Origin: a virus
DNA length: 59,013 nt
Strand: one strand, 5' to 3'
Virus record (IMG/VR): IMGVR_UViG_3300042516_003042
Span: 1-59,013 of that record
In this document: positions 1 to 59,013 of the stretch, one piece after another
Layout: every line of letters begins with the position of its first letter
Numbering within the stretch: the first letter of the stretch is position 1
Program-made: the position numbers and the translations under genes
Notes under the pieces: generated by a model
Database searches by the model: none
Seen by the model: the letters and a program-made list of their open reading frames with translations, nothing else
What the model was told of the DNA's origin: nothing

Positions 1-3000
1 AGATAGCAGTATATATGTTGATTTGCTCCTGAACCTGATACTATTAACATTCCTGCTGAAGGTGTTGGTGTTGTTGTTCTTGGTGCAAGTACCAATATAT
101 CATTTAGTAATAGTGAACCTGAGATTTGGAAAGTACTTCCTGAAGCAAATACTAAATTACTTCTACTTGCATTAGATGTTCCATTACCTACTATAAAAGC
201 TGATTGAGCTGAGGATGATATATTATATTGTCCTTGTACGTGTTGATAATCTCCGTTTGCTATTGTTCCTAATCCTTCAGCATGCGATCCGGCTCCTATT
301 GCTCGTGTGGAAGCGCCTTCAGCGTGTGAATATTCTCCTATTGCTTGTGTACTAGTGCCTTCAGCGTGTGAATATGATCCTGATGCTGTTGTGCCCAATC
401 CTTCTGCGTGTGATTGATCTCCTTTTGCTTGTGTGAAGTTACCTTCTGCGTGTGATGCAACTCCTATTGCTTGTGTGTTAGCACCTTCAGCGTGTGAATA
501 TGATCCTGATGCTTGTGTGGAGCCACCTTCAGCGTGTGAATATGATCCTATTGCTTGTGTGTCATAGCCTTCAGCGTGTGAATATGATCCTGATGCTGTT
601 GTTTGGCGTCCTTCAGCGTGTGAATACTGTCCTTTTGAGTTTGTAAGTCGACCTTCTGCATGTGAATAGTTTCCTATTGCTTGTGTATATTCTCCTTCTG
701 CGTGTGAATATTCTCCTATTGCTAGAGTGTAATATCCTTCAGCGTGTGAATATTGTCCTATTGCTTGTGTTTGCCAACCTTCAGCGTGTGAAGCGTATCC
801 TGGTATAGTTTGATCTCCTGTCCAGTTATATATTCCATAATTAATATCTCCAACATATGCAGTAGTTGTGTTTATACCTGTATCATACAATTCTACTATT
901 GTATTTGGATTTGAGTAGTATGATTGACTTATGATAAAAGTTGCTCTAGTATAAATATTATAAGGTGCATCATATAAATACAATCTATTATCAGTACTAA
1001 ATTCACTAGTTACATCACCATAAGAACCTGATAATGTTATGGAACCTGATACTACTGATTGAGCATAATAAGCGTTTTGTGTTCCTGTTTTTGTTTGGCC
1101 TCCTTCAGCGTGTGATGCATTTCCTATTGCTATTGTAGTTTCTCCTTCTGCGTGTGAATATGATCCTATTGCTTGTGTAGTGTCTCCTTCTGCGTGCGAA
1201 TATGATCCTGATGCTGTTGTTTGGTATCCTTGTTCTAAACTTTGACTTGTATATATAAATCTAAATGCTGCACTGCCTGAAAACGCACTTCCACTATTAA
1301 ATTGAATTTCTGTATCTGATCCACCTGGTGTTCCACTTCCTCCTCCACCAATTGCAGCTGAAGCTGTGTAAGTTACTAAACCTGTGGTTGTATTGTAAGT
1401 TAATATGTTGTTATTACCTGCTGATTGTGCTGCTCCACTTATAAATAATGAACCTGAGATTTCTACTACATTATCATGTGCATAAATTAAATTACTTCTA
1501 CTTGCATTAGATACTCCGTTTCCTACTATAAATGCTCCTGATACTGAACTTGTGATATTATATAATCCTTGTACGTGTTGGAAGTCAGCCGATGCTATTG
1601 TTCCTAATCCTTCAGCGTGTGAATAATCTCCTGATGCTGTTGTGTACCATCCTTCTGCGTGTGATGCATATCCTATTGCTTGAGTATCTTCCCCTTCAGC
1701 GTGTGATGCACCTCCTATTGCTTGTGTGGCATCACCTTCAGCGTGTGAGACACTTCCTATTGCTTGTGTATATTCTCCTTCAGCGTGTGAGAATTCTCCT
1801 GATGCTTGTGTACCAGAGCCTTCAGCGTGTGAATAATCTCCTAGTGCTAGTGTATATTCACCTTCAGCGTGTGAATATTGTCCTGGTATAGTTTGATCAC
1901 CGGTCCAGTTGTATATACCTTGTCCTAAATCTCCAACATAAGCTGTTGCTGTATTTATACTAGTATCATACAATTCTACTATTGTATTTGTTGAGCCACT
2001 ATAATATGATTGACTAATTATGAATTTTGCTTTATTATAGTAATCATCAAATGGTTGATCATATAAATACAATATATTATCTGCCACAAATGAACTAGTT
2101 ACATTGCCGTAAGAACCTGATAATATTATAGAACCTGATACTACTGATTGAGCATAATAAGCGTTTTGTGTTCCTGTTTTTGTTTGGCGTCCTTCAGCGT
2201 GTGATGCATATCCTATTGCTTGTGCGTAATTACCTTCAGCGTGTGAATGATCTCCTATTGCTTGTGTGGCATCACCTTCAGCGTGTGAATAACCTCCTAT
2301 TGCTTGTGTTTGATAACCTTCTGCGTGTGATGCAATTCCTATTGCTTGTGTTCTGTCTCCTTCTGCGTGTGAATAATTTCCTATTGCTTGTGTGCTATAG
2401 CCTTCTGCGTGTGAATATGATCCTATTGCTAGTGTTTCATATCCTTCTGCGTGTGAATAATCTCCTGGTATAGTTTGATCTCCTGTCCAGTTTTCTATTC
2501 CATAATTAATATCACCAACGTAAGCAGTTGTTGTTGTTACGCTTGTATCATACAATTCTACTATTGTATTTGTTGAGCCGCTATAATATGATTGACTTAT
2601 GATAAAAGTTGCTCTAGTATAAATATTATCAAATGGATCATCATATAGATATAATCTATTATCAGCACTAAATTCAGTAGATACATCACCATACGAACTT
2701 GATAATGTTACTATACCTGATACTACAGATTGAGCATAATAAGCGTTTTGTGTTCCTGTTTTTGTTCTGTCTCCTTCTGCGTGTGATGCATATCCTATTG
2801 CTTGTGTTTCCGACCCTTCAGCGTGTGATGCAAGTCCTATTGCTTGTGTAAGGATGCCTTCAGCGTGTGAGAATTGCTCTTGAGCAATTGTATTTGCACC
2901 TTCAGCGTGTGATACAAATCCTATTGCTTGTGTATATTCTCCTTCAGCGTGTGAATAATCTCCTGATGCTGTTGTTTGGCGTCCTTCAGCGTGTGATCCT

Positions 3001-3770
3001 TCTCCTATTGCTTGTGTTTCACCTCCTTCTGCGTGCGAATATGATCCTGATGCTGTTGTTTGGTATCCTTGTTCTAAACTTTGACTTGTATATATAAATC
3101 TAAATGCTGCACTGCCTGAAAACGCACTTCCACTATTAAATTGTATTTCTCTATTTGATCCACCTGGTGTTCCACTTCCACTGCCACTTCCTGTTGCAGC
3201 ATTTATGGTTACAGAACCACTTCCACCATTAGTTATAGTTACATTTGTTCCAGCAACAATTTGTGTTACTCCTCCATTTAAAGCGTATGATGCTGTTGAT
3301 GCAAATGAAGATGTTCCTGCAAATTGCGAAGTATTGGAACCTGTATATGAATTAAAAGAAGCAGTTGTTAATAATCCACTTCCTCCTCCACTTCCTGTAT
3401 TGACTGTTATGGGAAACGTACTACCATCTCCTTTTGTAAAAGTAATAATATTAGATGCTACAGAAGCTGTTATTAAAGCATTAGGAGTAAATGATGCTGT
3501 TGATGCAAATGAAGCAGTTCCTGCAAATCGAGATGCATTAGATCCTGTATACGAGTTAAAAGATGCTGTTGTTAAAAGTCCACTTCCTACTCCGACGTTT
3601 GATAATCCGCTACCGTCTCCTACAAATGATCCTGTAAATGATCCGGTTTTGATTGTATCTAAATCATATACGAAATTTCCTAGGCCATCAACCAATATTG
3701 TAGATCCACTTATTTGTACTAGGTTGTGAAATGATTGAGATATGTATTGGTTAGTAAGATTAAAGCTCAT
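1..3770 (-). CDS. Giant tail-fibre adhesin with SHAEG repeats (C-terminus beyond window edge)
   Basis: The frame opens at an ATG at 3770 and is still open at position 1, so at least 1256 residues are present and the C-terminus is missing. The N-terminal part (MSFNLTNQY...) has short FAGTASFASTASF-type repeats like those of fibre necks. From about residue 240 it carries some 37 copies of a 14-residue unit, typically TQAIGxYSHAEG, the motif of YadA/Hep_Hag trimeric adhesin heads. The copies lie in five blocks separated by roughly 95-residue non-repeat domains. By family knowledge this would be a trimeric stalk or receptor-binding fibre at the tail; that role is inferred. It follows the 802-residue tail protein after 38 bp, with a TATTTAT motif upstream of the start. 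Confidence 0.88.
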   Translation of the reverse strand, partial: MSFNLTNQYISQSFHNLVQISGSTILVDGLGNFVYDLDTIKTGSFTGSFVGDGSGLSNVGVGSGLLTTASFNSYTGSNASRFAGTASFASTASFTPNALITASVASNIITFTKGDGSTFPITVNTGSGGGSGLLTTASFNSYTGSNTSQFAGTSSFASTASYALNGGVTQIVAGTNVTITNGGSGSVTINAATGSGSGSGTPGGSNREIQFNSGSAFSGSAAFRFIYTSQSLEQGYQTTASGSYSHAEGGETQAIGEGSHAEGRQTTASGDYSHAEGEYTQAIGFVSHAEGANTIAQEQFSHAEGILTQAIGLASHAEGSETQAIGYASHAEGDRTKTGTQNAYYAQSVVSGIVTLSSSYGDVSTEFSADNRLYLYDDPFDNIYTRATFIISQSYYSGSTNTIVELYDTSVTTTTAYVGDINYGIENWTGDQTIPGDYSHAEGYETLAIGSYSHAEGYSTQAIGNYSHAEGDRTQAIGIASHAEGYQTQAIGGYSHAEGDATQAIGDHSHAEGNYAQAIGYASHAEGRQTKTGTQNAYYAQSVVSGSIILSGSYGNVTSSFVADNILYLYDQPFDDYYNKAKFIISQSYYSGSTNTIVELYDTSINTATAYVGDLGQGIYNWTGDQTIPGQYSHAEGEYTLALGDYSHAEGSGTQASGEFSHAEGEYTQAIGSVSHAEGDATQAIGGASHAEGEDTQAIGYASHAEGWYTTASGDYSHAEGLGTIASADFQHVQGLYNITSSVSGAFIVGNGVSNASRSNLIYAHDNVVEISGSLFISGAAQSAGNNNILTYNTTTGLVTYTASAAIGGGGSGTPGGSDTEIQFNSGSAFSGSAAFRFIYTSQSLEQGYQTTASGSYSHAEGDTTQAIGSYSHAEGETTIAIGNASHAEGGQTKTGTQNAYYAQSVVSGSITLSGSYGDVTSEFSTDNRLYLYDAPYNIYTRATFIISQSYYSNPNTIVELYDTGINTTTAYVGDINYGIYNWTGDQTIPGYASHAEGWQTQAIGQYSHAEGYYTLAIGEYSHAEGEYTQAIGNYSHAEGRLTNSKGQYSHAEGRQTTASGSYSHAEGYDTQAIGSYSHAEGGSTQASGSYSHAEGANTQAIGVASHAEGNFTQAKGDQSHAEGLGTTASGSYSHAEGTSTQAIGEYSHAEGASTRAIGAGSHAEGLGTIANGDYQHVQGQYNISSSAQSAFIVGNGTSNASRSNLVFASGSTFQISGSLLLNDILVLAPRTTTPTPSAGMLIVSGSGANQHIYCY
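270..3040 (-). repeat. About 37 in-frame copies of a 42-bp (14-residue) SHAEG repeat
   Basis: On the + strand each copy shows as CCTTCAGCGTGTGA or a close variant, at about 42-bp steps. Copies fall at about 270-790 (13), 1102-1190 (3), 1609-1870 (7), 2191-2450 (7) and 2771-3030 (7). All copies checked keep the reading frame of the fibre gene. Confidence 0.9.
820..2768 (-). repeat. Three copies of a ~290-bp fibre spacer domain
   Basis: Near-identical segments at about 820-1100, 1890-2185 and 2475-2768 encode a domain running from TKTGTQNAYYAQ to NWTGDQTIPG between SHAEG blocks. Another segment (encoding FIYTSQSLEQGYQTTASG) is repeated 1839 bp apart, near 1201-1304 and 3040-3143. The fibre therefore grew by duplication of large units as well as of single repeats. 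Confidence 0.8.
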
Positions 3771-3808
3771 TAGTTATCTTTTGTATAAATATATGTAAAT
3801 TTAGTATT

Positions 3809-6217
3809 CTATGCTACCTGTGTCATAGTTGCTATTACGGATGGTACTGCAGGAAATGGTACTAAACTACTCGATGGTAAATATAATAGTTGTCCAGTAT
3901 TCCCACCATCATCATATGACCACATAATTTCTACATACTGACTAGATGTTAAATATGTTAAATAGTTCCACGCCGCAACTAGTTGTCCATTTACTCCAGA
4001 TCCCTTAACAACCTCAACATTAGTTGCTGAATTGGTCACATCAGTACCATTTTTTCTAAACCAAATAGTAAAAAGTAAATTTGAATTGTTAGTATTATAT
4101 AATTGCGATGAAAATTGAAGATTATAATATCCTGTATTAGCTACTGTTATTCTGGTTGGTAATCCAGAACCATTATTTGTAATACTAACCCCTTCAGAAA
4201 TATCTGTTGTATTAAGTTTCATTGCATACGGAGTATTTCTAGATCCACTTTGTGTAGTAGTATCATAAAACTGTCCGAAATTATACTGTTTTCTATTTTG
4301 ATAATATACTGACCCTGTAACTTGTAACGACCCAGTGACTATAGACGCTGATGCATATTGTGTATTAGATACAACAGTATCAGCAAATACCTGATTTAGA
4401 ATTAATGGTGTCGCTCCAATATTAAATTCTTTTACTTCACTTACCGTTTTTGATCTATTACCTAAATAATCAACATATTCAATCTTTAAGTCATACTTAT
4501 CAGATACATACTGTCCCTCGATAGGAACTAACACTTCTAATGTGTTTGGTGTAAATCCTAAATCTTGTTTAGGTTTAATACTTATATCAGAAAAATACCA
4601 TTTACCTGACCTGAGTAAAAACATTAATTTTGCGTCACCATTAAATGGTACAGTAAAATCAAACGTTTGATCTAAATATAAATATCCATCTGTGTTTTTT
4701 ATGCTACCTATATATTTTACATTTGATAGATTTAGATGAGTATCAACACAAGCACTTCCGGATAATACTATATCTACTAATTGATATCCAAGGCCTGCAT
4801 CATATCCTGTAATATCTTCAACCGCTGCATCAATTTGTAATTGATATATAGTATCCTTTTGTAGATTATAATAATCTTTGGTTTCTATTATAAAGTATTT
4901 ATTATTTGCAAATGAATCTATATTTGCTCCGGTGGGTGTTTTATCTGGTGCAATTGCGTTTGTTAGTGGAACTACTACAGACTCTATAGCAAAGTGTATA
5001 CTATTTTCCATTCCTTGGCTTTTAGAGCCTGTCCAATAGTTTACTAAGTAACTTATTGGTATATCTAATATTGGTAAATTAGGAGCCATTAATACTTCTC
5101 TAGGTTGTACTACGGTATCTGCTATTTTAATATATGACGCAGGTGTATCATATCCTCGAAACGGTCTGACTGTGCTTGGAGTGCTAGACTTTCTCGCATA
5201 TACATTTATTCTATTTACATCACCTGTTATATTATCTATATTCTTTATAGATAACACTCCTATTGAACTAGTCACATCACCACCCCCAATTAATTGTGAT
5301 GCTGTAACTGGTGTTATTGTAGGGAATTGATAATATTCTATAGTTCCGGATACTAATAACGCATTATCATAAATATGTTTACCAAGTTGACCTTGTACTT
5401 TATATGGAGTTGATAAAATAGCATAATTACCTATTATTTTATCTAAAAATGCTGTATATGGTATTATTTCAGGACTAGTTATTCTTTCTCCAGTTGATGA
5501 TTGAAATGATTCTGTATATAATGTAAATGTCGGTAGCGGTGTTGTATTAATTATATTGTTCGGATATACTACTAATTTGCCACCTAATAGAGCTGATACA
5601 TTACTTCCTGACCAAGTTGCTGTTGATCCTGAAATTGATTCTAGAATTGCTGTATTGTTACTAAATTTATACTGCAGATTTGTAAATGATGCGGTTGCAA
5701 AGCTAGATCCACTTATATAACTCTTAGTAAATACTGCACTTTTTGCTTCTGTAATTGATACTATCGGTTCTGATTGAAATATAATTTCAGAAGAGTTTTT
5801 TGTATTTGTATTAGTTGATAACTTTTTTGTCCATCTAATATTATAAGCACTTATATCTTTTTCGGACAGTTGATTTCCTGATTGATCTATTCGAGCAATA
5901 CCTACAATTGTTATTTTTGTATTACCAGGAGGAGTATCTGGATATATCCAAACTGATATTATTCTTGACCCATCCTCTTCTACTATATTAGGTATTTCAT
6001 AATAAATTGGATTATTATTAAAATCTAGTATCTCAACTAATACAGGTGTATTCACTAATAAATTCTGCGATCCTTGTAGTCGTATTAAGTTTTTACCAGC
6101 TTGAAATACCTTAGGGCATGTTATAACATTAAAGTAATTTAATGAAGACTCTGATGTGTCTTCTATCAATACCGGTATATTTTCTAAATATTTTCTATCA
6201 GCGTACTTACGAATCAT
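3809..6217 (-). CDS. Tail fibre or spike protein, 802 aa
   Basis: A long protein rich in Ser, Thr, Asn and Tyr with beta-type composition, typical of tail fibres. I see no enzyme motif. The last 130 residues (from about YNLQFSSQLY) look like a compact globular tip with a C1q/TNF-like pattern, which would suit a receptor-binding head; this is a guess from texture. It lies between the Mre11-Rad50 fusion (14 bp upstream) and the giant SHAEG fibre. The ATG at 6217 is the only reasonable start. It could equally be a baseplate-attached whisker or collar protein. Confidence 0.7.
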   Translation of the reverse strand: MIRKYADRKYLENIPVLIEDTSESSLNYFNVITCPKVFQAGKNLIRLQGSQNLLVNTPVLVEILDFNNNPIYYEIPNIVEEDGSRIISVWIYPDTPPGNTKITIVGIARIDQSGNQLSEKDISAYNIRWTKKLSTNTNTKNSSEIIFQSEPIVSITEAKSAVFTKSYISGSSFATASFTNLQYKFSNNTAILESISGSTATWSGSNVSALLGGKLVVYPNNIINTTPLPTFTLYTESFQSSTGERITSPEIIPYTAFLDKIIGNYAILSTPYKVQGQLGKHIYDNALLVSGTIEYYQFPTITPVTASQLIGGGDVTSSIGVLSIKNIDNITGDVNRINVYARKSSTPSTVRPFRGYDTPASYIKIADTVVQPREVLMAPNLPILDIPISYLVNYWTGSKSQGMENSIHFAIESVVVPLTNAIAPDKTPTGANIDSFANNKYFIIETKDYYNLQKDTIYQLQIDAAVEDITGYDAGLGYQLVDIVLSGSACVDTHLNLSNVKYIGSIKNTDGYLYLDQTFDFTVPFNGDAKLMFLLRSGKWYFSDISIKPKQDLGFTPNTLEVLVPIEGQYVSDKYDLKIEYVDYLGNRSKTVSEVKEFNIGATPLILNQVFADTVVSNTQYASASIVTGSLQVTGSVYYQNRKQYNFGQFYDTTTQSGSRNTPYAMKLNTTDISEGVSITNNGSGLPTRITVANTGYYNLQFSSQLYNTNNSNLLFTIWFRKNGTDVTNSATNVEVVKGSGVNGQLVAAWNYLTYLTSSQYVEIMWSYDDGGNTGQLLYLPSSSLVPFPAVPSVIATMTQVA

Positions 6218-6231
6218 ATATCAATAATTAT

Positions 6232-9200
6232 CTATTCATACGTTATTGATGATTGTTCGTTAACTTTAGTTATTTCAATAACAGAATCAACCATATCTCT
6301 AATAGATTCTATATGTGATATTACAATTATATACTCAAACTGAGTTTTTAGATAATCAAATAACACATACATATTATTTAAGTTCTCAGCATCTAAATTT
6401 CCTAGACCTTCATCTATAACTAAAAATACAGGTCTAGGTAAACTAGATATATTAATCAATGCTGTCCTAATGGCTAATGACGCAACAAACTTTTCCATTC
6501 CAGATGCCAGTTCTAATGGCCAAAACTTTTCAGAATCGTATACTATAAATGCGTTTATATTTTTTCCATCTGTATTCAAATGTACCTGATAATCTACTAC
6601 TTGTGTTAAAATATTATTAACTTCCAATTCTATTTTAGGTAGTGCCTTTGCTATTAGTTGATACGGCACACCATCTCTAGAAAATGAATCCATATATAGT
6701 TGATAATATGAATATTCCTTTTGTAATTCAGACAATCTACTTAATTCGTTAAGTATAAATTCTCTCTTACTTATATTATTTGATTTTGTGAAAAGACACT
6801 CATTAAGAGCCTTATCTATATTTTGTATATCCGACTTAAGTTTAGATAAACTAACTCGTTTTTGGGCTACTGCGGTATTAATTTCATTATTTTTAGATAT
6901 AGACTCCTTATGCTGTTCATACAATTGAATATCGTTTAATATAGATTGTAGTTTTGTTTGATACTGTATCAAATCATTATCAAACTTTAATTTTTTATTC
7001 TCTGTTTGTAATTTTGTAGACTCCGTTCGTTTTATAGAATCTACAATAAAATCATACGCTTTTTTCTTTTTCTCAAACTCATTTATTGTTTGTAGCTTAT
7101 CATTAAGTTCTGCTATTGATTTTAATAATGTATCTCTTAATTGATAATCTGAAGATAGTGACTGTTTAGTGTCTATAGCATCTTTGACAAAAATATTGTT
7201 CATACAATAGTTACAATTTTGGTCATACTCCAGTTTATCTAATTTAGACATTTTCGCCTCCTTATGTTGAATGTCTACCTCAACTTTCTTTTCATCTCTT
7301 TGAATCTGCGTTAATTGTTTTTGTATAGAATCTTTAGAAGCTATATACGAATTAATTTCATCTAAGTTTACCAATTGTAATTTAGCCTTATTAGAATCTA
7401 TTTGATTTTGTAGTTCCTGTATTTCTTTATTTATATTGTTAATATTTGTATGAGTATCTACTATTTTAACTTTTATATTTGATTGATCTATCAATAATCT
7501 ATTAATATCAGTATTTGTTATGGTTAATGGTATTAACGATTCTGATAACGTGTTTATCTCCTCGAAAACTTGATGAATTTCATTATCCTTTTCTATCTTA
7601 TTAACATTTAAGTCTGCTAATTGATCTTCAGCTTTTTCTAGATCTACATTAATTATGGCTAATTGACCATCTAAATCTTTTTTGCTTAGATCTTTTATTA
7701 TAGTTGATATATCTTTACTTTCTTCATTGGCTATTTTATATAAATGTTCAAATATATCTGAATCTAGAAATTGAGCTAATAGTTCTTTTCGTTCTCTTTG
7801 TCCCATATCTATAAATCCAGTATTGTTATTCTGTACTGATAATGCTGTTAATACGAAATCTTCATATGTTCCTAAGTAAGTACGGATTACTTTATTTGTA
7901 TCACTTCGTTCTTTACCATTTAATGACTTTTGTTCGCCTGATTCTAGTAACTGGTAAAAGTTTACTTCTACTCTAATATGTTCTCGAATTGTTTTACCAT
8001 TTCGTTCTATTACATATGTATCATTATCTATAGTAAATTCAAATCTACTAGAAAAGTTTTTACATTTACTATTTAGTATCTGTTCTGCTCTAGATGTTCT
8101 ATTACATTTATCAAATATACAGAAAGCTAACGATTCAAATAATGTAGATTTACCTGCTGCATTAGGCGCAAATATGCCATATAATCCTTTTAACTGTGAA
8201 AAGTCAATTACATTATTTTCACCATAACTAAACATATTAGAAAAGGTAAATCGTTTTGGTATCCAAACTGTGTTTTTATTGGTTTCTAATTTATGTAATA
8301 AGCTATTACATTTTCTATTAACATGTTTTACACCATCAATTATAATATCATCTGTATTTTTAGTTTGTTTTAAATAATCTGATAATAATTGGTTTTGAAA
8401 TTCTATATCCCTAACATCCCCTATATTAACCTTGTTTATGTTAGATATACTATGCCCCCTATTCGTATTAATCTTTTGTATAGGGGTCTCTAAGACGTTG
8501 TACAGGGTTTTAATATCGGCTAATATAGTCTTAATATCAGCAGTATTAGTATTTTGAACTCGTAAACGTAATCTTAAGTTTTTTGGTAAATCATTAGGTA
8601 ATATATATTTACCATCAACTATATCTAAAGTATAGAATCCATAATCATTTGGGATAACTACAAACTCTGATTTTTTGGTCTTAACGTCCCATACTAGAAT
8701 CCCATGATTCAATGATTCTGAATAATTTTGTTGTATTGTGCTGCCCGGGTATGCTATAGTGTTTTCTTTATTAAGATACTGCGCAGGTACATGTATGTCA
8801 CCTAATAATGTTAAATCATAACCATCAAACATATTTACTGGTACATGTATGTTTGACAGCTTATGTCCAGTGTCTGTAACTGATGTGTCTACTGCGCCGT
8901 GATGTAATGCTATTTTATAATCAGCTTCGAATTCATTTGCTTTTATAAAGTTAACAGGCCTATCAAATACAGACATAACTGTAAAATGTATATTAGCTAT
9001 ATGATATACGCCGCTTTCTTTTAGATAGATTAATTCTGTATGGTTGATTGCATTTACAATAGGATCTAATGCATCTAATCTATTTTTATTATTCAGATTA
9101 CAATCATGATTTCCGGTAATTAGAATAGTAGTGCAGATATCTGCACAAGCCTTCAAAAACTTTTGTACCATTTGTACTAATTCTGGCGTCATATCAGTTT

Positions 9201-9387
9201 TAGCATGTACTATATCACCACCTAAGAATATTACGCTATTAGGCGTTTTATTCTTTTCTATATATGCATACAATCTATCAAATACTTGATTATATTCTTC
9301 ATGTCTTTTTAAGTTTCGAATGTGTACGTCAGATATGTGAAAGATTTTATCTATTTCATTTAATTTACTTTGTACTTTTGTTATCAT
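6232..9387 (-). CDS. Fused Mre11-Rad50 (T4 gp47-gp46) recombination nuclease, 1051 aa
   Basis: One frame carries both subunits of the end-processing nuclease that in T4 is made by genes 47 and 46. Residues 1-340 are a metallophosphoesterase with DVH (20-22), GGD (56-58), GNHD (92-95), HH (162-163) and GDIH (196-199). Residues from about 380 form the Rad50 ATPase: Walker A GIFAPNAAGKST (404-415), a long coiled coil interrupted by a CNYC zinc hook (725-728), the signature SGMEK (962-966) and Walker B FLVIDE (988-993). Expected role: resection of DNA ends for recombination-dependent replication. The 3' end of the primase gene overlaps its start by 4 bp. No stop or frameshift separates the two halves. 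Confidence 0.93.
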   Translation of the reverse strand: MITKVQSKLNEIDKIFHISDVHIRNLKRHEEYNQVFDRLYAYIEKNKTPNSVIFLGGDIVHAKTDMTPELVQMVQKFLKACADICTTILITGNHDCNLNNKNRLDALDPIVNAINHTELIYLKESGVYHIANIHFTVMSVFDRPVNFIKANEFEADYKIALHHGAVDTSVTDTGHKLSNIHVPVNMFDGYDLTLLGDIHVPAQYLNKENTIAYPGSTIQQNYSESLNHGILVWDVKTKKSEFVVIPNDYGFYTLDIVDGKYILPNDLPKNLRLRLRVQNTNTADIKTILADIKTLYNVLETPIQKINTNRGHSISNINKVNIGDVRDIEFQNQLLSDYLKQTKNTDDIIIDGVKHVNRKCNSLLHKLETNKNTVWIPKRFTFSNMFSYGENNVIDFSQLKGLYGIFAPNAAGKSTLFESLAFCIFDKCNRTSRAEQILNSKCKNFSSRFEFTIDNDTYVIERNGKTIREHIRVEVNFYQLLESGEQKSLNGKERSDTNKVIRTYLGTYEDFVLTALSVQNNNTGFIDMGQRERKELLAQFLDSDIFEHLYKIANEESKDISTIIKDLSKKDLDGQLAIINVDLEKAEDQLADLNVNKIEKDNEIHQVFEEINTLSESLIPLTITNTDINRLLIDQSNIKVKIVDTHTNINNINKEIQELQNQIDSNKAKLQLVNLDEINSYIASKDSIQKQLTQIQRDEKKVEVDIQHKEAKMSKLDKLEYDQNCNYCMNNIFVKDAIDTKQSLSSDYQLRDTLLKSIAELNDKLQTINEFEKKKKAYDFIVDSIKRTESTKLQTENKKLKFDNDLIQYQTKLQSILNDIQLYEQHKESISKNNEINTAVAQKRVSLSKLKSDIQNIDKALNECLFTKSNNISKREFILNELSRLSELQKEYSYYQLYMDSFSRDGVPYQLIAKALPKIELEVNNILTQVVDYQVHLNTDGKNINAFIVYDSEKFWPLELASGMEKFVASLAIRTALINISSLPRPVFLVIDEGLGNLDAENLNNMYVLFDYLKTQFEYIIVISHIESIRDMVDSVIEITKVNEQSSITYE

Positions 9388-10316
9388 AAATCTAACTTAT
9401 ATTCTATTAACTTACTAAATGTTAACGGAGGAGTGTCTTTAATTATTTGTATCATTTTTTCAAATCCTATTTCAGCAGGATCTTTTTGTGCTAAATCAAC
9501 AAAATATACATTTATTCCATTCGACATAAATTCTTCTGCATGCTCTATCGCTTGTTTTTGAGCATCCTTATCTAAACAAATGTATATTTCTTTAACCTTA
9601 TTTTCTATTATCTTTTTTCTAAGATTTTCTGATATTGTCTTTCCAAATAATGGTATAGCATTTCTTCTTACAGCTATCGCATCAAAACTACCCTCAACTA
9701 ATACAATAGGATAGTCCCAATTTATAAATAGCTCAAATCCTACTATATCTTTTGATACATCTGGATTTTTATGTTTAAATCCATCTGTTTTATAATATGA
9801 TCTACCAACAAAATAGTTTAAGTTACCATTAGAATCATAACTAGGTACTATAATCATTTTAGAATACTTACCCCTTTCGCAATACCCGATATTATACTTT
9901 ATCATTTCTGATAATGATGTATTTCTATAATTAGTAAGATAGTTTAAAGCATTCTTCTGTTCTATTGTTCCAGAGTTTCTCCATAATGGTATAAACTCAT
10001 CCGGCAACCTTAGTATTGATGCCTTTACTACAGCATTATTATCTTTATAGTAATTAGGTAATTTTAGTAATGATAATAGTTCGGCAATTACCTCTCTAGG
10101 TTGCTGTAATCTTTTGAATAGATTTACTAATTTTTTACCTGAGGCATTACATGTCCAACAATGCCAATGATTTTCACCATCATCGGTAGAAGTAATCTGT
10201 ATTTCTAATTTGCGTTTTTGATGATTACAAAACGGACAATGGTATGCATAGTTACCTTTATTTGTTGGTTTACCTTTACCTAAAATATTATCTAATAATT
10301 CTAACAATCTTTCCAT
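9384..10316 (-). CDS. DnaG-type DNA primase (T4 gp61-like), about 310 aa
   Basis: An N-terminal zinc-binding domain has CPFC and CWTC pairs around residues 29-53, followed by an RNA-polymerase/TOPRIM core with LVEGSFDAI (catalytic Glu) and YICLDKDA (the DxD pair). There is no helicase domain, so it is a stand-alone primase that would make lagging-strand primers with a separate helicase. I choose the ATG at 10316 (MERLLELLDN), 34 bp after the endonuclease stop; a longer frame to 10388 would overlap that gene and adds no recognisable sequence. It overlaps the Mre11-Rad50 gene by 4 bp. Confidence 0.87.
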   Translation of the reverse strand: MERLLELLDNILGKGKPTNKGNYAYHCPFCNHQKRKLEIQITSTDDGENHWHCWTCNASGKKLVNLFKRLQQPREVIAELLSLLKLPNYYKDNNAVVKASILRLPDEFIPLWRNSGTIEQKNALNYLTNYRNTSLSEMIKYNIGYCERGKYSKMIIVPSYDSNGNLNYFVGRSYYKTDGFKHKNPDVSKDIVGFELFINWDYPIVLVEGSFDAIAVRRNAIPLFGKTISENLRKKIIENKVKEIYICLDKDAQKQAIEHAEEFMSNGINVYFVDLAQKDPAEIGFEKMIQIIKDTPPLTFSKLIEYKLDL

Positions 10317-10350
10317 CCCACAGTAATATAAAAAACTTTTTTCATTTATC

Positions 10351-10752
10351 CTAATATAACCATTCCTCAGGAATAGTTTTATCAGCATATTTGAATCCGT
10401 TCTTTATACACCAATCGGCATAAGTTGTTTTACTAGCTTTTGATAATTTAGCTTTCGAACTAGAGAATACAAATCGAATATCTAGTTCAGGGTTTTGTTC
10501 TTTAACTAACAATTGCTTCTTTCTATCGTCAGCTAAAAATCTACCTTTGGTTTCGATAATAATACCATTTGCTAAAACAAAGTCTGGAGTATATTTTGCC
10601 TTACGAGCCGGGACTACATAATCAATCTTCTTTTTTTCATATTCAAAGATTATATTTTTCTTTTGTAATTGGTCGGATATTTCTAATTCCAAACCTGAAC
10701 GAAATCCGTATTTTTTTGCTACGAATTTTTGTGACATCTTTTTTCGTGCCAT
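10351..10752 (-). CDS. Endonuclease I, Holliday-junction resolvase of the T7 gp3 type
   Basis: The 133-residue protein aligns by eye along nearly its whole length with phage T7 gp3. It shares FRSGLE (Glu22), YTPDFVLxNG (Asp57) and IxxETKG (Glu67, Lys69), matching the T7 active site Glu20, Asp55, Glu65 and Lys67. It also shares DDRKK, the EQNPELDIRFVFSSS segment and a final ADKxIPEEW. It would cut branched DNA from recombination and replication. Its placement beside primase and Mre11-Rad50 forms a compact DNA-processing group. T4-type phages normally use the unrelated endonuclease VII, so this is a cross-lineage gene. Confidence 0.92.
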   Translation of the reverse strand: MARKKMSQKFVAKKYGFRSGLELEISDQLQKKNIIFEYEKKKIDYVVPARKAKYTPDFVLANGIIIETKGRFLADDRKKQLLVKEQNPELDIRFVFSSSKAKLSKASKTTYADWCIKNGFKYADKTIPEEWLY

Positions 10753-10764
10753 AACATTTTATTT

Positions 10765-12657
10765 TTAAATATCAAATCTAACTAGAAAATTTAAGTCTGC
10801 GTCTAATATTTTAGATATAGGACTTGCTAATTTTCCTGTTGCTACTAATGAGCCGCTATCATTATATAATCCAATTGTTGTGATATATGGTTTAAAATAT
10901 GAACTTGTAACAAAACCTGCTACCTTTTGACTTCTATAATCTTCCAATATAGTAGGGTTTGATGTGAATGTAAATTCATCCTCTCTAATTCTGCATAGAA
11001 CTTCTACCTCTTCTATTGGTTGTGTAGATTTATACCAAAGGTTAAACTTATTAAACGCTCCAGGTCCTCCTGGTTGCGAGCCAGATATTGTATTCCAACT
11101 TGCTATATTTTTTGATAAGTCTTTATATTTAGGTCTAGTATCTGATATATTTATTATTCCGTGATCATAAAACACATTTCCTATAACATTAGAATTAACT
11201 GCGTGTTGTGGTGCACTTAAAATGGTTATTTCTTCTTGTGTTAATGCTCGTCTAAAAAATTGAAACTCATCTATTGTACCGGCTAACCCATGTTTTAATG
11301 CTGGAGTTGTACTGCCTATCAATTGCGTATCCAAACTACCTATAAATAGGTCGCATTTATTATTAAAGTTAAATTCTACAGTATCTGGTTTTGAGTCTAT
11401 TAAGGTACCGTCTATATATAGTTCTAAATTAGATCCGGTTTTTTGATATATAATATGATATGCGTTTCTAATTTGATTATCTCTGTATATAGACTGACTA
11501 ACTCCTGTTTGTATAGATGCACTTAAAATAGTAGTATTTATTCCATCTGACCGTCTTGCCTCTAATGTAGTAGCCACATTCGTTGATATTGGTAGCATAG
11601 TTACATTTTGTGCAGCTATTCTAAGTTCAAATGGAAATTTATTAGTATTATATGGATAATCTGAATTAACCGTAACTACCGATGTTGCTGTTGCCCCTGG
11701 AGTTGCTACTACTCGCTCTCCTAATTTTCTTTTAGATACAATATAAGAATATGGGTCATCAGAACTAAATACACCTGGACCTGGACTGTCAATAAATGCC
11801 CATACAGATATACTAAAATCGTCGTCTTTTTCTGGTGACAATTGTGTTGATCCATTATTCTCTTTTATTCTTAAATATGAATCCCGGGCACCATCAAATT
11901 TTGCTGCTCTGCCAACAGACCCACTTATTCCTGTATAATAAACGTCTATTATGTCAGAATCTACTATTCTAAGATTTCTATATGATACCGAAAAATTACT
12001 AAATGGTATATCATATGTGCCAACCGGTGCAGTTAACCATTGTGTTGTGTATGTATTATTTATCGAATAATTACTTTGATTAAATCCTAAATATAATTTT
12101 CTAGATTCTAATGCAACTGAACTAGAATATTTAGTGTCTACTAGATTTCCTTGTTTATCATCAATAATATTTAATTGAATGCTACCTGTACCTGATACGT
12201 TTATACCATCTATATCTATAAACACAGATCCAGGCTTTACTTCTTCACCATAATATCGTTGTGGTATTGATATTACGGAACCTGATTCGTACAAGTTTTT
12301 AATTGCATATTCAGGGTCTGTGTTACCAAAAGAGTTATTTGTATATGGATTTGTGTAATACTGATGTCGTAATAAATAATATACTGCAGAATTATTAAGT
12401 TGTGGACTTATAAATCCATTACTAGTACTAGTATTAATGGGGTCTGTAGACCCTAATGATGCACTATACGGCACTATACCGCCAGGATATAAATTTATGT
12501 TAGGCTCAAAATATGAATATACCGATATATGGTCGTCTGTGGCATAACTGGCAGATAGAAAGTTTTGCTTTGTTAATTGCCACTGCTTATATGTTCTAAA
12601 CGTTGTACGAGTAAAATCATATGGGGGTATAGCTTTAAAAACACCATAATTAGCCAT
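10765..12657 (-). CDS. Virion tail protein with LamG/concanavalin-like domain, 630 aa
   Basis: The middle of the protein (about 250-480) has a laminin-G-type pattern: KFDGARDSYLRI, DDFSISVWAFI, LELYIDGTLIDS and the closing AGTIDEFQFFRRALTQEEI. Such domains bind glycans or act as structural jelly rolls in phage tails. The last ~75 residues resemble the C-terminus of the next protein upstream (13748-12672), with YITTIGLYND and a final LVRFDI, so the two share a paralogous module. It lies in the tail gene run with short gaps. No enzyme motif is visible. Confidence 0.8.
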   Translation of the reverse strand: MANYGVFKAIPPYDFTRTTFRTYKQWQLTKQNFLSASYATDDHISVYSYFEPNINLYPGGIVPYSASLGSTDPINTSTSNGFISPQLNNSAVYYLLRHQYYTNPYTNNSFGNTDPEYAIKNLYESGSVISIPQRYYGEEVKPGSVFIDIDGINVSGTGSIQLNIIDDKQGNLVDTKYSSSVALESRKLYLGFNQSNYSINNTYTTQWLTAPVGTYDIPFSNFSVSYRNLRIVDSDIIDVYYTGISGSVGRAAKFDGARDSYLRIKENNGSTQLSPEKDDDFSISVWAFIDSPGPGVFSSDDPYSYIVSKRKLGERVVATPGATATSVVTVNSDYPYNTNKFPFELRIAAQNVTMLPISTNVATTLEARRSDGINTTILSASIQTGVSQSIYRDNQIRNAYHIIYQKTGSNLELYIDGTLIDSKPDTVEFNFNNKCDLFIGSLDTQLIGSTTPALKHGLAGTIDEFQFFRRALTQEEITILSAPQHAVNSNVIGNVFYDHGIINISDTRPKYKDLSKNIASWNTISGSQPGGPGAFNKFNLWYKSTQPIEEVEVLCRIREDEFTFTSNPTILEDYRSQKVAGFVTSSYFKPYITTIGLYNDSGSLVATGKLASPISKILDADLNFLVRFDI

Positions 12658-12671
12658 ATGTTATGTCAATT

Positions 12672-13748
12672 TTAATAGTCGATTCTTACCTTAACAAGTA
12701 ATTCAGATTCTGCATTTTTCAATAACGGTCTAGAAACTTTTGCTACTGCTAATAACTCATTATTATTATTATATAATCCAACTGTAGTAACGAATGTTTG
12801 TGGGTCATTTATAAATGGTTGTAATATTTGGCCATTGGCGCCAGATATAAATGTTGGATTATTACTAAAGTTATAATCAGAATTTCCAACTCGTACAAAG
12901 TAATTACTAGAAATAGTTTTTTGATTATTTACTGCAGAAAAATCATAAGTAGAATTTATTGCTGCTGCACCGGATATTGATGTAAATAATTTGAATGCAT
13001 TATCACCTGCTATACTTCCTGATACTGAATTAAATGCGACATATTGATTTAGTGCTAATCCATTAAATACCATTAGTCCTAATTGTGGATATACAAATCC
13101 GTAGTAATGATAATTTCCACCACCATCTGTATATGCTCCTCCTACTAATGACCCACTTATTATATTATATCGTTTTAATGAATTTGATATATCAACCCTT
13201 GTTGTTGTAACTTCGCTATCATCGATTAACGACACTACCGAGTTATCTCCTTTAACTTTTACGTTAGATCCTGTATGTACATTGTTAGCTACTGCGGATC
13301 CGCTTAATGTCGCTAAATAAAGTTCCCAACCACCTGGGTCTAGGCTATCTTTAATTCTAGCTCTATCTATTGTAAGTACATATATTTGATCTGAATCTTG
13401 TGTTGTACTACCACTATTAAATGTAAATATATTATCTCCAGGCTCTAATACAGTTACCTTCATTTGCGAATATATCGCTTTTGTTGGATCATCAACAGAT
13501 GATTGTGATTGATTGCTACCACTACCAAAACGATTACCATATGCTACCGAAAATTGTTGTTCAGAACCTGAGGCTGCTGGACTTGCGTTCCATACTTGAT
13601 AAAAATATTTCTTCTGTGTATCTGTCTGTGCAGATGATGTGAAGAATGTACTTAAATCGGGAGTATTATTTGACCATATACCGTTAGATATTACTCTTAT
13701 AATATTAGATCGTATGTCGTTTGACTGAAATGTTGAAAATATGCTCAT
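12672..13748 (-). CDS. Tail or baseplate structural protein, 358 aa
   Basis: No family is recognised. The N-terminus (MSIFSTFQSNDIRSNIIRVISNGIW) is followed by beta-rich sequence. The C-terminal ~75 residues (NFSNNPTF, FVTTVGLYNN, a final LLVKVRIDY) match the C-terminus of the adjacent 630-residue LamG protein, suggesting a common anchoring domain. It lies 14 bp upstream of that gene and 11 bp downstream of the 222-residue gene, inside the tail operon. A role in the virion is inferred from position and composition only. Confidence 0.75.
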   Translation of the reverse strand: MSIFSTFQSNDIRSNIIRVISNGIWSNNTPDLSTFFTSSAQTDTQKKYFYQVWNASPAASGSEQQFSVAYGNRFGSGSNQSQSSVDDPTKAIYSQMKVTVLEPGDNIFTFNSGSTTQDSDQIYVLTIDRARIKDSLDPGGWELYLATLSGSAVANNVHTGSNVKVKGDNSVVSLIDDSEVTTTRVDISNSLKRYNIISGSLVGGAYTDGGGNYHYYGFVYPQLGLMVFNGLALNQYVAFNSVSGSIAGDNAFKLFTSISGAAAINSTYDFSAVNNQKTISSNYFVRVGNSDYNFSNNPTFISGANGQILQPFINDPQTFVTTVGLYNNNNELLAVAKVSRPLLKNAESELLVKVRIDY

Positions 13749-13759
13749 ATGTTTTTATT

Positions 13760-14428
13760 TTATATTGTTGATGCTTGTATTGTCAAATTAATAGTTACTA
13801 AACCACCGGTTTCATTACCAATTAAAGTTAATATAGCAGTTTTATCTCCTTCAGCGGCTGATGGTTGGCGTTTAGGACTAATTCCAAATGATAGCCCAAC
13901 TACAGATACGCTTCTATTTGTTTGTATATCGCCTATAAATTGCGGTACAGTAGCTGTGTTTGATACTGGTGTATTAATTGCTAAATTAAAGAACTCACCA
14001 TCTGATAATATTGCTGTATACCCTGCTGTAGCGTTTAACGAACCTAAATTAGTACCTGTTGACCCACCTGCGGTTGTTCTAGGCTGTATAATATCCACTT
14101 GGCCTGTGGCTGTAGAATATACATATGATGAATTTGTAACTTGAATTACTGGTATATACTGACTTGTTATAGGTAATGTAATTAATTTATATTTCATTAC
14201 TTGCGTTTCATCGCTCGTAGCTTCTAATAATGGCATATTTTGTATTACTGTGCCATAGTAATCGCTACCATTTGGATGATCTGGATTCCACAATGTATAA
14301 TCTACCTCATCGTCAGATAATGCAAATTTTGTAATGTTAAAATCTTGTGAACCTGCTGACAATAACTCTCTTCCTTTTTTAGTTAAAATCGCATCTACGG
14401 TTACTGTGGTGTTATCTAAGAATCCCAT
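13760..14428 (-). CDS. Structural protein of the tail region, 222 aa
   Basis: The protein starts MGFLDNTTVTVDAILTKKG and continues with a beta-rich, threonine-rich sequence. The opening resembles conserved T4-like tail proteins that begin with TVDAILTKKGRELL, but I cannot name the family. The gene sits between the 1477-residue tail protein and the 358-residue protein. A TATTTAT motif occurs 18 nt upstream of the ATG, in the 43-bp gap, and may belong to a late promoter. No transmembrane segment or catalytic motif is seen. Confidence 0.75.
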   Translation of the reverse strand: MGFLDNTTVTVDAILTKKGRELLSAGSQDFNITKFALSDDEVDYTLWNPDHPNGSDYYGTVIQNMPLLEATSDETQVMKYKLITLPITSQYIPVIQVTNSSYVYSTATGQVDIIQPRTTAGGSTGTNLGSLNATAGYTAILSDGEFFNLAINTPVSNTATVPQFIGDIQTNRSVSVVGLSFGISPKRQPSAAEGDKTAILTLIGNETGGLVTINLTIQASTI

Positions 14429-14471
14429 ATTATTTCTATTTTATTAATAAATATATTTTTTTCTGATTTTA

Positions 14472-17400
14472 TTATCTAATTTCTAAATTTCCGGTTGTCC
14501 CTAAAGGTTGTGTAAATATCTGTGTACTATTTGCTTGTATTACTGACACTACCGGACCACCATCTACAGTGTCTAAACTTGGTATATTAATGCCTGCACT
14601 AACCAATTTAGTTCCCGTAATAAATCCGTCCGACAATGATGTGTTGGTTGTTGTATCCATTACAACACCGGTAACTATATTTGTTGATGTTGTAGGTAAT
14701 ATATATTGGCCACCAATAACTGTCTGTGTACCTATAGGAGAGGCAACTGGGGTAGGTGCTGTACCTTGTGCATTATCGGCTACAGTTCCTGTCATTAGCT
14801 GTGCCGCAAATATGTTAGCGCCACCTGCAGGTAATGGGTTATTTATTGCAGACAAGGTTGTTCCTGTTTCGGCATATGTACTACGACCTGCAGTTGGTTT
14901 AAATACTGATGCTTCTTCAAGAACTATATTTCTTACTATTCTAGCTTTACTTCTTTCTAATAAGTTTGGTTCTACTAATATACCAGATATCAGATTAGCT
15001 CTTGCAGGTACAAACTTTTTAATCTGTCTGAATATTGATAAATCGTATATTTGTAGTGCTCTAAAATATGCTTCAAAGTCATTTTTATTATTATACTTTT
15101 TCCAATATTCTGAAGATAAGTCTACTAACGTTTTATAATTATACTCATACGCATATCTAGGGTCACCTATATAATCATCTAAAGATATATACCCCATATG
15201 GTTTACGATATCTTCATTAATTCCTGCCTGTGGAGAAAAGAATATACCTAATTTATTTGAATCATTAGAATTTTTATCTAATGATGATATAGTCACTCTC
15301 TTATCTGTTTGTAGTGCTGTACCATTTAACGATTGTGATTGTATTCTAATCTTTTCGCTTGATATTACTTTTGAAGTTAAATCTGCATAAAGTGTGTAAT
15401 ATGCATCCTCTACTCCTTCAAAAGGTACACTATTTACGCCCACTCTATTAACGAATATTGCAGATGAGCCGGTGTTTATATTTTGATTAGGGTGATGTGA
15501 TAACTGTTGTTGGTATCCAAATGTACCATTTACCACCAAATCTTTTCTTGATAATGATGTTCTAAATACTAAATCGTAATACGCAGAAAAATGTTCATTA
15601 CCATTATATGAATTGGGTGATAAAGTATGATTGCTAATAGCATAATCACTCAACGTACCATACCAATATCTTAATTCTTGATAAAATCCATTAAACTTAT
15701 TAGAATAATTACCGGATATAGCAGTATTCAATCCACCTTGCCCAAATGCAATATAACTACCAGAAGTCCAGTTTGCATTATATGAGCCGCTTGTTGATAC
15801 TGTGCTTAAATCTATCGCTGCGCTACCTGATTGTACTATCTTTCCGTAATACCCTCTTTGGTATTTTAATGTATAAGATTGATTGTTAGACGATGTCACA
15901 TCTGTAGATATGCCTCGTTGTACTGCAGCAGTTATCCAATCATTATTAAATAAATATACATCCTCAATAGACGCGGATAGAAACCCATTACTACCTGACA
16001 TATATAATGTCAATGTTCCTTGTTTATCTGTTGTACGTTTTAATGTAACTTCAAAGAATGGATTAGCTACTGCTAATGATGCACTTGCATATGCCCATAT
16101 TACATTTGTTTGATTCCATTGTGTTTGTATCTGTGACCAAGTTTCTCCTGTGAACTGATAATTAACTGAATTCAATCTTAATAATGAATATTCTTGATTA
16201 TATGCATATGTAAAATTGTCGTCAGTTCTAAATCTAAACTCTATAGCATCCGGGTATTGTGTCGATTGTGTATCAGTACTTCTATTAACTATCGTGCTTG
16301 ATCTTGGTGAATTTATAGTCGATGATGTTCCTGTTTGTATACCTAATGTAGGTATTGTAGTAGTTGTCGGTCCTGTACTTGTTCCGGTTGATGTTGGAGG
16401 TAGTACTAAACTACTAGTTTGATATCCGGCCGGGAGGTCTTTTGTAACTTTTGTGAATGCTTGCCATGGTGTTATGACATAATTTGAATCATCACCTGTA
16501 GCTTTATGTGCATATGTAAATATATCATGCACCCAATAAGGAAATAAATCGTTTTCATCAGAAGCGACACCACCATATTCTCGTATATTCAATATACTAG
16601 TAGGAATTCCATAACAAGATAATAATGCTTTAATACTTCTTGCAGTTCCCTTTGTCTTATAAAGATATGGTAAGTTATTAATTACTCTTCTCCATACTTC
16701 TTTTGTGCCTTGCTCATATGATAATGATTGAATACTACCTGTTTGTATATAACTACCGCTTGTATCAACACCTAATGAATATTTCCAAAGTTCTTGTATG
16801 TTTCTACCATTATATACATCTAATCCTAATGATTTAGCTATTCCATATATTAAATCATTAGATACACCATCTCTAGGATTTTCTAATCTAGTATTGATTT
16901 TAGTCATATCATTAATGTATGACCAAATAATATCATAGTAATGACCAATCATATCTACAAATAAGATATAATCAGCATTAAATTGGTCATCTTGTAAATG
17001 TACAGGAATAGTCTTTCTTAAGCTATGTAAATTATATGAGTCATATGTCTGTGCCTGTTGTAATAAATCACTAAAATATGTTTCAGCTATTGAACTAGTT
17101 GTCGATACTTGATTTTCGTATGATATATACGAGTTGGCTACATTTTGTTTAGGCCATGGTAGAATTGATCCTGTCTCAAATGTATATAATTGATATGTGT
17201 CATTTGTTTGATAGAATAAATATTTTTCAAAATCATCAAATCCTGAAATAATTTTATTTCTATTACTTTCAGACTCCAATACATTTATATCTAGAAGTGA
17301 ACCTGTAGAACTATTTAGTACATTAATTCTATTAGTATAATATTCTATTAATTCTAGTTTATACTTAAAATTAGATACTCGTTCTTCAGCAGAACTAAAA

Positions 17401-18905
17401 TGTATAAAGTTTTTAAAGTCTGTATAATCTATATTTAATACTATCCCATCTATACTAGAACTAAAATACTTATTTATTATCTGTTGATTTGTTGCAACAT
17501 TTGCCGATAATAAATCATTCCAAGATTGTAATGATGTTGCTATACTTTGCGCCTCTTCTATATCAATATCAAAATTAGGACCACGTAGATTGTTACCTAG
17601 CTGTTGAACTATTAGATTGATTAATAAGATTTTATCTATTAATGGTTCTATAAGTTCGGTAGCTATCCATAATCTATCATATTCTTGAAATTGTAAATCT
17701 AATGGTTGTGACAATTTTACAATAATAGCATATGGGTCTTCTTTAGCTATATTGATTATTTTAGCTAAATTATTGTTACCAAAATTTAATACTAATTTAT
17801 CATTATATACATTAAACGGTTGTAATGAATATCCTGCCTTAGCGAATGTTGATGGTGGTGCCGGTAACGGGGGTAACCCAGGAAAAGATGGTAGTGCCGT
17901 TCGTATCGTGTTAAAGTATGTTTGTCCTACATATATCGGTGTACCATTCGAATCCTTTCTCCAAAATTCTTTTGTTAGTATACTATCATATATACTTTTT
18001 ATCTGTTGTACAGTTACTGTAGATGCAAATGTATTTATATATTCTTTAATTTCGAATTCAAATCTTTGTATAGTATCAGGTGTTATTTCAATATCAGCTG
18101 ACTTAAACCATAATGCGGTTATTGCTGCTTTTGATGCAAATGCATCTAAATACTGTTGTGATGGTGCAACAGTTAACCCAGTAGCAATCGTCCCGCCGAT
18201 GGTTATAGTGTTGCTATTTGCCGCGCCATTTGTGTACCAATTAGTATCGTTATTTATGCCTAATATATATTGATCGAACGCACTGGATGTTGTATTTGTA
18301 TAGACTGCCAATGGCGTAGCTAATGATGATGTATATGATGCAAACGATACTGCGTTATTGTCGAAATAAAAGTTTTGTTGATAATGTTCATATCTTCTAA
18401 CTGAATCATCTATACAATACAGAAAGTTACTATTCCAACTATCTATAAAGTTAGTATACTCTGTTTGAAATTGTGTACTATCGTCATTAACAGGATATAA
18501 TCGTAATTCTCTTCTAGTTGTTGATATTTCTTTTATGTAAAACGATGATGTATTATAATTTCCTACTTCAGGTTTATACAAATTTGTACCTAATAGATAT
18601 TGCCCTCGAAGCAGGCCTAATTCTTCCAATATACTGTTTACATCTACATTCAACCTTAGATTAGGCGCTGCTACATTACTACTATACCCCCAATAGTTAG
18701 TATTGGCGTAACTAGTTCCAGTTAAATAATTACCGACTAAATCGTATGCGTGTAATTCTAAATTTATTGATGAGTTCGGTAATGTAAGTATATCATAATA
18801 TGATGATGGTATTAGATCTATTATTCTATCATCATAGTACTTACCAGTATCTGGTAAATTCTGTACTTGTATTAAACTATCGCTGTTTATGAAGGAAAAT
18901 GACAT
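14472..18905 (-). CDS. Very large baseplate or tail protein with LamG-like region, 1477 aa
   Basis: The largest complete gene here. The first half (for example YDRLWIATELIEPL, SAEERVSNFKYKLELIEYY) looks helical and baseplate-like. The second half has a LamG-like stretch (IEFRFRTDDNFTY... LTLYMSGSNGFLSASIEDV) near residues 890-1050. Near the C-terminus is KKFVPARANLISGILVEPNLLERSKAR. By position, after gp25-like and gp6-like wedge proteins, it may take the place of T4 gp7; that is inference only. A TATTTAT motif precedes the ATG by 15 nt. Its stop lies 43 bp from the next gene. Confidence 0.8.
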   Translation of the reverse strand: MSFSFINSDSLIQVQNLPDTGKYYDDRIIDLIPSSYYDILTLPNSSINLELHAYDLVGNYLTGTSYANTNYWGYSSNVAAPNLRLNVDVNSILEELGLLRGQYLLGTNLYKPEVGNYNTSSFYIKEISTTRRELRLYPVNDDSTQFQTEYTNFIDSWNSNFLYCIDDSVRRYEHYQQNFYFDNNAVSFASYTSSLATPLAVYTNTTSSAFDQYILGINNDTNWYTNGAANSNTITIGGTIATGLTVAPSQQYLDAFASKAAITALWFKSADIEITPDTIQRFEFEIKEYINTFASTVTVQQIKSIYDSILTKEFWRKDSNGTPIYVGQTYFNTIRTALPSFPGLPPLPAPPSTFAKAGYSLQPFNVYNDKLVLNFGNNNLAKIINIAKEDPYAIIVKLSQPLDLQFQEYDRLWIATELIEPLIDKILLINLIVQQLGNNLRGPNFDIDIEEAQSIATSLQSWNDLLSANVATNQQIINKYFSSSIDGIVLNIDYTDFKNFIHFSSAEERVSNFKYKLELIEYYTNRINVLNSSTGSLLDINVLESESNRNKIISGFDDFEKYLFYQTNDTYQLYTFETGSILPWPKQNVANSYISYENQVSTTSSIAETYFSDLLQQAQTYDSYNLHSLRKTIPVHLQDDQFNADYILFVDMIGHYYDIIWSYINDMTKINTRLENPRDGVSNDLIYGIAKSLGLDVYNGRNIQELWKYSLGVDTSGSYIQTGSIQSLSYEQGTKEVWRRVINNLPYLYKTKGTARSIKALLSCYGIPTSILNIREYGGVASDENDLFPYWVHDIFTYAHKATGDDSNYVITPWQAFTKVTKDLPAGYQTSSLVLPPTSTGTSTGPTTTTIPTLGIQTGTSSTINSPRSSTIVNRSTDTQSTQYPDAIEFRFRTDDNFTYAYNQEYSLLRLNSVNYQFTGETWSQIQTQWNQTNVIWAYASASLAVANPFFEVTLKRTTDKQGTLTLYMSGSNGFLSASIEDVYLFNNDWITAAVQRGISTDVTSSNNQSYTLKYQRGYYGKIVQSGSAAIDLSTVSTSGSYNANWTSGSYIAFGQGGLNTAISGNYSNKFNGFYQELRYWYGTLSDYAISNHTLSPNSYNGNEHFSAYYDLVFRTSLSRKDLVVNGTFGYQQQLSHHPNQNINTGSSAIFVNRVGVNSVPFEGVEDAYYTLYADLTSKVISSEKIRIQSQSLNGTALQTDKRVTISSLDKNSNDSNKLGIFFSPQAGINEDIVNHMGYISLDDYIGDPRYAYEYNYKTLVDLSSEYWKKYNNKNDFEAYFRALQIYDLSIFRQIKKFVPARANLISGILVEPNLLERSKARIVRNIVLEEASVFKPTAGRSTYAETGTTLSAINNPLPAGGANIFAAQLMTGTVADNAQGTAPTPVASPIGTQTVIGGQYILPTTSTNIVTGVVMDTTTNTSLSDGFITGTKLVSAGINIPSLDTVDGGPVVSVIQANSTQIFTQPLGTTGNLEIR

Positions 18906-18910
18906 TACCG

Positions 18911-19564
18911 TTATTTAGATATAAATATCCCAACATCAATTTTAATATCGGGCTGAACCCTTGGATCTGTTAAATAGTTTTTTATTCTTTCTCTATATCT
19001 ATCTAGAGCAGCTGTTGTTGGTGCTAAATTTACTCCTTTGAACCATGCTAATACATGCTCTCTATTTAAAGTATCATATGGTGGTGGTAATATTATTATT
19101 CCTGCAGTAGGAACTACGGTATAATACACATCATATATCTCAAAAAGTTCCGGTCGATATCTACCATAATATTCAATAAAATTAGAATCACCATTTTGTT
19201 CTGATGATTTTATTTGGAATGCTCTGTCATTAATAAACTCGGTATCTACTATGTTAAGTGATGCAGTAGCTCTTGATTCTTGAGCATAATAGTCCCATTT
19301 AAAATAATTGCCTGTAGCTAATGTGTTATCCCATATAGATTTTTTTGCATTAAATTTTGCATATTCTCGTAATTCATCCGCAAATTCGTATGCGTTAGCA
19401 TCGGTTGTTTCGACATTTAGCCCTTTAAACCATCCAAATGAATAATCCCTATTATCTATAATAGCTTGATTTAATTGTCGTATTATTGTTGCTGCCTTTG
19501 ATCCTGACTGCGTTAGTTTTGGCTGTCCTGTTGAATCTAAAGCAAAAAATTTAAGTTGTGACAT
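18911..19564 (-). CDS. Baseplate-region protein, 217 aa
   Basis: No family is recognised with confidence. The sequence (MSQLKFFALDSTGQPKLTQSGS) has two similar segments, WFKGLNVETTDANAYEFADELREY and WFKGVNLAPTTAALDRYRERI, so it contains an internal repeat of about 35 residues at its two ends. It lies between the 376-residue and 1477-residue proteins with gaps of 4 and 5 bp, so all are probably translated from one transcript. It may correspond to a small wedge protein such as T4 gp53, but only position suggests this. Confidence 0.72.
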   Translation of the reverse strand: MSQLKFFALDSTGQPKLTQSGSKAATIIRQLNQAIIDNRDYSFGWFKGLNVETTDANAYEFADELREYAKFNAKKSIWDNTLATGNYFKWDYYAQESRATASLNIVDTEFINDRAFQIKSSEQNGDSNFIEYYGRYRPELFEIYDVYYTVVPTAGIIILPPPYDTLNREHVLAWFKGVNLAPTTAALDRYRERIKNYLTDPRVQPDIKIDVGIFISK

Positions 19565-19568
19565 AGAT

Positions 19569-20699
19569 TTATCTTATATTAACGAAATATCCGGTTGCTC
19601 CTACTGGTGCTATTGTATCACCATTACTATCTTTTAATGGTGTATTTTCTAATCTACCTATAGTTTCATATAACGCTACTAGATCAGCCTGTGTTGCTGT
19701 ATTATTCAGTACACGCCAAGAAGTATTCCCTATGATAGCATTAATTGTAGCAACATTATCGATATTCATCATTTGTGGTATAGTTAGCCAATATACTATC
19801 TTTTTACAATGATGTCTAAATTCGCTCATTGATGTGACAAATGGTCGATTTGAAATTGGATTGATATATGTATAATATGGCCATGGTATATCCCCCCACA
19901 CTAACGCATTTATTTGACTATCCTTCACATCTAATATTAAAGATCTGTTTGTATTTTGTAGGAAAGTCATTGTCGATTGATTCAATAATGGTGAGAATGT
20001 ATCTACATCTCCAATATTCTCATCATTAATAAACTGCCCTATAGCACTAATGTCAGTATATGTAAGTGGTTGCGGTGATTGTTGTGGTTGTATTGCATCA
20101 TCTACAGATGTTAATGGTACTTGTACACCAAAATTTACACCACCACTAAACAATCCGCCAGGCTGCGGTGCGTCGCCTATGGTAGCAGTTATTAACGCTA
20201 CTTCAGCTCTATATTCAGATATTAATGTTTGTAATTCAGGCGTAAGTGATGGTCCGAAAATTAATTGTATAACCGAATTAAAATCTGCCCATTGTTGTTC
20301 AGATGTCCACGCGTCGGTACCTGCACCATATGGGTTTACAGGTTTGTCGACAATTCGTTTAAATGTTTTTCTAGTTCTCCACAAATCAAATTCTACAGGT
20401 GTAGGTTCTACTTGAACTAATAAACTAGCACTTAGTGCAGCGTTTAATGCAGTAATCTGTGCTAGTAATGCAGCAACATCTACAGGTGGGGTAAGTATAG
20501 GTGGAAATAATTCTAGAAATTCAATATCAACTACCTCTCTGTACTTACCAAATTCAAATAGCTGTGTAACTATAGGAATTGATATAGACTGTGGATTATT
20601 ATTTTTATCTAATATTAGATACCCTAAATCATTTCTAGGCACTGCAGTGTCACTTTCGGTAACTGCAAACCCTAATTTTCTATAATTTTTGAAACTCAT
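19569..20699 (-). CDS. Baseplate-region protein, 376 aa
   Basis: Unrecognised structural protein. It begins MSFKNYRKLGFAVTESDTAVPR and is rich in Pro, Ile and Gln without enzyme motifs or membrane segments. The start overlaps the stop of the preceding DNRLRE-type gene by one base (TAATG), which indicates translational coupling in the baseplate operon. A TATTTAT motif lies 16 nt before the ATG, inside the end of the upstream gene. Role inferred from neighbours. Confidence 0.72.
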   Translation of the reverse strand: MSFKNYRKLGFAVTESDTAVPRNDLGYLILDKNNNPQSISIPIVTQLFEFGKYREVVDIEFLELFPPILTPPVDVAALLAQITALNAALSASLLVQVEPTPVEFDLWRTRKTFKRIVDKPVNPYGAGTDAWTSEQQWADFNSVIQLIFGPSLTPELQTLISEYRAEVALITATIGDAPQPGGLFSGGVNFGVQVPLTSVDDAIQPQQSPQPLTYTDISAIGQFINDENIGDVDTFSPLLNQSTMTFLQNTNRSLILDVKDSQINALVWGDIPWPYYTYINPISNRPFVTSMSEFRHHCKKIVYWLTIPQMMNIDNVATINAIIGNTSWRVLNNTATQADLVALYETIGRLENTPLKDSNGDTIAPVGATGYFVNIR

Positions 20700-21793
20700 T
20701 AGTTAACTATTTTAAATAAATATTCGTCTATAAAATATACTGTACTACTCGATATTATCGACTTAAATTGAAACTTATAGAATCGTTCAGGATATAATAC
20801 TGATGTAGAAAAATCGAAATAGTTTCCTGCTGTGTTACATGCTAATTTTGTATACTCGCTATAGTCAACAATAACTTCATTAGTATGACCATCAAGTATT
20901 CTATAATATGATTGTGTAGGTAACGCATATACAGTACCATATGAAGGATTCTGACTAAATGTTCTTTTTGGATACATCGGTCTTGACTTAACGAATACTC
21001 TAACTATTGAATCGGTTGTATATTCTCCCTTAAATCCATCTAAATATATAATAGGTTGATCGTTAATAGATATAGCAGGTAATGATCCAGAATTAAATTG
21101 AGTTACATTGTCCCATTGTATAAATAATTGCGGACTATATACAGTATGTGTATCTGAACTATAGAATTGCAGATTTGTACCTGGTAATACTTCTGGTGAT
21201 AGTATATTTCCTAATCGTACTATAAATCCATTATTAAGATAATTCGATGCTTCCCAATCTTCTACTATTGATGATACATTTACATTCACATCATTATCTT
21301 CCTTAAATGTAAATGATTGTGTTGCTTGCGATGCTGTATACCAAGTTCCTCCACCAGGATTGGAATAATATGAACCTGTAGTGCCTATTGGAAAACTACC
21401 TGTTGCCCATACTGTACCTACTTCTCCTGCTCTATATGTCCAGGTAGCCCCTCCTGATAATTCTGCATCAGCAAATTTTCCTGTTCCGTTGGTCCAAGAA
21501 TCTGATATTGCTCCAACAACAATTGAATATTCTAACGGTACCTGTGATGTTTGTACTGTATTTAGTTTTAATGACGCTGACCAAGTTGCATTACTTGCTG
21601 TGTGATTAGATACATAATCTAAAGTCTCTAAAATTTCTGATTGGTTAAAGTATATTAACGCTCTAGATTCTGCATAGCTACCTGTGCTATATGCAACCTT
21701 TTGTAGTTCTAATATCTCATCTAATCCGGTGTTCTTATTCGGATAATCTTCGTATATTGTAGCGTCTTTATATGGGGTCAATGCTATTATCAT
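20699..21793 (-). CDS. Tail protein with DNRLRE-like beta domain, 364 aa
   Basis: The opening ALTPYKDATIYEDYPNKNTG is typical of DNRLRE (disaggregatase-related) beta-sandwich domains, and the 200 residues after it keep that pattern (RALIYFNQSEI, VNVSSIVEDW, NNGFIVRLGN, FYSSDTHTVYSPQLFIQW). In large phages such domains occur in virion proteins that contact carbohydrate or protein. The C-terminal part is unassigned. It follows the gp6-like gene after 4 bp and is coupled to the next gene by a one-base overlap. Confidence 0.78.
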   Translation of the reverse strand: MIIALTPYKDATIYEDYPNKNTGLDEILELQKVAYSTGSYAESRALIYFNQSEILETLDYVSNHTASNATWSASLKLNTVQTSQVPLEYSIVVGAISDSWTNGTGKFADAELSGGATWTYRAGEVGTVWATGSFPIGTTGSYYSNPGGGTWYTASQATQSFTFKEDNDVNVNVSSIVEDWEASNYLNNGFIVRLGNILSPEVLPGTNLQFYSSDTHTVYSPQLFIQWDNVTQFNSGSLPAISINDQPIIYLDGFKGEYTTDSIVRVFVKSRPMYPKRTFSQNPSYGTVYALPTQSYYRILDGHTNEVIVDYSEYTKLACNTAGNYFDFSTSVLYPERFYKFQFKSIISSSTVYFIDEYLFKIVN

Positions 21794-21797
21794 AATA

Positions 21798-23681
21798 TTA
21801 TAGGCTTATTACACGACCTTTTATGTCGTTATTTGGATATTTTATTTCGAAGATACTAGGGTCCATTGATGGATAGATCACACCATTTCTAGTACTACCC
21901 CCATCTTGTGTAGACATAGGATAAATATTTTCTGAATATCCTAATTCTTTATTTGCTATATTATTTATTGATACTCTAGGTACAGTTTGTACACCATCCA
22001 CTCTATCTAATAAAGTATATATTTTTGATATAATAATAGGTTGATTTATTTGCCATTTTTTAATATCAAAATATTGTTTTAATGTATCAATACATTTTAT
22101 CAATACTTCGTTAGAATTAAATTCCGGTAAAGTTATTATATCAAATTCTATACCGAAATTAATAATGAATGCATCTGTAATATTGATTGCATCTGTTAAC
22201 ATTCTATATGGCGTTAAATAATTCTTTAAGTTTTCTTTAACTGCGTTATTAAGTACTGTTAATGTACCATCTGAATTGTATCCTAAAGTATATAAATTTA
22301 ATGCTAATGGATTGGCAACTGCTTGATTTGTCTGTTGATTAACCTGCACATCTTGTATAACATAAGCTTTTGATATAGCTCCAAATTTCGGAGGCATAGA
22401 ATATGCTCTAATTATATAATCTTGATCGGTAACTGCTCTACTTTGTGCGGCAAAAAATGCTAATGTATTATTTCTAACATCATCTTCTGATTCACCATCT
22501 TTACCTCCTGATGCAGGATTTGGATTAGTACAAGCAACCGACGCCTTAAGTTGATTTACTAAATTTGCATTTAGTCCAGAATCGTTTATATCAAAATTTA
22601 ATTCTATGATCTGATCTAAATCAAAAGCTGGTACGTTGGATTCTATCCCACCACCTGTAGTATACCTAACTGTTAATACTGTATTAGCTGGTGCTAATCC
22701 ATAACTTTTAGTATACATAAAGTTTGATGGATCTATAGGAAAGTCATACATTAACTGTAAACTTGGTAGTCCGGAACCTACATTATCTGGATTAGGTATT
22801 ATTTCTTCATCCAAATCAGCAGATATGCCCGCTCCGAATTGTATCTCTAAAGTCCCATCAGTTCTAAATCTTGTAATAAATCGTCTGGCTGTTTTTCTCA
22901 ATTTCAGCAAATATGGAACTGGTGTATTATATTGTGATAATACCGGGTCATTCTGTACTACATTTGCTATAGTTTCAAATATTGTATCCTGTGCTAAATT
23001 TGGAACTTCATACCAATTATTATTATCAGAATCAATAATGTCTACTAGCTCAATAATATTTTCTGTATTCAATAGTATTCTATCGAAACGTTTAGGATCT
23101 GTAAATGTGTATGTTGCTGTTTGAATATTGCCTGCAACAGCTTTAACTGATTTCTTTAATAGGTAATATTCAATTTGATTAGTTACATCATTAATTTGAT
23201 ATGCACTCACATTTGCATTAGGATCGTTCTCTAAAGTTTTAAAATTAACAGTCTCTAATGTTCTAAATTCTGCAGTAGATGATTTAGATTTAACCACCAT
23301 TCCTGATGATATTGTTAGTGCGTAACTCCAATCAGGAACTACAGTACTTCCGCTTACTACCGATGGTAATAATTGAAATACATCTATATCTACCGAACTT
23401 GCTATCTTATTTTTTACTTTATAACCTAAAGATTGTGCTAATGAGTATAGATTCGTCTTTTCTTCAGCGGTTACTAATAAAGACTCTTTTATTTGCTTAT
23501 CAGTATAAAAACTTAGAACATCACCTACATAAGATGACATTTCCAAAAATAACATACCTGGTGATGATTCATTAAAATCGGTATATGTGTTTGGGAAATA
23601 GTTCTTTGTAAATTCAATTAAGTTTGTTCTTAATTGAGTAAAGTCTTTTCCTAAATATTTTACATCTGTTGTATTAGCCAT
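21798..23681 (-). CDS. Baseplate wedge protein, T4 gp6-like, 627 aa
   Basis: The N-terminal 130 residues have the gp6/baseplate-J signature: KYLGKDFTQLRTNLIEFTK, FNESSPGMLFLEMSSYVGDVLSFYTDKQ and a following LYSLAQSLGYKVKN. Length is close to T4 gp6 (660). In T4 two gp6 copies per wedge form the continuous inner ring of the baseplate; the same role is expected. It shares one base with the gp25-like gene before it, an order conserved in many T4-like phages. Confidence 0.9.
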   Translation of the reverse strand: MANTTDVKYLGKDFTQLRTNLIEFTKNYFPNTYTDFNESSPGMLFLEMSSYVGDVLSFYTDKQIKESLLVTAEEKTNLYSLAQSLGYKVKNKIASSVDIDVFQLLPSVVSGSTVVPDWSYALTISSGMVVKSKSSTAEFRTLETVNFKTLENDPNANVSAYQINDVTNQIEYYLLKKSVKAVAGNIQTATYTFTDPKRFDRILLNTENIIELVDIIDSDNNNWYEVPNLAQDTIFETIANVVQNDPVLSQYNTPVPYLLKLRKTARRFITRFRTDGTLEIQFGAGISADLDEEIIPNPDNVGSGLPSLQLMYDFPIDPSNFMYTKSYGLAPANTVLTVRYTTGGGIESNVPAFDLDQIIELNFDINDSGLNANLVNQLKASVACTNPNPASGGKDGESEDDVRNNTLAFFAAQSRAVTDQDYIIRAYSMPPKFGAISKAYVIQDVQVNQQTNQAVANPLALNLYTLGYNSDGTLTVLNNAVKENLKNYLTPYRMLTDAINITDAFIINFGIEFDIITLPEFNSNEVLIKCIDTLKQYFDIKKWQINQPIIISKIYTLLDRVDGVQTVPRVSINNIANKELGYSENIYPMSTQDGGSTRNGVIYPSMDPSIFEIKYPNNDIKGRVISL

Positions 23682-24148
23682 TATTCCACAGTTATTGTTG
23701 ATGGTGTTACTGTTATTGTTATCGGTGTACTAGCTCCATTTTCAGTAACTTGAACTGTTAGACTTATTTGTAATATATGTCCGATAGGTTCAGATTCGTA
23801 TTTAGAATTTTGAGACACCGTTAATTCATTTATAATTATATACGGCAACCAAAAAGCTATATCTGCGGAAATCCCATCTCGTAATATATTAGGTAGATCT
23901 TCAGTATTTTGTTCAAATAATGAATCGTATATGTCAGTACCGAAAGATGGCTGCATATATCTTTCACCTTTTCTAGTAAGTAAAAGATTTTTCAAATTTG
24001 AAATAGCTTGTTCTTCTGTTGTATACGATAAGTCAAATAAGTTACCTGTTTTACCAGAAAATGGTAATTTAATACCGACCGCAGTATTCATTGGTCGTAT
24101 AGCATCATTTGTATTTATAGGTAATATCTGCCTTATTCTTCTGGCCAT
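23681..24148 (-). CDS. Baseplate wedge protein, gp25/GPW family, 155 aa
   Basis: Recognised from IKLPFSGKTGNLFDLSYTTEEQAISNLKNLLLTRKGERYMQPSFG, the core of the gp25/gpW family (quoted in part: KNLLLTRKGERYMQPSFG). These small proteins nucleate wedge assembly and are shared by phage tails and type VI secretion systems. The gene lies between the gp5-like hub region and gp6-like gene, as expected, and overlaps gp6 by one base. Confidence 0.92.
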   Translation of the reverse strand: MARRIRQILPINTNDAIRPMNTAVGIKLPFSGKTGNLFDLSYTTEEQAISNLKNLLLTRKGERYMQPSFGTDIYDSLFEQNTEDLPNILRDGISADIAFWLPYIIINELTVSQNSKYESEPIGHILQISLTVQVTENGASTPITITVTPSTITVE

Positions 24149-24149
24149 C

Positions 24150-24581
24150 TTATTTTATTCCTCGTTTTTTATCAATCGCCTTCATTAATGAACTATAATC
24201 TTTAGTTAATGCTTGAGCAACATCAGGAGCTACCTGTTCAATTTGATCAATATTCATACCATCAGGAGCTGCATTTATTATACCTGGAGTATTATGCCCC
24301 ATAAATGATGCACCATTATATTCCATAGTTGGCCACTCCTCAAATCCAACAGGAGCGCCACCTCTTTGTATTGGGTCTGTCGTTTCTAATAGACTTTGCA
24401 GTATTTCGTTTTTAAATTTTTGTGTTTTTGATACAACTGGTTTAGTTTGTACTGGTTGCTGTCTAACTACTGGTTGTTGTGTTCCTTCGGATAATACCCT
24501 ACTTACCTCAGATCTTACAGCTTTTGTAACTTCCTCTCGAATGATTAGTCGTAGTGCAGATATAAATTCTTTTGATTTCAT
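24150..24581 (-). CDS. Conserved T4-like baseplate-region protein, 143 aa
   Basis: Basic, helical N-terminus (LRLIIREEVTKAVRSEVSRVL), a proline- and glutamine-rich linker (about 36-50), and a C-terminal DYSSLMKAIDKKRGIK tail. I recognise no domain. It sits between the gp5-like spike gene and the gp25-like gene with gaps of 21 and 1 bp. The linker suggests a tethering or assembly protein; function unknown. Confidence 0.72.
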   Translation of the reverse strand: MKSKEFISALRLIIREEVTKAVRSEVSRVLSEGTQQPVVRQQPVQTKPVVSKTQKFKNEILQSLLETTDPIQRGGAPVGFEEWPTMEYNGASFMGHNTPGIINAAPDGMNIDQIEQVAPDVAQALTKDYSSLMKAIDKKRGIK

Positions 24582-24602
24582 ACTATCGTTTTTAATAATT
24601 AT

Positions 24603-25760
24603 TTACTTTGATTGTTTTGTGAATGATATTTGACTTAAGTTATTTTGAAATTGATTTTTTAGTGCAACAATTTTTGGCCATAATGGTGATTGATCTAATG
24701 GTGATGATGGGCCAACTGCTGTTATTGCAGTTAATTTACCTATAGCATCTATTAGTTGTTCCATCCAATCTTTCATTTTATTACCCATAATTAATGGCTC
24801 ATCAGCATTTTTGCCTAATAAAATTTTAGTAGCACTCATTTCAATATTTTTTTGTGCATCTAATGATATAGCATCGGCTGATGACAATCCTATTCCTTTT
24901 TTAGCAAATGCTATTATTTCATTTTGTGTTGAATTAAACACTACTCTGCCTGACGATATTAATATTTGCTTACCTCCAAACTTTTGACCTTTATCCCATG
25001 AATCTAAACTTTGATTCTTAATCGAATCAGTAACACTTGATCCTGGTGTAAAGTTTAATGCTTGGGTGCTTTGTAATGTAATTATAGAATCATCTTTAGT
25101 AAAATCTTCAGTAATAAAATCATTTACTTTATTAGTATTTTGTGTAGGTTTAGATGCTCGTAATATTAACATAGGATCACCCTCTGTACCATCGCCTTTC
25201 TGCCAATTAGCATTTTTAGTATATACATTAGTAGATTTTAATGTGCTAGTTAATCTAATACTATTACCGAATCTACCCTCAATTAATACATCACCAACGT
25301 AAGGTTGTATAGCTTTTACATTTCTTGATTCAGGAAATTTACTATCTATTTTTGCTTGTTGTTGTTTTTTAGTACTACCTGCTCCGGTAGTTTGATATGA
25401 TTGAGCATTTCCTCCTCCTTCATTTCTAGTCTCAACTTCATTTACATTAGGTATAGAATTGTGATGTACACTACCTTGAAGATTTATTATTCCTAAATAG
25501 TACATTTCTTCATTAGAACTTATACCACTCGCATAACTACCTATAGTACTTAATAATAAGACTGTTTCACCTTCTAGAGGTGGTTGTTTCATATTTGAAA
25601 ATAACGGTCTTGCAAAAACTTCTCGTTGCGAGCTATACCCATCCAATATTAATGCTGATACATAAAAAGTATTTTCAGGCTTATCATCTTTGTAGTAAGT
25701 CTGTTTAACTTTAGCTGGTATCAATTGGAGCGATTCTCCTTTTATATTAAATAGAGACAT
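24603..25760 (-). CDS. Baseplate hub/central spike protein, gp5-like, 385 aa
   Basis: The N-terminal half has the OB-fold layout of gp5/gpV spike proteins: RPLFSNMKQPPLEGETVLLL, YYLGIINLQGSVHHNSIPN, then GDVLIEGRFGNSIRLTS and DPMLILRASKP. The C-terminal part (LSSADAISLDAQKNIEMSATKILLG) resembles the beta-helical needle. I see no lysozyme domain between them, unlike T4 gp5. It would form the membrane-piercing tip. The start overlaps the 144-residue gene by 14 bp. Confidence 0.85.
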   Translation of the reverse strand: MSLFNIKGESLQLIPAKVKQTYYKDDKPENTFYVSALILDGYSSQREVFARPLFSNMKQPPLEGETVLLLSTIGSYASGISSNEEMYYLGIINLQGSVHHNSIPNVNEVETRNEGGGNAQSYQTTGAGSTKKQQQAKIDSKFPESRNVKAIQPYVGDVLIEGRFGNSIRLTSTLKSTNVYTKNANWQKGDGTEGDPMLILRASKPTQNTNKVNDFITEDFTKDDSIITLQSTQALNFTPGSSVTDSIKNQSLDSWDKGQKFGGKQILISSGRVVFNSTQNEIIAFAKKGIGLSSADAISLDAQKNIEMSATKILLGKNADEPLIMGNKMKDWMEQLIDAIGKLTAITAVGPSSPLDQSPLWPKIVALKNQFQNNLSQISFTKQSK

Positions 25761-26181
25761 CTTCTTCTAAATCTTGTTGATATAAATTTATACTCTTTTG
25801 TTCGTGTTGTATATTCTGTATGGTATTTGAAACTACCGATTCACTATTTTCAATACTAGAAATTTCGTTTAGTAACTGTCGTTTTTCTTCATCGGTTAAT
25901 CCATAGTCGCCCATTTCAGGATTTGATTTTGCTGCAGCAGTCATTAGTCGTTGTGCAACAGCAGCCAATTTTACTAGATGCTCATCATTTTTAACTCCTA
26001 TTTCTAAGTACTCTTTAATTAATGGCACTATTATTGTTGCATCACCTATATTTTTAATCAATGGCTTAAGTTCAGCAATGAGTAGATTAACTTGCCTATC
26101 TTTCTTTTTAGAGTTATCATAAATATCTTTTAATATGTCGCTAAAAGATTTACCTTTAAATAGTTCTCCGTGAATGTCCAT
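25747..26181 (-). CDS. Conserved small protein next to spike and sigma genes, 144 aa
   Basis: Helical, acidic protein starting MDIHGELFKGKSFSDILKDIYDNS. From memory, similar proteins occur in T4-like myoviruses of aquatic bacteria next to hub genes, but I cannot name a function. It overlaps the gp5-like gene (14 bp) and the sigma-factor gene (26 bp), so the three are tightly coupled. A TATTTAT motif lies 8 nt upstream of its ATG, inside the end of the sigma gene. Confidence 0.75.
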   Translation of the reverse strand: MDIHGELFKGKSFSDILKDIYDNSKKKDRQVNLLIAELKPLIKNIGDATIIVPLIKEYLEIGVKNDEHLVKLAAVAQRLMTAAAKSNPEMGDYGLTDEEKRQLLNEISSIENSESVVSNTIQNIQHEQKSINLYQQDLEEDVSI

Positions 26182-26965
26182 TTTTATTTATAAATATATT
26201 ACTTGATAAATATTTTGTTTCTAACTTTCCTGTTTTAGACCAATTAACAAATATATCCTTGTATAACATTTCTACTCGTTTGAGTATTTTCGTTATATCT
26301 TGCGTCTTATCTTCACCAGAACGCTCTTTAATTAAAATATATAAGGCTTTCTTATTGAATACCTCAATATTTTCTCTAGTTTTAAATAGTTCTAATATTG
26401 AATCTGCTATTAAACATTCGGTTTGTGTTTCAAATAGTCGTACTTTAGTGACTTTAGTATTTTTCTTATTCATAACATCCATTGTAAATTGAGTCATATT
26501 CTCCTCAGTAAAATCAATAAATAGATCCATAAATTCTTTATCGTCTTCTAGTTTATTTGCTCTAGAAATTTCGTTTGCTATCTGCCTAGTGTCATCAACA
26601 ACAAGTAAATCATCTGTGTTTTTTGCAGTATAATAGTTTCCATTATTTTCATTAATTAAATAATTTTTTGCTACTATCGAAAAATAACTAAATGCTTTAC
26701 CTTTGCCTGCAGTAAATTTATTGATTTTTTCTATTAAATGGGCAACTGTTTCATGCTTTACATCTTCATATGGTATATCAAAATGATAAAACTTAAATCT
26801 ATGAATTAAATTTTCTGCTAATTTATTAAACGCATATTTTAAATGCTGTTCATATATTTTATTTCGTTCACTATCATCAGAACTAATATTATAGTCTATA
26901 ATAGCTTGTTCTGTTACATCTGTAAAGTAATATTTACTACTATTCGGGGACGCTTTTCTAGGCAT
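26156..26965 (-). CDS. Late-transcription sigma factor, T4 gp55-like, 269 aa
   Basis: Residues 70-110 match sigma-70 region 2 as it appears in gp55: YEDVKHETVAHLIEKINKF, GKAFSYFSIVAKNYLINEN. Region 4 is not recognisable, as is usual for phage late sigma factors, which need a sliding-clamp co-activator. It would direct host RNA polymerase to late promoters of the structural genes to its left. It overlaps the membrane-protein gene upstream by 8 bp and the 144-residue gene downstream by 26 bp. Confidence 0.85.
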   Translation of the reverse strand: MPRKASPNSSKYYFTDVTEQAIIDYNISSDDSERNKIYEQHLKYAFNKLAENLIHRFKFYHFDIPYEDVKHETVAHLIEKINKFTAGKGKAFSYFSIVAKNYLINENNGNYYTAKNTDDLLVVDDTRQIANEISRANKLEDDKEFMDLFIDFTEENMTQFTMDVMNKKNTKVTKVRLFETQTECLIADSILELFKTRENIEVFNKKALYILIKERSGEDKTQDITKILKRVEMLYKDIFVNWSKTGKLETKYLSSNIFINKNGHSRRTI

Positions 26966-27266
26966 TTTGGTCTGTTTTGTTATATTCTAAAATGAACTGT
27001 AATAGTTCTTCGTTTAATTTTTTTATTTCTTTGAATGCGAAACCAACCTCATCATCAGCTTCAAATGACCCTCGTTGATCAATAACTGATAATTGTTCTA
27101 TAGTTTCTTCCATTTTTAATTTTACATTGATAAGTTTTGACTCTACCAATTGAATAGTTTCTTCGTAATATTCCTCTATAACTTCTTCTCTTCGTATTAG
27201 CTTATATATAAAATATGAAGTCGCAATGCTGTATGCGGATAGTATTATAATTGCAGTAATTTCCAT
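26958..27266 (-). CDS. Small membrane-anchored coiled-coil protein, 102 aa
   Basis: An N-terminal transmembrane helix (AIIILSAYSIATSYFIYKLI) is followed by an acidic, helical tail (EEVIEEYYEETIQLVESKLIN...). The layout suggests an inner-membrane anchor with a cytoplasmic coiled coil. No family is recognised. It lies 6 bp after the HD-domain gene and overlaps the sigma-factor gene. Confidence 0.72.
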   Translation of the reverse strand: MEITAIIILSAYSIATSYFIYKLIRREEVIEEYYEETIQLVESKLINVKLKMEETIEQLSVIDQRGSFEADDEVGFAFKEIKKLNEELLQFILEYNKTDQNA

Positions 27267-27272
27267 AATAAA

Positions 27273-28034
27273 TTAATTAAATAAATCATCAAAAGCTTTT
27301 TTCAAATTGTCATCAGCAAGTGGTGTAGTAGTCTTCTTTATAGAAGATTTTACAGTAGCATTGCTATTGCTAGTAACCGGAACAGACCCATTTGTTACTT
27401 TCCATCTATCATATTCAATAATTGATGCCATATGATCTGCATGATGCATAATTAATGGTAAACAATTTTTTAATTTTGCATCTGCTGTTCTGGAAATAAA
27501 ATATGGTTTGTTAGCATCATCATATAAACCATCATGAATCTTAATTGCTAGATATTCGTTCCAGGTAACTGGAATATTATAATGTTGTAGTAAATATAAC
27601 GACAAATCAGGAACCATTGTAAATGGATTATTAGGATTATGTGTATAGATTTTACCTTGATGTTTTCTATGCCATTCAGAATTATTGAATATATAGATTT
27701 CATTACCATTACCAGGAAATCCTACTTTACCTAAGTCATGATGGAATGCTGCAAATACTAATTCCTCTTTAGTAAATCCTGATACATCTACTCCCATTTT
27801 TGCCCATAACTCATACAATTCCATTGCACATTTATGTACTCTGATAATATGATCTACATATCCGCCCGGGAACGCATTATGATAATGTTCCACACCGGAT
27901 GCTGGCATAGATACTATACGATCTTCTAGTTCTTTATACATAACCAATAAAGCGCTAGCTCTATCCGGAAATTCTGTTTCTATTAATTCTAGAAACTTAT
28001 TCCAGTTATCTACAATTTGTTGTTCTGTTAACAT
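27273..28034 (-). CDS. HD-domain phosphohydrolase, 253 aa
   Basis: HD-superfamily metal site: H in FPGGYVDHIIRVHKC, the doublet in FAAFHHDLGKVG, and later HH and D residues (MHHADHMAS, IKIHDGLYDD). HD enzymes hydrolyse nucleotides or phosphodiesters; phage members may clear or recycle nucleotides or counter nucleotide signals. The substrate cannot be read from the sequence. The C-terminal 35 residues are a Ser/Thr/Lys-rich tail. It lies between the ClpP-like and membrane-protein genes. Confidence 0.82.
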   Translation of the reverse strand: MLTEQQIVDNWNKFLELIETEFPDRASALLVMYKELEDRIVSMPASGVEHYHNAFPGGYVDHIIRVHKCAMELYELWAKMGVDVSGFTKEELVFAAFHHDLGKVGFPGNGNEIYIFNNSEWHRKHQGKIYTHNPNNPFTMVPDLSLYLLQHYNIPVTWNEYLAIKIHDGLYDDANKPYFISRTADAKLKNCLPLIMHHADHMASIIEYDRWKVTNGSVPVTSNSNATVKSSIKKTTTPLADDNLKKAFDDLFN

Positions 28035-28050
28035 AACTTATTTATTTTGT

Positions 28051-28701
28051 TTATATAATTTGATCAATAACTCCTAACTCAACAGCCTTTTCAGCTGTCA
28101 TATAAAAGTCTTTTCTTGCTACCTTTTCCCAATACTCTTTCTTTTGCGTAGTATATTGTGCTAATAAGTTATACATAATCATATCTAATTCATCAACATG
28201 ATTAGCATTAACTTTTATATCTGTAGCTGTTCCTGAATTTGATGTACTTAATTCATGTACCATAATAAATGTATATTTACTTGCTGCGCGTATACCTGTT
28301 GTACAAGCTAATAATAAAGCTGCAGCTGAACAAGCTCTACCACGAGCTATAATATTGACCTTTACAGATAATGAATGAATATAATCAATAATACCTAATG
28401 CTTCATATACATCACCACCATCTGAATTTAAAACTATTGTTATTGGTGTATCATCATTTTCTGCTCTTTGGCTTAATATTAACCTAATCTTCATTATGAT
28501 ATCAAATAATGTACCTAATATTATATCACCCTGTATAAAAATTACTGATTCTTCTAGACTAACACCATATTCAATCTCGTTATAAATTGACCAATCATCT
28601 GGAACGATAACCGATTCTTCTGTTGATTCGACAGATATAGGTTGATTAGGTTGAATCAACTTGTCTTCATATAATAGGTCCTTCTTATTCATAATTAACA
28701 T
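28051..28701 (-). CDS. clpP: ClpP-like serine protease, 216 aa
   Basis: Typical ClpP/crotonase-fold elements: ITIVLNSDGGDVYEALGIIDYI (90-107), nucleophile Ser125 in RGRACSAAALLLA, and His149 in YTFIMVHELS. A third residue near Asp170-Asp173 would complete the triad. Length matches ClpP. It may act in prohead processing, as ClpP-type proteases do in some phages, or borrow a host Clp ATPase. No head genes are visible beside it, so the role is open. ATGs at codons 1 and 4 are both possible starts. Confidence 0.85.
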   Translation of the reverse strand: MLIMNKKDLLYEDKLIQPNQPISVESTEESVIVPDDWSIYNEIEYGVSLEESVIFIQGDIILGTLFDIIMKIRLILSQRAENDDTPITIVLNSDGGDVYEALGIIDYIHSLSVKVNIIARGRACSAAALLLACTTGIRAASKYTFIMVHELSTSNSGTATDIKVNANHVDELDMIMYNLLAQYTTQKKEYWEKVARKDFYMTAEKAVELGVIDQII

Positions 28702-28745
28702 GAATATAATAATTTAAAATCGTATATACAAATCTTTTTAAAGAA

Positions 28746-29789
28746 TTATCTTACATCACCATATAATCTAGGAGCCGGTGGTTGATATATGGGAGTAGGC
28801 TCTTCTAATTTCTTTTCTAACTCAGCAAATATTGTGGTATCAAATGGGTCAGGTTCAATATTTGGTTTTGATATATCGCGTATAACATCAGTGTCATTAA
28901 GGGGCTTAGTATTAATATTAATATCCGGTATAATATCTTCTTTATTTTTATCGTCATACCCATCTTTGATATATACAAACTCATTATCATGTTTTTCTGC
29001 ACTTAAGTTATTAAATACCAATAACAATGCTATAGCTAAAGGATCAAACACTATAATAAATAAAAGAATTAGTACTGATACTATAATATCAATATCAATA
29101 TTTGTAACTTTAGCTACATACATTAACGGCCCTAATTCATTTGCAGATTCATTTGATAGCTTAGCTTTAGTAATTGATAATTGTATATTAGCACTACTAT
29201 CCATCAACATTAATCTGTCAGATTCTAAAGTTTCAATTTTTAACTGTAATAATTTAATATCAGAATCAAATTGTTTAGCAGTTTTAGATTGTGAATTGCT
29301 AACTGAAAATTTATTACTATCAAACGATTTATTAATTCTGTTTTCCGTATTATTGCGTAAAGTATATAGATTTTGCAATCTTTCGTTTAAGTTATCTATA
29401 TTCTTCTGAATAGCATTACTTTTATTATCAACCGTTAACTTTTGATTTTCAAAATAAGTTACTGAAGTATTTGATAATTCAAATTTATTTTTAGTTATCT
29501 GATAACCCGCAGTTAGAAATCCGTATATACCTAATGATGTTATTAACATTAGAATACATACGGCGGATGATAGATATATCTTTAAAGATAGTTTAGTAAC
29601 TTTCCAGAATCTATTCAAATACGATACAGTAACTAGTTTACCTAACTCTAATGTAGATGCCATTATTAAAATGGCAGTACCAGAACCGGCAAATAGCTTG
29701 GATAATCCAGTAATCGAAAAATATGCAGCGACACATGCTAATAATAATGATATTGCACCAACTGAATACTTAAGTACTGTTTTATTCAT
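28746..29789 (-). CDS. Multi-span membrane protein with central coiled coil, 347 aa
   Basis: About three N-terminal membrane segments (for example YSVGAISLLLACVAAYFSI, LSSAVCILMLITSLGIYGF), a helical stretch of about 130 residues, one more strong membrane segment (VSVLILLFIIVFDPLAIALLL) and a polar tail ending in Pro-rich sequence. No known family. The ATG overlaps the stop of the small gene at 29789-29959, so the two are co-translated. A role at the host inner membrane (superinfection exclusion, lysis timing) is possible but not supported directly. Confidence 0.75.
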   Translation of the reverse strand: MNKTVLKYSVGAISLLLACVAAYFSITGLSKLFAGSGTAILIMASTLELGKLVTVSYLNRFWKVTKLSLKIYLSSAVCILMLITSLGIYGFLTAGYQITKNKFELSNTSVTYFENQKLTVDNKSNAIQKNIDNLNERLQNLYTLRNNTENRINKSFDSNKFSVSNSQSKTAKQFDSDIKLLQLKIETLESDRLMLMDSSANIQLSITKAKLSNESANELGPLMYVAKVTNIDIDIIVSVLILLFIIVFDPLAIALLLVFNNLSAEKHDNEFVYIKDGYDDKNKEDIIPDININTKPLNDTDVIRDISKPNIEPDPFDTTIFAELEKKLEEPTPIYQPPAPRLYGDVR

Positions 29790-29959
29790 TACTCCAATTC
29801 TAATCTCTCAAGAGCTATTGATAAACCTTTAGTAATTTGATTTAATTTCAATAAAGCTTCGTGCTTAGAAATTGTTCCAGAATCAAAAGTTCTTTCTAAA
29901 CTTTGAATCATGTTAATTTGCTCTTCTAACTTTTTTACAATGAATTCTTTGTATCTCAT
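29789..29959 (-). CDS. Small helical protein, 56 aa
   Basis: Frame from ATG 29959 (MRYKEFIVKKLEEQINMIQS) to a TAA that shares a base with the next start codon. The sequence is entirely helix-compatible, charged and leucine-rich, consistent with a short coiled coil. No family is recognised. The tight coupling to the membrane protein with its own coiled coil suggests the two may interact; that is inference. Confidence 0.7.
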   Translation of the reverse strand: MRYKEFIVKKLEEQINMIQSLERTFDSGTISKHEALLKLNQITKGLSIALERLELE

Positions 29960-30121
29960 ATCTTAAATTTTATGTTTCCGTTGCATTATACTTCGTACTA
30001 CGTACTCGTATAAATATACAATTATATTTATTAATTAACTATCTTATTAATAATCAATTATTATAAATTACTTATTATTTAAACATTAATAATTAAAATA
30101 CATTAAATATAGTAAACTTTT
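29960..30121. other. Very AT-rich intergenic region, 162 bp
   Basis: No frame of note. It contains a broken palindrome around CGTACTACGTACTCG (about 29994-30008) and the leader of the transcript that starts at the candidate promoter near 30104-30133. Confidence 0.6.
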
Positions 30122-30133
30122 TCATAAAACAAA
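30104..30133 (-). promoter_or_regulatory. Candidate core promoter (TTTG-N18-TATATTTA)
   Basis: TTTG (30130-30133) and TATATTTA (30104-30111) are 18 nt apart, two less than in the other copies. It would drive the 56-residue and membrane-protein genes with a leader of about 145 nt. Confidence 0.4.
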
Positions 30134-31048
30134 GTTTTTATCTAAATATTTTTTTCTGTACTGCAGTAGACCTTGTTCTTTAGCCTTGCATTCCAGCATA
30201 ATATCTATATCTAAACCGTACGTATCTATAAATTCAGAAAGAAAATCTGAATGTGCTTGCGGTCTTATAGATTGATTATTTTCATGAATAGCTTTAGATT
30301 CGCTATAATGTACAACAGGTTTTATATCACCCCATGTTGAAACTGCCAATCGTAATGCGTTTTCTTCTGACAAATCTCCAGTACAAAACTTGTGATGATG
30401 ATAATCGAAAACTATAGGAATATTTAGTTCAGAATGAACCATATCATATAAATCTCGTACGGAAAACATAGATGCTTTATCATCATTTTCTACTGTCAAT
30501 CGTTTCCTACAAGATTCTGATAATCGTTTAAAATTTTTGACCCAAGTTTTTGCAGCACTATTTTTATCACCGTATGTAGCTCCAATATGAATATTAATTT
30601 TATTATATGGTGTTTCTGATAATCCTAATAAATCGAATAGTTTGGAATGTGTTTCTAAATCTTCGATTGTATTTAATACAACAGATTCTTTTGGAGAAGC
30701 TAATAAATTAAACGGTCCGGGGTGCGCAGTTAATCGCTGTCCTGTATCCCGTGCTAGTTTACCCGCAGACGCTAATGCAAGGGAGATTTGCTTATAATGT
30801 GGGTAGTTGGGTATTCCTATCTTACCAGCCCACGGGAGTATGTCAGAACTAATTCTATATAAGTTAATATTATTCTTTGCATTCCATTCAATGGTTTTAT
30901 ATAGATCCTGCGCATTTTGTAATGCTAACTCAGATGCAGCAATTATACCATTCTTTTTAATTGTGGCTGCTCGTAGCCCTCTATTAGTAGTTATACCGAA
31001 CTTACGTAATTCGGTGTTAATACAAGCATAACCTAATGTTTGATTCAT
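30122..31048 (-). CDS. uvsE: UV damage endonuclease UvsE/UvdE, 308 aa
   Basis: TIM-barrel UvdE family from end to end: LGYACINTEL and YRISSDILPWAG near the N-terminus, then metal and active-site segments LTAHPG, NIHIGATYGDK, LTVENDD, VFDYHHHKF, VVHYSES and MLECKAKEQ. The enzyme nicks DNA 5' of pyrimidine dimers and other lesions, starting alternative excision repair. Full length, no missing key residue. It has its own core promoter (31063-31094). A UV-repair gene fits a phage of sunlit water. Confidence 0.93.
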   Translation of the reverse strand: MNQTLGYACINTELRKFGITTNRGLRAATIKKNGIIAASELALQNAQDLYKTIEWNAKNNINLYRISSDILPWAGKIGIPNYPHYKQISLALASAGKLARDTGQRLTAHPGPFNLLASPKESVVLNTIEDLETHSKLFDLLGLSETPYNKINIHIGATYGDKNSAAKTWVKNFKRLSESCRKRLTVENDDKASMFSVRDLYDMVHSELNIPIVFDYHHHKFCTGDLSEENALRLAVSTWGDIKPVVHYSESKAIHENNQSIRPQAHSDFLSEFIDTYGLDIDIMLECKAKEQGLLQYRKKYLDKNFVL

Positions 31049-31062
31049 ATCTTTAATTTACT

Positions 31063-31094
31063 TAAAAGTAATAAAAAAAGATGATATAACCAAA
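31063..31094 (-). promoter_or_regulatory. Core promoter of the uvsE gene
   Basis: TTTG (31091-31094), 20-nt spacer, TACTTTTA (31063-31070), reading leftwards into uvsE. No upstream A/T element. Confidence 0.6.
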
Positions 31095-31322
31095 TTATTC
31101 AGTAACTATTTCTGGAACTGTTTTTACAACATCTTCAAACTCAATATCTGGTATAGTTTCGCAAAAGAATAACATATTATCTTTCCGTAATACTGTATCA
31201 ACACCTAAAAATTCTTTATATTCGGATGTATTATCCTTTAGTAAGCTCTCATCAATAATACGATTAAGATAATAGAGCTTATCACCATTTCGTATAATCT
31301 TATTGAAGTTAATTTGTATCAT
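31095..31322 (-). CDS. Unknown small protein, 75 aa
   Basis: Starts MIQINFNKIIRNGDKLYYLNR and ends with an acidic tail (DIEFEDVVKTVPEIVTE). No domain recognised. It lies just downstream of a strong terminator, in front of uvsE, and no promoter is obvious in the 17 bp between terminator and start. Confidence 0.65.
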   Translation of the reverse strand: MIQINFNKIIRNGDKLYYLNRIIDESLLKDNTSEYKEFLGVDTVLRKDNMLFFCETIPDIEFEDVVKTVPEIVTE

Positions 31323-31339
31323 AACTTATAATTTAGTTT

Positions 31340-31364
31340 AAAAAAGGCGCCTTACGGGGCGCCC
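31340..31364 (-). terminator. Rho-independent terminator
   Basis: On the minus strand GGCGCCCC, a short loop and GGCGCC are followed by six Ts. It ends the leftward transcript of the small-gene block at 31.4-33.7 kb. Confidence 0.9.
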
Positions 31365-31456
31365 GGGTAGCATTTGCTAATTTTCAATAATCAATTATTA
31401 ATTGTTAATGAATATATAGGCATCAGCCTACAAATATAATTATCAAAAAATTTCAT

Positions 31457-31861
31457 TTAATTATAGATAATTGGTAAACTAGGACCAATTATTGAATAAA
31501 TTCTACAATACTTTTGTCGTTTATAAGTAAGTAGTCCTGCTTCAGATACAAATAATCTTTCTAAAATAAGACCAACCTTAAAAAAGTTAGACACCGCCTC
31601 TGATAAAACCTTTGAATCATTACTATTGATAACTAATATATCGTTAGTAATAAGTACGTTAGCAGTGTCTTCTGATTGTATTGACAAATTGATCATAGAT
31701 TGGATATCATCATCAGTTGAATCATATATTTCTACTGGCTCGCCACTATACCAAATGTCGAATAAACATAAAATTTTTTCATCATCAGGCAATGATTTGA
31801 AAAAATCATAGTCCTTATCATTAATGAATAAATCATTGCTAGTGTCATCTAATTCATCCAT
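31457..31861 (-). CDS. Acidic protein of unknown function, 134 aa
   Basis: The first half is strongly acidic (DELDDTSNDLFINDKDYDFF, EIYDSTDDD); the second is more hydrophobic with a basic end. No domain or membrane segment is recognised. It starts at 31861 with a TATTTAT motif 13 nt upstream and is the last gene before the terminator at 31340. Acidic small phage proteins often mimic DNA or inhibit host proteins, but nothing here proves that. Confidence 0.68.
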   Translation of the reverse strand: MDELDDTSNDLFINDKDYDFFKSLPDDEKILCLFDIWYSGEPVEIYDSTDDDIQSMINLSIQSEDTANVLITNDILVINSNDSKVLSEAVSNFFKVGLILERLFVSEAGLLTYKRQKYCRIYSIIGPSLPIIYN

Positions 31862-31881
31862 ATTACTATTTTATATAAATA

Positions 31882-32145
31882 TTACAACTGATTGTATATA
31901 TCATTTAATTTATCAATACATTTAAGTGTTAATCTGTAATCCTGATTAATTTTGTCTATACAAAAAGATATGAACAATCTAGTAGTATCCTGTTCATCGA
32001 TTAATTCTTGCAATTTAGTTAACTTTTCTAATACACGTGTCTTATCAGACAATAAAGGGTATGTAACTGGCGAAAACAAATCGTTATTAGGATCGAATTC
32101 GTCGTTTAAAATTTCATCAAACATATCTTTAATATGCTGTGACAT
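31882..32145 (-). CDS. Unknown helical protein, 87 aa
   Basis: Starts MSQHIKDMFDEILNDEFDPNN; acidic at the N-terminus and helical after residue 35 (RVLEKLTKLQELIDEQ). No family recognised. Its start lies one base from the stop of the 60-residue membrane protein upstream, so they are one translational unit. Confidence 0.68.
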   Translation of the reverse strand: MSQHIKDMFDEILNDEFDPNNDLFSPVTYPLLSDKTRVLEKLTKLQELIDEQDTTRLFISFCIDKINQDYRLTLKCIDKLNDIYNQL

Positions 32146-32146
32146 A

Positions 32147-32329
32147 TTATTTGTCCTTGGTTTCTAGCTTGGTGTATTCGTCTTGAAGACATTCAATCAA
32201 CTTAGATTTAATAAGTAATTCAGACTCCAAAAAGTCTATACGATTTTGTTTATTCTGCAAAGAATAAAGAATACCAACCAATGCCATTAGTGATATTATA
32301 ATGTCTGCTGTTATTAGAATATTATTCAT
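32147..32329 (-). CDS. Small membrane-anchored protein, 60 aa
   Basis: One transmembrane helix at the N-terminus (ILITADIIISLMALVGILYSL) followed by a charged coiled-coil tail (IDFLESELLIKSKLIECLQDE). The build is like that of phage Rz-type spanins or small regulators, but no lipoprotein partner is seen. It overlaps the 98-residue gene by 8 bp. Confidence 0.68.
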   Translation of the reverse strand: MNNILITADIIISLMALVGILYSLQNKQNRIDFLESELLIKSKLIECLQDEYTKLETKDK

Positions 32330-32618
32330 TATTTAATTGTTTTAAAATATTAACTAAAGTTGCGCACTTTTCATATTCTTCTAAATATTCATAGTGTGAT
32401 ATACCTTTTGTGCAGAATCCTTTAATATTCTGCATATCAATACTGTATACAGTACCATCGTATTTTTTAGTGATTACTGGTATATGTCTAATTGGTTTAT
32501 CAAATGATTCTATTACTACCATATATACATAATCAAATATTACTCTACCCTCATCAGATAATAGCCAAAGTCTAAAAGTAGCTTCTGTGTCAAATTTATC
32601 GAAGTCAATTTCGACCAT
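32322..32618 (-). CDS. Unknown protein, 98 aa
   Basis: Starts MVEIDFDKFDTEATFRLWLLSDEG. Mixed alpha/beta composition, no motif recognised. A TATTTAT motif occurs 12 nt before the ATG. It overlaps the following membrane-protein gene by 8 bp. Confidence 0.66.
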   Translation of the reverse strand: MVEIDFDKFDTEATFRLWLLSDEGRVIFDYVYMVVIESFDKPIRHIPVITKKYDGTVYSIDMQNIKGFCTKGISHYEYLEEYEKCATLVNILKQLNNE

Positions 32619-32642
32619 TATGGTTTTTAAATAAATATGGCA

Positions 32643-32957
32643 CTATTCTGCGGTAACCACCTTTCGTCGTTTCATTTTCTTAGCCGGTCGCTCCTCCTTA
32701 TTAGATAAAATTAATCTGTCAGGATGTGTTCTATTAAAGTTTTGTGTTGTTTTGGCACATAAAATACCTAATTCCCAAGCTCGTAAATATGACGGCGCTG
32801 GTTGTATAAAATATTCATTGAATAAATTAGTACCTTGGGTATCAACTAGTACATACCCCCCGTCATCTAGCAATTCAACGAATGCTCCTGGATAAAACTT
32901 ATGTACTCGTTTTTTAAGTCTTTCTATAGTTTGTTTTACTTTCTTATCTTGTATCAC
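32643..32957 (-). CDS. Unknown basic protein, 104 aa
   Basis: Lysine/arginine-rich at both ends (KKVKQTIERLKKRVHKFYPG at the start, EERPAKKMKRRKVV at the end) with a central beta-type stretch (FVELLDDGGYVLVDTQG). The basic tails suggest nucleic-acid binding, which is inference. It lies 7 bp downstream of the lysin gene. Confidence 0.66.
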   Translation of the reverse strand: MIQDKKVKQTIERLKKRVHKFYPGAFVELLDDGGYVLVDTQGTNLFNEYFIQPAPSYLRAWELGILCAKTTQNFNRTHPDRLILSNKEERPAKKMKRRKVVTAE

Positions 32958-32964
32958 TGTTATA

Positions 32965-33552
32965 TTATTTTGCGTTATTGAATTGATTTAATCTTTGTTT
33001 AATTGCTAACATATAGTTCGGATCTTCCGCATATATAGAAGCTAATAGTTGTAAATATTCATCTTCGGAATGTATATTTTTTATATGATATGATTGCCAT
33101 AACGCATAATCAATAACACAATCTCTCCATGAATTATATATAGCATGTCCTCTATTAGTACCCACATTAATGGTAGGCCGGATTACTGCCTCCTTCATTC
33201 CTAAAGAATTATTATTCTCTATAAAGATTGATGATTTAAAGTTATTAGATTCTACTAGTGCCTGAGCATAAACTACTCTAGGATATTTAACATTCAAATC
33301 TGTCAATGCTTGTTTATATTCAGCTATGGAAAACTTATCTAAATCATTAATGATATGCACCTTTTGTTCCTTAGTCATATAATCAGTATTAACTATATTT
33401 CTAGAACTAACAAATCCTAACATTACACAAAACATATTAATCATTAAAAATGCGAATAGTATTGGCGTAACTTTAATATATTTTTGTTGTAGTTTGTTAG
33501 TATCTAAAATGTAAATTCTATGATCCTGTATGTACTTAAATATTTTTTTCAT
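32965..33552 (-). CDS. Membrane-anchored glucosaminidase-type lysin, 195 aa
   Basis: A transmembrane segment at about residues 29-50 (ITPILFAFLMINMFCVMLGF in outline) precedes a glucosaminidase/Bax-like catalytic region: RVVYAQALVESNNFKSS (likely catalytic Glu), ENNNSLGMK and SWRDCVIDYALWQSY. These enzymes cleave the peptidoglycan glycan strand. The N-terminal anchor suggests export without a holin-style release (signal-anchor lysin) or a virion-independent role in lysis. It sits in a block of small genes after the 63-residue protein. Confidence 0.82.
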   Translation of the reverse strand: MKKIFKYIQDHRIYILDTNKLQQKYIKVTPILFAFLMINMFCVMLGFVSSRNIVNTDYMTKEQKVHIINDLDKFSIAEYKQALTDLNVKYPRVVYAQALVESNNFKSSIFIENNNSLGMKEAVIRPTINVGTNRGHAIYNSWRDCVIDYALWQSYHIKNIHSEDEYLQLLASIYAEDPNYMLAIKQRLNQFNNAK

Positions 33553-33556
33553 ATAT

Positions 33557-33748
33557 TTAGTTTAGTTTAGAAATAATATTTGCCCACTTTCCCTTATTAG
33601 TATCATAACCTACTGCAGGTATCTTAGTACCGTCATCAGCAAGTACACAAAATAACTTATCATCATGTTTGTACATAGAAGTTATTATTGAGTTATAGTT
33701 TTTACCAAGAAATTCTACAACGACTCTGTCGTTAATTTTATAGTTCAT
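33557..33748 (-). CDS. Small SH3/KOW-like protein, 63 aa
   Basis: MNYKINDRVVVEFLGKNYNSIITSMYKHDDKLFCVLADDG reads as a short beta-barrel of the SH3/KOW type seen in many small phage proteins; quoted core is KINDRVVVEFLGK. Function unknown. It is the first gene after a core promoter at 33764-33795. Confidence 0.68.
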   Translation of the reverse strand: MNYKINDRVVVEFLGKNYNSIITSMYKHDDKLFCVLADDGTKIPAVGYDTNKGKWANIISKLN

Positions 33749-33763
33749 AATTAATATTTAACT

Positions 33764-33795
33764 TAAATGTAAGTATAATCTTTCGAAATACCAAA
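33764..33795 (-). promoter_or_regulatory. Core promoter
   Basis: TTTG (33792-33795), 20-nt spacer, TACATTTA (33764-33771). Drives the 33.7-31.4 kb small-gene and lysin block. Confidence 0.7.
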
Positions 33796-34329
33796 TTAAT
33801 TTAATACTGATTGTAGAATATTCGAATGAATATCTTCTAACGATTGATTCGAATCACAATTAATAATAGAACATTGTAAATTTTTGTATTTCGAATAGTA
33901 TTCAATAACTTCAAGAACTTGATTTTTAATTAATCCAAGATATCCAGTAGTTTCAGGATAATGTAAGTATATAAAGTTAATATTTTTATCTATACATTTA
34001 TTAATCATACGTATAGTACCAAGTAAGTTGTCGGTATATGCTTTAATATAATCCACGTCAGCAGCCTCTTCGTTTGTGTATGCAGCTAAATGAATTATAT
34101 GGGAGAACTTTATATCAGCCCAAATATATGAGCTGTATGATATATCTGTATAAGATGCTTTAACTCTAAAATTCATATTTGTATACGATTCTAAAGATTC
34201 TTGCTTACTTAAGTTATCTATAATATAGATATAACAACCTACATCTATCAACTTATCTACCAATGGTGTCCCTACAGTACCAAACCCACCAGTAAGTAGT
34301 ATATTTTGTTTAGTCCCTGTAATTTCCAT
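33796..34329 (-). CDS. Truncated NAD-dependent epimerase/dehydratase-like protein, 177 aa
   Basis: Rossmann fold with the extended-SDR dinucleotide motif (LLTGGFGTVG) and IIHLAAYTNEEAADVD, as in sugar nucleotide epimerases. It is about half the usual 300-350 residues. The region where YxxxK should lie reads YLHYPETTGYLG, so the catalytic Tyr/Lys pair is not clear and activity is doubtful. It overlaps the 52-residue gene by 20 bp. It may be a remnant of a surface-sugar enzyme or a binding-only relative. Confidence 0.72.
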   Translation of the reverse strand: MEITGTKQNILLTGGFGTVGTPLVDKLIDVGCYIYIIDNLSKQESLESYTNMNFRVKASYTDISYSSYIWADIKFSHIIHLAAYTNEEAADVDYIKAYTDNLLGTIRMINKCIDKNINFIYLHYPETTGYLGLIKNQVLEVIEYYSKYKNLQCSIINCDSNQSLEDIHSNILQSVLN

Positions 34330-34468
34330 AAAAATAACAACCTAATGAATAAAATTTATCTGCTAACTTAATTGCTCCTAAATTTGATAAGATCCATGAA
34401 ATTTCAATACACACCGACCCAACTATATTGGTCAGTATATTATTTAATAATCTGGCAAACAGTTTCAT
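34310..34468 (-). CDS. Small hydrophobic protein, 52 aa
   Basis: Frame from ATG 34468 (MKLFARLLNNILTNIVGSVC) to TAG 34310. A longer frame to 34525 exists but would lie within the tmRNA 3' end, so I take the internal ATG. The N-terminal part is amphipathic or membrane-inserting. Nothing recognised. It is coupled to the epimerase-like gene by a 20-bp overlap. Confidence 0.5.
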   Translation of the reverse strand: MKLFARLLNNILTNIVGSVCIEISWILSNLGAIKLADKFYSLGCYFYGNYRD

Positions 34469-34482
34469 ATTTTGTAATTTAG

Positions 34483-34879
34483 AGGAGGTGCCGGAAATCG
34501 AATCCGGGTCCTGTCCAGTAATCAATACATCTTTTATTTACAGCATAGGATAATTCAAAGTTTAATCTAACTACTTTAGAATTCCAATAAAGAAGGGGCT
34601 GACTATTATGGGAAGCCAACTTATCCACCATCTAATTTTGAGAAAATTAGCAAAACAAACAACAATTTAACCTATATCTAAAGTTGCTGTAAGGTAGTAG
34701 GCTTCTGTTATTACGCTGCTACAAGCGCATCATTTGTTACAAATGCAATAGCATCTTCAAATGTAAATGCAGACAATTCTGTTGCGTTTATTTTTTGGTT
34801 ACAATTTTTGTTCGGTGTAAATAACCATTCACCGAGCTGAAGATATACTATTAGATGTCAGTCAATACCTGTCACCCCC
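34483..34879 (-). ncRNA. ssrA: tmRNA (ssrA), phage-encoded, 397 nt
   Basis: The 5' end GGGGGTGACAGG and the 3' end CACCTCC form the seven-pair acceptor stem with one G-U. The T arm is CCGGA/TCCGG around TTCGATT. Downstream of the 5' tRNA-like part is an H-type pseudoknot (CGGTG/CACCG interlocked with GGTTA/TAACC at about 34797-34837), the PK1 of tmRNAs. Then comes AAAAAATAAAC directly before the resume codon GCA, almost identical to the E. coli element AAAAAATAGTC-GCA. H2 pairing ACATC/GATGT is also present. CCA is not encoded. tmRNA rescues stalled ribosomes and tags the nascent chain. It follows the 119-residue gene by 11 bp and is probably cut from that transcript. Confidence 0.93.
34711..34785 (-). 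other. tmRNA tag reading frame (24 residues)
   Basis: From the resume GCA at 34785 to TAA-TAA the tag starts ATELSAF and ends TNDALVAA. The terminal LVAA matches the hydrophobic-AA degron type recognised by ClpXP. At 24 residues it is longer than the usual 8-15. Confidence 0.85.
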
Positions 34880-34890
34880 GTATAATATAA

Positions 34891-35250
34891 TTATGATTCA
34901 GATTCAGAAACTACTGGCTCTAGAGCCGTGTCACCAAATGAGGCATCAAAAATGCTAGTATCTAAATCAGAATCAGGAATAATCTTTTCTGATAATTGCT
35001 TCAATACTGATTCATCTACATTAGCTTCGATATTATGTTTTGCACAAAACTTTTCAGTTAACATAGGACAGATTCTATATAAGCCTTCTGTCTTATTAGG
35101 TATAGCACTATAAACTTTACCATCTTCACCATACACCATATATTCAATACGTTTAGGTGTAGGTTTAGAACTTAGTATAGTACCAACTTTAAAAGTATTT
35201 TCTGTTAATTGAAATACTACTGTTTGTCCATTTGAATATTTTGTACTCAT
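34891..35250 (-). CDS. Unknown protein with SH3-like start and acidic tail, 119 aa
   Basis: MSTKYSNGQTVVFQLTENTFKVGTI reads like a small beta-barrel; the C-terminal 40 residues are acidic (DSDLDTSIFDASFGDTALEP). No family recognised. It is encoded one base after the DUF4494-like gene and directly upstream of the tmRNA, probably in the same transcript. Confidence 0.7.
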   Translation of the reverse strand: MSTKYSNGQTVVFQLTENTFKVGTILSSKPTPKRIEYMVYGEDGKVYSAIPNKTEGLYRICPMLTEKFCAKHNIEANVDESVLKQLSEKIIPDSDLDTSIFDASFGDTALEPVVSESES

Positions 35251-35251
35251 A

Positions 35252-35458
35252 TTATTTAGATGATTTTATAACATCAATAATTCTAGAAACCTGTGCACCT
35301 TTAACTTCAAATGGTATAACACTACCTTTGAAATATTCTACAACACGAACCTCAGCTTCTGTTACTGACATTGCATCAACTAAATACGATTCAGTTTTAT
35401 TTTTAACTTTTCCATTTCCTGCATCGAACTCGACCTTTACTTTTACTTCGTAAAACAT
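35252..35458 (-). CDS. DUF4494-like small protein, 68 aa
   Basis: MFYEVKVKVEFDAGNGKVK, KTESYLVDAMSVTEAEVRVVE and a short C-terminal strand match the pattern of DUF4494, a family found mainly in Bacteroidota and their phages. Function unknown. It has its own core promoter at 35495-35526 and starts the transcript that leads into the tmRNA. Confidence 0.78.
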   Translation of the reverse strand: MFYEVKVKVEFDAGNGKVKNKTESYLVDAMSVTEAEVRVVEYFKGSVIPFEVKGAQVSRIIDVIKSSK

Positions 35459-35494
35459 ACTTTTTGTTTTTATTGGTTAATTAATATAATACTT

Positions 35495-35526
35495 TAAAGA
35501 TAGTAAAATTAGTTTAGAAAACCAAA
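35495..35526 (-). promoter_or_regulatory. Core promoter
   Basis: TTTG (35523-35526), 20-nt spacer, TATCTTTA (35495-35502). Drives the DUF4494-like gene, the 119-residue gene and probably the tmRNA. Confidence 0.7.
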
Positions 35527-35551
35527 TTAATTATAAACTATCTTTTTTTAG

Positions 35552-35635
35552 TACCCCGGGCAGGACTCGAACCTGCACGAATTTAACATTCACCGCATCT
35601 TAAGTGCGGCGTGTCTACCATTCCACCACCGGGGC
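35552..35635 (-). tRNA. tRNA-Leu(UAA)
   Basis: Acceptor GCCCCGG/CCGGGGT, D loop AATGGTAG, anticodon arm CCGCA-CTTAAGA-TGCGG with anticodon TAA, long variable arm as expected for leucine, and T arm GCAGG-TTCGAGT-CCTGC. CCA is not encoded. The UUA codon it reads is common in this AT-rich genome. Confidence 0.95.
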
Positions 35636-35850
35636 ATATCCCCACCTTGAGATTACTGGTGAGTAGTTATTTCGGTTTTCTATTTCTTAAAAACCTGCGA
35701 GGCATCCCTCATTAAAACAGCCAAACTACTTGGAGCCTCTGTTACCTAGCTTTATTCCAAAGAGACTGGCGTTTAAGGATGTCCAGTCCAATACCCTACC
35801 AAGTTTAAATGAGACATTGGCAAGTCTGCTGAGTATCTCGTACTCATTGT
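35636..35850. other. Spacer between the two tRNAs, 215 bp, no gene
   Basis: More GC-rich than the surroundings and containing small hairpins (GACTGG/CCAGTC at about 35775; GAGTA/TACTC at 35831-35845). No protein frame or third tRNA found; a small structured RNA or processing region is possible. Confidence 0.4.
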
Positions 35851-35935
35851 AGTCAGGACAGGACTCGAACCTGCATCAGACGTGCTGGATTTTCACCAAG
35901 TATCACGTTGCTTTGACCAATTACGCCACCTGACT
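35851..35935 (-). tRNA. Atypical tRNA with enlarged anticodon loop, isotype undetermined
   Basis: Acceptor AGTCAGG/CCTGACT, D loop with TTGGT and T arm GCAGG-TTCGAGT-CCTGT are all sound. The anticodon stem ACGTG/CACGT is perfect and correctly placed, but encloses 19 nt instead of 7. The loop contains TTGG (possible Pro TGG) and TGAAAA (possible Phe-like). A type II fold with a long variable arm gives worse stems. It may be a pseudo-tRNA, carry a 12-nt insertion, or have an unusual function. Confidence 0.6.
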
Positions 35936-36204
35936 AAAACAAGATGTGTGGAACCCATCTGACACTTACGCCTCTTGTAGCCTACTTATCTAGATTTACG
36001 CCGTTACTACTGGGGCATCGTCTTGTCTATTTGTAGATTTGGTTGGTTATCCAACACCGCCAACGTGGAGGCATCTACTTGGTGTCACGGGCTTCGTTGC
36101 TACTTCTATGTTTATCGGCCGATTTCATATTTTCACCATTCTTGTTTTATTAAAGTGTGCTTCCCCTACTTCACCCGATTGGAAACCAACACCAGACCAT
36201 ATTT
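35936..36204. other. Non-coding stretch, 269 bp
   Basis: Precedes the odd tRNA on the minus strand. It is relatively GC-rich, with a hairpin AGATG/CATCT at about 35941-35961. Only short unsupported frames are present on either strand. It could be the 5' leader of the tRNA transcript or a structured RNA. Confidence 0.4.
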
Positions 36205-36363
36205 TTATTTATCAGATTCTAAATGCGATATAAGACCTTTTAAAGTGCCTTGTAGGAATCCTACTATCTGAGCGTGCGATATCTTATTAGCCCATTGTGT
36301 GTCAGAGTCTGCTAAATTTGCCTTAAGCGCTTTTACTATTATTGTTTTTTCTATGTCTGTCAT
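36205..36363 (-). CDS. Small helical protein, 52 aa
   Basis: ATG 36363 (MTDIEKTIIVKALKANLADSD) to TAA 36205; ends GLISHLESDK. Helical, no family recognised. It is the first gene behind a complete 65-bp promoter module, and the reading frame is free of oddities, which supports a real gene despite its size. Confidence 0.7.
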   Translation of the reverse strand: MTDIEKTIIVKALKANLADSDTQWANKISHAQIVGFLQGTLKGLISHLESDK

Positions 36364-36396
36364 TTTGTGTATTTGTTAATTATTTAACCTTATACT

Positions 36397-36461
36397 TAAA
36401 GATAGATAAATTATATCAAAAAACCAAATTTTAGCTCAAATTTTAATACTTTTTAAGATAT
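36397..36461 (-). promoter_or_regulatory. Full promoter module A
   Basis: TTTG (36425-36428), 20-nt spacer, TATCTTTA (36397-36404), upstream element TATCTTAAAAAGTATTAAAA near 36441-36461. Drives the 52-residue gene and possibly the tRNAs. Confidence 0.8.
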
Positions 36462-36661
36462 TAATAATTTATTTAATATTTAGCGAGATTTCTCTGTGAA
36501 TATATAGATAATTGATACCCTTAGAGCTTTATTTTTACCCTATAACACCCGTATTTTATGCTATAATAGCCTATATATATTGCAAAATTATGAGTTTATA
36601 GGGTAAATTTTAAAATATTATATAAATATCTTTTAATATATAAGAAATTCATATATCAAGC
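36462..36661. other. AT-rich intergenic region, no gene
   Basis: Lies between the phosphoesterase stop and promoter module A. Contains two copies of CCCTATA/TATAGGG (about 36537 and 36598) in opposite orientation, which could fold into a long hairpin and end the phosphoesterase transcript. Confidence 0.4.
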
Positions 36662-37384
36662 TTACCTAAAGTCCACAAAATTATTAATACCAATCAAAAC
36701 ATGCTTAGTATCGTTTATCGATTCTACTTTGTCTGAATGAAAATGTCCATAATAGTGATGAGTAATATTATTATCTGTTTCTTTCAAGTAATCAAATAAT
36801 TCAGTTAATAATTTACGCTCTTTAGTCAAGTCATCTAATAAAGTAGGATCATTTGCAGCAAAAGAATATACTAAATTATTGAATCCTGTTGGATAACAAA
36901 AAGTAGGTGCAGTATGTGTAACCAAAATATCTATCTTTTTATTTGTAGGGACTAACTCTAAGTTCAAGTTAAATTCTTCTCCTTTAAAGTGATGCATGTT
37001 ATTGTGATGTCTATAAACTCTATCTATAGATACCGCTCCTCCTACACATAATATATTTTTACCTGAACAATTTAGTACTGTATAATCTTTTAAGAACTTT
37101 ATGTTACTAAATTCTAACTTATTAGTGCTGAAATAAGTAGGATCGTCATGATTACCTCGTATAACATACAGCATTGCATTAACGGCAAATAAAGTATCAT
37201 TTATTTCATACAATGCTGCCATTTCTTGTTCAAGAGTACGAAATCCTACACCAAAGTCGCCTACTTGTATTATATCAGAGTCTATAAATGCTTTAAATGA
37301 TGTCGATAATTCCCATTCAAGATGTCTCCAATTACCGTGCACATCACCTAAAAAATATAAACTACGCCTCGCCGAATTCTCCAT
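36662..37384 (-). CDS. Calcineurin-like metallophosphoesterase, 240 aa
   Basis: All blocks of the family are present: GDVHGNW (13-19), VGDFGVGF, IRGNHDDP, LVTHTAP and YYGHFH. Such phage enzymes act on phosphoproteins, cyclic nucleotides or nucleic-acid ends; the substrate is unknown. It overlaps the small membrane-protein gene upstream by 23 bp. The HAD phosphatase gene lies nearby, so this may be a phosphate-editing cluster. Confidence 0.88.
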   Translation of the reverse strand: MENSARRSLYFLGDVHGNWRHLEWELSTSFKAFIDSDIIQVGDFGVGFRTLEQEMAALYEINDTLFAVNAMLYVIRGNHDDPTYFSTNKLEFSNIKFLKDYTVLNCSGKNILCVGGAVSIDRVYRHHNNMHHFKGEEFNLNLELVPTNKKIDILVTHTAPTFCYPTGFNNLVYSFAANDPTLLDDLTKERKLLTELFDYLKETDNNITHHYYGHFHSDKVESINDTKHVLIGINNFVDFR

Positions 37385-37586
37385 AATAAGGTATTTGAAC
37401 TACTTGTTCGTTATTTAAAATTTTTGTTATATTAGCTACCAAATGTCTATTAAGTATAATCTGTTCACGATTAAATTGCGTTAACTGGCTAATTTGATCT
37501 TTTAATGTTTTGATAATACTATATAGAATAGTAACTGCAATTGTATTAATCACTAACAATATGACTATAATATTGATATCTATCAT
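37362..37586 (-). CDS. Small membrane protein, 74 aa
   Basis: N-terminal transmembrane helix (INIIVILLVINTIAVTILYSI) then a helical polar tail. No family recognised. It overlaps the genes on both sides (4 and 23 bp), so it is part of one translational unit with the phosphoesterase. Confidence 0.68.
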   Translation of the reverse strand: MIDINIIVILLVINTIAVTILYSIIKTLKDQISQLTQFNREQIILNRHLVANITKILNNEQVVQIPYYGEFGEA

Positions 37587-37786
37587 ATTTGTTTTGTTAT
37601 AGGTACCATATTAGCTACCTCTTGTTTATACTGTTTTAGAAATTCACTCATCTTATCTAAAAAATGACCATCATATAATGAATGATATTCATTAGTAGTA
37701 AAAATCAATTCTTTTAACCGCTGCGAGTCTTGGTCAAATTTTTCACGAGCTTCTTTTTCAGCTACTAATTTTTGAAAGTAATTCAT
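37583..37786 (-). CDS. Small helical protein, 67 aa
   Basis: Starts MNYFQKLVAEKEAREKFDQDS; charged, helical throughout, no domain recognised. First gene after the core promoter at 37802-37833 and coupled to the membrane-protein gene by a 4-bp overlap. Confidence 0.68.
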   Translation of the reverse strand: MNYFQKLVAEKEAREKFDQDSQRLKELIFTTNEYHSLYDGHFLDKMSEFLKQYKQEVANMVPITKQI

Positions 37787-37801
37787 ACAATTTAATTTAT
37801 A

Positions 37802-37833
37802 TAAAGCTAATAATTTTTGTTTAGAAAACCAAA
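37802..37833 (-). promoter_or_regulatory. Core promoter
   Basis: TTTG (37830-37833), 20-nt spacer, TAGCTTTA (37802-37809). Drives the 37.8-36.7 kb unit. Confidence 0.6.
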
Positions 37834-38376
37834 TTATTTTAAAAAAGAAATTATCTTATCTTTTATTCCTGTTTGTTTTATCCCCTCAGTTGATATTGGT
37901 GTGTAAACAAAATTTGGTAACCCCCACATATAATCACCATTATCAAAAATACACCGTACACTCATATTTAGATCATCAACAGCAACCCATTTAGTTACTT
38001 CTGGATGGTCCTTTAACCATTCTTGTATTTCATAACTGCGAGTTTCCTCCGACTCAGTATCTCTATGGTAATAAACTAATCCTGCAGGTAATACTCTTGT
38101 AGTATATCCTATAGGTTGCTTAATTATACCCTGTAATAAGTAATATTGGCCCATTTCTTCTAATGTAGCCCATGTTCGCCAATCTGAAGATACTACTATT
38201 TCACAATCTGTTTCTTCAATAATTGAATTTAAAACTTTAACTGCTTTTTGATCAAAATTATCAAATCTAGATTCTACTGAGCTGTTTAATCCTATATAAC
38301 CATTCTTTTTAGAGCGGCTACCAAAATTATTTAGTAAGCAGATTACACCATCATGGTCTAGAAATATAATTTTCAT
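37834..38376 (-). CDS. HAD-superfamily phosphatase (RNA-repair-associated HAD type), 180 aa
   Basis: N-terminal FLDHDGVI supplies the DxD nucleophile pair (Asp7, Asp9); EIVVSSDWRTWATLEEM holds the motif II Ser, and KWVAVDDLNMS the acidic motif. The spacing and the SSDWR segment are those of the HAD domain found in Swiss-army-knife RNA repair proteins. It may remove 3' phosphates from nucleic acids or act on nucleotides; the substrate is inferred. It lies one base after the 83-residue gene. Confidence 0.82.
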   Translation of the reverse strand: MKIIFLDHDGVICLLNNFGSRSKKNGYIGLNSSVESRFDNFDQKAVKVLNSIIEETDCEIVVSSDWRTWATLEEMGQYYLLQGIIKQPIGYTTRVLPAGLVYYHRDTESEETRSYEIQEWLKDHPEVTKWVAVDDLNMSVRCIFDNGDYMWGLPNFVYTPISTEGIKQTGIKDKIISFLK

Positions 38377-38377
38377 A

Positions 38378-38629
38378 TCAGAGTTTGTTTGCTATAGACC
38401 GTATAATATTTTCATCTTCAACTGACAATCTATGCTTATTCGAATGTAGCAATTTAATTATATCGAGCCACTCGGGATTGATCCACTCATCCAATGTACC
38501 CGATACACCTGGACTTAAATATCCATTGTCCTTTAATTCCTGAATCAGTTCTCTAATCTCTTCAGGTCCGCATGCAGATACATAATCGTACGCATCTATA
38601 GACATATCATCAACTGTAAAATCTGGCAT
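38378..38629 (-). CDS. Acidic helical protein, 83 aa
   Basis: MPDFTVDDMSIDAYDYVSACGPEE followed by a helical region (EEIRELIQELKDNGYL) and WINPEWLDIIKLLHSNKH. No family recognised. It lies between the HAD phosphatase and a membrane protein with gaps of 1 and 11 bp. Confidence 0.7.
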   Translation of the reverse strand: MPDFTVDDMSIDAYDYVSACGPEEIRELIQELKDNGYLSPGVSGTLDEWINPEWLDIIKLLHSNKHRLSVEDENIIRSIANKL

Positions 38630-38640
38630 AGTTTTTAGTT

Positions 38641-38892
38641 TTATTTGTTATCTTGTTTTGCTTTAGTTAGTTTATGTAATCCAAATAATAATGCATCAAA
38701 AAAGAAAGTTATACATATACTATCCCATAATGATATACTCTTTACCATAAAGCCTGTATTCACCAATCCAGGTATCACCGTTATTATATAGGGATACGTT
38801 AGGTATACTATAATACCAGGTATTGTTATTTGTAACAATACTACAAGTAGGGCACCTAGTATTGTGCCAATCATTTCTGCGTTGTTTTTCAT
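38641..38892 (-). CDS. Two-span membrane protein, 83 aa
   Basis: Two hydrophobic helices (ILGALLVVLLQITIPGIIVYL and an IPGLVNTGF...ICITFFFDALLFGL stretch) and a lysine-rich end (KLTKAKQDNK). No family recognised. Size and layout would suit a holin, and a lysin gene is 5 kb away, but this is speculation. It is preceded by a core promoter. Confidence 0.68.
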   Translation of the reverse strand: MKNNAEMIGTILGALLVVLLQITIPGIIVYLTYPYIITVIPGLVNTGFMVKSISLWDSICITFFFDALLFGLHKLTKAKQDNK

Positions 38893-38911
38893 ATTTTTTA
38901 TTTTATTACTT

Positions 38912-38943
38912 TAAAGATAGTAAAAATTATTCATAAAACCAAA
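38912..38943 (-). promoter_or_regulatory. Core promoter
   Basis: TTTG (38940-38943), 20-nt spacer, TATCTTTA (38912-38919). Drives the membrane protein, acidic protein and HAD genes. Confidence 0.7.
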
Positions 38944-38944
38944 T

Positions 38945-39397
38945 TTATTTATTAGTAAATCTAGTAATTAGTGCAGTGTATCCTTCAAATAAAGTCCGTA
39001 CCTGTTTAGGTTTAGCTTTTCTAAATACATAATCCATATAACCATACATACAGTTTAGTCTATCTATACTGTATATTTCATATAGTAACTCTTCCAATCG
39101 ATACTGTATTATCAAATTCCACCCATTATCCCACGCGTTATTCTCATACCATATTATAGCAGCCTTCTGCCCTTTTAGGGTATTAATAGGGAACGGCGGT
39201 AGTGTCTGCCCTATATGACCCAACTCATGGATTAGCATTACTAATCCTGGTACTGTATGCGAATGTCGTTTGGGTATGTATATAATATTAGAAGCAGGAT
39301 CAAACTCAGCTGCTTTACCTTGTATCAATACTGTCACACCATTGCTATTAGCATACTGCAGTACTGCATTCCATATAGATTCAATATTAGTTACCAT
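38945..39397 (-). CDS. HExxH zinc metallopeptidase-like protein, 150 aa
   Basis: The motif VMLIHELGHIGQ gives a thermolysin-type HExxH site (HELGH), in a small protein with a helical C-terminal half (RLEELLYEIYSIDRLNC). It overlaps the VWA gene by 11 bp, so it belongs to the same unit as the VWA protein and the MoxR ATPase. The third zinc ligand may be Glu in YENNAW or LEELLYE. Substrate unknown; it may process a protein remodelled by the ATPase. Confidence 0.75.
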   Translation of the reverse strand: MVTNIESIWNAVLQYANSNGVTVLIQGKAAEFDPASNIIYIPKRHSHTVPGLVMLIHELGHIGQTLPPFPINTLKGQKAAIIWYENNAWDNGWNLIIQYRLEELLYEIYSIDRLNCMYGYMDYVFRKAKPKQVRTLFEGYTALITRFTNK

Positions 39398-41504
39398 ATA
39401 CCGGAGCTAGTAAAGTACTATTTAAACTTTTAGCTAAATCATTAAGATTAACAGGATCTATAAATTGAGAATCTTTACCATACATATGAATAAAGTCTCG
39501 TTTAATCCTAGCATTCCAATAGGTATCTGAACAAACAAAATAACTTAAGATTTTATATCCAGCATTTCTAAAACGCTCAACTTGAGTTCTTGTATGTTCT
39601 AAAGCCATATTACCACTATAGCTTACTCCTCTACCACCAAATGCAGGCTCGCCGTCAGATATATTAATAAAGATACCATCAACATTTCGTTTTAATGCTG
39701 TAGTCATTGTCTTATATATAGCTTCAAAGCAAAGACCTTCTGGCGTCGATCCATTCGCGTCCACCAAATACATTTTGGATGTTAAATGTTGTAAAGTATT
39801 CTTTTTAGAATCATATCCTATAACAATAGCAGGTTTTACTTGGCCATTTAATTCTGTCGTTGTTCTAAAACTTATTTGTACATTCACACCTTTTATCATA
39901 GATGCTGCCTTAGCAATTGCAGCTGCAGACTTTAACGCATTATAGAATGCGGTTCCAGACATACTACCTGATGCATCTATTGAATAATGAATAAATACTG
40001 GGTTGACAGTCTTATGTACTATTTTAGAAAATACAGCCTCGGCACCATACCCTAGATCAGCAATCAATCTTCTATCTATCTTACCATCACGTAACCTAGT
40101 TGTACTTAACGAGTTATCTTCATTTCTAAGCTTAAGTTTACGACCTAGCATTGCACCAAGCATAATACCCTCAGTGACTGCATTAAAATTACGTTGTGCA
40201 CGACTTTTACCATCCGGGTTATAAACACCTCCTGATTTTTTAAATGCAGTATAATCATATGTAAAGATGTTTCCAAACATACTCATAGTAGCTTCTGTGA
40301 TTCGATTTATAACAATACAATCAGTCTTTTTATCAAATACATTTTCTACAGAAACATCTCCAGAATTAATCGTATCTAATTGTTGGAATTCTTTTTTATT
40401 AACTGACTTTTTATTTACATCACCATCCAAAAAATCCTTTTGTTTTTGTATTGCATCCTGCAGTTTCTTTTCCTCCTTCTTATCGGTAGTTGATACTTTA
40501 GATTTTTGTTTTGCTGATTGACTACGTTGTGGTGCCACATCAACTCGATCTAAAGGATTACCATTATCAGCATCACCATCTCCAGAGCCATCCTTAGATT
40601 CATCGGATTCTGATATATCGGAGCCATCCTCTGATTGCCCAGGATCATTTTCTTCTTGCTCAGGATCTTCTGTACTCGAATTAGGATTCATACCTGGAGT
40701 AGTATCCTCATCAATATATAATAATTCATCTTCTATAATTGAAGCTAACTGAAGAGTTATATCAATAGCATCTTCTGTACTTTGAATTCTAGAAATATTA
40801 TATAAATCTAATGTGTCCCATAGCTTTTGTAACTTAGGTAGCGCATTCAAATTTCGATTAGGGTTCATAATATTGCATAGATGAAATATATACCCATCAT
40901 AATCAGGCGTGCACATCTTATTTTTAATCAATGCAGCATCAACCTCTTTATTATTAAAGTATTGTTCATACATAGCTAAATAGTACCCTCGATACCCAGG
41001 CGCAGCATTATACACATAGTTATCTATACGCCTATCCTCTACTATATTTAGAATATATTTCAAACGTTCGCGCCAGTTTATAGAAGCATTAAGTTTTTGC
41101 TCTGCATCTCCAATATGTTTTTCTAGAGCAGAATTTATAAATTTATGAACCTTTGGGTGTGAGCCTTCAACAAGTCGTTTAAGTGCACCAAAGTTAGTTA
41201 ATAAGCAGTGGCTGCCCTCATGTAAAGCTAAGCCCACATTACAGTCAAATAATTTGTCATCCAATTTAGCAGATAACACAACCACCTCACCATCTGTAAA
41301 ACTAGAATCTTTAGTATTATACTTTACAGGAATATCTACCCCGGTAGTAATTCTGACAAAGTTTGCTATCGCCTTTTGGAAGCTGGCTAATGCTATAATA
41401 TCCGTACCTGTACTTTCTAATCTTTCGTAAGTATAGTCGTCTATCCAATATTTGGATGTGCTATAACCGTTTGTAATTGTGGGTAATTTTTTAATCACTT
41501 TCAT
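39387..41504 (-). CDS. VWA-domain protein with HExxH motif (CobT-like partner of a MoxR ATPase), 705 aa
   Basis: The N-terminal region has VGLALHEGSHCLL (HEGSH, about 95-99), a metallopeptidase-type site. The middle is a very acidic, Asp/Ser/Glu-rich linker (about 275-320). The C-terminal ~200 residues are a von Willebrand A domain with MIDAS motif DASGSMSG (near 510), a Thr site and IFINISDGEPAF. Proteins with this layout work with MoxR/CobS-type AAA+ ATPases, here encoded next upstream. T4-like phages of aquatic bacteria often carry such CobS/CobT-like pairs of unknown role. A full promoter module precedes it. Confidence 0.85.
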   Translation of the reverse strand: MKVIKKLPTITNGYSTSKYWIDDYTYERLESTGTDIIALASFQKAIANFVRITTGVDIPVKYNTKDSSFTDGEVVVLSAKLDDKLFDCNVGLALHEGSHCLLTNFGALKRLVEGSHPKVHKFINSALEKHIGDAEQKLNASINWRERLKYILNIVEDRRIDNYVYNAAPGYRGYYLAMYEQYFNNKEVDAALIKNKMCTPDYDGYIFHLCNIMNPNRNLNALPKLQKLWDTLDLYNISRIQSTEDAIDITLQLASIIEDELLYIDEDTTPGMNPNSSTEDPEQEENDPGQSEDGSDISESDESKDGSGDGDADNGNPLDRVDVAPQRSQSAKQKSKVSTTDKKEEKKLQDAIQKQKDFLDGDVNKKSVNKKEFQQLDTINSGDVSVENVFDKKTDCIVINRITEATMSMFGNIFTYDYTAFKKSGGVYNPDGKSRAQRNFNAVTEGIMLGAMLGRKLKLRNEDNSLSTTRLRDGKIDRRLIADLGYGAEAVFSKIVHKTVNPVFIHYSIDASGSMSGTAFYNALKSAAAIAKAASMIKGVNVQISFRTTTELNGQVKPAIVIGYDSKKNTLQHLTSKMYLVDANGSTPEGLCFEAIYKTMTTALKRNVDGIFINISDGEPAFGGRGVSYSGNMALEHTRTQVERFRNAGYKILSYFVCSDTYWNARIKRDFIHMYGKDSQFIDPVNLNDLAKSLNSTLLAPVYGN

Positions 41505-41520
41505 ATTTTAACCTTATACT

Positions 41521-41585
41521 TAAATGTAGGGAAATTGTATCAAAAAACCAAATTTTATCTCAAATTTTAATACTTTTTAAGATAT
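41521..41585 (-). promoter_or_regulatory. Full promoter module B
   Basis: TTTG (41549-41552), 20-nt spacer, TACATTTA (41521-41528), upstream element at about 41565-41585. Drives the VWA and metallopeptidase genes separately from the ATPase. Confidence 0.8.
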
Positions 41586-41644
41586 TAAACTTTTTTATTA
41601 TATGGATACTCGACGCAGTTGTTGAGTTATAGATATCATAGAAA

Positions 41645-41684
41645 CCCGGGCCGGATAGTATATTACTACTACCCAATGCCCAGG
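41645..41684 (-). terminator. Long hairpin after the MoxR gene, likely terminator
   Basis: On the minus strand CCTGGGC and GGGTAGT pair with ACTATCC and GCCCGGG (14 pairs, two of them G-U, one small internal loop). The tract after it (TTTCT) is weak, so termination or RNA protection are both possible. Confidence 0.55.
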
Positions 41685-41699
41685 ACCTATATAACAATA

Positions 41700-42872
41700 T
41701 TAAAATGGATTAGCGTCATTAGTATCAAATAACTTTTTATCTGTAGTAGTGATATACTTTTGAACCAATTGCTTCATATAAGTTCTTTCAGACTCTACAC
41801 CACCATCCTCAGAATAGAAAGGATAAATGGCCACCTCAGCAATTTCTTGCAAATTAAATCCGTCTACTAATAGTGAGCCCATCTCAACAGTAGCACGAGT
41901 CGATAAGCTAGTAGAAATTCTAGGATTTTCAGACCGCACAGTTTTTCTAGTAATGTCTGCAATCTCTGCAATAGTACTTACAGTACCTTTATCAGCAGTC
42001 GGATATAACATTGTCAATAAAGTAGTTTCTTCTTCTTTATTAAGCACATCCATTTCAACAGTAATAAACCTATCTAGTAATGCTCGGTCCATAGTTCTAG
42101 TAGAAGTATAGTCATTACCAATATTAGCAGTCGCAATGAAAGATACATTATTAGCAACCTTAATTGTAGGAGAGTTATCTTTCTCATCTAAGCGCAAATA
42201 TTTTTGGTTAGGATCTAGCACAGTCATTAAAATATTCCAAGCTTCAGGATGCGCTCTAGAAATCTCATCTAAAAGTATAACTGCATTTTCTGTCTGGATA
42301 GCTGACACAAATAATGATTGAGCAAAATAGGTACCTTCATCTTTCTTGAAGTGTGTATTACCGATTAAGGTAGATCTAGGATCTTGTGTTGAGCCTAAGT
42401 TAAAATAGTAGAAAGGTCGCTGTAAAGACTCAACTAAATGCTTAACCGCCATAGTCTTGCCAGTACCACTCGGTCCCGTCATCATAATATTTTTACCTCG
42501 CATAACTGCTCGAACTAGATATTTCCATTTCAAGTCTGTCATAAAAAAATGCTTAGGTCTAAGGTTAGCAGATTCCTTATGGATAAACTCAACTACATTA
42601 GTAACCTCAGCAGAGTCCACTTTATTAGTAGCTTTCAATTCCATCACTACAGGCTCTTCGTAGGTTACCTCAGGTGCAGTATTAGTTATTGGCTGCGCAG
42701 CATCTGTTGATAATCGCCAGTTGTCACCATTACCAATAATACCACAACCTAAGGCGCGTGCCTCCAATCTAAGTTTCTGCGGGACTATTTTACTAATATC
42801 ATTTCCTTTAGCGTCATACGCTTTTACGAATCTTCCTTCTTGTACTACAGTACAAATAATTTCTTGTGTCAT
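41700..42872 (-). CDS. MoxR/CobS-type AAA+ ATPase, 390 aa
   Basis: Walker A GPSGTGKT (133-140), Walker B AVILLDEISRA (about 192-202), sensor 1 SFIATANIGNDYTSTR and arginine-finger region RALLDRFITVEMD are all clear. The N-terminal 100 residues hold an unassigned small domain (EGRFVKAYDAKGNDISKIVP). These ATPases remodel protein complexes with VWA-domain partners; in cobalt chelatases they load metal, but phage copies lack the chelatase subunit, so a chaperone-like role is more likely. It has its own core promoter and a hairpin after the stop. Confidence 0.88.
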   Translation of the reverse strand: MTQEIICTVVQEGRFVKAYDAKGNDISKIVPQKLRLEARALGCGIIGNGDNWRLSTDAAQPITNTAPEVTYEEPVVMELKATNKVDSAEVTNVVEFIHKESANLRPKHFFMTDLKWKYLVRAVMRGKNIMMTGPSGTGKTMAVKHLVESLQRPFYYFNLGSTQDPRSTLIGNTHFKKDEGTYFAQSLFVSAIQTENAVILLDEISRAHPEAWNILMTVLDPNQKYLRLDEKDNSPTIKVANNVSFIATANIGNDYTSTRTMDRALLDRFITVEMDVLNKEEETTLLTMLYPTADKGTVSTIAEIADITRKTVRSENPRISTSLSTRATVEMGSLLVDGFNLQEIAEVAIYPFYSEDGGVESERTYMKQLVQKYITTTDKKLFDTNDANPF

Positions 42873-42898
42873 TGTTATATAGGTTTTATTGTTATTAT

Positions 42899-42930
42899 TA
42901 AATCTAAGTAAATTATTTCAAAATACCAAA
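42899..42930 (-). promoter_or_regulatory. Core promoter of the MoxR-type gene
   Basis: TTTG (42927-42930), 20-nt spacer, TAGATTTA (42899-42906). Confidence 0.65.
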
Positions 42931-42932
42931 TT

Positions 42933-43163
42933 CTATTTAGAAATTCTGTAAACGTATTCAGAACCTTTTACATATACGTGTACATGCTTTTCATCTGGTC
43001 GCACTCTGCATCCGTGGATTCTGTTTTCTTTTAAAGAATTGCTTATAAGAACTGCTAAGCTTCTTGGGTTAGCATTTGGATATTTAGCTATCAATCCTTC
43101 GATAATTTGGTCCCCTTTTTTGCTTAAGGACCCCGAGCTCTTTGTTAATGCGTTTGGCACCAT
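42933..43163 (-). CDS. Unknown small protein, 76 aa
   Basis: MVPNALTKSSGSLSKKGDQIIEGLIAK then a helix and a short beta end (HVHVYVKGSEYVYRISK). The N-terminal half resembles a winged-helix or HTH by texture only. Sole gene behind promoter module C. Confidence 0.68.
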   Translation of the reverse strand: MVPNALTKSSGSLSKKGDQIIEGLIAKYPNANPRSLAVLISNSLKENRIHGCRVRPDEKHVHVYVKGSEYVYRISK

Positions 43164-43203
43164 AACTTTTTGTTTTTTATTGTTTATTAATTAACCTTAT
43201 ACT

Positions 43204-43268
43204 TAAATGTAGGGAAAAATTATCGTAATACCAACCTTTTTCTAAAATTTTAATACTTTTTAAGATAT
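43204..43268 (-). promoter_or_regulatory. Full promoter module C
   Basis: GTTGG at the -33 site (43232-43235 region), 20-nt spacer, TACATTTA (43204-43211), upstream element at about 43248-43268. Confidence 0.78.
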
Positions 43269-43287
43269 TAGAAATATGGTTAATATG

Positions 43288-43500
43288 TTATAGTTCTACT
43301 TCTAATTGAGTGTTTTGTGTAGCCTCAATAATCTTAATCTCCTCACGTAGTCTTAGCACTTTTAGCTTAACAACTTCTGCTGCTGCTTGAGAAGCATACT
43401 GCCCATATACCGAGTTACCCTCATTCAATTGATATACTATACCGAACTTTGGATGTGCCATTGGTACTATGACCATTTTAGATTTTTGTGTCTTTTTCAT
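43288..43500 (-). CDS. Unknown small basic protein, 70 aa
   Basis: I take ATG 43500 (MKKTQKSKMVIVPMAHPKFG); the frame runs on to 43557 but that part lies in promoter module D. The C-terminal half is helical (AAAEVVKLKVLRLREEIKII). No family recognised. Confidence 0.66.
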   Translation of the reverse strand: MKKTQKSKMVIVPMAHPKFGIVYQLNEGNSVYGQYASQAAAEVVKLKVLRLREEIKIIEATQNTQLEVEL

Positions 43501-43526
43501 ATTCTTTATTATTTTAACCTTATACT

Positions 43527-43591
43527 TAAAGATAAGTACTAAATGCTCAAAAACCAACCTTTTTCTAAAATTTTAATACTTTTTAAGATAT
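43527..43591 (-). promoter_or_regulatory. Full promoter module D
   Basis: TTGG-type -33 (43555-43558), 20-nt spacer, TATCTTTA (43527-43534), upstream element at about 43571-43591. Drives the 70-residue gene. Confidence 0.78.
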
Positions 43592-43626
43592 AGTTCATTT
43601 AGTATTTTCATAATTCTGGTTTTTAA

Positions 43627-43809
43627 TTAATCGATCCTAGCTCCCACAGCCAACCAAGTAGCAATAGAACCAAATACAGTAAATATAATTTCACTCGGTA
43701 TATTAGGATTAAGTAATGGTCGTACAAATATCCCTAATAAACAAATGGTTATACCATATATACACATCTTAAAAATAAGGTTAAGTAAAGAGCGAATTTC
43801 AGAACTCAT
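43627..43809 (-). CDS. Two-span membrane protein, 60 aa
   Basis: Two hydrophobic helices (MCIYGITICLLGIFVRPLL and IIFTVFGSIATWLAVGARI in outline). No family recognised. Single gene behind promoter module E. Confidence 0.68.
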   Translation of the reverse strand: MSSEIRSLLNLIFKMCIYGITICLLGIFVRPLLNPNIPSEIIFTVFGSIATWLAVGARID

Positions 43810-43842
43810 AGTAGTCTTTTTTTATTATTTAATTAATATACT

Positions 43843-43907
43843 TAAATGTAAGTATAATATACCATAATACCAACCGAAATGTCATTTTTTAAGAAATTTT
43901 AAGATAT
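43843..43907 (-). promoter_or_regulatory. Full promoter module E
   Basis: TTGG-type -33 (43871-43874), 20-nt spacer, TACATTTA (43843-43850), upstream element variant TATCTTAAAATTTCTTAAAA near 43887-43907. Drives the 60-residue membrane protein. Confidence 0.75.
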
Positions 43908-44210
43908 TAATGAAAAACCATATATGGGAATTTAGGGCCTGCAAGGCACTATTAAAGTACATATAAACGTAAACCAGTAACAGGGTATACAGTGTAGTAC
44001 ATTAAGGATTTTTCCCCCATAGAAAAAATATTGTACAATATGAATACAGGTATAGCAGGACCCAAGCCCCTTTAGGACCGTCGATTATATGGTTATTATA
44101 CCCTATTCTTGGGGGCTATAGGGTTTGATAGGGGGCTAAAGAGTTTTACTTAGGTACCCTAACTGCCCCCTAATAGACCCCTAATGCAACTTGATGCTTA
44201 GGTACCCTAA
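43908..44210. repeat. Repeat-rich non-coding region with 15-bp direct repeat
   Basis: No gene seen. TTAGGTACCCTAACT occurs at 44150-44164 and 44198-44212, the second copy covering the stop codon of the 82-residue gene. GGGGGCTA occurs at 44111 and 44131, and the inverted GCCCCCTA at 44165, so TAGGGGGC/GCCCCCTA can close a hairpin. It is probably a 3' untranslated or terminator region of the 45.3-44.2 kb unit. Confidence 0.6.
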
Positions 44211-44459
44211 CTATACACCTGCTTTCTCAAGTGCTTTCATTGCTATAGCTCGTTTCCATTCTGGTGCAGTACTTGAATCTAATAGTACATGTAATGCATC
44301 ATATAGATCAGTTGCTGATGTACACTTTCTCAGTACTGATAGTTGTTGTGGTGTAGTCAGTTCTCCATTCATTTGTATAGATGCTATCCACTTACCAGTA
44401 TCAGTGTCTACAATGAAATAGTTATTGGCATCCCCTTGTTCCTGTATAGTTAAGTTCAT
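44211..44459 (-). CDS. Unknown protein, 82 aa
   Basis: MNLTIQEQGDANNYFIVDTDTGKWIASIQMNGELTTPQQ then a helical end (AIAMKALEKAGV). The sequence reads like a small beta-sheet plus helix. No family recognised. It begins 4 bp after the stop of the 262-residue gene. Confidence 0.7.
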   Translation of the reverse strand: MNLTIQEQGDANNYFIVDTDTGKWIASIQMNGELTTPQQLSVLRKCTSATDLYDALHVLLDSSTAPEWKRAIAMKALEKAGV

Positions 44460-44462
44460 GTA

Positions 44463-45251
44463 TTATAGTGTATTCAATGCTGATAATAAACTATAAGCAT
44501 CCTTTTGGTTAGGGAAAGTGATTCCTAATCTACCTAAGCTACCATCTGGATAAATTCTATACTCTACTTTAACTCCATTAGCAAGAGTTACTGTAACTGT
44601 AGGATAGCTAATCCAATCTTTTCTATTATAAGTATTGATATAAGATCCTGATATGCCTTCTACTATAAAAGCATCGCTATATGTAGCTTTAAGCTTTGCT
44701 ATAGTAGACTCTACAGCTGTCAACTGTTTAGCTTTAGCTTCTTCTTTAGCTTTTTTAGCTGATTCAATCTCTTCTACCTTTTTAATAATGGTTGCTGGAT
44801 TAATAAGCATTTTACGTCTATATGCATAATCTACATCAGGACCCAGAAGAGACATTTTATATCCTTTATCTTCTCCTGACCATTTATCGTATACTATATG
44901 TTTTGATACTTCAATACTGAATGTCTTATAAGTATATAATGCAGTTCTTCTTTCAAATGTCTTAGACCATATTGGATCTGCATCTTCCCAACTATCCTTT
45001 ACCATTTTCTGTGCAGGCCTAGTTCTGATTTCAAAATTCCAACCTGGTAATTTGGGACCGAATACTTTAGCTGCTGCTATTTGTGCGTCATCTTCAGCTA
45101 TTAAAGATGCGATATCTTTTTCAGCAGCAGCAATCTCAGACTGTAGTTCTAATTGTTTTTTCAATTGCTGCTCTTTTTTAGCTAATTCCTCTTGCTCTCT
45201 TTTAATGGTTATCATTTCTAATTCTGCTGGTGTCAATTGTAATTCTGTCAT
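44463..45251 (-). CDS. Coiled-coil protein of unknown function, 262 aa
   Basis: The first ~60 residues are a glutamate/lysine-rich coiled coil (REQEELAKKEQQLKKQLELQ). A middle region has KKAKEEAKAKQLTAVESTIAKL, and the C-terminal 70 residues look folded (YPTVTVTLANGVKVEYRIYPDG). No family recognised. It is transcribed from module F together with the 82-residue gene. Confidence 0.75.
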   Translation of the reverse strand: MTELQLTPAELEMITIKREQEELAKKEQQLKKQLELQSEIAAAEKDIASLIAEDDAQIAAAKVFGPKLPGWNFEIRTRPAQKMVKDSWEDADPIWSKTFERRTALYTYKTFSIEVSKHIVYDKWSGEDKGYKMSLLGPDVDYAYRRKMLINPATIIKKVEEIESAKKAKEEAKAKQLTAVESTIAKLKATYSDAFIVEGISGSYINTYNRKDWISYPTVTVTLANGVKVEYRIYPDGSLGRLGITFPNQKDAYSLLSALNTL

Positions 45252-45285
45252 TTTTGTTTTATTTTTAATTATTTAACCTTATACT

Positions 45286-45350
45286 TAAATATAATACCTT
45301 TTTCTGGTTAAAACAACCGTTTGGTCATTTTTTAAGACTTTTTAAGATAT
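45286..45350 (-). promoter_or_regulatory. Full promoter module F
   Basis: GTTG-type -33 (45314-45317), 20-nt spacer, TATATTTA (45286-45293), upstream element at about 45330-45350. Confidence 0.75.
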
Positions 45351-45375
45351 TAGGAAAAAGCCTTATATGATGCTA

Positions 45376-45651
45376 TTAATAAGCAAAAAACCAACCTTTC
45401 TCGTCATTCATGTTAACTAGAGTTACTGTACCCATATCTCCCTCATACAGTACATAAAAGTTATGCAGTGATATAAGAGTCTTATTAAGCTTTGAGTCAT
45501 ATGATATCTCATAATTCTCGAATTGAAAGGGGAATAGACTCTTAGGTGCGATACCTGTCTCATTCTCGATAGCATCAGCATAGCATTTTAATAAGTCTTC
45601 TGTAGAGTGAGCACTTTGCTCGCTTAATACTTTGATTGTCATTGTTTTCAT
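45376..45651 (-). CDS. Unknown protein, 91 aa
   Basis: MKTMTIKVLSEQSAHSTEDLLKCYADAIENE, then strands (FENYEISYDSKLNKTLISLH) and an end in GWFFAY. No family recognised. Single gene behind module G. Confidence 0.7.
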   Translation of the reverse strand: MKTMTIKVLSEQSAHSTEDLLKCYADAIENETGIAPKSLFPFQFENYEISYDSKLNKTLISLHNFYVLYEGDMGTVTLVNMNDEKGWFFAY

Positions 45652-45669
45652 ATTATTTAACCTTATACT

Positions 45670-45734
45670 TAAAGATAGGTATTATATACCGAATAACCAA
45701 CCTTTTGAGAAACTTTTAAGAAATTTTAAGATAT
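45670..45734 (-). promoter_or_regulatory. Full promoter module G
   Basis: TTGG-type -33 (45698-45701), 20-nt spacer, TATCTTTA (45670-45677), upstream element variant at about 45714-45734. Confidence 0.78.
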
Positions 45735-45832
45735 TATAAAAAAGTTTAATACCACCTCCGTAATTGATGCAAACAAGGGAAATAAGGGTCAGACCCATTA
45801 ATACCCATACAAGGGATATCTAACATAGGAAA

Positions 45833-45856
45833 GTCCCGACACTAATGTGCCTGGAC
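45833..45856 (-). terminator. Hairpin after the 68-residue gene
   Basis: Minus strand GTCC-A-GGCAC, loop, GTGTC-GGGAC forms a stem 27 nt after the stop codon. The following TTTCC tract is short, so termination is plausible but not certain. Confidence 0.45.
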
Positions 45857-45882
45857 CGCCTACGGTTAAAACAATAATAATA

Positions 45883-46089
45883 TTACCAGATAACAGCTTT
45901 GAATGGTTCTGATAAGTTCATTCGCTTTTTTGGGTCATAGCCTGCATCACGTAAAGCTTTAAATAGTTTATGCTTTAAGTTAGCCACTGCGACTCTTTCA
46001 TCAGCATTCTTTTTCCATCGCTCTGCAGAAGGGTTCCAATCTGATGCTCTGGGGATATAATTCCAATTTTTAGATATCTGTACTGACAT
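45883..46089 (-). CDS. Unknown basic protein, 68 aa
   Basis: MSVQISKNWNYIPRASDWNPSAERWKKNADERVAVANLKHK, quoted start MSVQISKNWNYIPRAS. Rich in Trp, Lys and Arg, so perhaps nucleic-acid binding. No family recognised. It follows a 350-nt non-coding stretch. Confidence 0.66.
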   Translation of the reverse strand: MSVQISKNWNYIPRASDWNPSAERWKKNADERVAVANLKHKLFKALRDAGYDPKKRMNLSEPFKAVIW

Positions 46090-46443
46090 ATAGTTTAGTT
46101 AATTAGTTTAAAAATAATTGTGCAGCTGTGGCACCTAATGATCAGTCAGGCTTATTTTCACAACTGCACTACCCCAGCTTATATACCGGTTAATGGTCCT
46201 CGCAATTTGCCTTTAGGCACGTTAAAGTGGCCCGGCAGAACCAATGGTTTTAATTTAATATTTTTCACAGAGCTCTATATGGGTTGCAACCCGGTTATAA
46301 AGATGTTTAGATATAGTGAAAACACCACCATGCAGGAACATAATATCCACAACCAATTCCCACTTTCGGATTGTTTAAGACGGTTTAACTCACCGACATC
46401 TGTTAAAAGAGTCGACCACTTTATACGGGCCTTACTCTATATC
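46090..46443 (-). ncRNA. Candidate structured RNA, about 350 nt
   Basis: The stretch has no convincing frame, is more GC-rich than its surroundings and holds several pairings on the minus strand: TTTTCAC/GTGAAAA enclosing TATAT/ATATA and the palindrome GGGTTGCAACCC, GCC-TAAA-GGC, and the terminal hairpin at 46120-46169. It begins at the stop codon of the 108-residue gene. It may be an independent small RNA or a structured 3' region. No known RNA family is recognised, and a group I intron is not supported. Confidence 0.4.
46109..46169 (-). terminator. Strong hairpin with U-rich tail
   Basis: On the minus strand GTGCAGTTGTG (46169-46159) pairs with CACAGCTGCAC (46130-46120), 11 pairs with one G-U, followed by AATTATTTTT. 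It closes the structured non-coding region upstream of the 68-residue gene. Confidence 0.6.
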
Positions 46444-46770
46444 TTATGCAGACACCACTTCAGTAGCCTCAACCTCTACTGGTTGAATAGTTCCTACTTC
46501 AAGTGACATTTGATCTATCATTGCTTCTACATACTCTCTATAAACCTTACGAGTACTTACTGTCTCACGATTAGCATTATAAAACTCAGCAGTAAATCGT
46601 CTACCTGCAGGATTAACTGCAGTTACTTTAAACCCAATTACATCTTTAATTGCGTGCTCGTCTTTACCAGCAGCTCTGGGAAAAAGGGTTAATGGTTTAT
46701 CAGTTTCAAATACTGATCCTACTTGGATATCATATCCTTTAGTTGTACCAAAGATTGTTGATTTTGTCAT
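46444..46770 (-). CDS. Unknown beta-rich protein, 108 aa
   Basis: MTKSTIFGTTKGYDIQVGSVF, then alternating strands (FKVTAVNPAGRRFTAEFYNAN) and an acidic end (VEVEATEVVSA). No family recognised. First gene behind module H. Confidence 0.7.
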   Translation of the reverse strand: MTKSTIFGTTKGYDIQVGSVFETDKPLTLFPRAAGKDEHAIKDVIGFKVTAVNPAGRRFTAEFYNANRETVSTRKVYREYVEAMIDQMSLEVGTIQPVEVEATEVVSA

Positions 46771-46804
46771 TTGTCAATTTTTATTTGTTAATTAATAATA
46801 TACT

Positions 46805-46869
46805 TAAATATAAGGACTTTATTCCGTAATACCAAATATTCTGGTAACTTTTAATACTTTTTAAGATAT
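46805..46869 (-). promoter_or_regulatory. Full promoter module H
   Basis: TTTGG -33 (46833-46836), 20-nt spacer, TATATTTA (46805-46812), upstream element at about 46849-46869, which overlaps the stop codon of the 80-residue gene. Confidence 0.8.
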
Positions 46870-47103
46870 AAAACTTTCTTTAATATGATCCCTTAATGCG
46901 AACTGACCGTGAGTTTCGCTATCGATATAATCAAAACATTCCTTTTTAGCTAATTGACCAATATATCCTGCAAACTGATGTTTAGACAATCCACATCTAT
47001 CTGTGTCCTCAATATAACCAAACTCTCCACCAGTACAACCTAAGGTTTCCTGGTATAATGCTAATAATACTTGCTTCTCGATTTGGTTCAAATTTTGTGT
47101 CAT
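46861..47103 (-). CDS. Small helical (winged-helix-like) protein, 80 aa
   Basis: Starts MTQNLNQIEKQVLLALYQET; GLSKHQFAGYIGQLAKKECFDYI looks like a winged-helix reading head, so a small regulator is possible. The last codons (FIS-stop) lie inside the upstream element of promoter module H. Single gene behind module I. Confidence 0.68.
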   Translation of the reverse strand: MTQNLNQIEKQVLLALYQETLGCTGGEFGYIEDTDRCGLSKHQFAGYIGQLAKKECFDYIDSETHGQFALRDHIKESFIS

Positions 47104-47125
47104 ATTCTTTATCTTTTAATATACT

Positions 47126-47190
47126 TAAAGATAGGTATAATAATCCATAAAAACAACCTTTTGTGCATTTTTTAATACTTTTTAAGATAT
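47126..47190 (-). promoter_or_regulatory. Full promoter module I
   Basis: GTTG-type -33 (47154-47157), 20-nt spacer, TATCTTTA (47126-47133), upstream element at about 47170-47190 overlapping the end of the 62-residue gene. Confidence 0.78.
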
Positions 47191-47370
47191 AAATCTTTCT
47201 TCTAATATGTTATTTATATCAAAATCTGATGAAGTCATAATAAGTTGTTTTAACATTTGGTATTTAAGATTTGTGCTTTCAATAATATATTGCATAGTTT
47301 CACCATCTACATCTATTGCTAATAAATGTTCTATGATATGGTCTGCTGATGATTTTTGATTTAAGTCCAT
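47182..47370 (-). CDS. Small helical protein at the left end of array 1, 62 aa
   Basis: I start at ATG 47370 (MDLNQKSSADHIIEHLLAID); the frame runs on to 47436 but into the attC-like site. Helical, no family recognised. Its last codons FIS-stop coincide with the upstream element of module I. It may be a phage gene onto which the array abuts, or the last cassette. Confidence 0.66.
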   Translation of the reverse strand: MDLNQKSSADHIIEHLLAIDVDGETMQYIIESTNLKYQMLKQLIMTSSDFDINNILEERFIS

Positions 47371-47403
47371 TTTTAAAATTATTATTTGTGAATAAAAACA
47401 ACA

Positions 47404-47498
47404 CATAACAAGGGTTTTTCGTAATAGCCCTATCAAGTGTCGATTTTGTAGTTTAGTTTATACTAAGGGCTACTACGCAAAGCCCCGATACGTTATGC
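47404..47498 (-). repeat. attC-like site G
   Basis: Minus strand: GCATAAC ... AGCCCT, a 30-nt loop, AGGGCTATTACG ... TTGTTATG. The arms align over 26 positions with a four-base surplus in one arm, the asymmetry typical of attC. Confidence 0.7.
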
Positions 47499-47505
47499 TC
47501 CATTG

Positions 47506-47718
47506 CTACATTACCGCTTCGATATGATTGTATATTAATTTCATTACCCAAGCATTTTCAAACTCATACATACCACAAACCGTACACGCCTCGTCTTCGG
47601 TATCGTAATAAATTATCTCACCTTTTTCATTTTTCATAAAGTCCATATTTCTAAGGTCTATGATTACATATTGTCCTTTCATTTCGTTTTCATGGTTTAT
47701 TAAAGTTTTGTTTTTCAT
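47506..47718 (-). CDS. Cassette protein, unknown, 70 aa
   Basis: I start at ATG 47718 (MKNKTLINHENEMKGQYVII); the frame continues to 47817 but through the short site F. Contains YDTEDEACTVCGMYEF, a CxxC pair. No family recognised. Ends 8 bp before attC-like site G. Confidence 0.6.
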   Translation of the reverse strand: MKNKTLINHENEMKGQYVIIDLRNMDFMKNEKGEIIYYDTEDEACTVCGMYEFENAWVMKLIYNHIEAVM

Positions 47719-47759
47719 ATCAAATTTATTTTTAAAGTTAAAGTTTTGTGCTTCGTAAT

Positions 47760-47792
47760 CGCCAACTTCGGTTAGCTGCGAAACGTTAGGCG
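47760..47792 (-). repeat. Short attC-like site F
   Basis: Minus strand CGCCTAACGTTTCG, 8-nt loop, CGAAGTTGGCG. Only 33 bp; the first core site is GCCTAAC, the second GTTGGCG. It follows the stop of the 59-residue gene by 5 bp and may be a worn remnant. Confidence 0.5.
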
Positions 47793-47797
47793 TAATG

Positions 47798-47977
47798 CTA
47801 AGAATGCACTTCGTCATATAATTTTGTTGCGATATTATAGCCCATGCAACTAATCCAACCCGCTAAAAATTTAAGGTCGTTATAGTCAACTGATAGCCAT
47901 TTGCAACCAAATATGAAACATACTATTATAATTAATGCTGTGAAAAATCCTACCATAGTTTTAAATACTGTTTTCAT
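47798..47977 (-). CDS. Cassette membrane protein, 59 aa
   Basis: ATG 47977 (MKTVFKTMVGFFTALIIIVCF) with one transmembrane helix near the N-terminus and a polar end with WISCMGYNIATKLYDEVHS. No family recognised. It starts 24 nt after core site GTTAGGC of site E. Confidence 0.62.
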   Translation of the reverse strand: MKTVFKTMVGFFTALIIIVCFIFGCKWLSVDYNDLKFLAGWISCMGYNIATKLYDEVHS

Positions 47978-48000
47978 AATCATTTGAATTAAAGCACATA

Positions 48001-48131
48001 CGCCTAACAATATGTATAAAATATAGGCGGTTCAGTGCGGTTATTAATATTTCTACTTTCTATTTAGTTTTGTATAGGCGGATAAGGCAGTAGTTCCTAT
48101 TCGCCTACATTTCATACATTTAACGTTATGA
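48001..48131 (-). repeat. attC-like site E
   Basis: Minus strand from TTCATAAC to TTGTTAGGCG, with arms AATGTATGAAATGTAGGCG and CGCCTATATTTTATACAT pairing and a ~75-nt centre. GTTAGGC is a perfect GTTRRRY. The stop codon of the 72-residue gene is inside the first core site. Confidence 0.8.
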
Positions 48132-48344
48132 ACAATGTTTCTTAACAACCTCTATTGCTTCTTTCAATGCTCTAACTTTACCATAGTTCACATTATCATC
48201 AAAATCATCCACCGCATTTTTTTGTGCTTTATTATATTTCGATACCAATTTTTCTAAATCTGCAATAACACTGTTCATAACATCAGATATATTCAAGTTT
48301 TCTTGTGCTTCGTTGAAACGTTTTATGTGTTTTAAATCTTTCAT
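48126..48344 (-). CDS. Helical protein ending in attC-like site E, 72 aa
   Basis: MKDLKHIKRFNEAQENLNISDVMNS followed by a coiled-coil-like region (VIADLEKLVSKYNKAQKNA). No family recognised. Its TAA is part of CATAAC. The gene lies 24 bp after the 91-residue gene without a site between them. Confidence 0.65.
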   Translation of the reverse strand: MKDLKHIKRFNEAQENLNISDVMNSVIADLEKLVSKYNKAQKNAVDDFDDNVNYGKVRALKEAIEVVKKHCS

Positions 48345-48368
48345 CTTCGTATGTTATTTTAGTGTTGC

Positions 48369-48644
48369 TCATGCTTTTGCTATTATTTGATACCTTCTTT
48401 GGCTTTTATGTTCACCCGATGTTTTTGATACAAAATCAGCATCAATAACTATTTCTTTACCATTTTCTAATTTAAAAGTCAACATAGTAGGATTAGCCCA
48501 ATCTTCTTCAATATTTAACAATACTGCATTGTTAAACCACAAATCATCAAGATTTGTAGCATAATTATTCTTAATGTGGTAAGTGTTGCCTTTTTTTAAA
48601 TCTGACGTTTCTAAGTATGACATAGTTTTAAATATTGTTTTCAT
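48369..48644 (-). CDS. Unknown protein, 91 aa
   Basis: MKTIFKTMSYLETSDLKKGNTYHIKNN, then strands (PTMLTFKLENGKEIVIDADFV). Beta-rich, perhaps SH3-like. No family recognised. First gene behind module J, so this part of the array has its own phage-type promoter. Confidence 0.68.
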   Translation of the reverse strand: MKTIFKTMSYLETSDLKKGNTYHIKNNYATNLDDLWFNNAVLLNIEEDWANPTMLTFKLENGKEIVIDADFVSKTSGEHKSQRRYQIIAKA

Positions 48645-48662
48645 ATTATTTAACCTTATACT

Positions 48663-48727
48663 TAAATGTAAGTACTTATTATCGTAAAGACGAATCTTCT
48701 GGTGATTTTTAATACTTTTTAAGATAT
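48663..48727 (-). promoter_or_regulatory. Full promoter module J
   Basis: The -33 site reads TTCG (48691-48694), the weakest of the set; 20-nt spacer, TACATTTA (48663-48670), upstream element at about 48707-48727. Confidence 0.68.
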
Positions 48728-48814
48728 TAAATAAATTTTAATATGATACTCTAGAAATTCAATCTAATTATTTAAGAAATTGTATATAAGAATATTACTA
48801 TGACTCAATCTAGA

Positions 48815-48842
48815 TTAAGGTACATATATATAAGAGTTATAG
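48815..48842 (-). repeat. Shared array element (copy 1)
   Basis: Minus strand TATAACTCTTATATATATGTACC. Its 15-bp core (48825-48839) is identical to the one beside the recombinase at 57940-57954 and follows directly on a core-site-like TAAC that holds the stop of the 72-residue cassette gene. Confidence 0.65.
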
Positions 48843-49055
48843 GGCATTTAAAGCAACCCGAACTTGCTCCCAATATTCTTTATTAATAGGTAATGCTTTT
48901 GAATCTTTATGGTATAAAATAGTTGCATCAATGTTTTTTAGAATTTCATCAACAGCTATCAATCCGCATATTTTAGCAGACTCAAACATCAATGGTTCTT
49001 TTTGAAATTGCATCTTAATTACTATTTCTCTTGCTTTTTCTTCGTAATCAGTCAT
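48837..49055 (-). CDS. Cassette protein of a Bacteroidota phage-type family, 72 aa
   Basis: ATG 49055 (MTDYEEKAREIVIKMQFQKE). The AKICGLIAVDEILKN and YWEQV segments resemble small hypothetical proteins I recall from Bacteroidota phages and plasmids (AKxCALIAVDEIL ... YWQEV). Function unknown. It starts 16 nt after the last core site of site D and ends in the shared element. Confidence 0.7.
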   Translation of the reverse strand: MTDYEEKAREIVIKMQFQKEPLMFESAKICGLIAVDEILKNIDATILYHKDSKALPINKEYWEQVRVALNAL

Positions 49056-49070
49056 TTTGTGTAAAATAAA

Positions 49071-49207
49071 CGCCCTATAACATACGCTATACAAAAGCAG
49101 GGGCGTACTGCTAAAGTGAGCGTTCGTGCTACTATTTGTCATTTGTGTAAGGCTGAAAGGGAGTGCATCTTAACCCCTGCCTTCGTATAGCGTCAGCCGT
49201 TATAAGC
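49071..49207 (-). repeat. attC-like site D
   Basis: Minus strand CTTATAACGGCTGACGC to GTATGTTATAGGGCG. Arms ACGCTATACGAAGGCAGGGG and CCCCTGCTTTTGTATAGCGT pair almost fully, with a two-base surplus next to the core site and a ~70-nt centre. The stop of the 87-residue gene is in TATAAC. Confidence 0.82.
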
Positions 49208-49463
49208 TATTGGTTGATTTTAAGTAATCTTCAATAACTTTTGTGTGTATATGAACTGTGTGGTCTTTCCAAACAACCTTATCTGAAAAATCAACCAACA
49301 GTTCGCTTCGCCTTATAACATCAAATTGGCGTAATGCTTCGTTCTCTGCTAACAAACGATGTATTTCATCAACTTTCTGTTTCAGTTCATTATCAAGTCT
49401 TTCAAAAAGCCATTCATCGCTTTTACCTTGCCAAGTTTGTCTATGTCTTTCTATTGCTTTCAT
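49200..49463 (-). CDS. Cassette coiled-coil protein, 87 aa
   Basis: MKAIERHRQTWQGKSDEWLFERLDNELKQKVDEIHRLLAENE is helical and charged (quoted start MKAIERHRQTWQGKSDEW). The C-terminal part (DKVVWKDHTVHIHTKVIEDYL) looks folded. No family recognised. Its stop lies in the first core site of site D. Confidence 0.7.
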   Translation of the reverse strand: MKAIERHRQTWQGKSDEWLFERLDNELKQKVDEIHRLLAENEALRQFDVIRRSELLVDFSDKVVWKDHTVHIHTKVIEDYLKSTNSL

Positions 49464-49476
49464 ATATTTTATTTTA

Positions 49477-49512
49477 AGTTTCGCACTACGCCAATTTGAG
49501 AAACGTTATGTG
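49477..49512 (-). repeat. Degenerate attC-like site C
   Basis: Minus strand GCACATAACGTTTC ... GTGCGAAAC. GTTTC/GAAAC pair and a first core site CATAAC is present, but no good second core site. Possibly a deletion remnant. Confidence 0.4.
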
Positions 49513-49517
49513 CAAGG

Positions 49518-49697
49518 CTATAACCCTAGTTCATTAACACGTACCCATTCATCAATAGATAGTTCTCTGCTATACAATAAATGTATTTCCCTACCAAGTT
49601 CAATCTCGATAGCCATAAATGCTTCCAAAGAACTTACTTCTGCAAATTGCGTTACATATTTTCCGTCACGCAAAAATGTTAAATGATACCTTTTCAT
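49518..49697 (-). CDS. Cassette protein, unknown, 59 aa
   Basis: ATG 49697 (MKRYHLTFLRDGKYVTQFAE), alpha/beta composition, ends RELSIDEWVRVNELGL. The frame runs on to 49772 through the attC-like site, so I take the internal ATG. No family recognised. Confidence 0.66.
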   Translation of the reverse strand: MKRYHLTFLRDGKYVTQFAEVSSLEAFMAIEIELGREIHLLYSRELSIDEWVRVNELGL

Positions 49698-49734
49698 CGT
49701 TTTCAAATTAAATTTAGTGCTGATAAACCGCCCA

Positions 49735-49828
49735 GCACATAACAGCGGTTTGGCAAAAGCTGCCAGAAACATTGTGCGAAATTTAAACTTTCAGTCATGC
49801 AGCCTTCGCCAAGCCGCAAAACGTTAGC
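49735..49828 (-). repeat. attC-like site B
   Basis: Minus strand TTGCTAACGTTTTGCGGC to CCGCTGTTATGTGC. Arms GCGGCTTGGCGAAGGCTGC and GCAGCTTTTGCCAAACCGC pair with a four-base surplus after the first core site. The stop of the 47-residue gene is in GCTAAC. Confidence 0.85.
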
Positions 49829-49967
49829 AACAATAACCGAGCAGAGTTCTAAACTGTGTTAAGTTTATATTTCCTTGTTTAGTCCATTGCCACAACATAC
49901 CAACTCTATCACTCTTTTCAAGCGTTTCTAATTTTTTAATGCAGTCTTCTAATTTAAAGTCTTTCAT
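49824..49967 (-). CDS. Cassette protein, unknown, 47 aa
   Basis: ATG 49967 (MKDFKLEDCIKKLETLEKSD), helical, ending QFRTLLGYCC. It starts 13 nt after core site GTTAGC of site A and stops inside site B, so gene and sites have the exact spacing of an integron cassette. No family recognised. Confidence 0.66.
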   Translation of the reverse strand: MKDFKLEDCIKKLETLEKSDRVGMLWQWTKQGNINLTQFRTLLGYCC

Positions 49968-49979
49968 AATGTTACTATT

Positions 49980-50069
49980 GCTAACAAGCAATATATGTAA
50001 TTGCCTATTAAGGTTTATACTAATTTTTAATTTTGCGTATGGCAACTACATATATTGCCAACCGTTATG
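49980..50069 (-). repeat. attC-like site A
   Basis: Minus strand CATAACGGTTGGCAATATATG to TTGCTTGTTAGC. Arms GGCAATATATGTAGTTGCC and GGCAATTACATATATTGC pair nearly fully, with a three-base surplus in the first arm and a 30-nt centre. Confidence 0.85.
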
Positions 50070-50074
50070 GTAAA

Positions 50075-50161
50075 GTGGCGGTTGATACTTGGTGTTATCA
50101 TATTTCCAAGTTCCCCCTCTCTGTGGGGAAGTGTCCTTTCGGGCTATATCAATACCGCCAC
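50075..50161 (-). other. Long imperfect hairpin at the promoter end of array 1
   Basis: GTGGCGG at one end pairs with CCGCCAC at the other, TTGATA with TATCAA, and TTCCCC/GGGGAA form the inner stem (50111-50130). No core sites of attC type. It lies between promoter module K and site A and could mark the array start, stabilise the transcript or be an unrelated repeat. Confidence 0.5.
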
Positions 50162-50207
50162 CTGACTATATTAAAGAACTTTATGGGTTATTATCTAACC
50201 TTATACT

Positions 50208-50272
50208 TAAATGTAAGGATAATAACCCATATAAACAACCTTTTGGTAAACTTTTAATACTTTTTAAGATAT
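50208..50272 (-). promoter_or_regulatory. Full promoter module K, reading into cassette array 1
   Basis: GTTG-type -33 (50236-50239), 20-nt spacer, TACATTTA (50208-50215), upstream element at about 50252-50272. The first thing downstream is the hairpin at 50075-50161, then the array. Confidence 0.78.
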
Positions 50273-50280
50273 TAAAGAAT

Positions 50281-51002
50281 ATTATAATATGATGGAGCAT
50301 ATTAAATAATATTATATATGTACTAGTAAACATGGAAATAATACCTGTACAAAAATAAAAACTGTTACAGATATTAAATTTGATCAACAATGTATAGATA
50401 TACTATAACATTATAATAGTACTGTAAATAATTTACTGTTTGTGTTGGTGGCCTCCTTACTTGTTCAACCTCATTCCACTCCGAGGATTTTTGAATCACG
50501 CTTTTCAATTAGTATACTGTACCTATATTATATTACAGTTATTTAATTTAGCAATTTGCAATTAGTATTACTGTGTCATTTATTAATTGTTAAGATATCT
50601 GTATTTAGCATTCAGTTATTCTGTTATTCTGTTATTCCCTTTACTTAAAGTATTCTAGTTATTCAGTTATTTCTTTAATTGTTAGTACTGTAAAAATTTT
50701 TAATTGTGCAATTGTTATTAGTCTTTATACAGTAATAAATATAGTGCAGTTCAATACTGTACAGTTACTGTTAAACAGTCAAAAACTTATTCGAACAAGT
50801 TCCCCAATGGTCTTGCCTTTTTGCTGCTATCGCATTATACTATCTTAAATAACCTCAGTAGCCTCATAGGATTAATTATAGGGTCGGTATAGCAATTCTT
50901 ATATTAATACTCTACAACCGTATGTCTCTATACTCATTCCCTTCTTTGGCTAATAATAGTTATAAGATTTAATTCCGATTCAGCGGTAGCGATAAAGTAT
51001 AT
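50281..51002. other. Long non-coding region with ACTGT and GTTATTC repeats
   Basis: No gene seen over 720 bp. ACTGT or its complement ACAGT occurs about a dozen times between 50360 and 50780, including ACTGTACAGTTACTGTT at 50756-50772. GTTATTC-type units recur about five times at 50610-50672. Such iteron-like sets fit a replication origin, repressor sites or a partition site; which one cannot be decided here. Confidence 0.5.
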
Positions 51003-51191
51003 TTAATTCTTATCTGAGTCTATCTCTTTTAGTACCAAGTTATATATTTCATATACTGTTAAAGAAATAGTTATTATCAATAATAGATACATTGCTTCTA
51101 ATATATATCCTAATTCTATTACTATTAAAGGTAATGTTATTACTGACATTATTGCTAATGTTATTAATGCTGCTTTTATTTTTAATATCAT
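51003..51191 (-). CDS. Two-span membrane protein, 62 aa
   Basis: Hydrophobic helices LITLAIMSVITLPLIVIELGY and EAMYLLLIITISLTVYEIYNL cover most of the protein, with a charged end KEIDSDKN. No family recognised. It stands alone between the repeat region and the small-gene block to the right. Confidence 0.66.
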   Translation of the reverse strand: MILKIKAALITLAIMSVITLPLIVIELGYILEAMYLLLIITISLTVYEIYNLVLKEIDSDKN

Positions 51192-51257
51192 ATTATGTAT
51201 GTTATTACTTGTTTTATTAATAGTGCACCTGCAGGTTATTGTTTTTTGGTATATATG

Positions 51258-51422
51258 CTAATTTGTTATAGCCCCGAACAATACTTTAATCATATCGGTA
51301 TGGAAATTTTCTAGATTGGTTTTGCCCCATTGTGCTGCTATACTATAGTCAGAGAATACCATTTCTGTAGTACCGAATCCTTTAGTTTTATCTAGATACT
51401 GTATCTTATATGTTGTAGTCAT
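51258..51422 (-). CDS. Unknown small protein, 54 aa
   Basis: ATG 51422 (MTTTYKIQYLDKTKGFGTTE), with WGKTNLENFHTDMIKVLFG. A frame start at 51449 would overlap the previous gene; the internal ATG follows its stop by one base. No family recognised. Confidence 0.66.
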   Translation of the reverse strand: MTTTYKIQYLDKTKGFGTTEMVFSDYSIAAQWGKTNLENFHTDMIKVLFGAITN

Positions 51423-51423
51423 A

Positions 51424-51660
51424 TTATTCTGATTTAAAATCACGTTCAATTTTTTCTTTAATAGCTTGTACTATAAATTGGCCTACTTGGTCTTGAAATT
51501 GCTCTGCTTCTGTCATCGTTTCAAATTCTTTATATAAAGCACCCCAACCTCTTAATTCAGCAACTAATTGACTTCCCCCATCTTGTTCTTTATTCCAAAT
51601 CTTATTTCCACCAACTAAACTATCTTGGTAAACATCTGATAACCATTTTTCTATTGTCAT
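51424..51660 (-). CDS. Unknown acidic protein, 78 aa
   Basis: MTIEKWLSDVYQDSLVGGNKIW, then GGSQLVAELRGWGALYKEF and a helical end. From memory it resembles hypothetical proteins of Bacteroidota phages. Function unknown. One base separates it from each neighbour. Confidence 0.7.
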   Translation of the reverse strand: MTIEKWLSDVYQDSLVGGNKIWNKEQDGGSQLVAELRGWGALYKEFETMTEAEQFQDQVGQFIVQAIKEKIERDFKSE

Positions 51661-51661
51661 T

Positions 51662-52018
51662 TTATTTCTTTTTTACTATTTCAATTAATTTAATTAAACA
51701 AGCAAGTTCTGCTTCTTCATAGGTTGTTGATGAATTGTGTGATTTTACTATTCTTCCATTTTGTAATATAGTGTAGAAGAACTTAGTCATATCACTATTG
51801 TATATCCAACTTGATAGGTTATACTTCTCTCTAAACCATTTAAATGCTTGTTGGTATATTGGTGCAGGACATTCTTGGTCAGCGTGTGTATATCCATCAG
51901 TTCTTGTTTTTTCTTGGATTAGCCAGTTTTTAGATTTCCAATATCCAAAACAAGGTTTATCAAATCCTAATTCTTTTAAAGTTAATGCTTGTTCATATGG
52001 TATAAATTCTGTATTCAT
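51662..52018 (-). CDS. Bacteroidota phage-type hypothetical protein, 118 aa
   Basis: The layout EFIPYEQALTLKELGFDKPC, then CPAPIYQQAFKWFREKYNL and a helical end is one I associate with a common small protein of Bacteroidota phages and prophages. Function unknown. It overlaps the Cys-rich gene upstream by 4 bp. Confidence 0.75.
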   Translation of the reverse strand: MNTEFIPYEQALTLKELGFDKPCFGYWKSKNWLIQEKTRTDGYTHADQECPAPIYQQAFKWFREKYNLSSWIYNSDMTKFFYTILQNGRIVKSHNSSTTYEEAELACLIKLIEIVKKK

Positions 52019-52206
52019 TGTTCGTTTGTTTTATTATTAAAATCTTTAAACATTTCTTCTAATTCTTCTTTAGTTTCCCATTTATAATCCTTTTCCAAAT
52101 ATCTATCATAAGCACAATCAGATAACCAACAATCACAAATTAAACATTCTCCATTGTGGTCAAGTCTACATGGAATTTTACCATCATATTTAATTTCTGT
52201 ATTCAT
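52015..52206 (-). CDS. Cysteine-rich small protein, 63 aa
   Basis: CRLDHNGECLICDCWLSDC holds five cysteines and a histidine, a likely zinc site, followed by an acidic helical end (ETKEELEEMFKDF). No family recognised. Four-base overlaps on both sides. Confidence 0.7.
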   Translation of the reverse strand: MNTEIKYDGKIPCRLDHNGECLICDCWLSDCAYDRYLEKDYKWETKEELEEMFKDFNNKTNEQ

Positions 52207-52409
52207 TGTTCGTTTGTTTTTTTTACTTCGTGCGACCTACTTTTTTTATTATAAAATACATTTTCCTTATCTATAATTTTCACTTCACTAATTAGTATTT
52301 TACAAGGTTCATCTAAGTACCAAATATGTTCAGTGTCGCTTTTGTGTATTATACCAGCTTCACAATACTTTTTGTTAATACCTGGTGGTTGGAAATAAAT
52401 TACTTCCAT
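52203..52409 (-). CDS. Unknown small beta-rich protein, 68 aa
   Basis: MEVIYFQPPGINKKYCEAGII, then IWYLDEPCKILISEVKIID and a basic end. No family recognised. It overlaps the Cys-rich gene by 4 bp and ends in the same TNEQ residues as that protein, which may reflect local duplication of the gene ends. Confidence 0.68.
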   Translation of the reverse strand: MEVIYFQPPGINKKYCEAGIIHKSDTEHIWYLDEPCKILISEVKIIDKENVFYNKKSRSHEVKKTNEQ

Positions 52410-52410
52410 A

Positions 52411-52818
52411 TTATTCTGATTTAAAGGTTAATTCTTCACCTGTTAATGCATAATATAAGTTTTGTAATTGGTGGACATATTCAATATCGACCATTGAAAA
52501 TGCTCTTAAATCATCAAAAGAATTATCTAATATAAGATATTTGTTATCTTTTTTTCTAACATCAATCTGTAAATAATAATCATGATTTGGGTCAGTATAT
52601 GTAATATAATCATTATCACCTTTATCTATATTTTGGAATCCAAACTTATATAACCAATCTTCTGTTAATAAAATACCTTCTATATTCTCAATAAGTCCAA
52701 AATCTCCGCATCTAAATCCAACTTCTTCTTTACAAATTGAAGCGACCAAAGCTATCTCTTGATGGTCATCTCCATTCCATTTCACCCAATTCCCAATTCT
52801 TAACTCATTTGCTGTCAT
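52411..52818 (-). CDS. ELRIGNW-type Bacteroidota phage protein, 135 aa
   Basis: ATG 52818 (MTANELRIGNWVKWNGDDHQ). TEDWLYKFGFQ and VHQLQNLYYALTGEELTF are hallmarks of a widespread small protein of Bacteroidota phages, as I remember it. Function unknown. I prefer this start to 52860, which would overlap the previous gene. Confidence 0.78.
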   Translation of the reverse strand: MTANELRIGNWVKWNGDDHQEIALVASICKEEVGFRCGDFGLIENIEGILLTEDWLYKFGFQNIDKGDNDYITYTDPNHDYYLQIDVRKKDNKYLILDNSFDDLRAFSMVDIEYVHQLQNLYYALTGEELTFKSE

Positions 52819-52819
52819 A

Positions 52820-53611
52820 TTATTTCTTTTTAGATTTTTCAAACCATTTATTAATATCAAAACTCCAATTTAAAGGGGATGTATTTCTTACAGCACTTCT
52901 ATAATCAGATTGATGTTTTAATAATATTTCTAAAACTTCTTCCTCACTATACATCCTTTCTTGTTGCCATTTAGCACCATTCACAATACATTCTTTTACT
53001 TGAGTATCATAATACACTCTATCACCACTGTCATCTTTATAAGCATAATTTTCTTCAAGTATTCTTTCAGCAGCTTTTTCAGGTGTTTCTTGTTTAGGTT
53101 TACAATCACAGCTTCCCATTGTGCACCTACTTGTAAAATCAAATGGACAATCAAGTGTTTCTTGTTTAGGTTCTTCTTGTGGAATGAGGATTTTGTAAGT
53201 AAATCTATTTTCCCAATTGCTTTTATAATCAGGATTAGTTTCTTCTTTTTTAACCTCAACCCACTCACAACTTGGATTCTTAACTATAAATTCTAAAAAA
53301 TCATTATCAATAGCTTGTACACTATCGGCAATTAGGTCTTGGTCTGTTGTTAGGATGATTTTTAAACCAAACTCTAAGTAATATTGAGTATGTTTTGGTA
53401 TATTGAATTCACTTCTAAGAATTACGCCCCCATTGAATAATCCATAAATCCAATCTCCTTTTTTAATCTCTTCATCAGAAGTGATGTAGATGTTTACATA
53501 TCTTTCTTCATCTTGTATTGGTAAAATCTCTTTACATAAATGATATTTATTAGTAAAGAATTTAACTAACCTACTTGGTTTATCTGTTGGTAATAAATGT
53601 ATGTTTTTCAT
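52820..53611 (-). CDS. MKNIHLLPTDKPSRL-type Bacteroidota phage protein, 263 aa
   Basis: ATG 53611 opens with MKNIHLLPTDKPSRL, a start I know from prophage proteins of Flavobacteria. The middle has strands (GDWIYGLFNGGVILRSEF); two near-identical KQET segments surround a CxC-containing stretch (CTMGSCDCKPKQET). The end (MYSEEEVLEILLKHQSDY) is helical and common to this family. Function unknown. A frame extension to 53692 overlaps the upstream gene and is not used. Confidence 0.75.
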   Translation of the reverse strand: MKNIHLLPTDKPSRLVKFFTNKYHLCKEILPIQDEERYVNIYITSDEEIKKGDWIYGLFNGGVILRSEFNIPKHTQYYLEFGLKIILTTDQDLIADSVQAIDNDFLEFIVKNPSCEWVEVKKEETNPDYKSNWENRFTYKILIPQEEPKQETLDCPFDFTSRCTMGSCDCKPKQETPEKAAERILEENYAYKDDSGDRVYYDTQVKECIVNGAKWQQERMYSEEEVLEILLKHQSDYRSAVRNTSPLNWSFDINKWFEKSKKK

Positions 53612-53618
53612 CTTATTC

Positions 53619-53846
53619 TTATTTAAAGGTTTCGTTGTAGTATTGTTCTGCAGCCATTCTTTGCAATTCATTATCAGTCGCAATCCAAGCATTAACTATC
53701 TGCTCTTTTTCCATTTCTTTAGCTTTTTCAATAATTAAACTAAGTTCATCCATACTATATGGTTTATCTGTAAGCCACAAATGTCCACTTTCTGTTGTTT
53801 TTTCAATTAACCACTCAATTGCTGTTTGTTTATTACTAGTTACCAT
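53619..53846 (-). CDS. Bacteroidota phage-type hypothetical protein, 75 aa
   Basis: TAIEWLIEKTTESGHLWLTD, IIEKAKEMEKEQIVNAW and AEQYYNETF are the recurrent blocks of a small protein family I associate with Bacteroidota phages. Helical, function unknown. It lies 7 bp upstream of the 263-residue gene. Confidence 0.75.
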   Translation of the reverse strand: MVTSNKQTAIEWLIEKTTESGHLWLTDKPYSMDELSLIIEKAKEMEKEQIVNAWIATDNELQRMAAEQYYNETFK

Positions 53847-53850
53847 ATTA

Positions 53851-54375
53851 TTAATTTTTCTTTTCTAATATTAACTTATTATCTAATGCATATAATAGTT
53901 GTATAAAATATCTTTTATCTTTAGCAATAACATTTCCTGTATAGCTATCAAAACTTCTACCATTAGTCATTCTTATTTTAGACATAGGTAGTGTTCTTAG
54001 CAGTTTCATTTCTAATTCATTAATATTAAAATAAGCTTCTCCATCACAATTAAAGGATTTCCATGATTTTTTAACTATTTTTTCACCATTTTCAAATAGA
54101 ATAATAATTTCATCATTTTCATTACAGCTTCCAATACCAACCATAACCACAGTTATCATTTGAATAGATAAATTATCATTAATATAAGTGTCAACTATAA
54201 ATCCTTTTTCTTTAGTATCATTTGCAACAATAAAGTTTTTACTTCCGTATACATGTGTTTTTCCACTCATTGCATCTGAGCTTTTAATTACATAAACACT
54301 ATCTGGTTGTGCAAATAATGTTATTGTCACAAAACACATCATTAGTGTCATCATCGTTACTTTTAATTTGTTCAT
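53851..54375 (-). CDS. Secreted protein with signal peptide, 174 aa
   Basis: Starts MNKLKVTMMTLMMCFVTITLFAQ, a Sec signal peptide with the FAQ end typical of Bacteroidota exports (cleavage likely after AQ or A). The mature part is alternating strands with two cysteines (GSCNENDE, SFNCDGE). It would act in the periplasm or at the envelope. No family recognised. Export from a phage genome suggests a surface or superinfection role; that is inference. Confidence 0.78.
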   Translation of the reverse strand: MNKLKVTMMTLMMCFVTITLFAQPDSVYVIKSSDAMSGKTHVYGSKNFIVANDTKEKGFIVDTYINDNLSIQMITVVMVGIGSCNENDEIIILFENGEKIVKKSWKSFNCDGEAYFNINELEMKLLRTLPMSKIRMTNGRSFDSYTGNVIAKDKRYFIQLLYALDNKLILEKKN

Positions 54376-54734
54376 TTTATTTTATTTAATTTAGATTGTC
54401 CTAATGTATATACTTGATGAAAATCATCCCATTCTTCAGGTGTTAACTCTAATAGTCTTTCACCGACACTTTTTAAATACCAACCTTCACTATATTTGTG
54501 TACAGAAGCAATCATATAGCAAGTTTCTGGCAATGTAAAAAATGATTTTTGTATGCTACTTCCATTCTTTTGTAAGAAATCCCCACCAAAACTATCTACA
54601 TATCCATCAGCTCTATATTCTTCTTCTTTACCATATCGAGGATTATTTTGCCATTTGATTATTTCGTAAAATACCTCTTCTGTTTTAGTAGCCCTATACT
54701 TTCTAAATTCTATGTTATTTATTCTTATTTTCAT
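54372..54734 (-). CDS. Unknown protein, 120 aa
   Basis: MKIRINNIEFRKYRATKTEEVFYEIIKW, then RADGYVDSFGGDFLQKN and a helical end. No family recognised. It overlaps both neighbours by 4 bp (ATGA-type), so it is translated with the secreted protein. Confidence 0.7.
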   Translation of the reverse strand: MKIRINNIEFRKYRATKTEEVFYEIIKWQNNPRYGKEEEYRADGYVDSFGGDFLQKNGSSIQKSFFTLPETCYMIASVHKYSEGWYLKSVGERLLELTPEEWDDFHQVYTLGQSKLNKIK

Positions 54735-55216
54735 AATTGTTGTTTTAAATATTCAGATTTTAACACTTTAGTATAGTAATCTATAGTTTCTTTATTTCCG
54801 TTTGTACTAACTGTATATAGCAATGAAAATTCGTTCATACATTGCCGTATTCTTTCTAATTTAGATTTGGTTGTATCTGTATTTTTTTGATAATATAACC
54901 AAGCTTCCCAATAATGATGTTCTTGTGGTACATTAAATGTTATAGCAATTTGCCATTTAAAAAATACAAATGACCAAACTGGAGACCATTCAAATCTATA
55001 ATCTGTATCATTCCATTTTAATTTATAACCTAAACCAACAAAATCAAATCCTATTTTTTTAGGTACAAATTCTAAATAACCTTCTTTAGTTTTAGATTTA
55101 ACTGTTTTACGAGGAAAAAAATATGGTGTACCAATTGCTATTTTACCAATATAAAGATTTAGTTTAGGTCTTTTAAATGGTGAATTGAATGCTTTTAAAA
55201 AAGTAAATTTATTCAT
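54731..55216 (-). CDS. Unknown protein with Trp-rich centre, 161 aa
   Basis: FNSPFKRPKLNLYIGKIAIG at the start, a Trp/Phe-rich centre (WSPVWSFVFFKWQIAITFNV; EHHYWEAWLYYQKN) and a helical C-terminus. No family recognised. Overlaps both neighbours by 4 bp. Confidence 0.7.
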   Translation of the reverse strand: MNKFTFLKAFNSPFKRPKLNLYIGKIAIGTPYFFPRKTVKSKTKEGYLEFVPKKIGFDFVGLGYKLKWNDTDYRFEWSPVWSFVFFKWQIAITFNVPQEHHYWEAWLYYQKNTDTTKSKLERIRQCMNEFSLLYTVSTNGNKETIDYYTKVLKSEYLKQQL

Positions 55217-55491
55217 ATTGTTTTGTGTTTAGGTGAACATCCAAACCAATAAGCAGTAAAAAACATTTGATGTTTATGTTTTGGTACTTTATATTCTTTA
55301 AGCACTGTATTGATTATTTTTTGAGCAATGTCATCATCTAATTCATAATCCATAAATGGAATAGTTTTTTGACCAAATTCATTTATTTCAGCTTCAGACA
55401 TTAATTTATCAAAATCACCAATTGGTGTACTTGCAGCAAATGCTCTTCTATATATTTCAAGCATTATTTTTGTGTTTTTATCTATTTTCAT
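55213..55491 (-). CDS. Unknown helical protein, 92 aa
   Basis: MKIDKNTKIMLEIYRRAFAAS, then an acidic helical body and KHKHQMFFTAYWFGCSPKH. No family recognised. First gene of the 55.5-53.9 kb unit behind a core promoter. Confidence 0.7.
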   Translation of the reverse strand: MKIDKNTKIMLEIYRRAFAASTPIGDFDKLMSEAEINEFGQKTIPFMDYELDDDIAQKIINTVLKEYKVPKHKHQMFFTAYWFGCSPKHKTI

Positions 55492-55495
55492 ATTT

Positions 55496-55527
55496 TAAAT
55501 GTAAGTAAAATAATTGATGAAACCAAA
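55496..55527 (-). promoter_or_regulatory. Core promoter
   Basis: TTTG (55524-55527), 20-nt spacer, TACATTTA (55496-55503). Drives the overlapping gene run to its left. The start codon of the 92-residue gene lies only 4 nt downstream of the -7 box, so the leader is very short or absent. Confidence 0.65.
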
Positions 55528-55528
55528 T

Positions 55529-55882
55529 TTATTCTTGTAAAAATTGTTTAACATGTTTGCAATATCCTCTGAACCCGAACCCGGGGCAAGTACAAGAGTT
55601 ATAAGAGCCTTGTATAGTTACGGTATAATAGTCCTTACCATTACTAGATAGTACCTCGAAACTCTTTATAGTGGGTACTAGTGTAGTTGTGCTGTTAATA
55701 TCTCTATAAGGATGTTTCCATTGTGTACGAACCATTTCAAGAGTTACATTTTTAGGAGCAACATACCATTTACCACCTAATACAACAAAGTTATAGTACT
55801 CATCTTTACTGCGAATAATAGGAGGATAAATATCTTCCAGTACTAATTCAGGAGTCCAATCTGGATAGTTCGAATCTATCAT
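55529..55882 (-). CDS. SWIM-type zinc-finger protein, 117 aa
   Basis: The C-terminal 35 residues (YYTVTIQGSYNSCTCPGFG... YCKHV) give the CxC...CxH pattern of SWIM zinc fingers, which bind DNA or protein. The N-terminal part is unassigned. Its ATG overlaps the stop of the 43-residue membrane protein (ATGA). Confidence 0.8.
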   Translation of the reverse strand: MIDSNYPDWTPELVLEDIYPPIIRSKDEYYNFVVLGGKWYVAPKNVTLEMVRTQWKHPYRDINSTTTLVPTIKSFEVLSSNGKDYYTVTIQGSYNSCTCPGFGFRGYCKHVKQFLQE

Positions 55883-56010
55883 ATAATACTAGATATGTAT
55901 AATGATGCAAATAATATAACAGTCCATAATATTAGTACTGCAACACCTCCTATAATCTCATTAGGTGTTTCAGAATAAGTTTCTTTTAAAGTTTTAACCA
56001 TTTGTTTCAT
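55879..56010 (-). CDS. Small membrane protein, 43 aa
   Basis: ATG 56010 (MKQMVKTLKETYSETPNEII) followed by one transmembrane helix (GVAVLILWTVILFASLYISS). Coupled to the SWIM gene by an ATGA overlap and placed behind promoter module L, which supports a real gene despite its size. Confidence 0.72.
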   Translation of the reverse strand: MKQMVKTLKETYSETPNEIIGGVAVLILWTVILFASLYISSII

Positions 56011-56032
56011 AATCTTTATCTTTTAATATACT

Positions 56033-56097
56033 TAAATGTAGGTAAATTGTATCAAAAAACCAAATTTTAGCTCAAATTTTAAGAAATTTTAAGATAT
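56033..56097 (-). promoter_or_regulatory. Full promoter module L
   Basis: TTTG (56061-56064), 20-nt spacer, TACATTTA (56033-56040), upstream element variant at about 56077-56097. Nearly identical to modules A and B over the whole length. Confidence 0.82.
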
Positions 56098-56122
56098 AGT
56101 AGAAATATTATATATGATAGTA

Positions 56123-56147
56123 AGAAAAGCCCCCGATTTACGGAGGC
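56123..56147 (-). terminator. Rho-independent terminator
   Basis: Minus strand GCCTCCG-TAAA-TCGGGGGC followed by TTTTCTTACT; it lies 21 bp after the DUF805 gene. Confidence 0.8.
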
Positions 56148-56168
56148 TTAACTTATCAAAAACTAATA

Positions 56169-56492
56169 TTATTCTGCTGTAGGGACAGGGCCGAACTTAT
56201 TCTCGACATCTTGCCCTTTTGAAACCAATAATACAAAGTTATATATTGGTATTAATACAAACCAACCACTTTTACCTGTATCATGGATTCTTCTAATTGC
56301 TACTGCATATCCTGGAACTAGTAGACCAAGCGTATACAATGTAGACAATGCTGGTAGACCTATGATTGCTGTTACGAACCCAACAGCAAACGCTATTAAA
56401 AAGTTAAATAATACAAAGTACCAATATTCAGATCTGGTAGCTCTGCCATCGAAGTTTGCATAATTTTGTAATGCTTTTAAGTAATATTTCAT
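56169..56492 (-). CDS. DUF805 membrane protein, 107 aa
   Basis: FDGRATRSEYWYFVLFNFL, then membrane helices and VPGYAVAIRRIHDTGKSGW are the DUF805 (YhaH/YiaA) signature. These are small inner-membrane proteins of unknown function common in bacterial genomes and rare in phages. Full length for the family. It ends at a good terminator and stands as a single-gene unit. Confidence 0.9.
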   Translation of the reverse strand: MKYYLKALQNYANFDGRATRSEYWYFVLFNFLIAFAVGFVTAIIGLPALSTLYTLGLLVPGYAVAIRRIHDTGKSGWFVLIPIYNFVLLVSKGQDVENKFGPVPTAE

Positions 56493-56614
56493 ACGATTTT
56501 ATTTGTCCTACTCTTAAGGATTTTCAGTTACTCCCGTTTATTAAATAGTTTCTGCTCTATTAATACATTAATATAAGAAATAAAGATTAAATTACCAATA
56601 AATTTTTAATATTT
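56493..56614. promoter_or_regulatory. Divergent intergenic region
   Basis: Separates the leftward DUF805 gene from the only rightward gene. On the plus strand TATTTTTG (TAnnTTTG) occurs just before the TTG start at 56615, too close to serve a start there unless the leader is absent. Confidence 0.35.
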
Positions 56615-57109
56615 TTGAACATAAAGTTTTTACTATTTATACTTATCTGTATAACCTATTTTATGTCACCATTACTTCTATCATTTCTCCTAGCATTCAA
56701 TACAAATACTGATTCGTTAACAACACATCAATTTAGGTTATGGCAAAAGGTATATGACAATAAAAGACTTCATGTAATTAATCATAATATAACTGTGTCT
56801 GGTGTTATACATCATATTGAAAATTCATTTGATGGTGATATTCATATAAAATTAAAGTTAGATTCGGTTAGTTCTCAAAAGGTATATTTAGTTAATAAAA
56901 ATTACACCAAACAAGATTCATGCTTAGTAGCAGAGATAGTTTGTGGACATAGTACAATATTTCCTATCTGCCATATGTTTGACAATCCTATTCTAGTACC
57001 TAAGAAGGGGGATAAAGTTATAGTTACTGGTGCATTTGTTTATGACAAAAGACATAACTGGACTGAGATTCACCCTGTATATAATTTGGAAATTCTGCCT
57101 ATTAAATAG
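56615..57109 (+). CDS. Membrane-anchored or exported protein, OB-fold-like, 164 aa
   Basis: The only rightward gene. Reading from TTG 56615, it begins with a hydrophobic helix (FLLFILICITYFMSPLLLSF), then a folded part with DGDIHIKLKLDSVSSQKVYL, a Cys pair (EIVCGHSTIFPICHM) and the end KKGDKVIVTGAFVYDKRHNW, which looks like the last strands of an OB fold. ATG 56663 is an alternative start inside the helix. Its end overlaps the recombinase stop by 8 bp, tail to tail. Isolated, opposite orientation suggests acquisition as a unit or silent carriage. Confidence 0.72.
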   Translation: MNIKFLLFILICITYFMSPLLLSFLLAFNTNTDSLTTHQFRLWQKVYDNKRLHVINHNITVSGVIHHIENSFDGDIHIKLKLDSVSSQKVYLVNKNYTKQDSCLVAEIVCGHSTIFPICHMFDNPILVPKKGDKVIVTGAFVYDKRHNWTEIHPVYNLEILPIK

Positions 57110-57899
57110 GTAAATTAACAGAAGATAATAATTGATTAGATACATGAGTATATATCTCAGTAGTTTTCGATGATGAATGTCCTGCAATCTTTTGTATTAT
57201 TCGTAAATCAGTTCCGCTTTCTAATAAGTTAGTAAATGATGAATGTCGCAAGGTATGGATTGATGATGTATTGTCAATATATTTCTTATATATTTTCTGG
57301 CAGCTACCTATTGAATATTGGTTTGTAAATTGACCATTAAAGAGGTATTCAATTGGTTTATATTCTTTGAAATAATCTCTTAACAGATTAAGTACATTTG
57401 GCGAAAGAGGAACTATTCTGTCTTTTCTACCTTTTGCATTTTTGATATGAATAAGCATTCTTTTTGAATCAATATCTTCAATTTTTAGGTTAACAATTTC
57501 AGATACTCTTAATCCAACTGAATAAGTTAGGGTAAGAATTGCTTTGTGTTTAAGATTTTCAATTTGATTTAGTTTTTGTTTTATAAACTCACCATCAATC
57601 ACTCTGGGTAATTTCTTTTCTGATTTTGGTCTCTCTATTTTCGTTAAGTGTATATCTTTTTTATTTAAAATATATTTAGCAAAAAGTTTTAGAGCACCTA
57701 TATATTGGTTTTGTTGGCTGCATGATGTGTAAGGATATTTTTCAAGAAACGATACTATTTGTTGTGTTCTAATTTGGTATGGGTCTTTTATCCCACCATA
57801 TTCAATAAAATTTTTTAAATATGATGTATATAAATTTATACTACTCTGAGAATAGTTTTTATATCTTAATTTTTCTTGAAAATTTTTAAGAACTTGCAT
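57102..57899 (-). CDS. Tyrosine recombinase (XerC/D-type integrase), 265 aa
   Basis: An N-terminal SAM-like core-binding domain (LRYKNYSQSSINLYTSYLKN) and a catalytic domain with a complete active site: Arg131 (GLRVSEI), Lys156 region (NAKGRKDR), His215 and Arg218 (HTLRHS), His241 (GHSS) and Tyr250 (EIYTHV). It resembles integron integrases in the N-terminus but lacks the extra helix insertion that marks IntI, and is shorter (265 against about 320-340). It lies at the end of cassette array 2, its start 2 nt after the array end region, and reads in the same direction as the cassette genes. It may move the cassettes, resolve the genome or integrate the phage. Confidence 0.9.
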   Translation of the reverse strand: MQVLKNFQEKLRYKNYSQSSINLYTSYLKNFIEYGGIKDPYQIRTQQIVSFLEKYPYTSCSQQNQYIGALKLFAKYILNKKDIHLTKIERPKSEKKLPRVIDGEFIKQKLNQIENLKHKAILTLTYSVGLRVSEIVNLKIEDIDSKRMLIHIKNAKGRKDRIVPLSPNVLNLLRDYFKEYKPIEYLFNGQFTNQYSIGSCQKIYKKYIDNTSSIHTLRHSSFTNLLESGTDLRIIQKIAGHSSSKTTEIYTHVSNQLLSSVNLPI

Positions 57900-57900
57900 T

Positions 57901-57960
57901 TATAACTTATTGATTATTAATTGATTATATTGTGGTGCGTATATATAAGAGTTAGCGGTA
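57901..57960 (-). repeat. Array 2 end with shared element (copy 2)
   Basis: Minus strand TTACCGCTAAC then TCTTATATATACGCACC. The core 57940-57954 is identical to 48825-48839. ATAAGTTATAAATG beside the recombinase start could be a weak second core site, so the whole may be an attC relative or an attI-like target. Confidence 0.6.
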
Positions 57961-57963
57961 ATG

Positions 57964-58218
57964 TTACTCGACATCATCACTATAATCAATTTCAACCTTA
58001 TAACCCAAATGCTCTAATACTTGCCTAAGTATTGTTTCAGCATCTTGGTTATGACAAGGCAATTCAATATCATTAACGGTTGTAATTGTTCCGTAATTAT
58101 AGCAACATCCATCACCACAGCTATATCCGTATTCGTGCAGTTTGACCTTCAAAACACTACCGCTAACACTGTATTGCTGCAATAGCGGCTTGAAGTCATT
58201 AATTTCATCTTCGTGCAT
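57964..58218 (-). CDS. Cassette protein, Cys-rich loop, 84 aa
   Basis: MHEDEINDFKPLLQQYSVSGS, then YGYSCGDGCCYNYGTITTV and LPCHNQDAETILRQVLEHLG. Acidic overall; the CGDGCC segment could bind metal or form disulfides. No family recognised. It starts 20 nt after site J and stops 3 nt before the array-end core site. Confidence 0.7.
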   Translation of the reverse strand: MHEDEINDFKPLLQQYSVSGSVLKVKLHEYGYSCGDGCCYNYGTITTVNDIELPCHNQDAETILRQVLEHLGYKVEIDYSDDVE

Positions 58219-58238
58219 ATATTAAACTTTTATCTGTT

Positions 58239-58294
58239 ATTCAACTTTAGTTCTTCGATTGCCGCTACTGACAGCAATACTTTTACGTTAGCGG
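58239..58294 (-). repeat. attC-like site J
   Basis: Minus strand CCGCTAACGTAAAAGTATTGC, short loop, GCAATCGAAG ... AAGTTGAAT. 56 bp. GTTGAAT fits GTTRRRY. The stop codon of the 79-residue gene is in CGCTAACG. Confidence 0.7.
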
Positions 58295-58527
58295 AAATTC
58301 TTTATCCGTTGCTCCCACACCTTTGACTGTTTATACCTTGCATACTTTCTGCTCGTTTTCCAAGCAAAGTATTTTCCTGAAAGTTCTTGCCCCCAATCCC
58401 AACCAATACAAGAAGCCCACCAACTACTTCTAATTTCGTAATCCAAGAAAACGGATAAAAAACTATCCGCTAACACGGGTTTTGTGCCATTGGCGGTTTC
58501 GTTTTTCAATTTATCATTTGTACTCAT
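58288..58527 (-). CDS. Cassette protein whose start lies in an attC-like loop, 79 aa
   Basis: ATG 58527 (MSTNDKLKNETANGTKPVLA) is in the loop of site I and the frame reads through its second core site (VLA) into a Trp- and Lys-rich body (SSWWASCIGWDWGQELSGKY). There is no other ATG in the frame. The body has no recognised family. Either the attC supplies the start or the body uses a non-ATG start. Confidence 0.55.
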   Translation of the reverse strand: MSTNDKLKNETANGTKPVLADSFLSVFLDYEIRSSWWASCIGWDWGQELSGKYFAWKTSRKYARYKQSKVWEQRIKNFR

Positions 58528-58601
58528 ATCAAGTTTTGTTTTTTAATTTAACATTTGTGGTTTAATTCGCCAACGGACACAAAGCCCGAAAACGTTAGCG
58601 G
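58467..58601 (-). repeat. attC-like site I
   Basis: Minus strand CCGCTAACGTTTTCGGGC ... CGTTGGCG and CGCCAATGGCACAAAACCCG ... GTTAGCGG. Outer eight bases are perfect inverted copies; one arm has five surplus bases near its core site; the 75-nt centre contains a start codon. Confidence 0.88.
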
Positions 58602-58606
58602 TAATG

Positions 58607-58831
58607 CTAAAACAACAAGTCAATAGTTTTCTTATCATAATATCGTACCGTGTTTTTACTTCCACAATTACCACATTCATCATTAAAAGGTATATTACAC
58701 CCTTCCATTCCACAATCCTTACACCAAGTAAAAACACTATGTATGTTCTTACCAACAAGTTCTTTTTCCCAAGCACTACCGCTAACAAAGTATAAGCGTA
58801 ATGCTTTTATCCATTTAATAAAGTTTTTCAT
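58607..58831 (-). CDS. Cassette zinc-ribbon protein whose start lies in an attC-like loop, 74 aa
   Basis: ATG 58831 (MKNFIKWIKALRLYFVSGSA) lies in the loop of site H and the frame crosses its second core site (VSG). The body carries two CxxC-type pairs (CKDCGMEGC and CGNCG), a zinc-ribbon pattern. A TAnnTTTG sequence (TAAATTTG) sits upstream of the ATG within the same loop, so the site may bring its own promoter. Stop 5 nt before site I. Confidence 0.62.
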   Translation of the reverse strand: MKNFIKWIKALRLYFVSGSAWEKELVGKNIHSVFTWCKDCGMEGCNIPFNDECGNCGSKNTVRYYDKKTIDLLF

Positions 58832-58897
58832 ATATTTTAAGTTTTCGTTTTCAAATTTAACTATTTGTAAGCACTACGCTTATACCCAACCGTTATG
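58779..58897 (-). repeat. attC-like site H
   Basis: Minus strand CATAACGGTTGGGTATAAGCG ... and CGCTTATACTTTGTTAGCGG. Arms GTATAAGCGTAGTGC and GCATTACGCTTATAC pair with one mismatch; three surplus bases near the first core site; ~55-nt centre with TAAATTTG and an ATG. Confidence 0.85.
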
Positions 58898-58907
58898 TTT
58901 AATTAAA

Positions 58908-59013
58908 TTATTGTTTTGAAAATTTTATTTCAGTTCCATGTTCGTGTAGAATTTTTATCATCATTTTTTGTTCGTCTGTTAATTCTTCCATTTTGATAAA
59001 ATTTTCTCCTTCT
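58908..59013 (-). CDS. Cassette protein, 5' end beyond or near the window edge
   Basis: The frame is open to the right edge and reads EGENFIKMEELTDEQKMMIK to a TAA at 58908, ending EIKFSKQ. An ATG at 58991 with AGAAGGAG about 14 nt upstream would give a complete 27-residue protein; otherwise the gene starts outside the window. It stops 11 nt before the first core site of site H. Confidence 0.5.
   Translation of the reverse strand, partial: EGENFIKMEELTDEQKMMIKILHEHGTEIKFSKQ

Follow-up and report, generated by a model that had tools for sequence, protein, structure and literature searches.

A phage-encoded tmRNA with a 24-residue tag kept among related phages

In its general role tmRNA frees stuck ribosomes and labels unfinished proteins, and a phage copy would do the same. 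The G3:U70 pair is read by alanyl-tRNA synthetase; many tmRNAs have no encoded CCA, but A73 is usual. The tag of mycobacteriophage Bxz1 is long, at about 25 residues. Phage tmRNAs are already known, with 79 unique ones in a 2025 database, and the modal tmRNA tag has 10 residues (PMC11915505). The tags of Bacillus phage G (AKLNITNNELQVA, 13 residues) and Jay2Jay (ANSNVAFALAA, 11 residues) are short and unrelated to the tag described here, and huge phages have been reported with both tmRNA and SmpB (PMC7162821). Long tags with an N-terminal extension occur in the ssrA of Mycoplasma and Mesoplasma; in Mycoplasma, Lon replaces ClpXP as the reader of the extended tag, according to the passage of PMC9097571 that cites Gur and Sauer (2008), and the extended tag and Lon form an orthogonal system (PMC3439342). 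In E. coli, setting of the frame requires that the nucleotides at -4 and -5 of the resume codon be A and U, respectively (PMC2481249). A small stem at the E. coli resume codon, the hairpin U88-A100, is thought to protect that codon (PMC8363625), and helix m has been reported in the same region (PMC1168896). In the open-access literature, as distinct from subscription papers, we found no report of phage lineages that conserve a long tag of their own.

The window analyzed here is the whole of a viral record of 59,013 nucleotides (IMG/VR record IMGVR_UViG_3300042516_003042), itself a 59-kb fragment, for which a preliminary description had proposed a tmRNA gene at 34483-34879 with a tag about twice the usual length. 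At 34482-34879 of the minus strand, ARAGORN called a one-piece tmRNA whose tag, ATELSAFTFEDAIAFVTNDALVAA, has 24 residues and is followed by two UAA stops. Using laxer filters, cmscan aligned positions 1-374 of the 374 positions of the Rfam tmRNA model RF00023 to 34480-34879 with a score of 44.2 bits (E-values of 6e-18 and 1.5e-15), which is 2.8 bits below the gathering score of 47, and under Rfam's own filters no tmRNA passed in a scan of the whole window. The RF00023 cut-off alone is not decisive, because only 9 of 14 control genomes pass it, the rest being archaea or organisms whose tmRNA has a non-standard form. The ARAGORN call and the full-length RF00023 match, obtained in the Infernal comparison that the preliminary description had proposed, confirm the gene, and its tag is about 2.4 times the usual length.

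The acceptor stem, the T arm, PK1 and the A-rich element before GCA, all named in the preliminary description, were each found as claimed (Table 1). The PK1 score of the window was reached by 4 of 200 dinucleotide shuffles. The same test applied sequence by sequence was not significant in the relatives, where the support for PK1 comes from compensated stems, the first stem reading AGUGUU/AACACU, AGUGG/CCACU or AGGCG/CGCCU. From 29 relatives RNAalifold recovered the acceptor, H2 and T stems, where double changes affect both sides of the pairing. Each of the first two T-arm pairs is doubly changed in 13 of the 29 sequences and the inner acceptor pairs covary, while G3:U70 is constant in all 29 family members, window included. 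In the leader AAAAAAUAAAC the nucleotides at -4 and -5 relative to GCA are A and U, as in the E. coli rule, and the tag ends in -LVAA before UAA UAA, with a similar type of end in nearly all relatives. The locus thus resembles the standard bacterial ssrA (RF00023) in its acceptor and T arms with G3:U70, H2, PK1, A-rich leader with A-4, resume codon, tag frame, tandem stops and hydrophobic-Ala-Ala tag end. It differs from it in a score below the cut-off, a tag of 24 residues against a mode of 10, a discriminator U, the lack of an encoded CCA, and a hairpin in the first tag codons. With the tmRNAs of Bacillus phage G, Bxz1, the Streptomyces BE phages and huge phages it shares its location in a large tailed phage.

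Table 1. Features of the tmRNA gene and of its neighborhood in the window
Feature	Position	Strand	Basis or remark
One-piece tmRNA gene, G1 to discriminator base	34483..34879	-	ARAGORN; full-length RF00023 match
Acceptor stem, 5' half GGGGGUG	34873..34879	-	pairs with 34484-34490
PK1, stems UCGGUG/CACCGA and UGGUUAU/GUAACCA	34796..34835	-	shuffle test; compensated stems in relatives
A-rich leader AAAAAAUAAAC preceding resume codon	34786..34796	-	sequence
Tag reading frame, 24 codons, ATELSAFTFEDAIAFVTNDALVAA, resume codon GCA	34714..34785	-	ARAGORN; homologous frames in phages
In-frame hairpin HP1, CAGA-AUUG-UCUG, 1 nt past resume codon	34770..34781	-	RNAalifold; covariation
Possible second in-frame hairpin, AUGC-UAUU-GCAU	34743..34754	-	weaker; kept in part of family
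Tandem stops UAA UAA	34708..34713	-	sequence
PK2-like region, ACCU/AGGU and CAAC/GUUG	34660..34695	-	read by eye
8-bp hairpin CUAAUUUU-CUC-AAAAUUAG, PK3 position	34632..34650	-	MFE and centroid folds
PK4-like region, GGCU/AGCC and UUCC/GGAA	34582..34617	-	read by eye
T arm CCGGA-UUCGAUU-UCCGG, 17 nt	34491..34507	-	RF00023 match; RNAalifold on relatives
Acceptor stem, 3' half CACCUCC	34484..34490	-	RF00023 match; RNAalifold
Discriminator base U, CCA unencoded, tail UCUA	34483..34483	-	sequence
Baseplate wedge protein, used to place phage	21798..23681	-	identity to named phages
ClpP-type protease	28051..28701	-	Pfam PF00574, 1.8e-30
Downstream gene, NAD-dependent epimerase-like, 177 aa	33796..34329	-	Pfam Epimerase, 9.9e-10
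Upstream gene, 119 aa	34891..35250	-	stop codon 11 nt from tmRNA 5' end
tRNA-Leu(UAA)	35551..35635	-	ARAGORN; cmscan
tRNA-like gene, oversized anticodon loop	35850..35935	-	Rfam tRNA, 43 bits

The 3' end of the window tmRNA reads CACCUCC-UCUA, with U73 rather than A as the discriminator and an encoded tail other than ACCA. In a discriminator-blind pattern survey, A73 was found in 117/117 among the matches listed. The UCUA tail is shared with one other long-tag phage tmRNA only (L245, positions 1462-1836; 27 residues), which ends in CUCC-UCUA and whose contig also encodes ClpP. We treated U73 as an anomaly in a typical feature and not as a defining failure of tmRNA membership. It could weaken alanylation, and an assembly error may lie behind it, since near-identical records may be missing from the collections. 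The discriminator U of the window and of L245, set against the uniform A of the survey, and the covariance score just under the cut-off would both suit a decoy or decaying gene, that is, a poorly charged tmRNA tying up SmpB or ribosomes in the manner of phage DS6A, whose TLD-only RNA inhibits the host tmRNA (PMC4131195). We consider this very improbable, as the full mRNA-like domain, the resume rule, the frame and the tandem stops are intact, and in the relatives A73 and G3:U70 are present and purifying selection acts on the tag.

The tag of the window belongs to a family. A tag-blind pattern for the 5' end of tmRNA, which was used first, returned viral tags including DVELSTWTFDDVMAFVGADYAVAA and ANVELSTMTFGDAMAWMNSFDYAVAA, which are clearly akin to that of the window. 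When the first half of the tag was turned into a degenerate DNA pattern, this matched 63 viral stretches, nearly all of them ARAGORN tmRNAs, and a pattern on the other half matched 103, overlapping the first set in part; among the tags of this second set are AEELSSFTFEDAMAFVGADYAVAA, the nearest to that of the window, and GEEKSSFTWEDAMSFIGADYAVAA. The union of the tag searches is 135 loci, the window's own counted, and IMG/VR has about 130 phage loci with tmRNAs that bear homologous tags of 24-28 residues, with the consensus [AD]xELSxxTFEDAMAFVGADYAVAA. Many contigs of the family (up to 245 kb) share the baseplate protein of the window and are therefore phages. Neither tblastn with the tag peptide nor blastn with the tmRNA sequence found an isolated phage that has the window tag, although masking may affect queries that are short and of low complexity. 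In one phage record (L350, positions 1501-1861) ARAGORN missed the tmRNA, perhaps owing to the length of its tag, which we read by hand as the 34 residues ANKNIISQDSRNFANQVEAKIISLVRNEYVAIAA; this 197-kb phage is a closer relative of the window, with 57% identity in the wedge protein.

Outside phages, the first-half tag pattern had two matches in 257 Gb of genomes from bacteria and archaea (84,980 species), neither of them in a tmRNA. The preliminary description had made its reading depend on PK1 and the tag frame being kept in related phages; both are conserved there, along with the other parts of the tmRNA, and the tag pattern occurs in no searched bacterial tmRNA. These results bear on the possibility of plain capture, in which the host tmRNA was already long-tagged and the tag has no phage-specific role. 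Host-like phage tags do exist, as in Jay2Jay and in the tag GNTSYAMAA, and tags of the bacterial sample reach 18 residues, plus one doubtful call of 24. Against capture stand the negative search of the 84,980 species and a survey by the tRNA-like 3' end, which gave at least 46 ARAGORN tmRNAs with 38 distinct tags among the matches listed. Tags of at least 18 residues make up 19 of these 38 phage tags and 2 of 30 in the bacterial sample (p = 2e-5 for length), proportions that are rough, the phage survey possibly including host fragments and the bacterial control consisting of 30 tmRNAs, nearly all from Chloroflexota, plus one Terriglobales genome. Capture without a phage-specific role is thus improbable in our judgement, though somewhat less so than a decoy.

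The long-tag phage families apart from that of the window have tags of 18-34 residues, among them GNTNFWSLVNESVNAPVTEELLAA, GKTLAKLATLGLVREESAVTVA, ANAQIEANMNKVFSLLREEVAVAA and VKSQSERVEEGASIIAMAFASELALAA, and in nearly all of them the tag ends in hydrophobic-Ala-Ala or something similar. The idea that the tag extensions form amphipathic helices was rejected, their hydrophobic moments being mostly no better than those of shuffles.

To describe selection on the tag, we used 29 divergent family members. Entropy at the three codon positions of the tag was 0.22, 0.29 and 0.73; over the whole tag it was 0.47. The two ends of the tRNA-like domain gave 0.58 and 0.54 and the region past the tag 1.19, so that the tag is better conserved than most of the RNA; the one lower value was that of the 13-nt leader ahead of the resume codon (0.41). 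The pooled pN/pS of the tag was 0.29, and all tag values are biased toward conservation at those residues that the tag searches had fixed. The first four family members were found with no tag in the search pattern. RNAalifold, unprompted, placed a hairpin (HP1) in the first tag codons. The covariation of HP1 was 0.199 versus 0.049 in shuffles, reached in 0/500 of them (40 distinct sequences; the shuffles ignore relatedness), and slid controls were also lower, at 0.009-0.093. Its stem is CAGA/UCUG in the window and GUAGA/UCUAC, GAAGA/UCUUC or GUUGA/UCAAC elsewhere in the family, and it is retained with a shifted register in UGAC/GUCA and GACAA/UUGUC. Conservation of the tag region is thus of two kinds, a codon-position signature at the level of the peptide and a compensated hairpin at that of the RNA.

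HP1 resembles the E. coli hairpin as a small stem at the resume codon. The E. coli hairpin encloses that codon, whereas HP1, which has covariation in its support, is located inside the tag codons and, in the window and the relatives nearest to it, begins 0-1 nt past the resume codon. The tag could be long for the sake of such RNA structure, with the frame stretched through resume-codon hairpins and only the last residues mattering as a degron. In favor of this are the finding of HP1 in all 55 distinct tag DNAs, its covariation beyond shuffles, and the E. coli hairpin in the same region. HP1 also accounts for paired residue changes in the tag, from V..T to E..S, which covary because of its pairing. 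Some other long-tag families (L196, L384 and L423) likewise have a strong in-frame hairpin, with P of 0.005-0.01 under synonymous codons. On the other side, residues outside HP1 (TF-D) keep their amino acid while third positions vary, ACN for example occurring with all four letters; HP1 is not unlikely given the peptide (P of about 0.27 per sequence for the commonest tags in a synonymous-codon test); and the long tags of three further families (L404, L427 and L458) have no notable hairpin. We regard RNA structure as the sole reason for the length as possible, but not the likelier case. The in-frame hairpins of L382 and L423 have 6 and 8 bp (P of 0.02 and 0.007, synonymous codons) and are unrelated in sequence to that of the window.

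We favor the reading that the locus encodes a tmRNA which most likely performs trans-translation in a Bacteroidota host and adds its 24-residue tag, and we hold this to be probable. The host alanyl-tRNA synthetase would charge the RNA through G3:U70, host SmpB and EF-Tu would deliver it to stalled ribosomes, and translation would resume at GCA to add 24 residues ending in -LVAA before the tandem stops. On this reading the RNA is charged and active. Going by what ClpXP is known to recognize, -LVAA should still be a working degron, and the C-terminal hydrophobic-Ala-Ala end would be one of the ClpXP type. HP1 probably shields and presents the resume codon, by analogy with what has been proposed for the E. 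coli hairpin. The phage-specific N-terminal extension may switch or widen the protease or adaptor that takes the tagged proteins, by analogy with the Mycoplasma tag and Lon. The likeness to the Mycoplasma and Mesoplasma tags is in length and N-terminal extension; the sequences are unrelated, and the protease switch is established there and hypothetical here, where host ClpXP is presumably present. The extension may serve protease re-routing, RNA structure, or both.

The conserved long tag suggests that the label has been adapted by the phages to some end of theirs. As the preliminary description suggested, a phage copy could also sustain ribosome rescue while host RNA is being lost. A broader proposal is that a second tagging code operates in large Bacteroidota phages, a conserved phage-specific peptide of 24-28 residues dual-coded with a hairpin, which sends proteins to a protease or fate other than that of the short host tag and evolved independently in several lineages; we put this forward tentatively and find it somewhat doubtful. 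A tag kept across diverging phages and unseen in the searched bacteria makes the reason for a phage tmRNA testable. If the extension re-routes proteins, these phages would edit host quality control; if it is RNA structure only, the family would offer a natural covarying helix set by the resume codon for studying how tmRNA sets its frame.

Partner genes were searched for in the same records. SmpB (PF01668) was found neither in the window nor in 26 related family records, the window and most of the records being fragments, so that host SmpB must serve; the huge phages differ in that SmpB is reported for them. Among the records searched, the GNTNFWSL phages of 270 kb are the only ones with SmpB, and they encode ClpP as well. 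The 270-kb records L338-L341 (G041-G044), with the tag GNTNFWSLVNESVNAPVTEELLAA, carry tmRNA, SmpB and ClpP, a nearly self-sufficient set for trans-translation. SspB and Lon were found in 0/33 records; this lack of a phage adaptor or protease to match the tag counts against the favored reading, and degradation of the Mycoplasma type would call for host Lon. Conserved neighbor genes were considered as possible adaptors and rejected, none being common to independent lineages.

The preliminary description had also pointed to tRNA genes and a ClpP-like protease in the same region and hinted at a link between ClpP and the tmRNA. One clean tRNA, tRNA-Leu(UAA), is present, the second is odd, and ClpP lies about 6 kb away. 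The hinted link did not hold. ClpP is encoded close to the baseplate genes of the relative Mel-JY01, which has no tmRNA, and eight family contigs of 164-245 kb, most of the large ones, have the tmRNA and no ClpP. ClpP was therefore rejected as a dedicated partner of the tmRNA and is better described as a gene of the lineage. The odd tRNA (35850-35935) is read by ARAGORN only as tRNA-Gly(UCC) with a 12-nt loop insertion, and could be degraded or unusual.

The baseplate wedge protein of the window shares 52% identity with its counterpart in Microcystis phage Mel-JY01 (190 kb) and 41% with the one in Flavobacterium phage Immuto (160 kb); no full tmRNA was found in either phage. Scarce Shine-Dalgarno cores together with upstream enrichment of A are the start-site habit of Bacteroidota. 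The Shine-Dalgarno core precedes 2 of 50 window genes, compared to 8.7% of random 16-mers, and A is enriched at -12/-11; this start-site context points to a Bacteroidota host. The 11-nt gap to the stop codon of the upstream gene makes co-transcription likely, with the tmRNA probably released by cleavage of a longer transcript.

Three further loci of the window were recorded. CobT-like (VWA) and CobS/MoxR-like AAA genes lie side by side at 39387-42872 (-), with no cobalamin pathway among the genes checked, and probably form an AAA-VWA pair that has a different function in the phage. At 57102-57899 (-) there is a gene for a tyrosine recombinase (integrase, Pfam 6e-34), in a phage that otherwise has the look of a large myovirus of lytic type. 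A DUF805 RNA motif (56501-56565, -; 66 bits) lies directly upstream of a DUF805 gene (56169-56492, -), and the phage thus carries a cis-regulatory RNA with its cognate gene.

Follow-up and report, generated by a model that had tools for sequence, protein, structure and literature searches.

The window analysed here, a 59,013-nt stretch of viral DNA, carries two arrays of short genes alternating with imperfect palindromes; the genes, palindromes and attI sites described below all lie on the minus strand. The original prediction had described the first of these, array 1, as small leftward ORFs alternating with palindromes, and this pattern is borne out at six attC-type sites spanning 47406-50067. 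Upstream of array 1a lies a 102-nt repeat (50191-50292, minus strand; repeat family D1), a putative promoter module with further copies at 46788, 47109 and 48646. Read in the direction of its genes, array 1a comprises an attC (49982-50067; detector score 19.1, Infernal 38 bits), a 47-aa cassette gene (49824-49967), a second attC (49740-49826; 17.8, 64 bits) and a 59-aa gene (49518-49697) whose 5' leader is common to the huge phage LR745206.1. These are followed by a long attC of 193 nt (49316-49508; 17.6; repeat I16), the 3' arm of which falls within the downstream 87-aa gene (49200-49463), a further attC (49078-49202; 21.1, 42.5 bits) and a gene of 72 or 101 aa (48837-49142), the longer frame being readable from an ATG that the loop of this attC contains. 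The array ends at an orphan attI-like site, TAACTCTTATATATA (48825-48839), without an adjoining integrase; two matches at no more than one mismatch occur in 2% of shuffles, and the sequence is only suggestive of a real second attI.

A minus-strand copy of the promoter-like module (48646-48747) separates array 1a from array 1b, with a 91-aa gene (48369-48644) in the interval. Array 1b consists of a 72-aa gene (48126-48344), an attC (48005-48128; 17.4, 33.7 bits), a 59-aa gene (47798-47977), a degenerate or deleted attC (47757-47796; Infernal 11.4 bits, E = 0.59), a 63-aa gene (47506-47697), an attC (47406-47495; 17.2, 42 bits) and a final 62-aa gene (47182-47370). Megablast of the array region gave a sole match, of 51 nt, in a huge phage, and Pfam yielded no significant match to the cassette proteins of the window. 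Viral relatives were also sought for the protein encoded at 44463-45251, and none were found.

The palindromes were scored with a detector custom-built for the present analysis, which combines TAAC, an unpaired spacer, paired arms and GTTA. Over the whole window, the six array 1 sites and three others at 58.2-58.9 kb score 17.2-21.1, the top false match in six dinucleotide shuffles of the same sequence being 14.7. As proposed in the original prediction, an attC covariance model was also run; the Infernal model was trained solely on 27 Bacteroidota chromosomal attC sites, a set in which covariation is present. It recovered five of the six array 1 sites, each time on the minus strand (E <= 3.4e-7), most strongly at 49734-49834 (1e-15) and also at 49072-49210, 47400-47503, 49976-50075 and 47999-48136 (3.4e-7). 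With an array 2 site (58465-58605; 1.2e-12) this makes six matches, after which the following one in the window reaches only E = 0.59. This set was obtained with default filters, since the model fits long-loop sites poorly when filters are switched off, and Rfam at gathering thresholds matched no attC in the window. The sites agree with the functional definition of an integron: their arms pair around an unpaired spacer, they end in R boxes and there is about one gene per attC. Of 311 phage attC sites, 280 fold preferentially on the same strand. The earlier reading of the palindromes as attC sites of phage-owned cassettes is thus upheld.

A XerA-like recombinase adjoining array 2

Although the original prediction was right about the array, it overlooked the region at 57.1-57.95 kb, where a gene for a 265-aa XerA-like tyrosine recombinase (57102-57899) is preceded, about 40-45 nt upstream of its start codon, by an attI site, TAACTCTTATATATA (57940-57954), which marks the border of cassettes and fixed phage sequence; the orphan attI had likewise been missed. 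Array 2 adjoins this gene, beginning at 57.96 kb and continuing to the end of the window, which stops within it. Three cassettes are visible: an 84-aa gene (57964-58218) with its attC (58164-58290; 18.7), a 79-aa gene (58288-58527) with its attC (58471-58597; 18.1, Infernal 53 bits) and a 74-aa gene (58607-58831) with its attC (58783-58895; 17.8).

The recombinase is XerA-like by both sequence and fold, and its catalytic residues R131, K156, H215, R218, H241 and Y250 are invariant across 32 family members, the AF2 model being weak near the catalytic tyrosine (pLDDT <50 at 243-255). Canonical integron integrases are defined by an IntI-specific domain around patch III (PMC9668308). This domain is absent here: the distance from the K motif to HxLRH is 60 residues as against 107 in IntI, and the IntI model TIGR02249 scores 153.5 bits, below its cut-off of 265, with positions 182-253 lacking a match. 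The protein also stays under the cut-off of the XerA equivalog NF040815 (184.9 bits, cut-off 220) and of the XerC and XerD models. In the tree, the phage recombinases form their own clade (100/100), which includes two non-phage rows, apart from host Xer proteins. Judging from its sequence and surroundings, the recombinase may well act as an integron integrase on single-stranded attC.

The same kind of system, again beyond the scope of the original prediction, was found in dozens of other large phages. A conserved attI motif, TAACTATTATATATA, precedes 67 phage integrases; in nearly all loci the arrays terminate exactly at its TAAC, so that the attI adjoins the integrase gene and the cassettes end there, in keeping with the functional definition of an integron. 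Among non-redundant viral loci with more than 600 nt upstream of the recombinase (n = 51), 47 have an attC array directly upstream of it, and attC sites around viral recombinases number 207 upstream, 4 downstream and 1 minus-only. The detector found no attC site in 1.09 Mb of shuffled sequence, and 0, 0, 1 and 0 sites in the regions around the integrases of phages Freya, Ingeline, Leef and Jenst. In Bacteroidota, chromosomal relatives of the phage integrases are associated with attI and with canonical attC arrays downstream. IntI-based tools would label array 1 alone a CALIN, a term that applies where no integrase is nearby; array 2, however, adjoins a recombinase with array-linked relatives.

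Inverted cassettes and their exchange between phages

A further feature that had escaped the original prediction is the inversion of the genes relative to attC. Gene and attC lie on the same strand in 223 and on opposite strands in 5 of 228 phage intervals, the corresponding ratios being 3:29 in Bacteroidota arrays and 1:13 in canonical IntI arrays (13 of 14 canonical), where both detector and orientation convention are our own and the check on canonical integrons covered a modest set. These controls were run on 12-20-kb regions, shorter loci being insufficient. Each phage cassette has its attC 5' of its own gene and the genes read toward the integrase, which differs from the canonical layout with attC 3' of the gene and expression from an attI-side promoter; the motif TAACG..TGTTA of the phage arrays is the canonical bottom strand. 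Because attC is inverted relative to the genes, the cassette boundary lies at TAA|C, the core site met first when reading along the genes, and not at the second, a correction to the original prediction. A boundary at the downstream core site was considered and rejected, as it gave a shared attC and leader joined to different genes.

The spacing described in the original prediction stands: stop codons lie at first core sites and several genes start 14-42 nt past the second. A further correction is that some genes start within attC (49463, 49142, 58218, 58527 and 58831). Start codons fall in attC in 33% of cases compared with 18% in an antisense control (p = 0.04), and we therefore regard this as a modest excess rather than a strong special feature.

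Comparison of related phages shows natural reshuffling at these boundaries. Of 30 long homology ends, 16 lie within 12 nt of TAA|C, against a random expectation of about 2%, and none at G|TTA; the start points of homology blocks fit less well (4 of 41), since many blocks begin within genes or at locus edges. Two loci (L053 and L068) have in common a 315-nt cassette, from TAAC to TAAC, at 100% identity. In another pair (L062 and L073), with a backbone 97.2% identical, 1828 identical nt are followed by divergence at TAA|C, and a 960-nt cassette block has been relocated to the attI-adjacent position. Exchange with breakpoints at the G|TT of the core site is thus seen in the sequences of related phages, and the fixed gene order without GTT junctions, which would have spoken against the original prediction, is not. 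The cargo of phage cassettes includes DNA methyltransferases, exonucleases and an RNA ligase, besides numerous uncharacterised small proteins.

Proposed mechanism and alternative explanations

Taken together, the evidence makes it highly probable that the phage has a complete integron of its own, in which the integrase is not an IntI and the cassettes are inverted. The XerA-like recombinase would join folded single-stranded attC hairpins to the attI TAACTnTTATATATA upstream of its gene, cutting at TAA|C, which corresponds to the canonical G|TTA of the opposite strand; with this cut, a cassette would consist of TAA|C, attC and gene, up to the next TAA, and its attC would often provide the leader or start codon of its own downstream gene. 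Incoming cassettes would join the array beside the integrase, with genes pointing to attI and the integrase, matching phage transcription that would start at the promoter modules on the opposite side of the array, and we infer an operon-style expression of the cassettes. The single integrase would probably also serve, in trans, the other array, which lies at a distance of 7 kb and is closed by the orphan attI. The host is probably a member of Bacteroidota, and the benefit may lie in the exchange of small counter-defence and takeover genes.

It is unlikely, though conceivable, that the phage merely holds a passive CALIN, its cassettes being acquired from bacterial integrons and moved by host IntI, a route already put forward for known phages. 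IntI1 can recombine phage attC sites (PMC9892861), array 1 has no adjoining integrase, and a sample of 297 Bacteroidota genomes contained 84 with bona fide IntI. Against this, the phage integrase clade is array-linked with a conserved attI, and the systematic inversion of phage cassettes relative to bacterial ones implies a separate pool; only 5 tblastn matches were obtained for 215 phage cassette proteins against the bacterial loci examined. In principle, the link between array and integrase might also arise if the recombinase did no more than share its attI with an integrase supplied in trans by the host.

A second alternative, in which the recombinase is a standard phage integrase or a Xer-type resolvase that has an attachment site just upstream and adjoins the arrays by chance, would agree with the XerA-like sequence and fold and with the habit of many phages of keeping attP beside int. 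Such a chance association is nevertheless very improbable given the linkage counts and shuffle controls, the termination of nearly all arrays exactly at the TAAC of the conserved site, the attI and attC arrays of the Bacteroidota chromosomal relatives and the absence of arrays around the other phage integrases compared. The hairpins might instead serve small phage genes as terminators or as regulatory elements in the 5' leader, as they lie 5' of the gene, often contain its start codon and in some cassettes initiate a leader ORF ending at the gene start. This explanation is extremely unlikely to suffice, as the homology that phages share is interrupted at TAA|C and the bacterial attC model matches the hairpins strand-specifically; a double role in regulation and recombination is possible.

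Comparison with known systems

Integrons spread antibiotic-resistance genes. Both their definition and the searches for them rely on the IntI-specific domain, and phage systems like the present one therefore escape recognition as integrons and are recorded as CALINs at most. We consider it likely that they belong to an unrecognised large class of integrons without this domain, with one branch in Bacteroidota chromosomes and another in large phages, the latter with a separate cassette economy. In the Bacteroidota branch attI follows the integrase and cassettes are canonical; in the phage branch attI precedes the integrase, cassettes are inverted with an attC leader and there are several attI per genome. 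Neither integron integrases lacking the IntI domain nor inverted phage cassettes turned up in searches of the open full-text literature, a scope that leaves out subscription papers and preprints, and priority is therefore uncertain.

If this reading holds, phages own a platform for capturing accessory genes, with consequences for the arms race between phage and host and for how the genomes of huge phages are put together. The system would allow the need for the IntI-specific domain in single-stranded attC recombination to be tested in a natural setting, and would supply possible domain-less relatives for tracing the origin of IntI. The inverted cassettes would indicate that attC and gene orientation are separable when expression starts at the far end.

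Clusters of attC within phage genomes have a precedent in the 17 phage CALINs of Qi et al. 2023, found in virulent phages without an integrase, where IntI1 recombined 5 of 6 tested sites (PMC9892861); the array by itself is consequently not new, contrary to the original prediction. What differs here is the dedicated phage integrase clade with attI, and cassette inversion as the rule. With the same detector, attC-like sites were also seen on the gene strand in Polaribacter phages P12002L/S. Canonical integrons likewise have attC hairpins, an attI beside the integrase gene, a G|TTA boundary and an array leading from attI away from the 5' end of the integrase with the same attC orientation; the present system is distinguished by being phage-borne, by an integrase without the IntI-specific domain, by cassette genes inverted relative to attC, by extra attI copies and by the lack of an attI-side promoter layout. 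Treponema integrons share an atypical orientation of the integrase relative to the cassettes, but they have a true IntI, its gene reading toward attI and the cassettes lying on the far side of that site (PMC3607928), a layout that instead resembles the Bacteroidota XerA-like arrays; the phage attI precedes the integrase and the cassettes point toward it. Finally, although the phage recombinases resemble XerA, XerC and XerD in sequence, fold and absence of the IntI insertion, they differ from these in their linkage to attC arrays and in forming a separate clade.

Cassette arrays and an adjoining recombinase

Between 47404 and 50161 (array 1), the minus strand carries attC-type palindromes, six in number, interleaved with short ORFs of that strand. 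With a detector that asks for TAAC, a spacer of 3-7 nt, arms that pair, a spacer of 0-4 nt and GTTA, these sites scored 17.2-21.1, and six dinucleotide-shuffled versions of the entire 59-kb window gave nothing higher than 14.7. This bears out the alternation of small ORFs and attC-like palindromes described in the original prediction. The covariance-model search it had called for gave hits as well: an independent Infernal model, trained solely on an ungapped alignment of 27 attC sites from Bacteroidota chromosomes (pairing 89 % vs 63 % shuffled, covariation 0.62 vs 0.17 shuffled), matched six sites in the window with E between 1e-15 and 3.4e-7, on the minus strand only, with weaker matches starting at E 0.59.

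Overlooked in that prediction were a second array (array 2, running from 57964 as far as 59013, where the window ends) and, immediately downstream on the same strand, the gene of a 265-residue tyrosine recombinase (57102-57899, minus strand). The detector places attC-type sites equal in quality to those of array 1 at 58164-58290, 58471-58597 and 58783-58895. Catalytic R131, K156, H215, R218, H241 and Y250 of the recombinase are invariant in an alignment of 32 members. At least 183 stretches of the viral collection encode relatives; the analysis covered the best 80, which share 54-88 % identity and lie on contigs of up to 362 kb. Upstream sequence exceeds 600 nt in 51 non-redundant loci, and 47 of these carry attC sites upstream of the recombinase, amounting to 207 sites in 328 kb against 4 in 474 kb downstream, with one on the other strand only; shuffled sequence (1.09 Mb) gave zero. 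Around the integrases of phages Freya, Ingeline, Leef and Jenst, 29-38 % identical, the counts were 0, 0, 1 and 0.

Genes for baseplate proteins and a head-maturation protease, together with an endolysin and a tmRNA, mark the window as phage DNA; from the company kept by relatives, the host would be a member of Bacteroidota. The tmRNA (34482-34879) has a complete tag and lies close to tRNA genes, and a DUF805 RNA motif (RF03081, 56501-56565) lies immediately 5' of a DUF805 gene. A small share of the scanned phage cassette proteins (n=145) match known families, namely DNA methyltransferases, RNA ligase, exonucleases, YopX and dual-specificity phosphatase; Pfam gave no significant match for the window's own cassette proteins.

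A 102-nt module with core AATACTTTTTAAGATAT occurs in four copies (46788, 47109, 48646, 50191), which are probably phage promoters. A strong inverted repeat without core sites (GGCGGTATTGATA..TATCAACCGCC, 50090-50161) separates the first attC of array 1 from such a module. A 51-nt cassette leader (49697-49747) is 98 % identical to positions 3001-3051 of the stretch fetched from LR745206.1, and its 20-nt core is present in 47 viral stretches. Within 49698-49826, an ORF begins in the attC loop (MTESLNFAQCFWQLLPNRCYVLGGLSALNLI) and stops 5 nt short of the gene start, making translational coupling possible; a matching leader occurs in LR745206.1.

Cassette boundaries and attI

Cassettes were defined from TAA|C to TAA|C, and blocks of at least 260 nt shared between different phages were compared. 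Of 30 block ends, 16 lie no more than 12 nt from TAA|C (random ~2 %) and none at the opposite attC end; starts fit less often (4/41). One cassette is 100 % identical over 315 nt in two phages (L053 and L068) with unrelated neighbours. In another pair, L062 and L073, the backbone downstream of the array is 97.2 % identical, and after an identical array part of 1828 nt the two diverge precisely at TAA|C. A cassette block of 960 nt adjoins attI in L073; in L062 it lies ~2.4 kb away from the integrase. Here cassettes have been shuffled naturally beside the integrase.

Nearly all of the related phage recombinase genes share TAACTATTATATATA ~45 nt 5' of the start codon. To its left lies the end of whichever cassette is last, to its right a fixed sequence. 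In the window this attI is TAACTCTTATATATA (57954-57940, minus strand), before the integrase gene. An orphan attI-like copy (48839-48825, minus strand) ends the first part of array 1 without an integrase and is followed by the repeated promoter-like module; additional copies occur in two further stretches (L118 and L131), some at array ends. Two matches arise in 2 % of window shuffles, and the window pair alone is only modestly unlikely by chance; use of the orphan site in trans is therefore put forward as a proposal.

Recombinase family and chromosomal relatives

The IntI-specific domain is the feature by which integron integrases are generally defined, and IntegronFinder is built on it (PMC9668308). 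Against TIGR02249 the phage integrase scored 153.5 (cut-off 265), leaving positions 182-253 unmatched. The catalytic lysine motif and HxLRH are 60-61 residues apart in the phage proteins and 60-66 in Bacteroidota relatives, compared with 73 in host Xer and 107 in IntI. Judged by its sequence, the phage integrase is not an IntI; among PDB structures, archaeal Xer/XerA and IntI4 match it best. In a maximum-likelihood tree, whose bootstrap is incompletely settled and which has some long terminal branches, the phage proteins make up a single clade (100/100), which also takes in two sequences of bacterial bins (L132, L153) and is adjoined by a Bacteroidota clade (100/99). IntI forms a separate clade (100/100), and all three stand apart from host Xer proteins (100/100). 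Four XerA-like recombinases (L140, L174, L188, L209), from Nitrospirota/Nitrospinota apart from one that is unassigned, group with IntI (94/92) and are possible domain-less relatives near its origin. Residues 59-265 of the phage integrase are matched at ~50 % identity by short TnpF-like recombinases of Acinetobacter plasmids (H50-H63).

Bacteroidota genomes commonly encode relatives at 40-52 % identity; 83 of 297 sampled have one at E<=1e-60. Of the 80 loci fetched, 30 have attC nearby, always downstream of the recombinase, never upstream, and nearly all opposite the detector strand. A conserved inverted repeat ~104 nt 3' of the recombinase stop codon, ending TATATACnA|GTTA, is evidently attI; its right half looks like the phage attI in the reverse reading direction. 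These chromosomal loci (L132-L211) are apparently complete integrons without IntI, with canonical attC arrays downstream. Complete integrons of Bacteroidetes are very rare in the IntegronFinder 2.0 results (PMC9024848), as expected if XerA-like chromosomal arrays are missed. No description of such arrays was found in the literature searched, which excluded preprints and most subscription papers.

Cassette orientation and relation to known integrons

The top strand of a canonical attC reads TAACA...CGTTA. Phage sites read TAACG...TGTTA in gene direction, which is the canonical bottom, recombinogenic strand, and at 280 of 311 phage sites the TAACG strand is the one preferred by folding energy. 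As orientation controls we fetched canonical IntI integrons from gamma-proteobacteria and Bacteroidota, in which most detected attC lie upstream of intI and are oriented as in the phages. Cassette genes lie opposite the attC strand in 13/14 control intervals and in 29/32 of the Bacteroidota XerA-like arrays, but on the attC strand in 223/228 phage intervals; since the placement of integrase and attC is canonical, it is the genes that are turned round. Each phage attC thus stands on the 5' side of the gene it belongs to, and the genes point in the direction of attI and integrase. The choice of attC strand normally secures expression from Pc (PMC8946536); with genes reversed relative to that layout, expression of the phage cassettes would have to start at the opposite end, which fits the position of the promoter-like module upstream of the first part of array 1. 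The huge phage LR745206.1 (634,780 bp) likewise has inverted cassettes. Polaribacter phages P12002S and P12002L carry unusually long attC-like sites (~201-205 nt), on the gene strand as in the window phage, and no recombinase relative in the parts examined.

Anatomy and natural junctions together point to an integron by function. Two defining features of the canonical IntI integron are absent, and the system is therefore not a member of that family. The original prediction had taken a phage array with its own promoter to be new; phage attC arrays as such were known before (PMC9892861). New, as far as can be told, are a dedicated clade of phage integrases that lack the IntI domain and have a conserved attI, the systematic cassette inversion in phages, and sister systems in chromosomes. 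Compared with canonical integrons, the arrangement of integrase and attC is alike, whereas the phage cassette genes are reversed.
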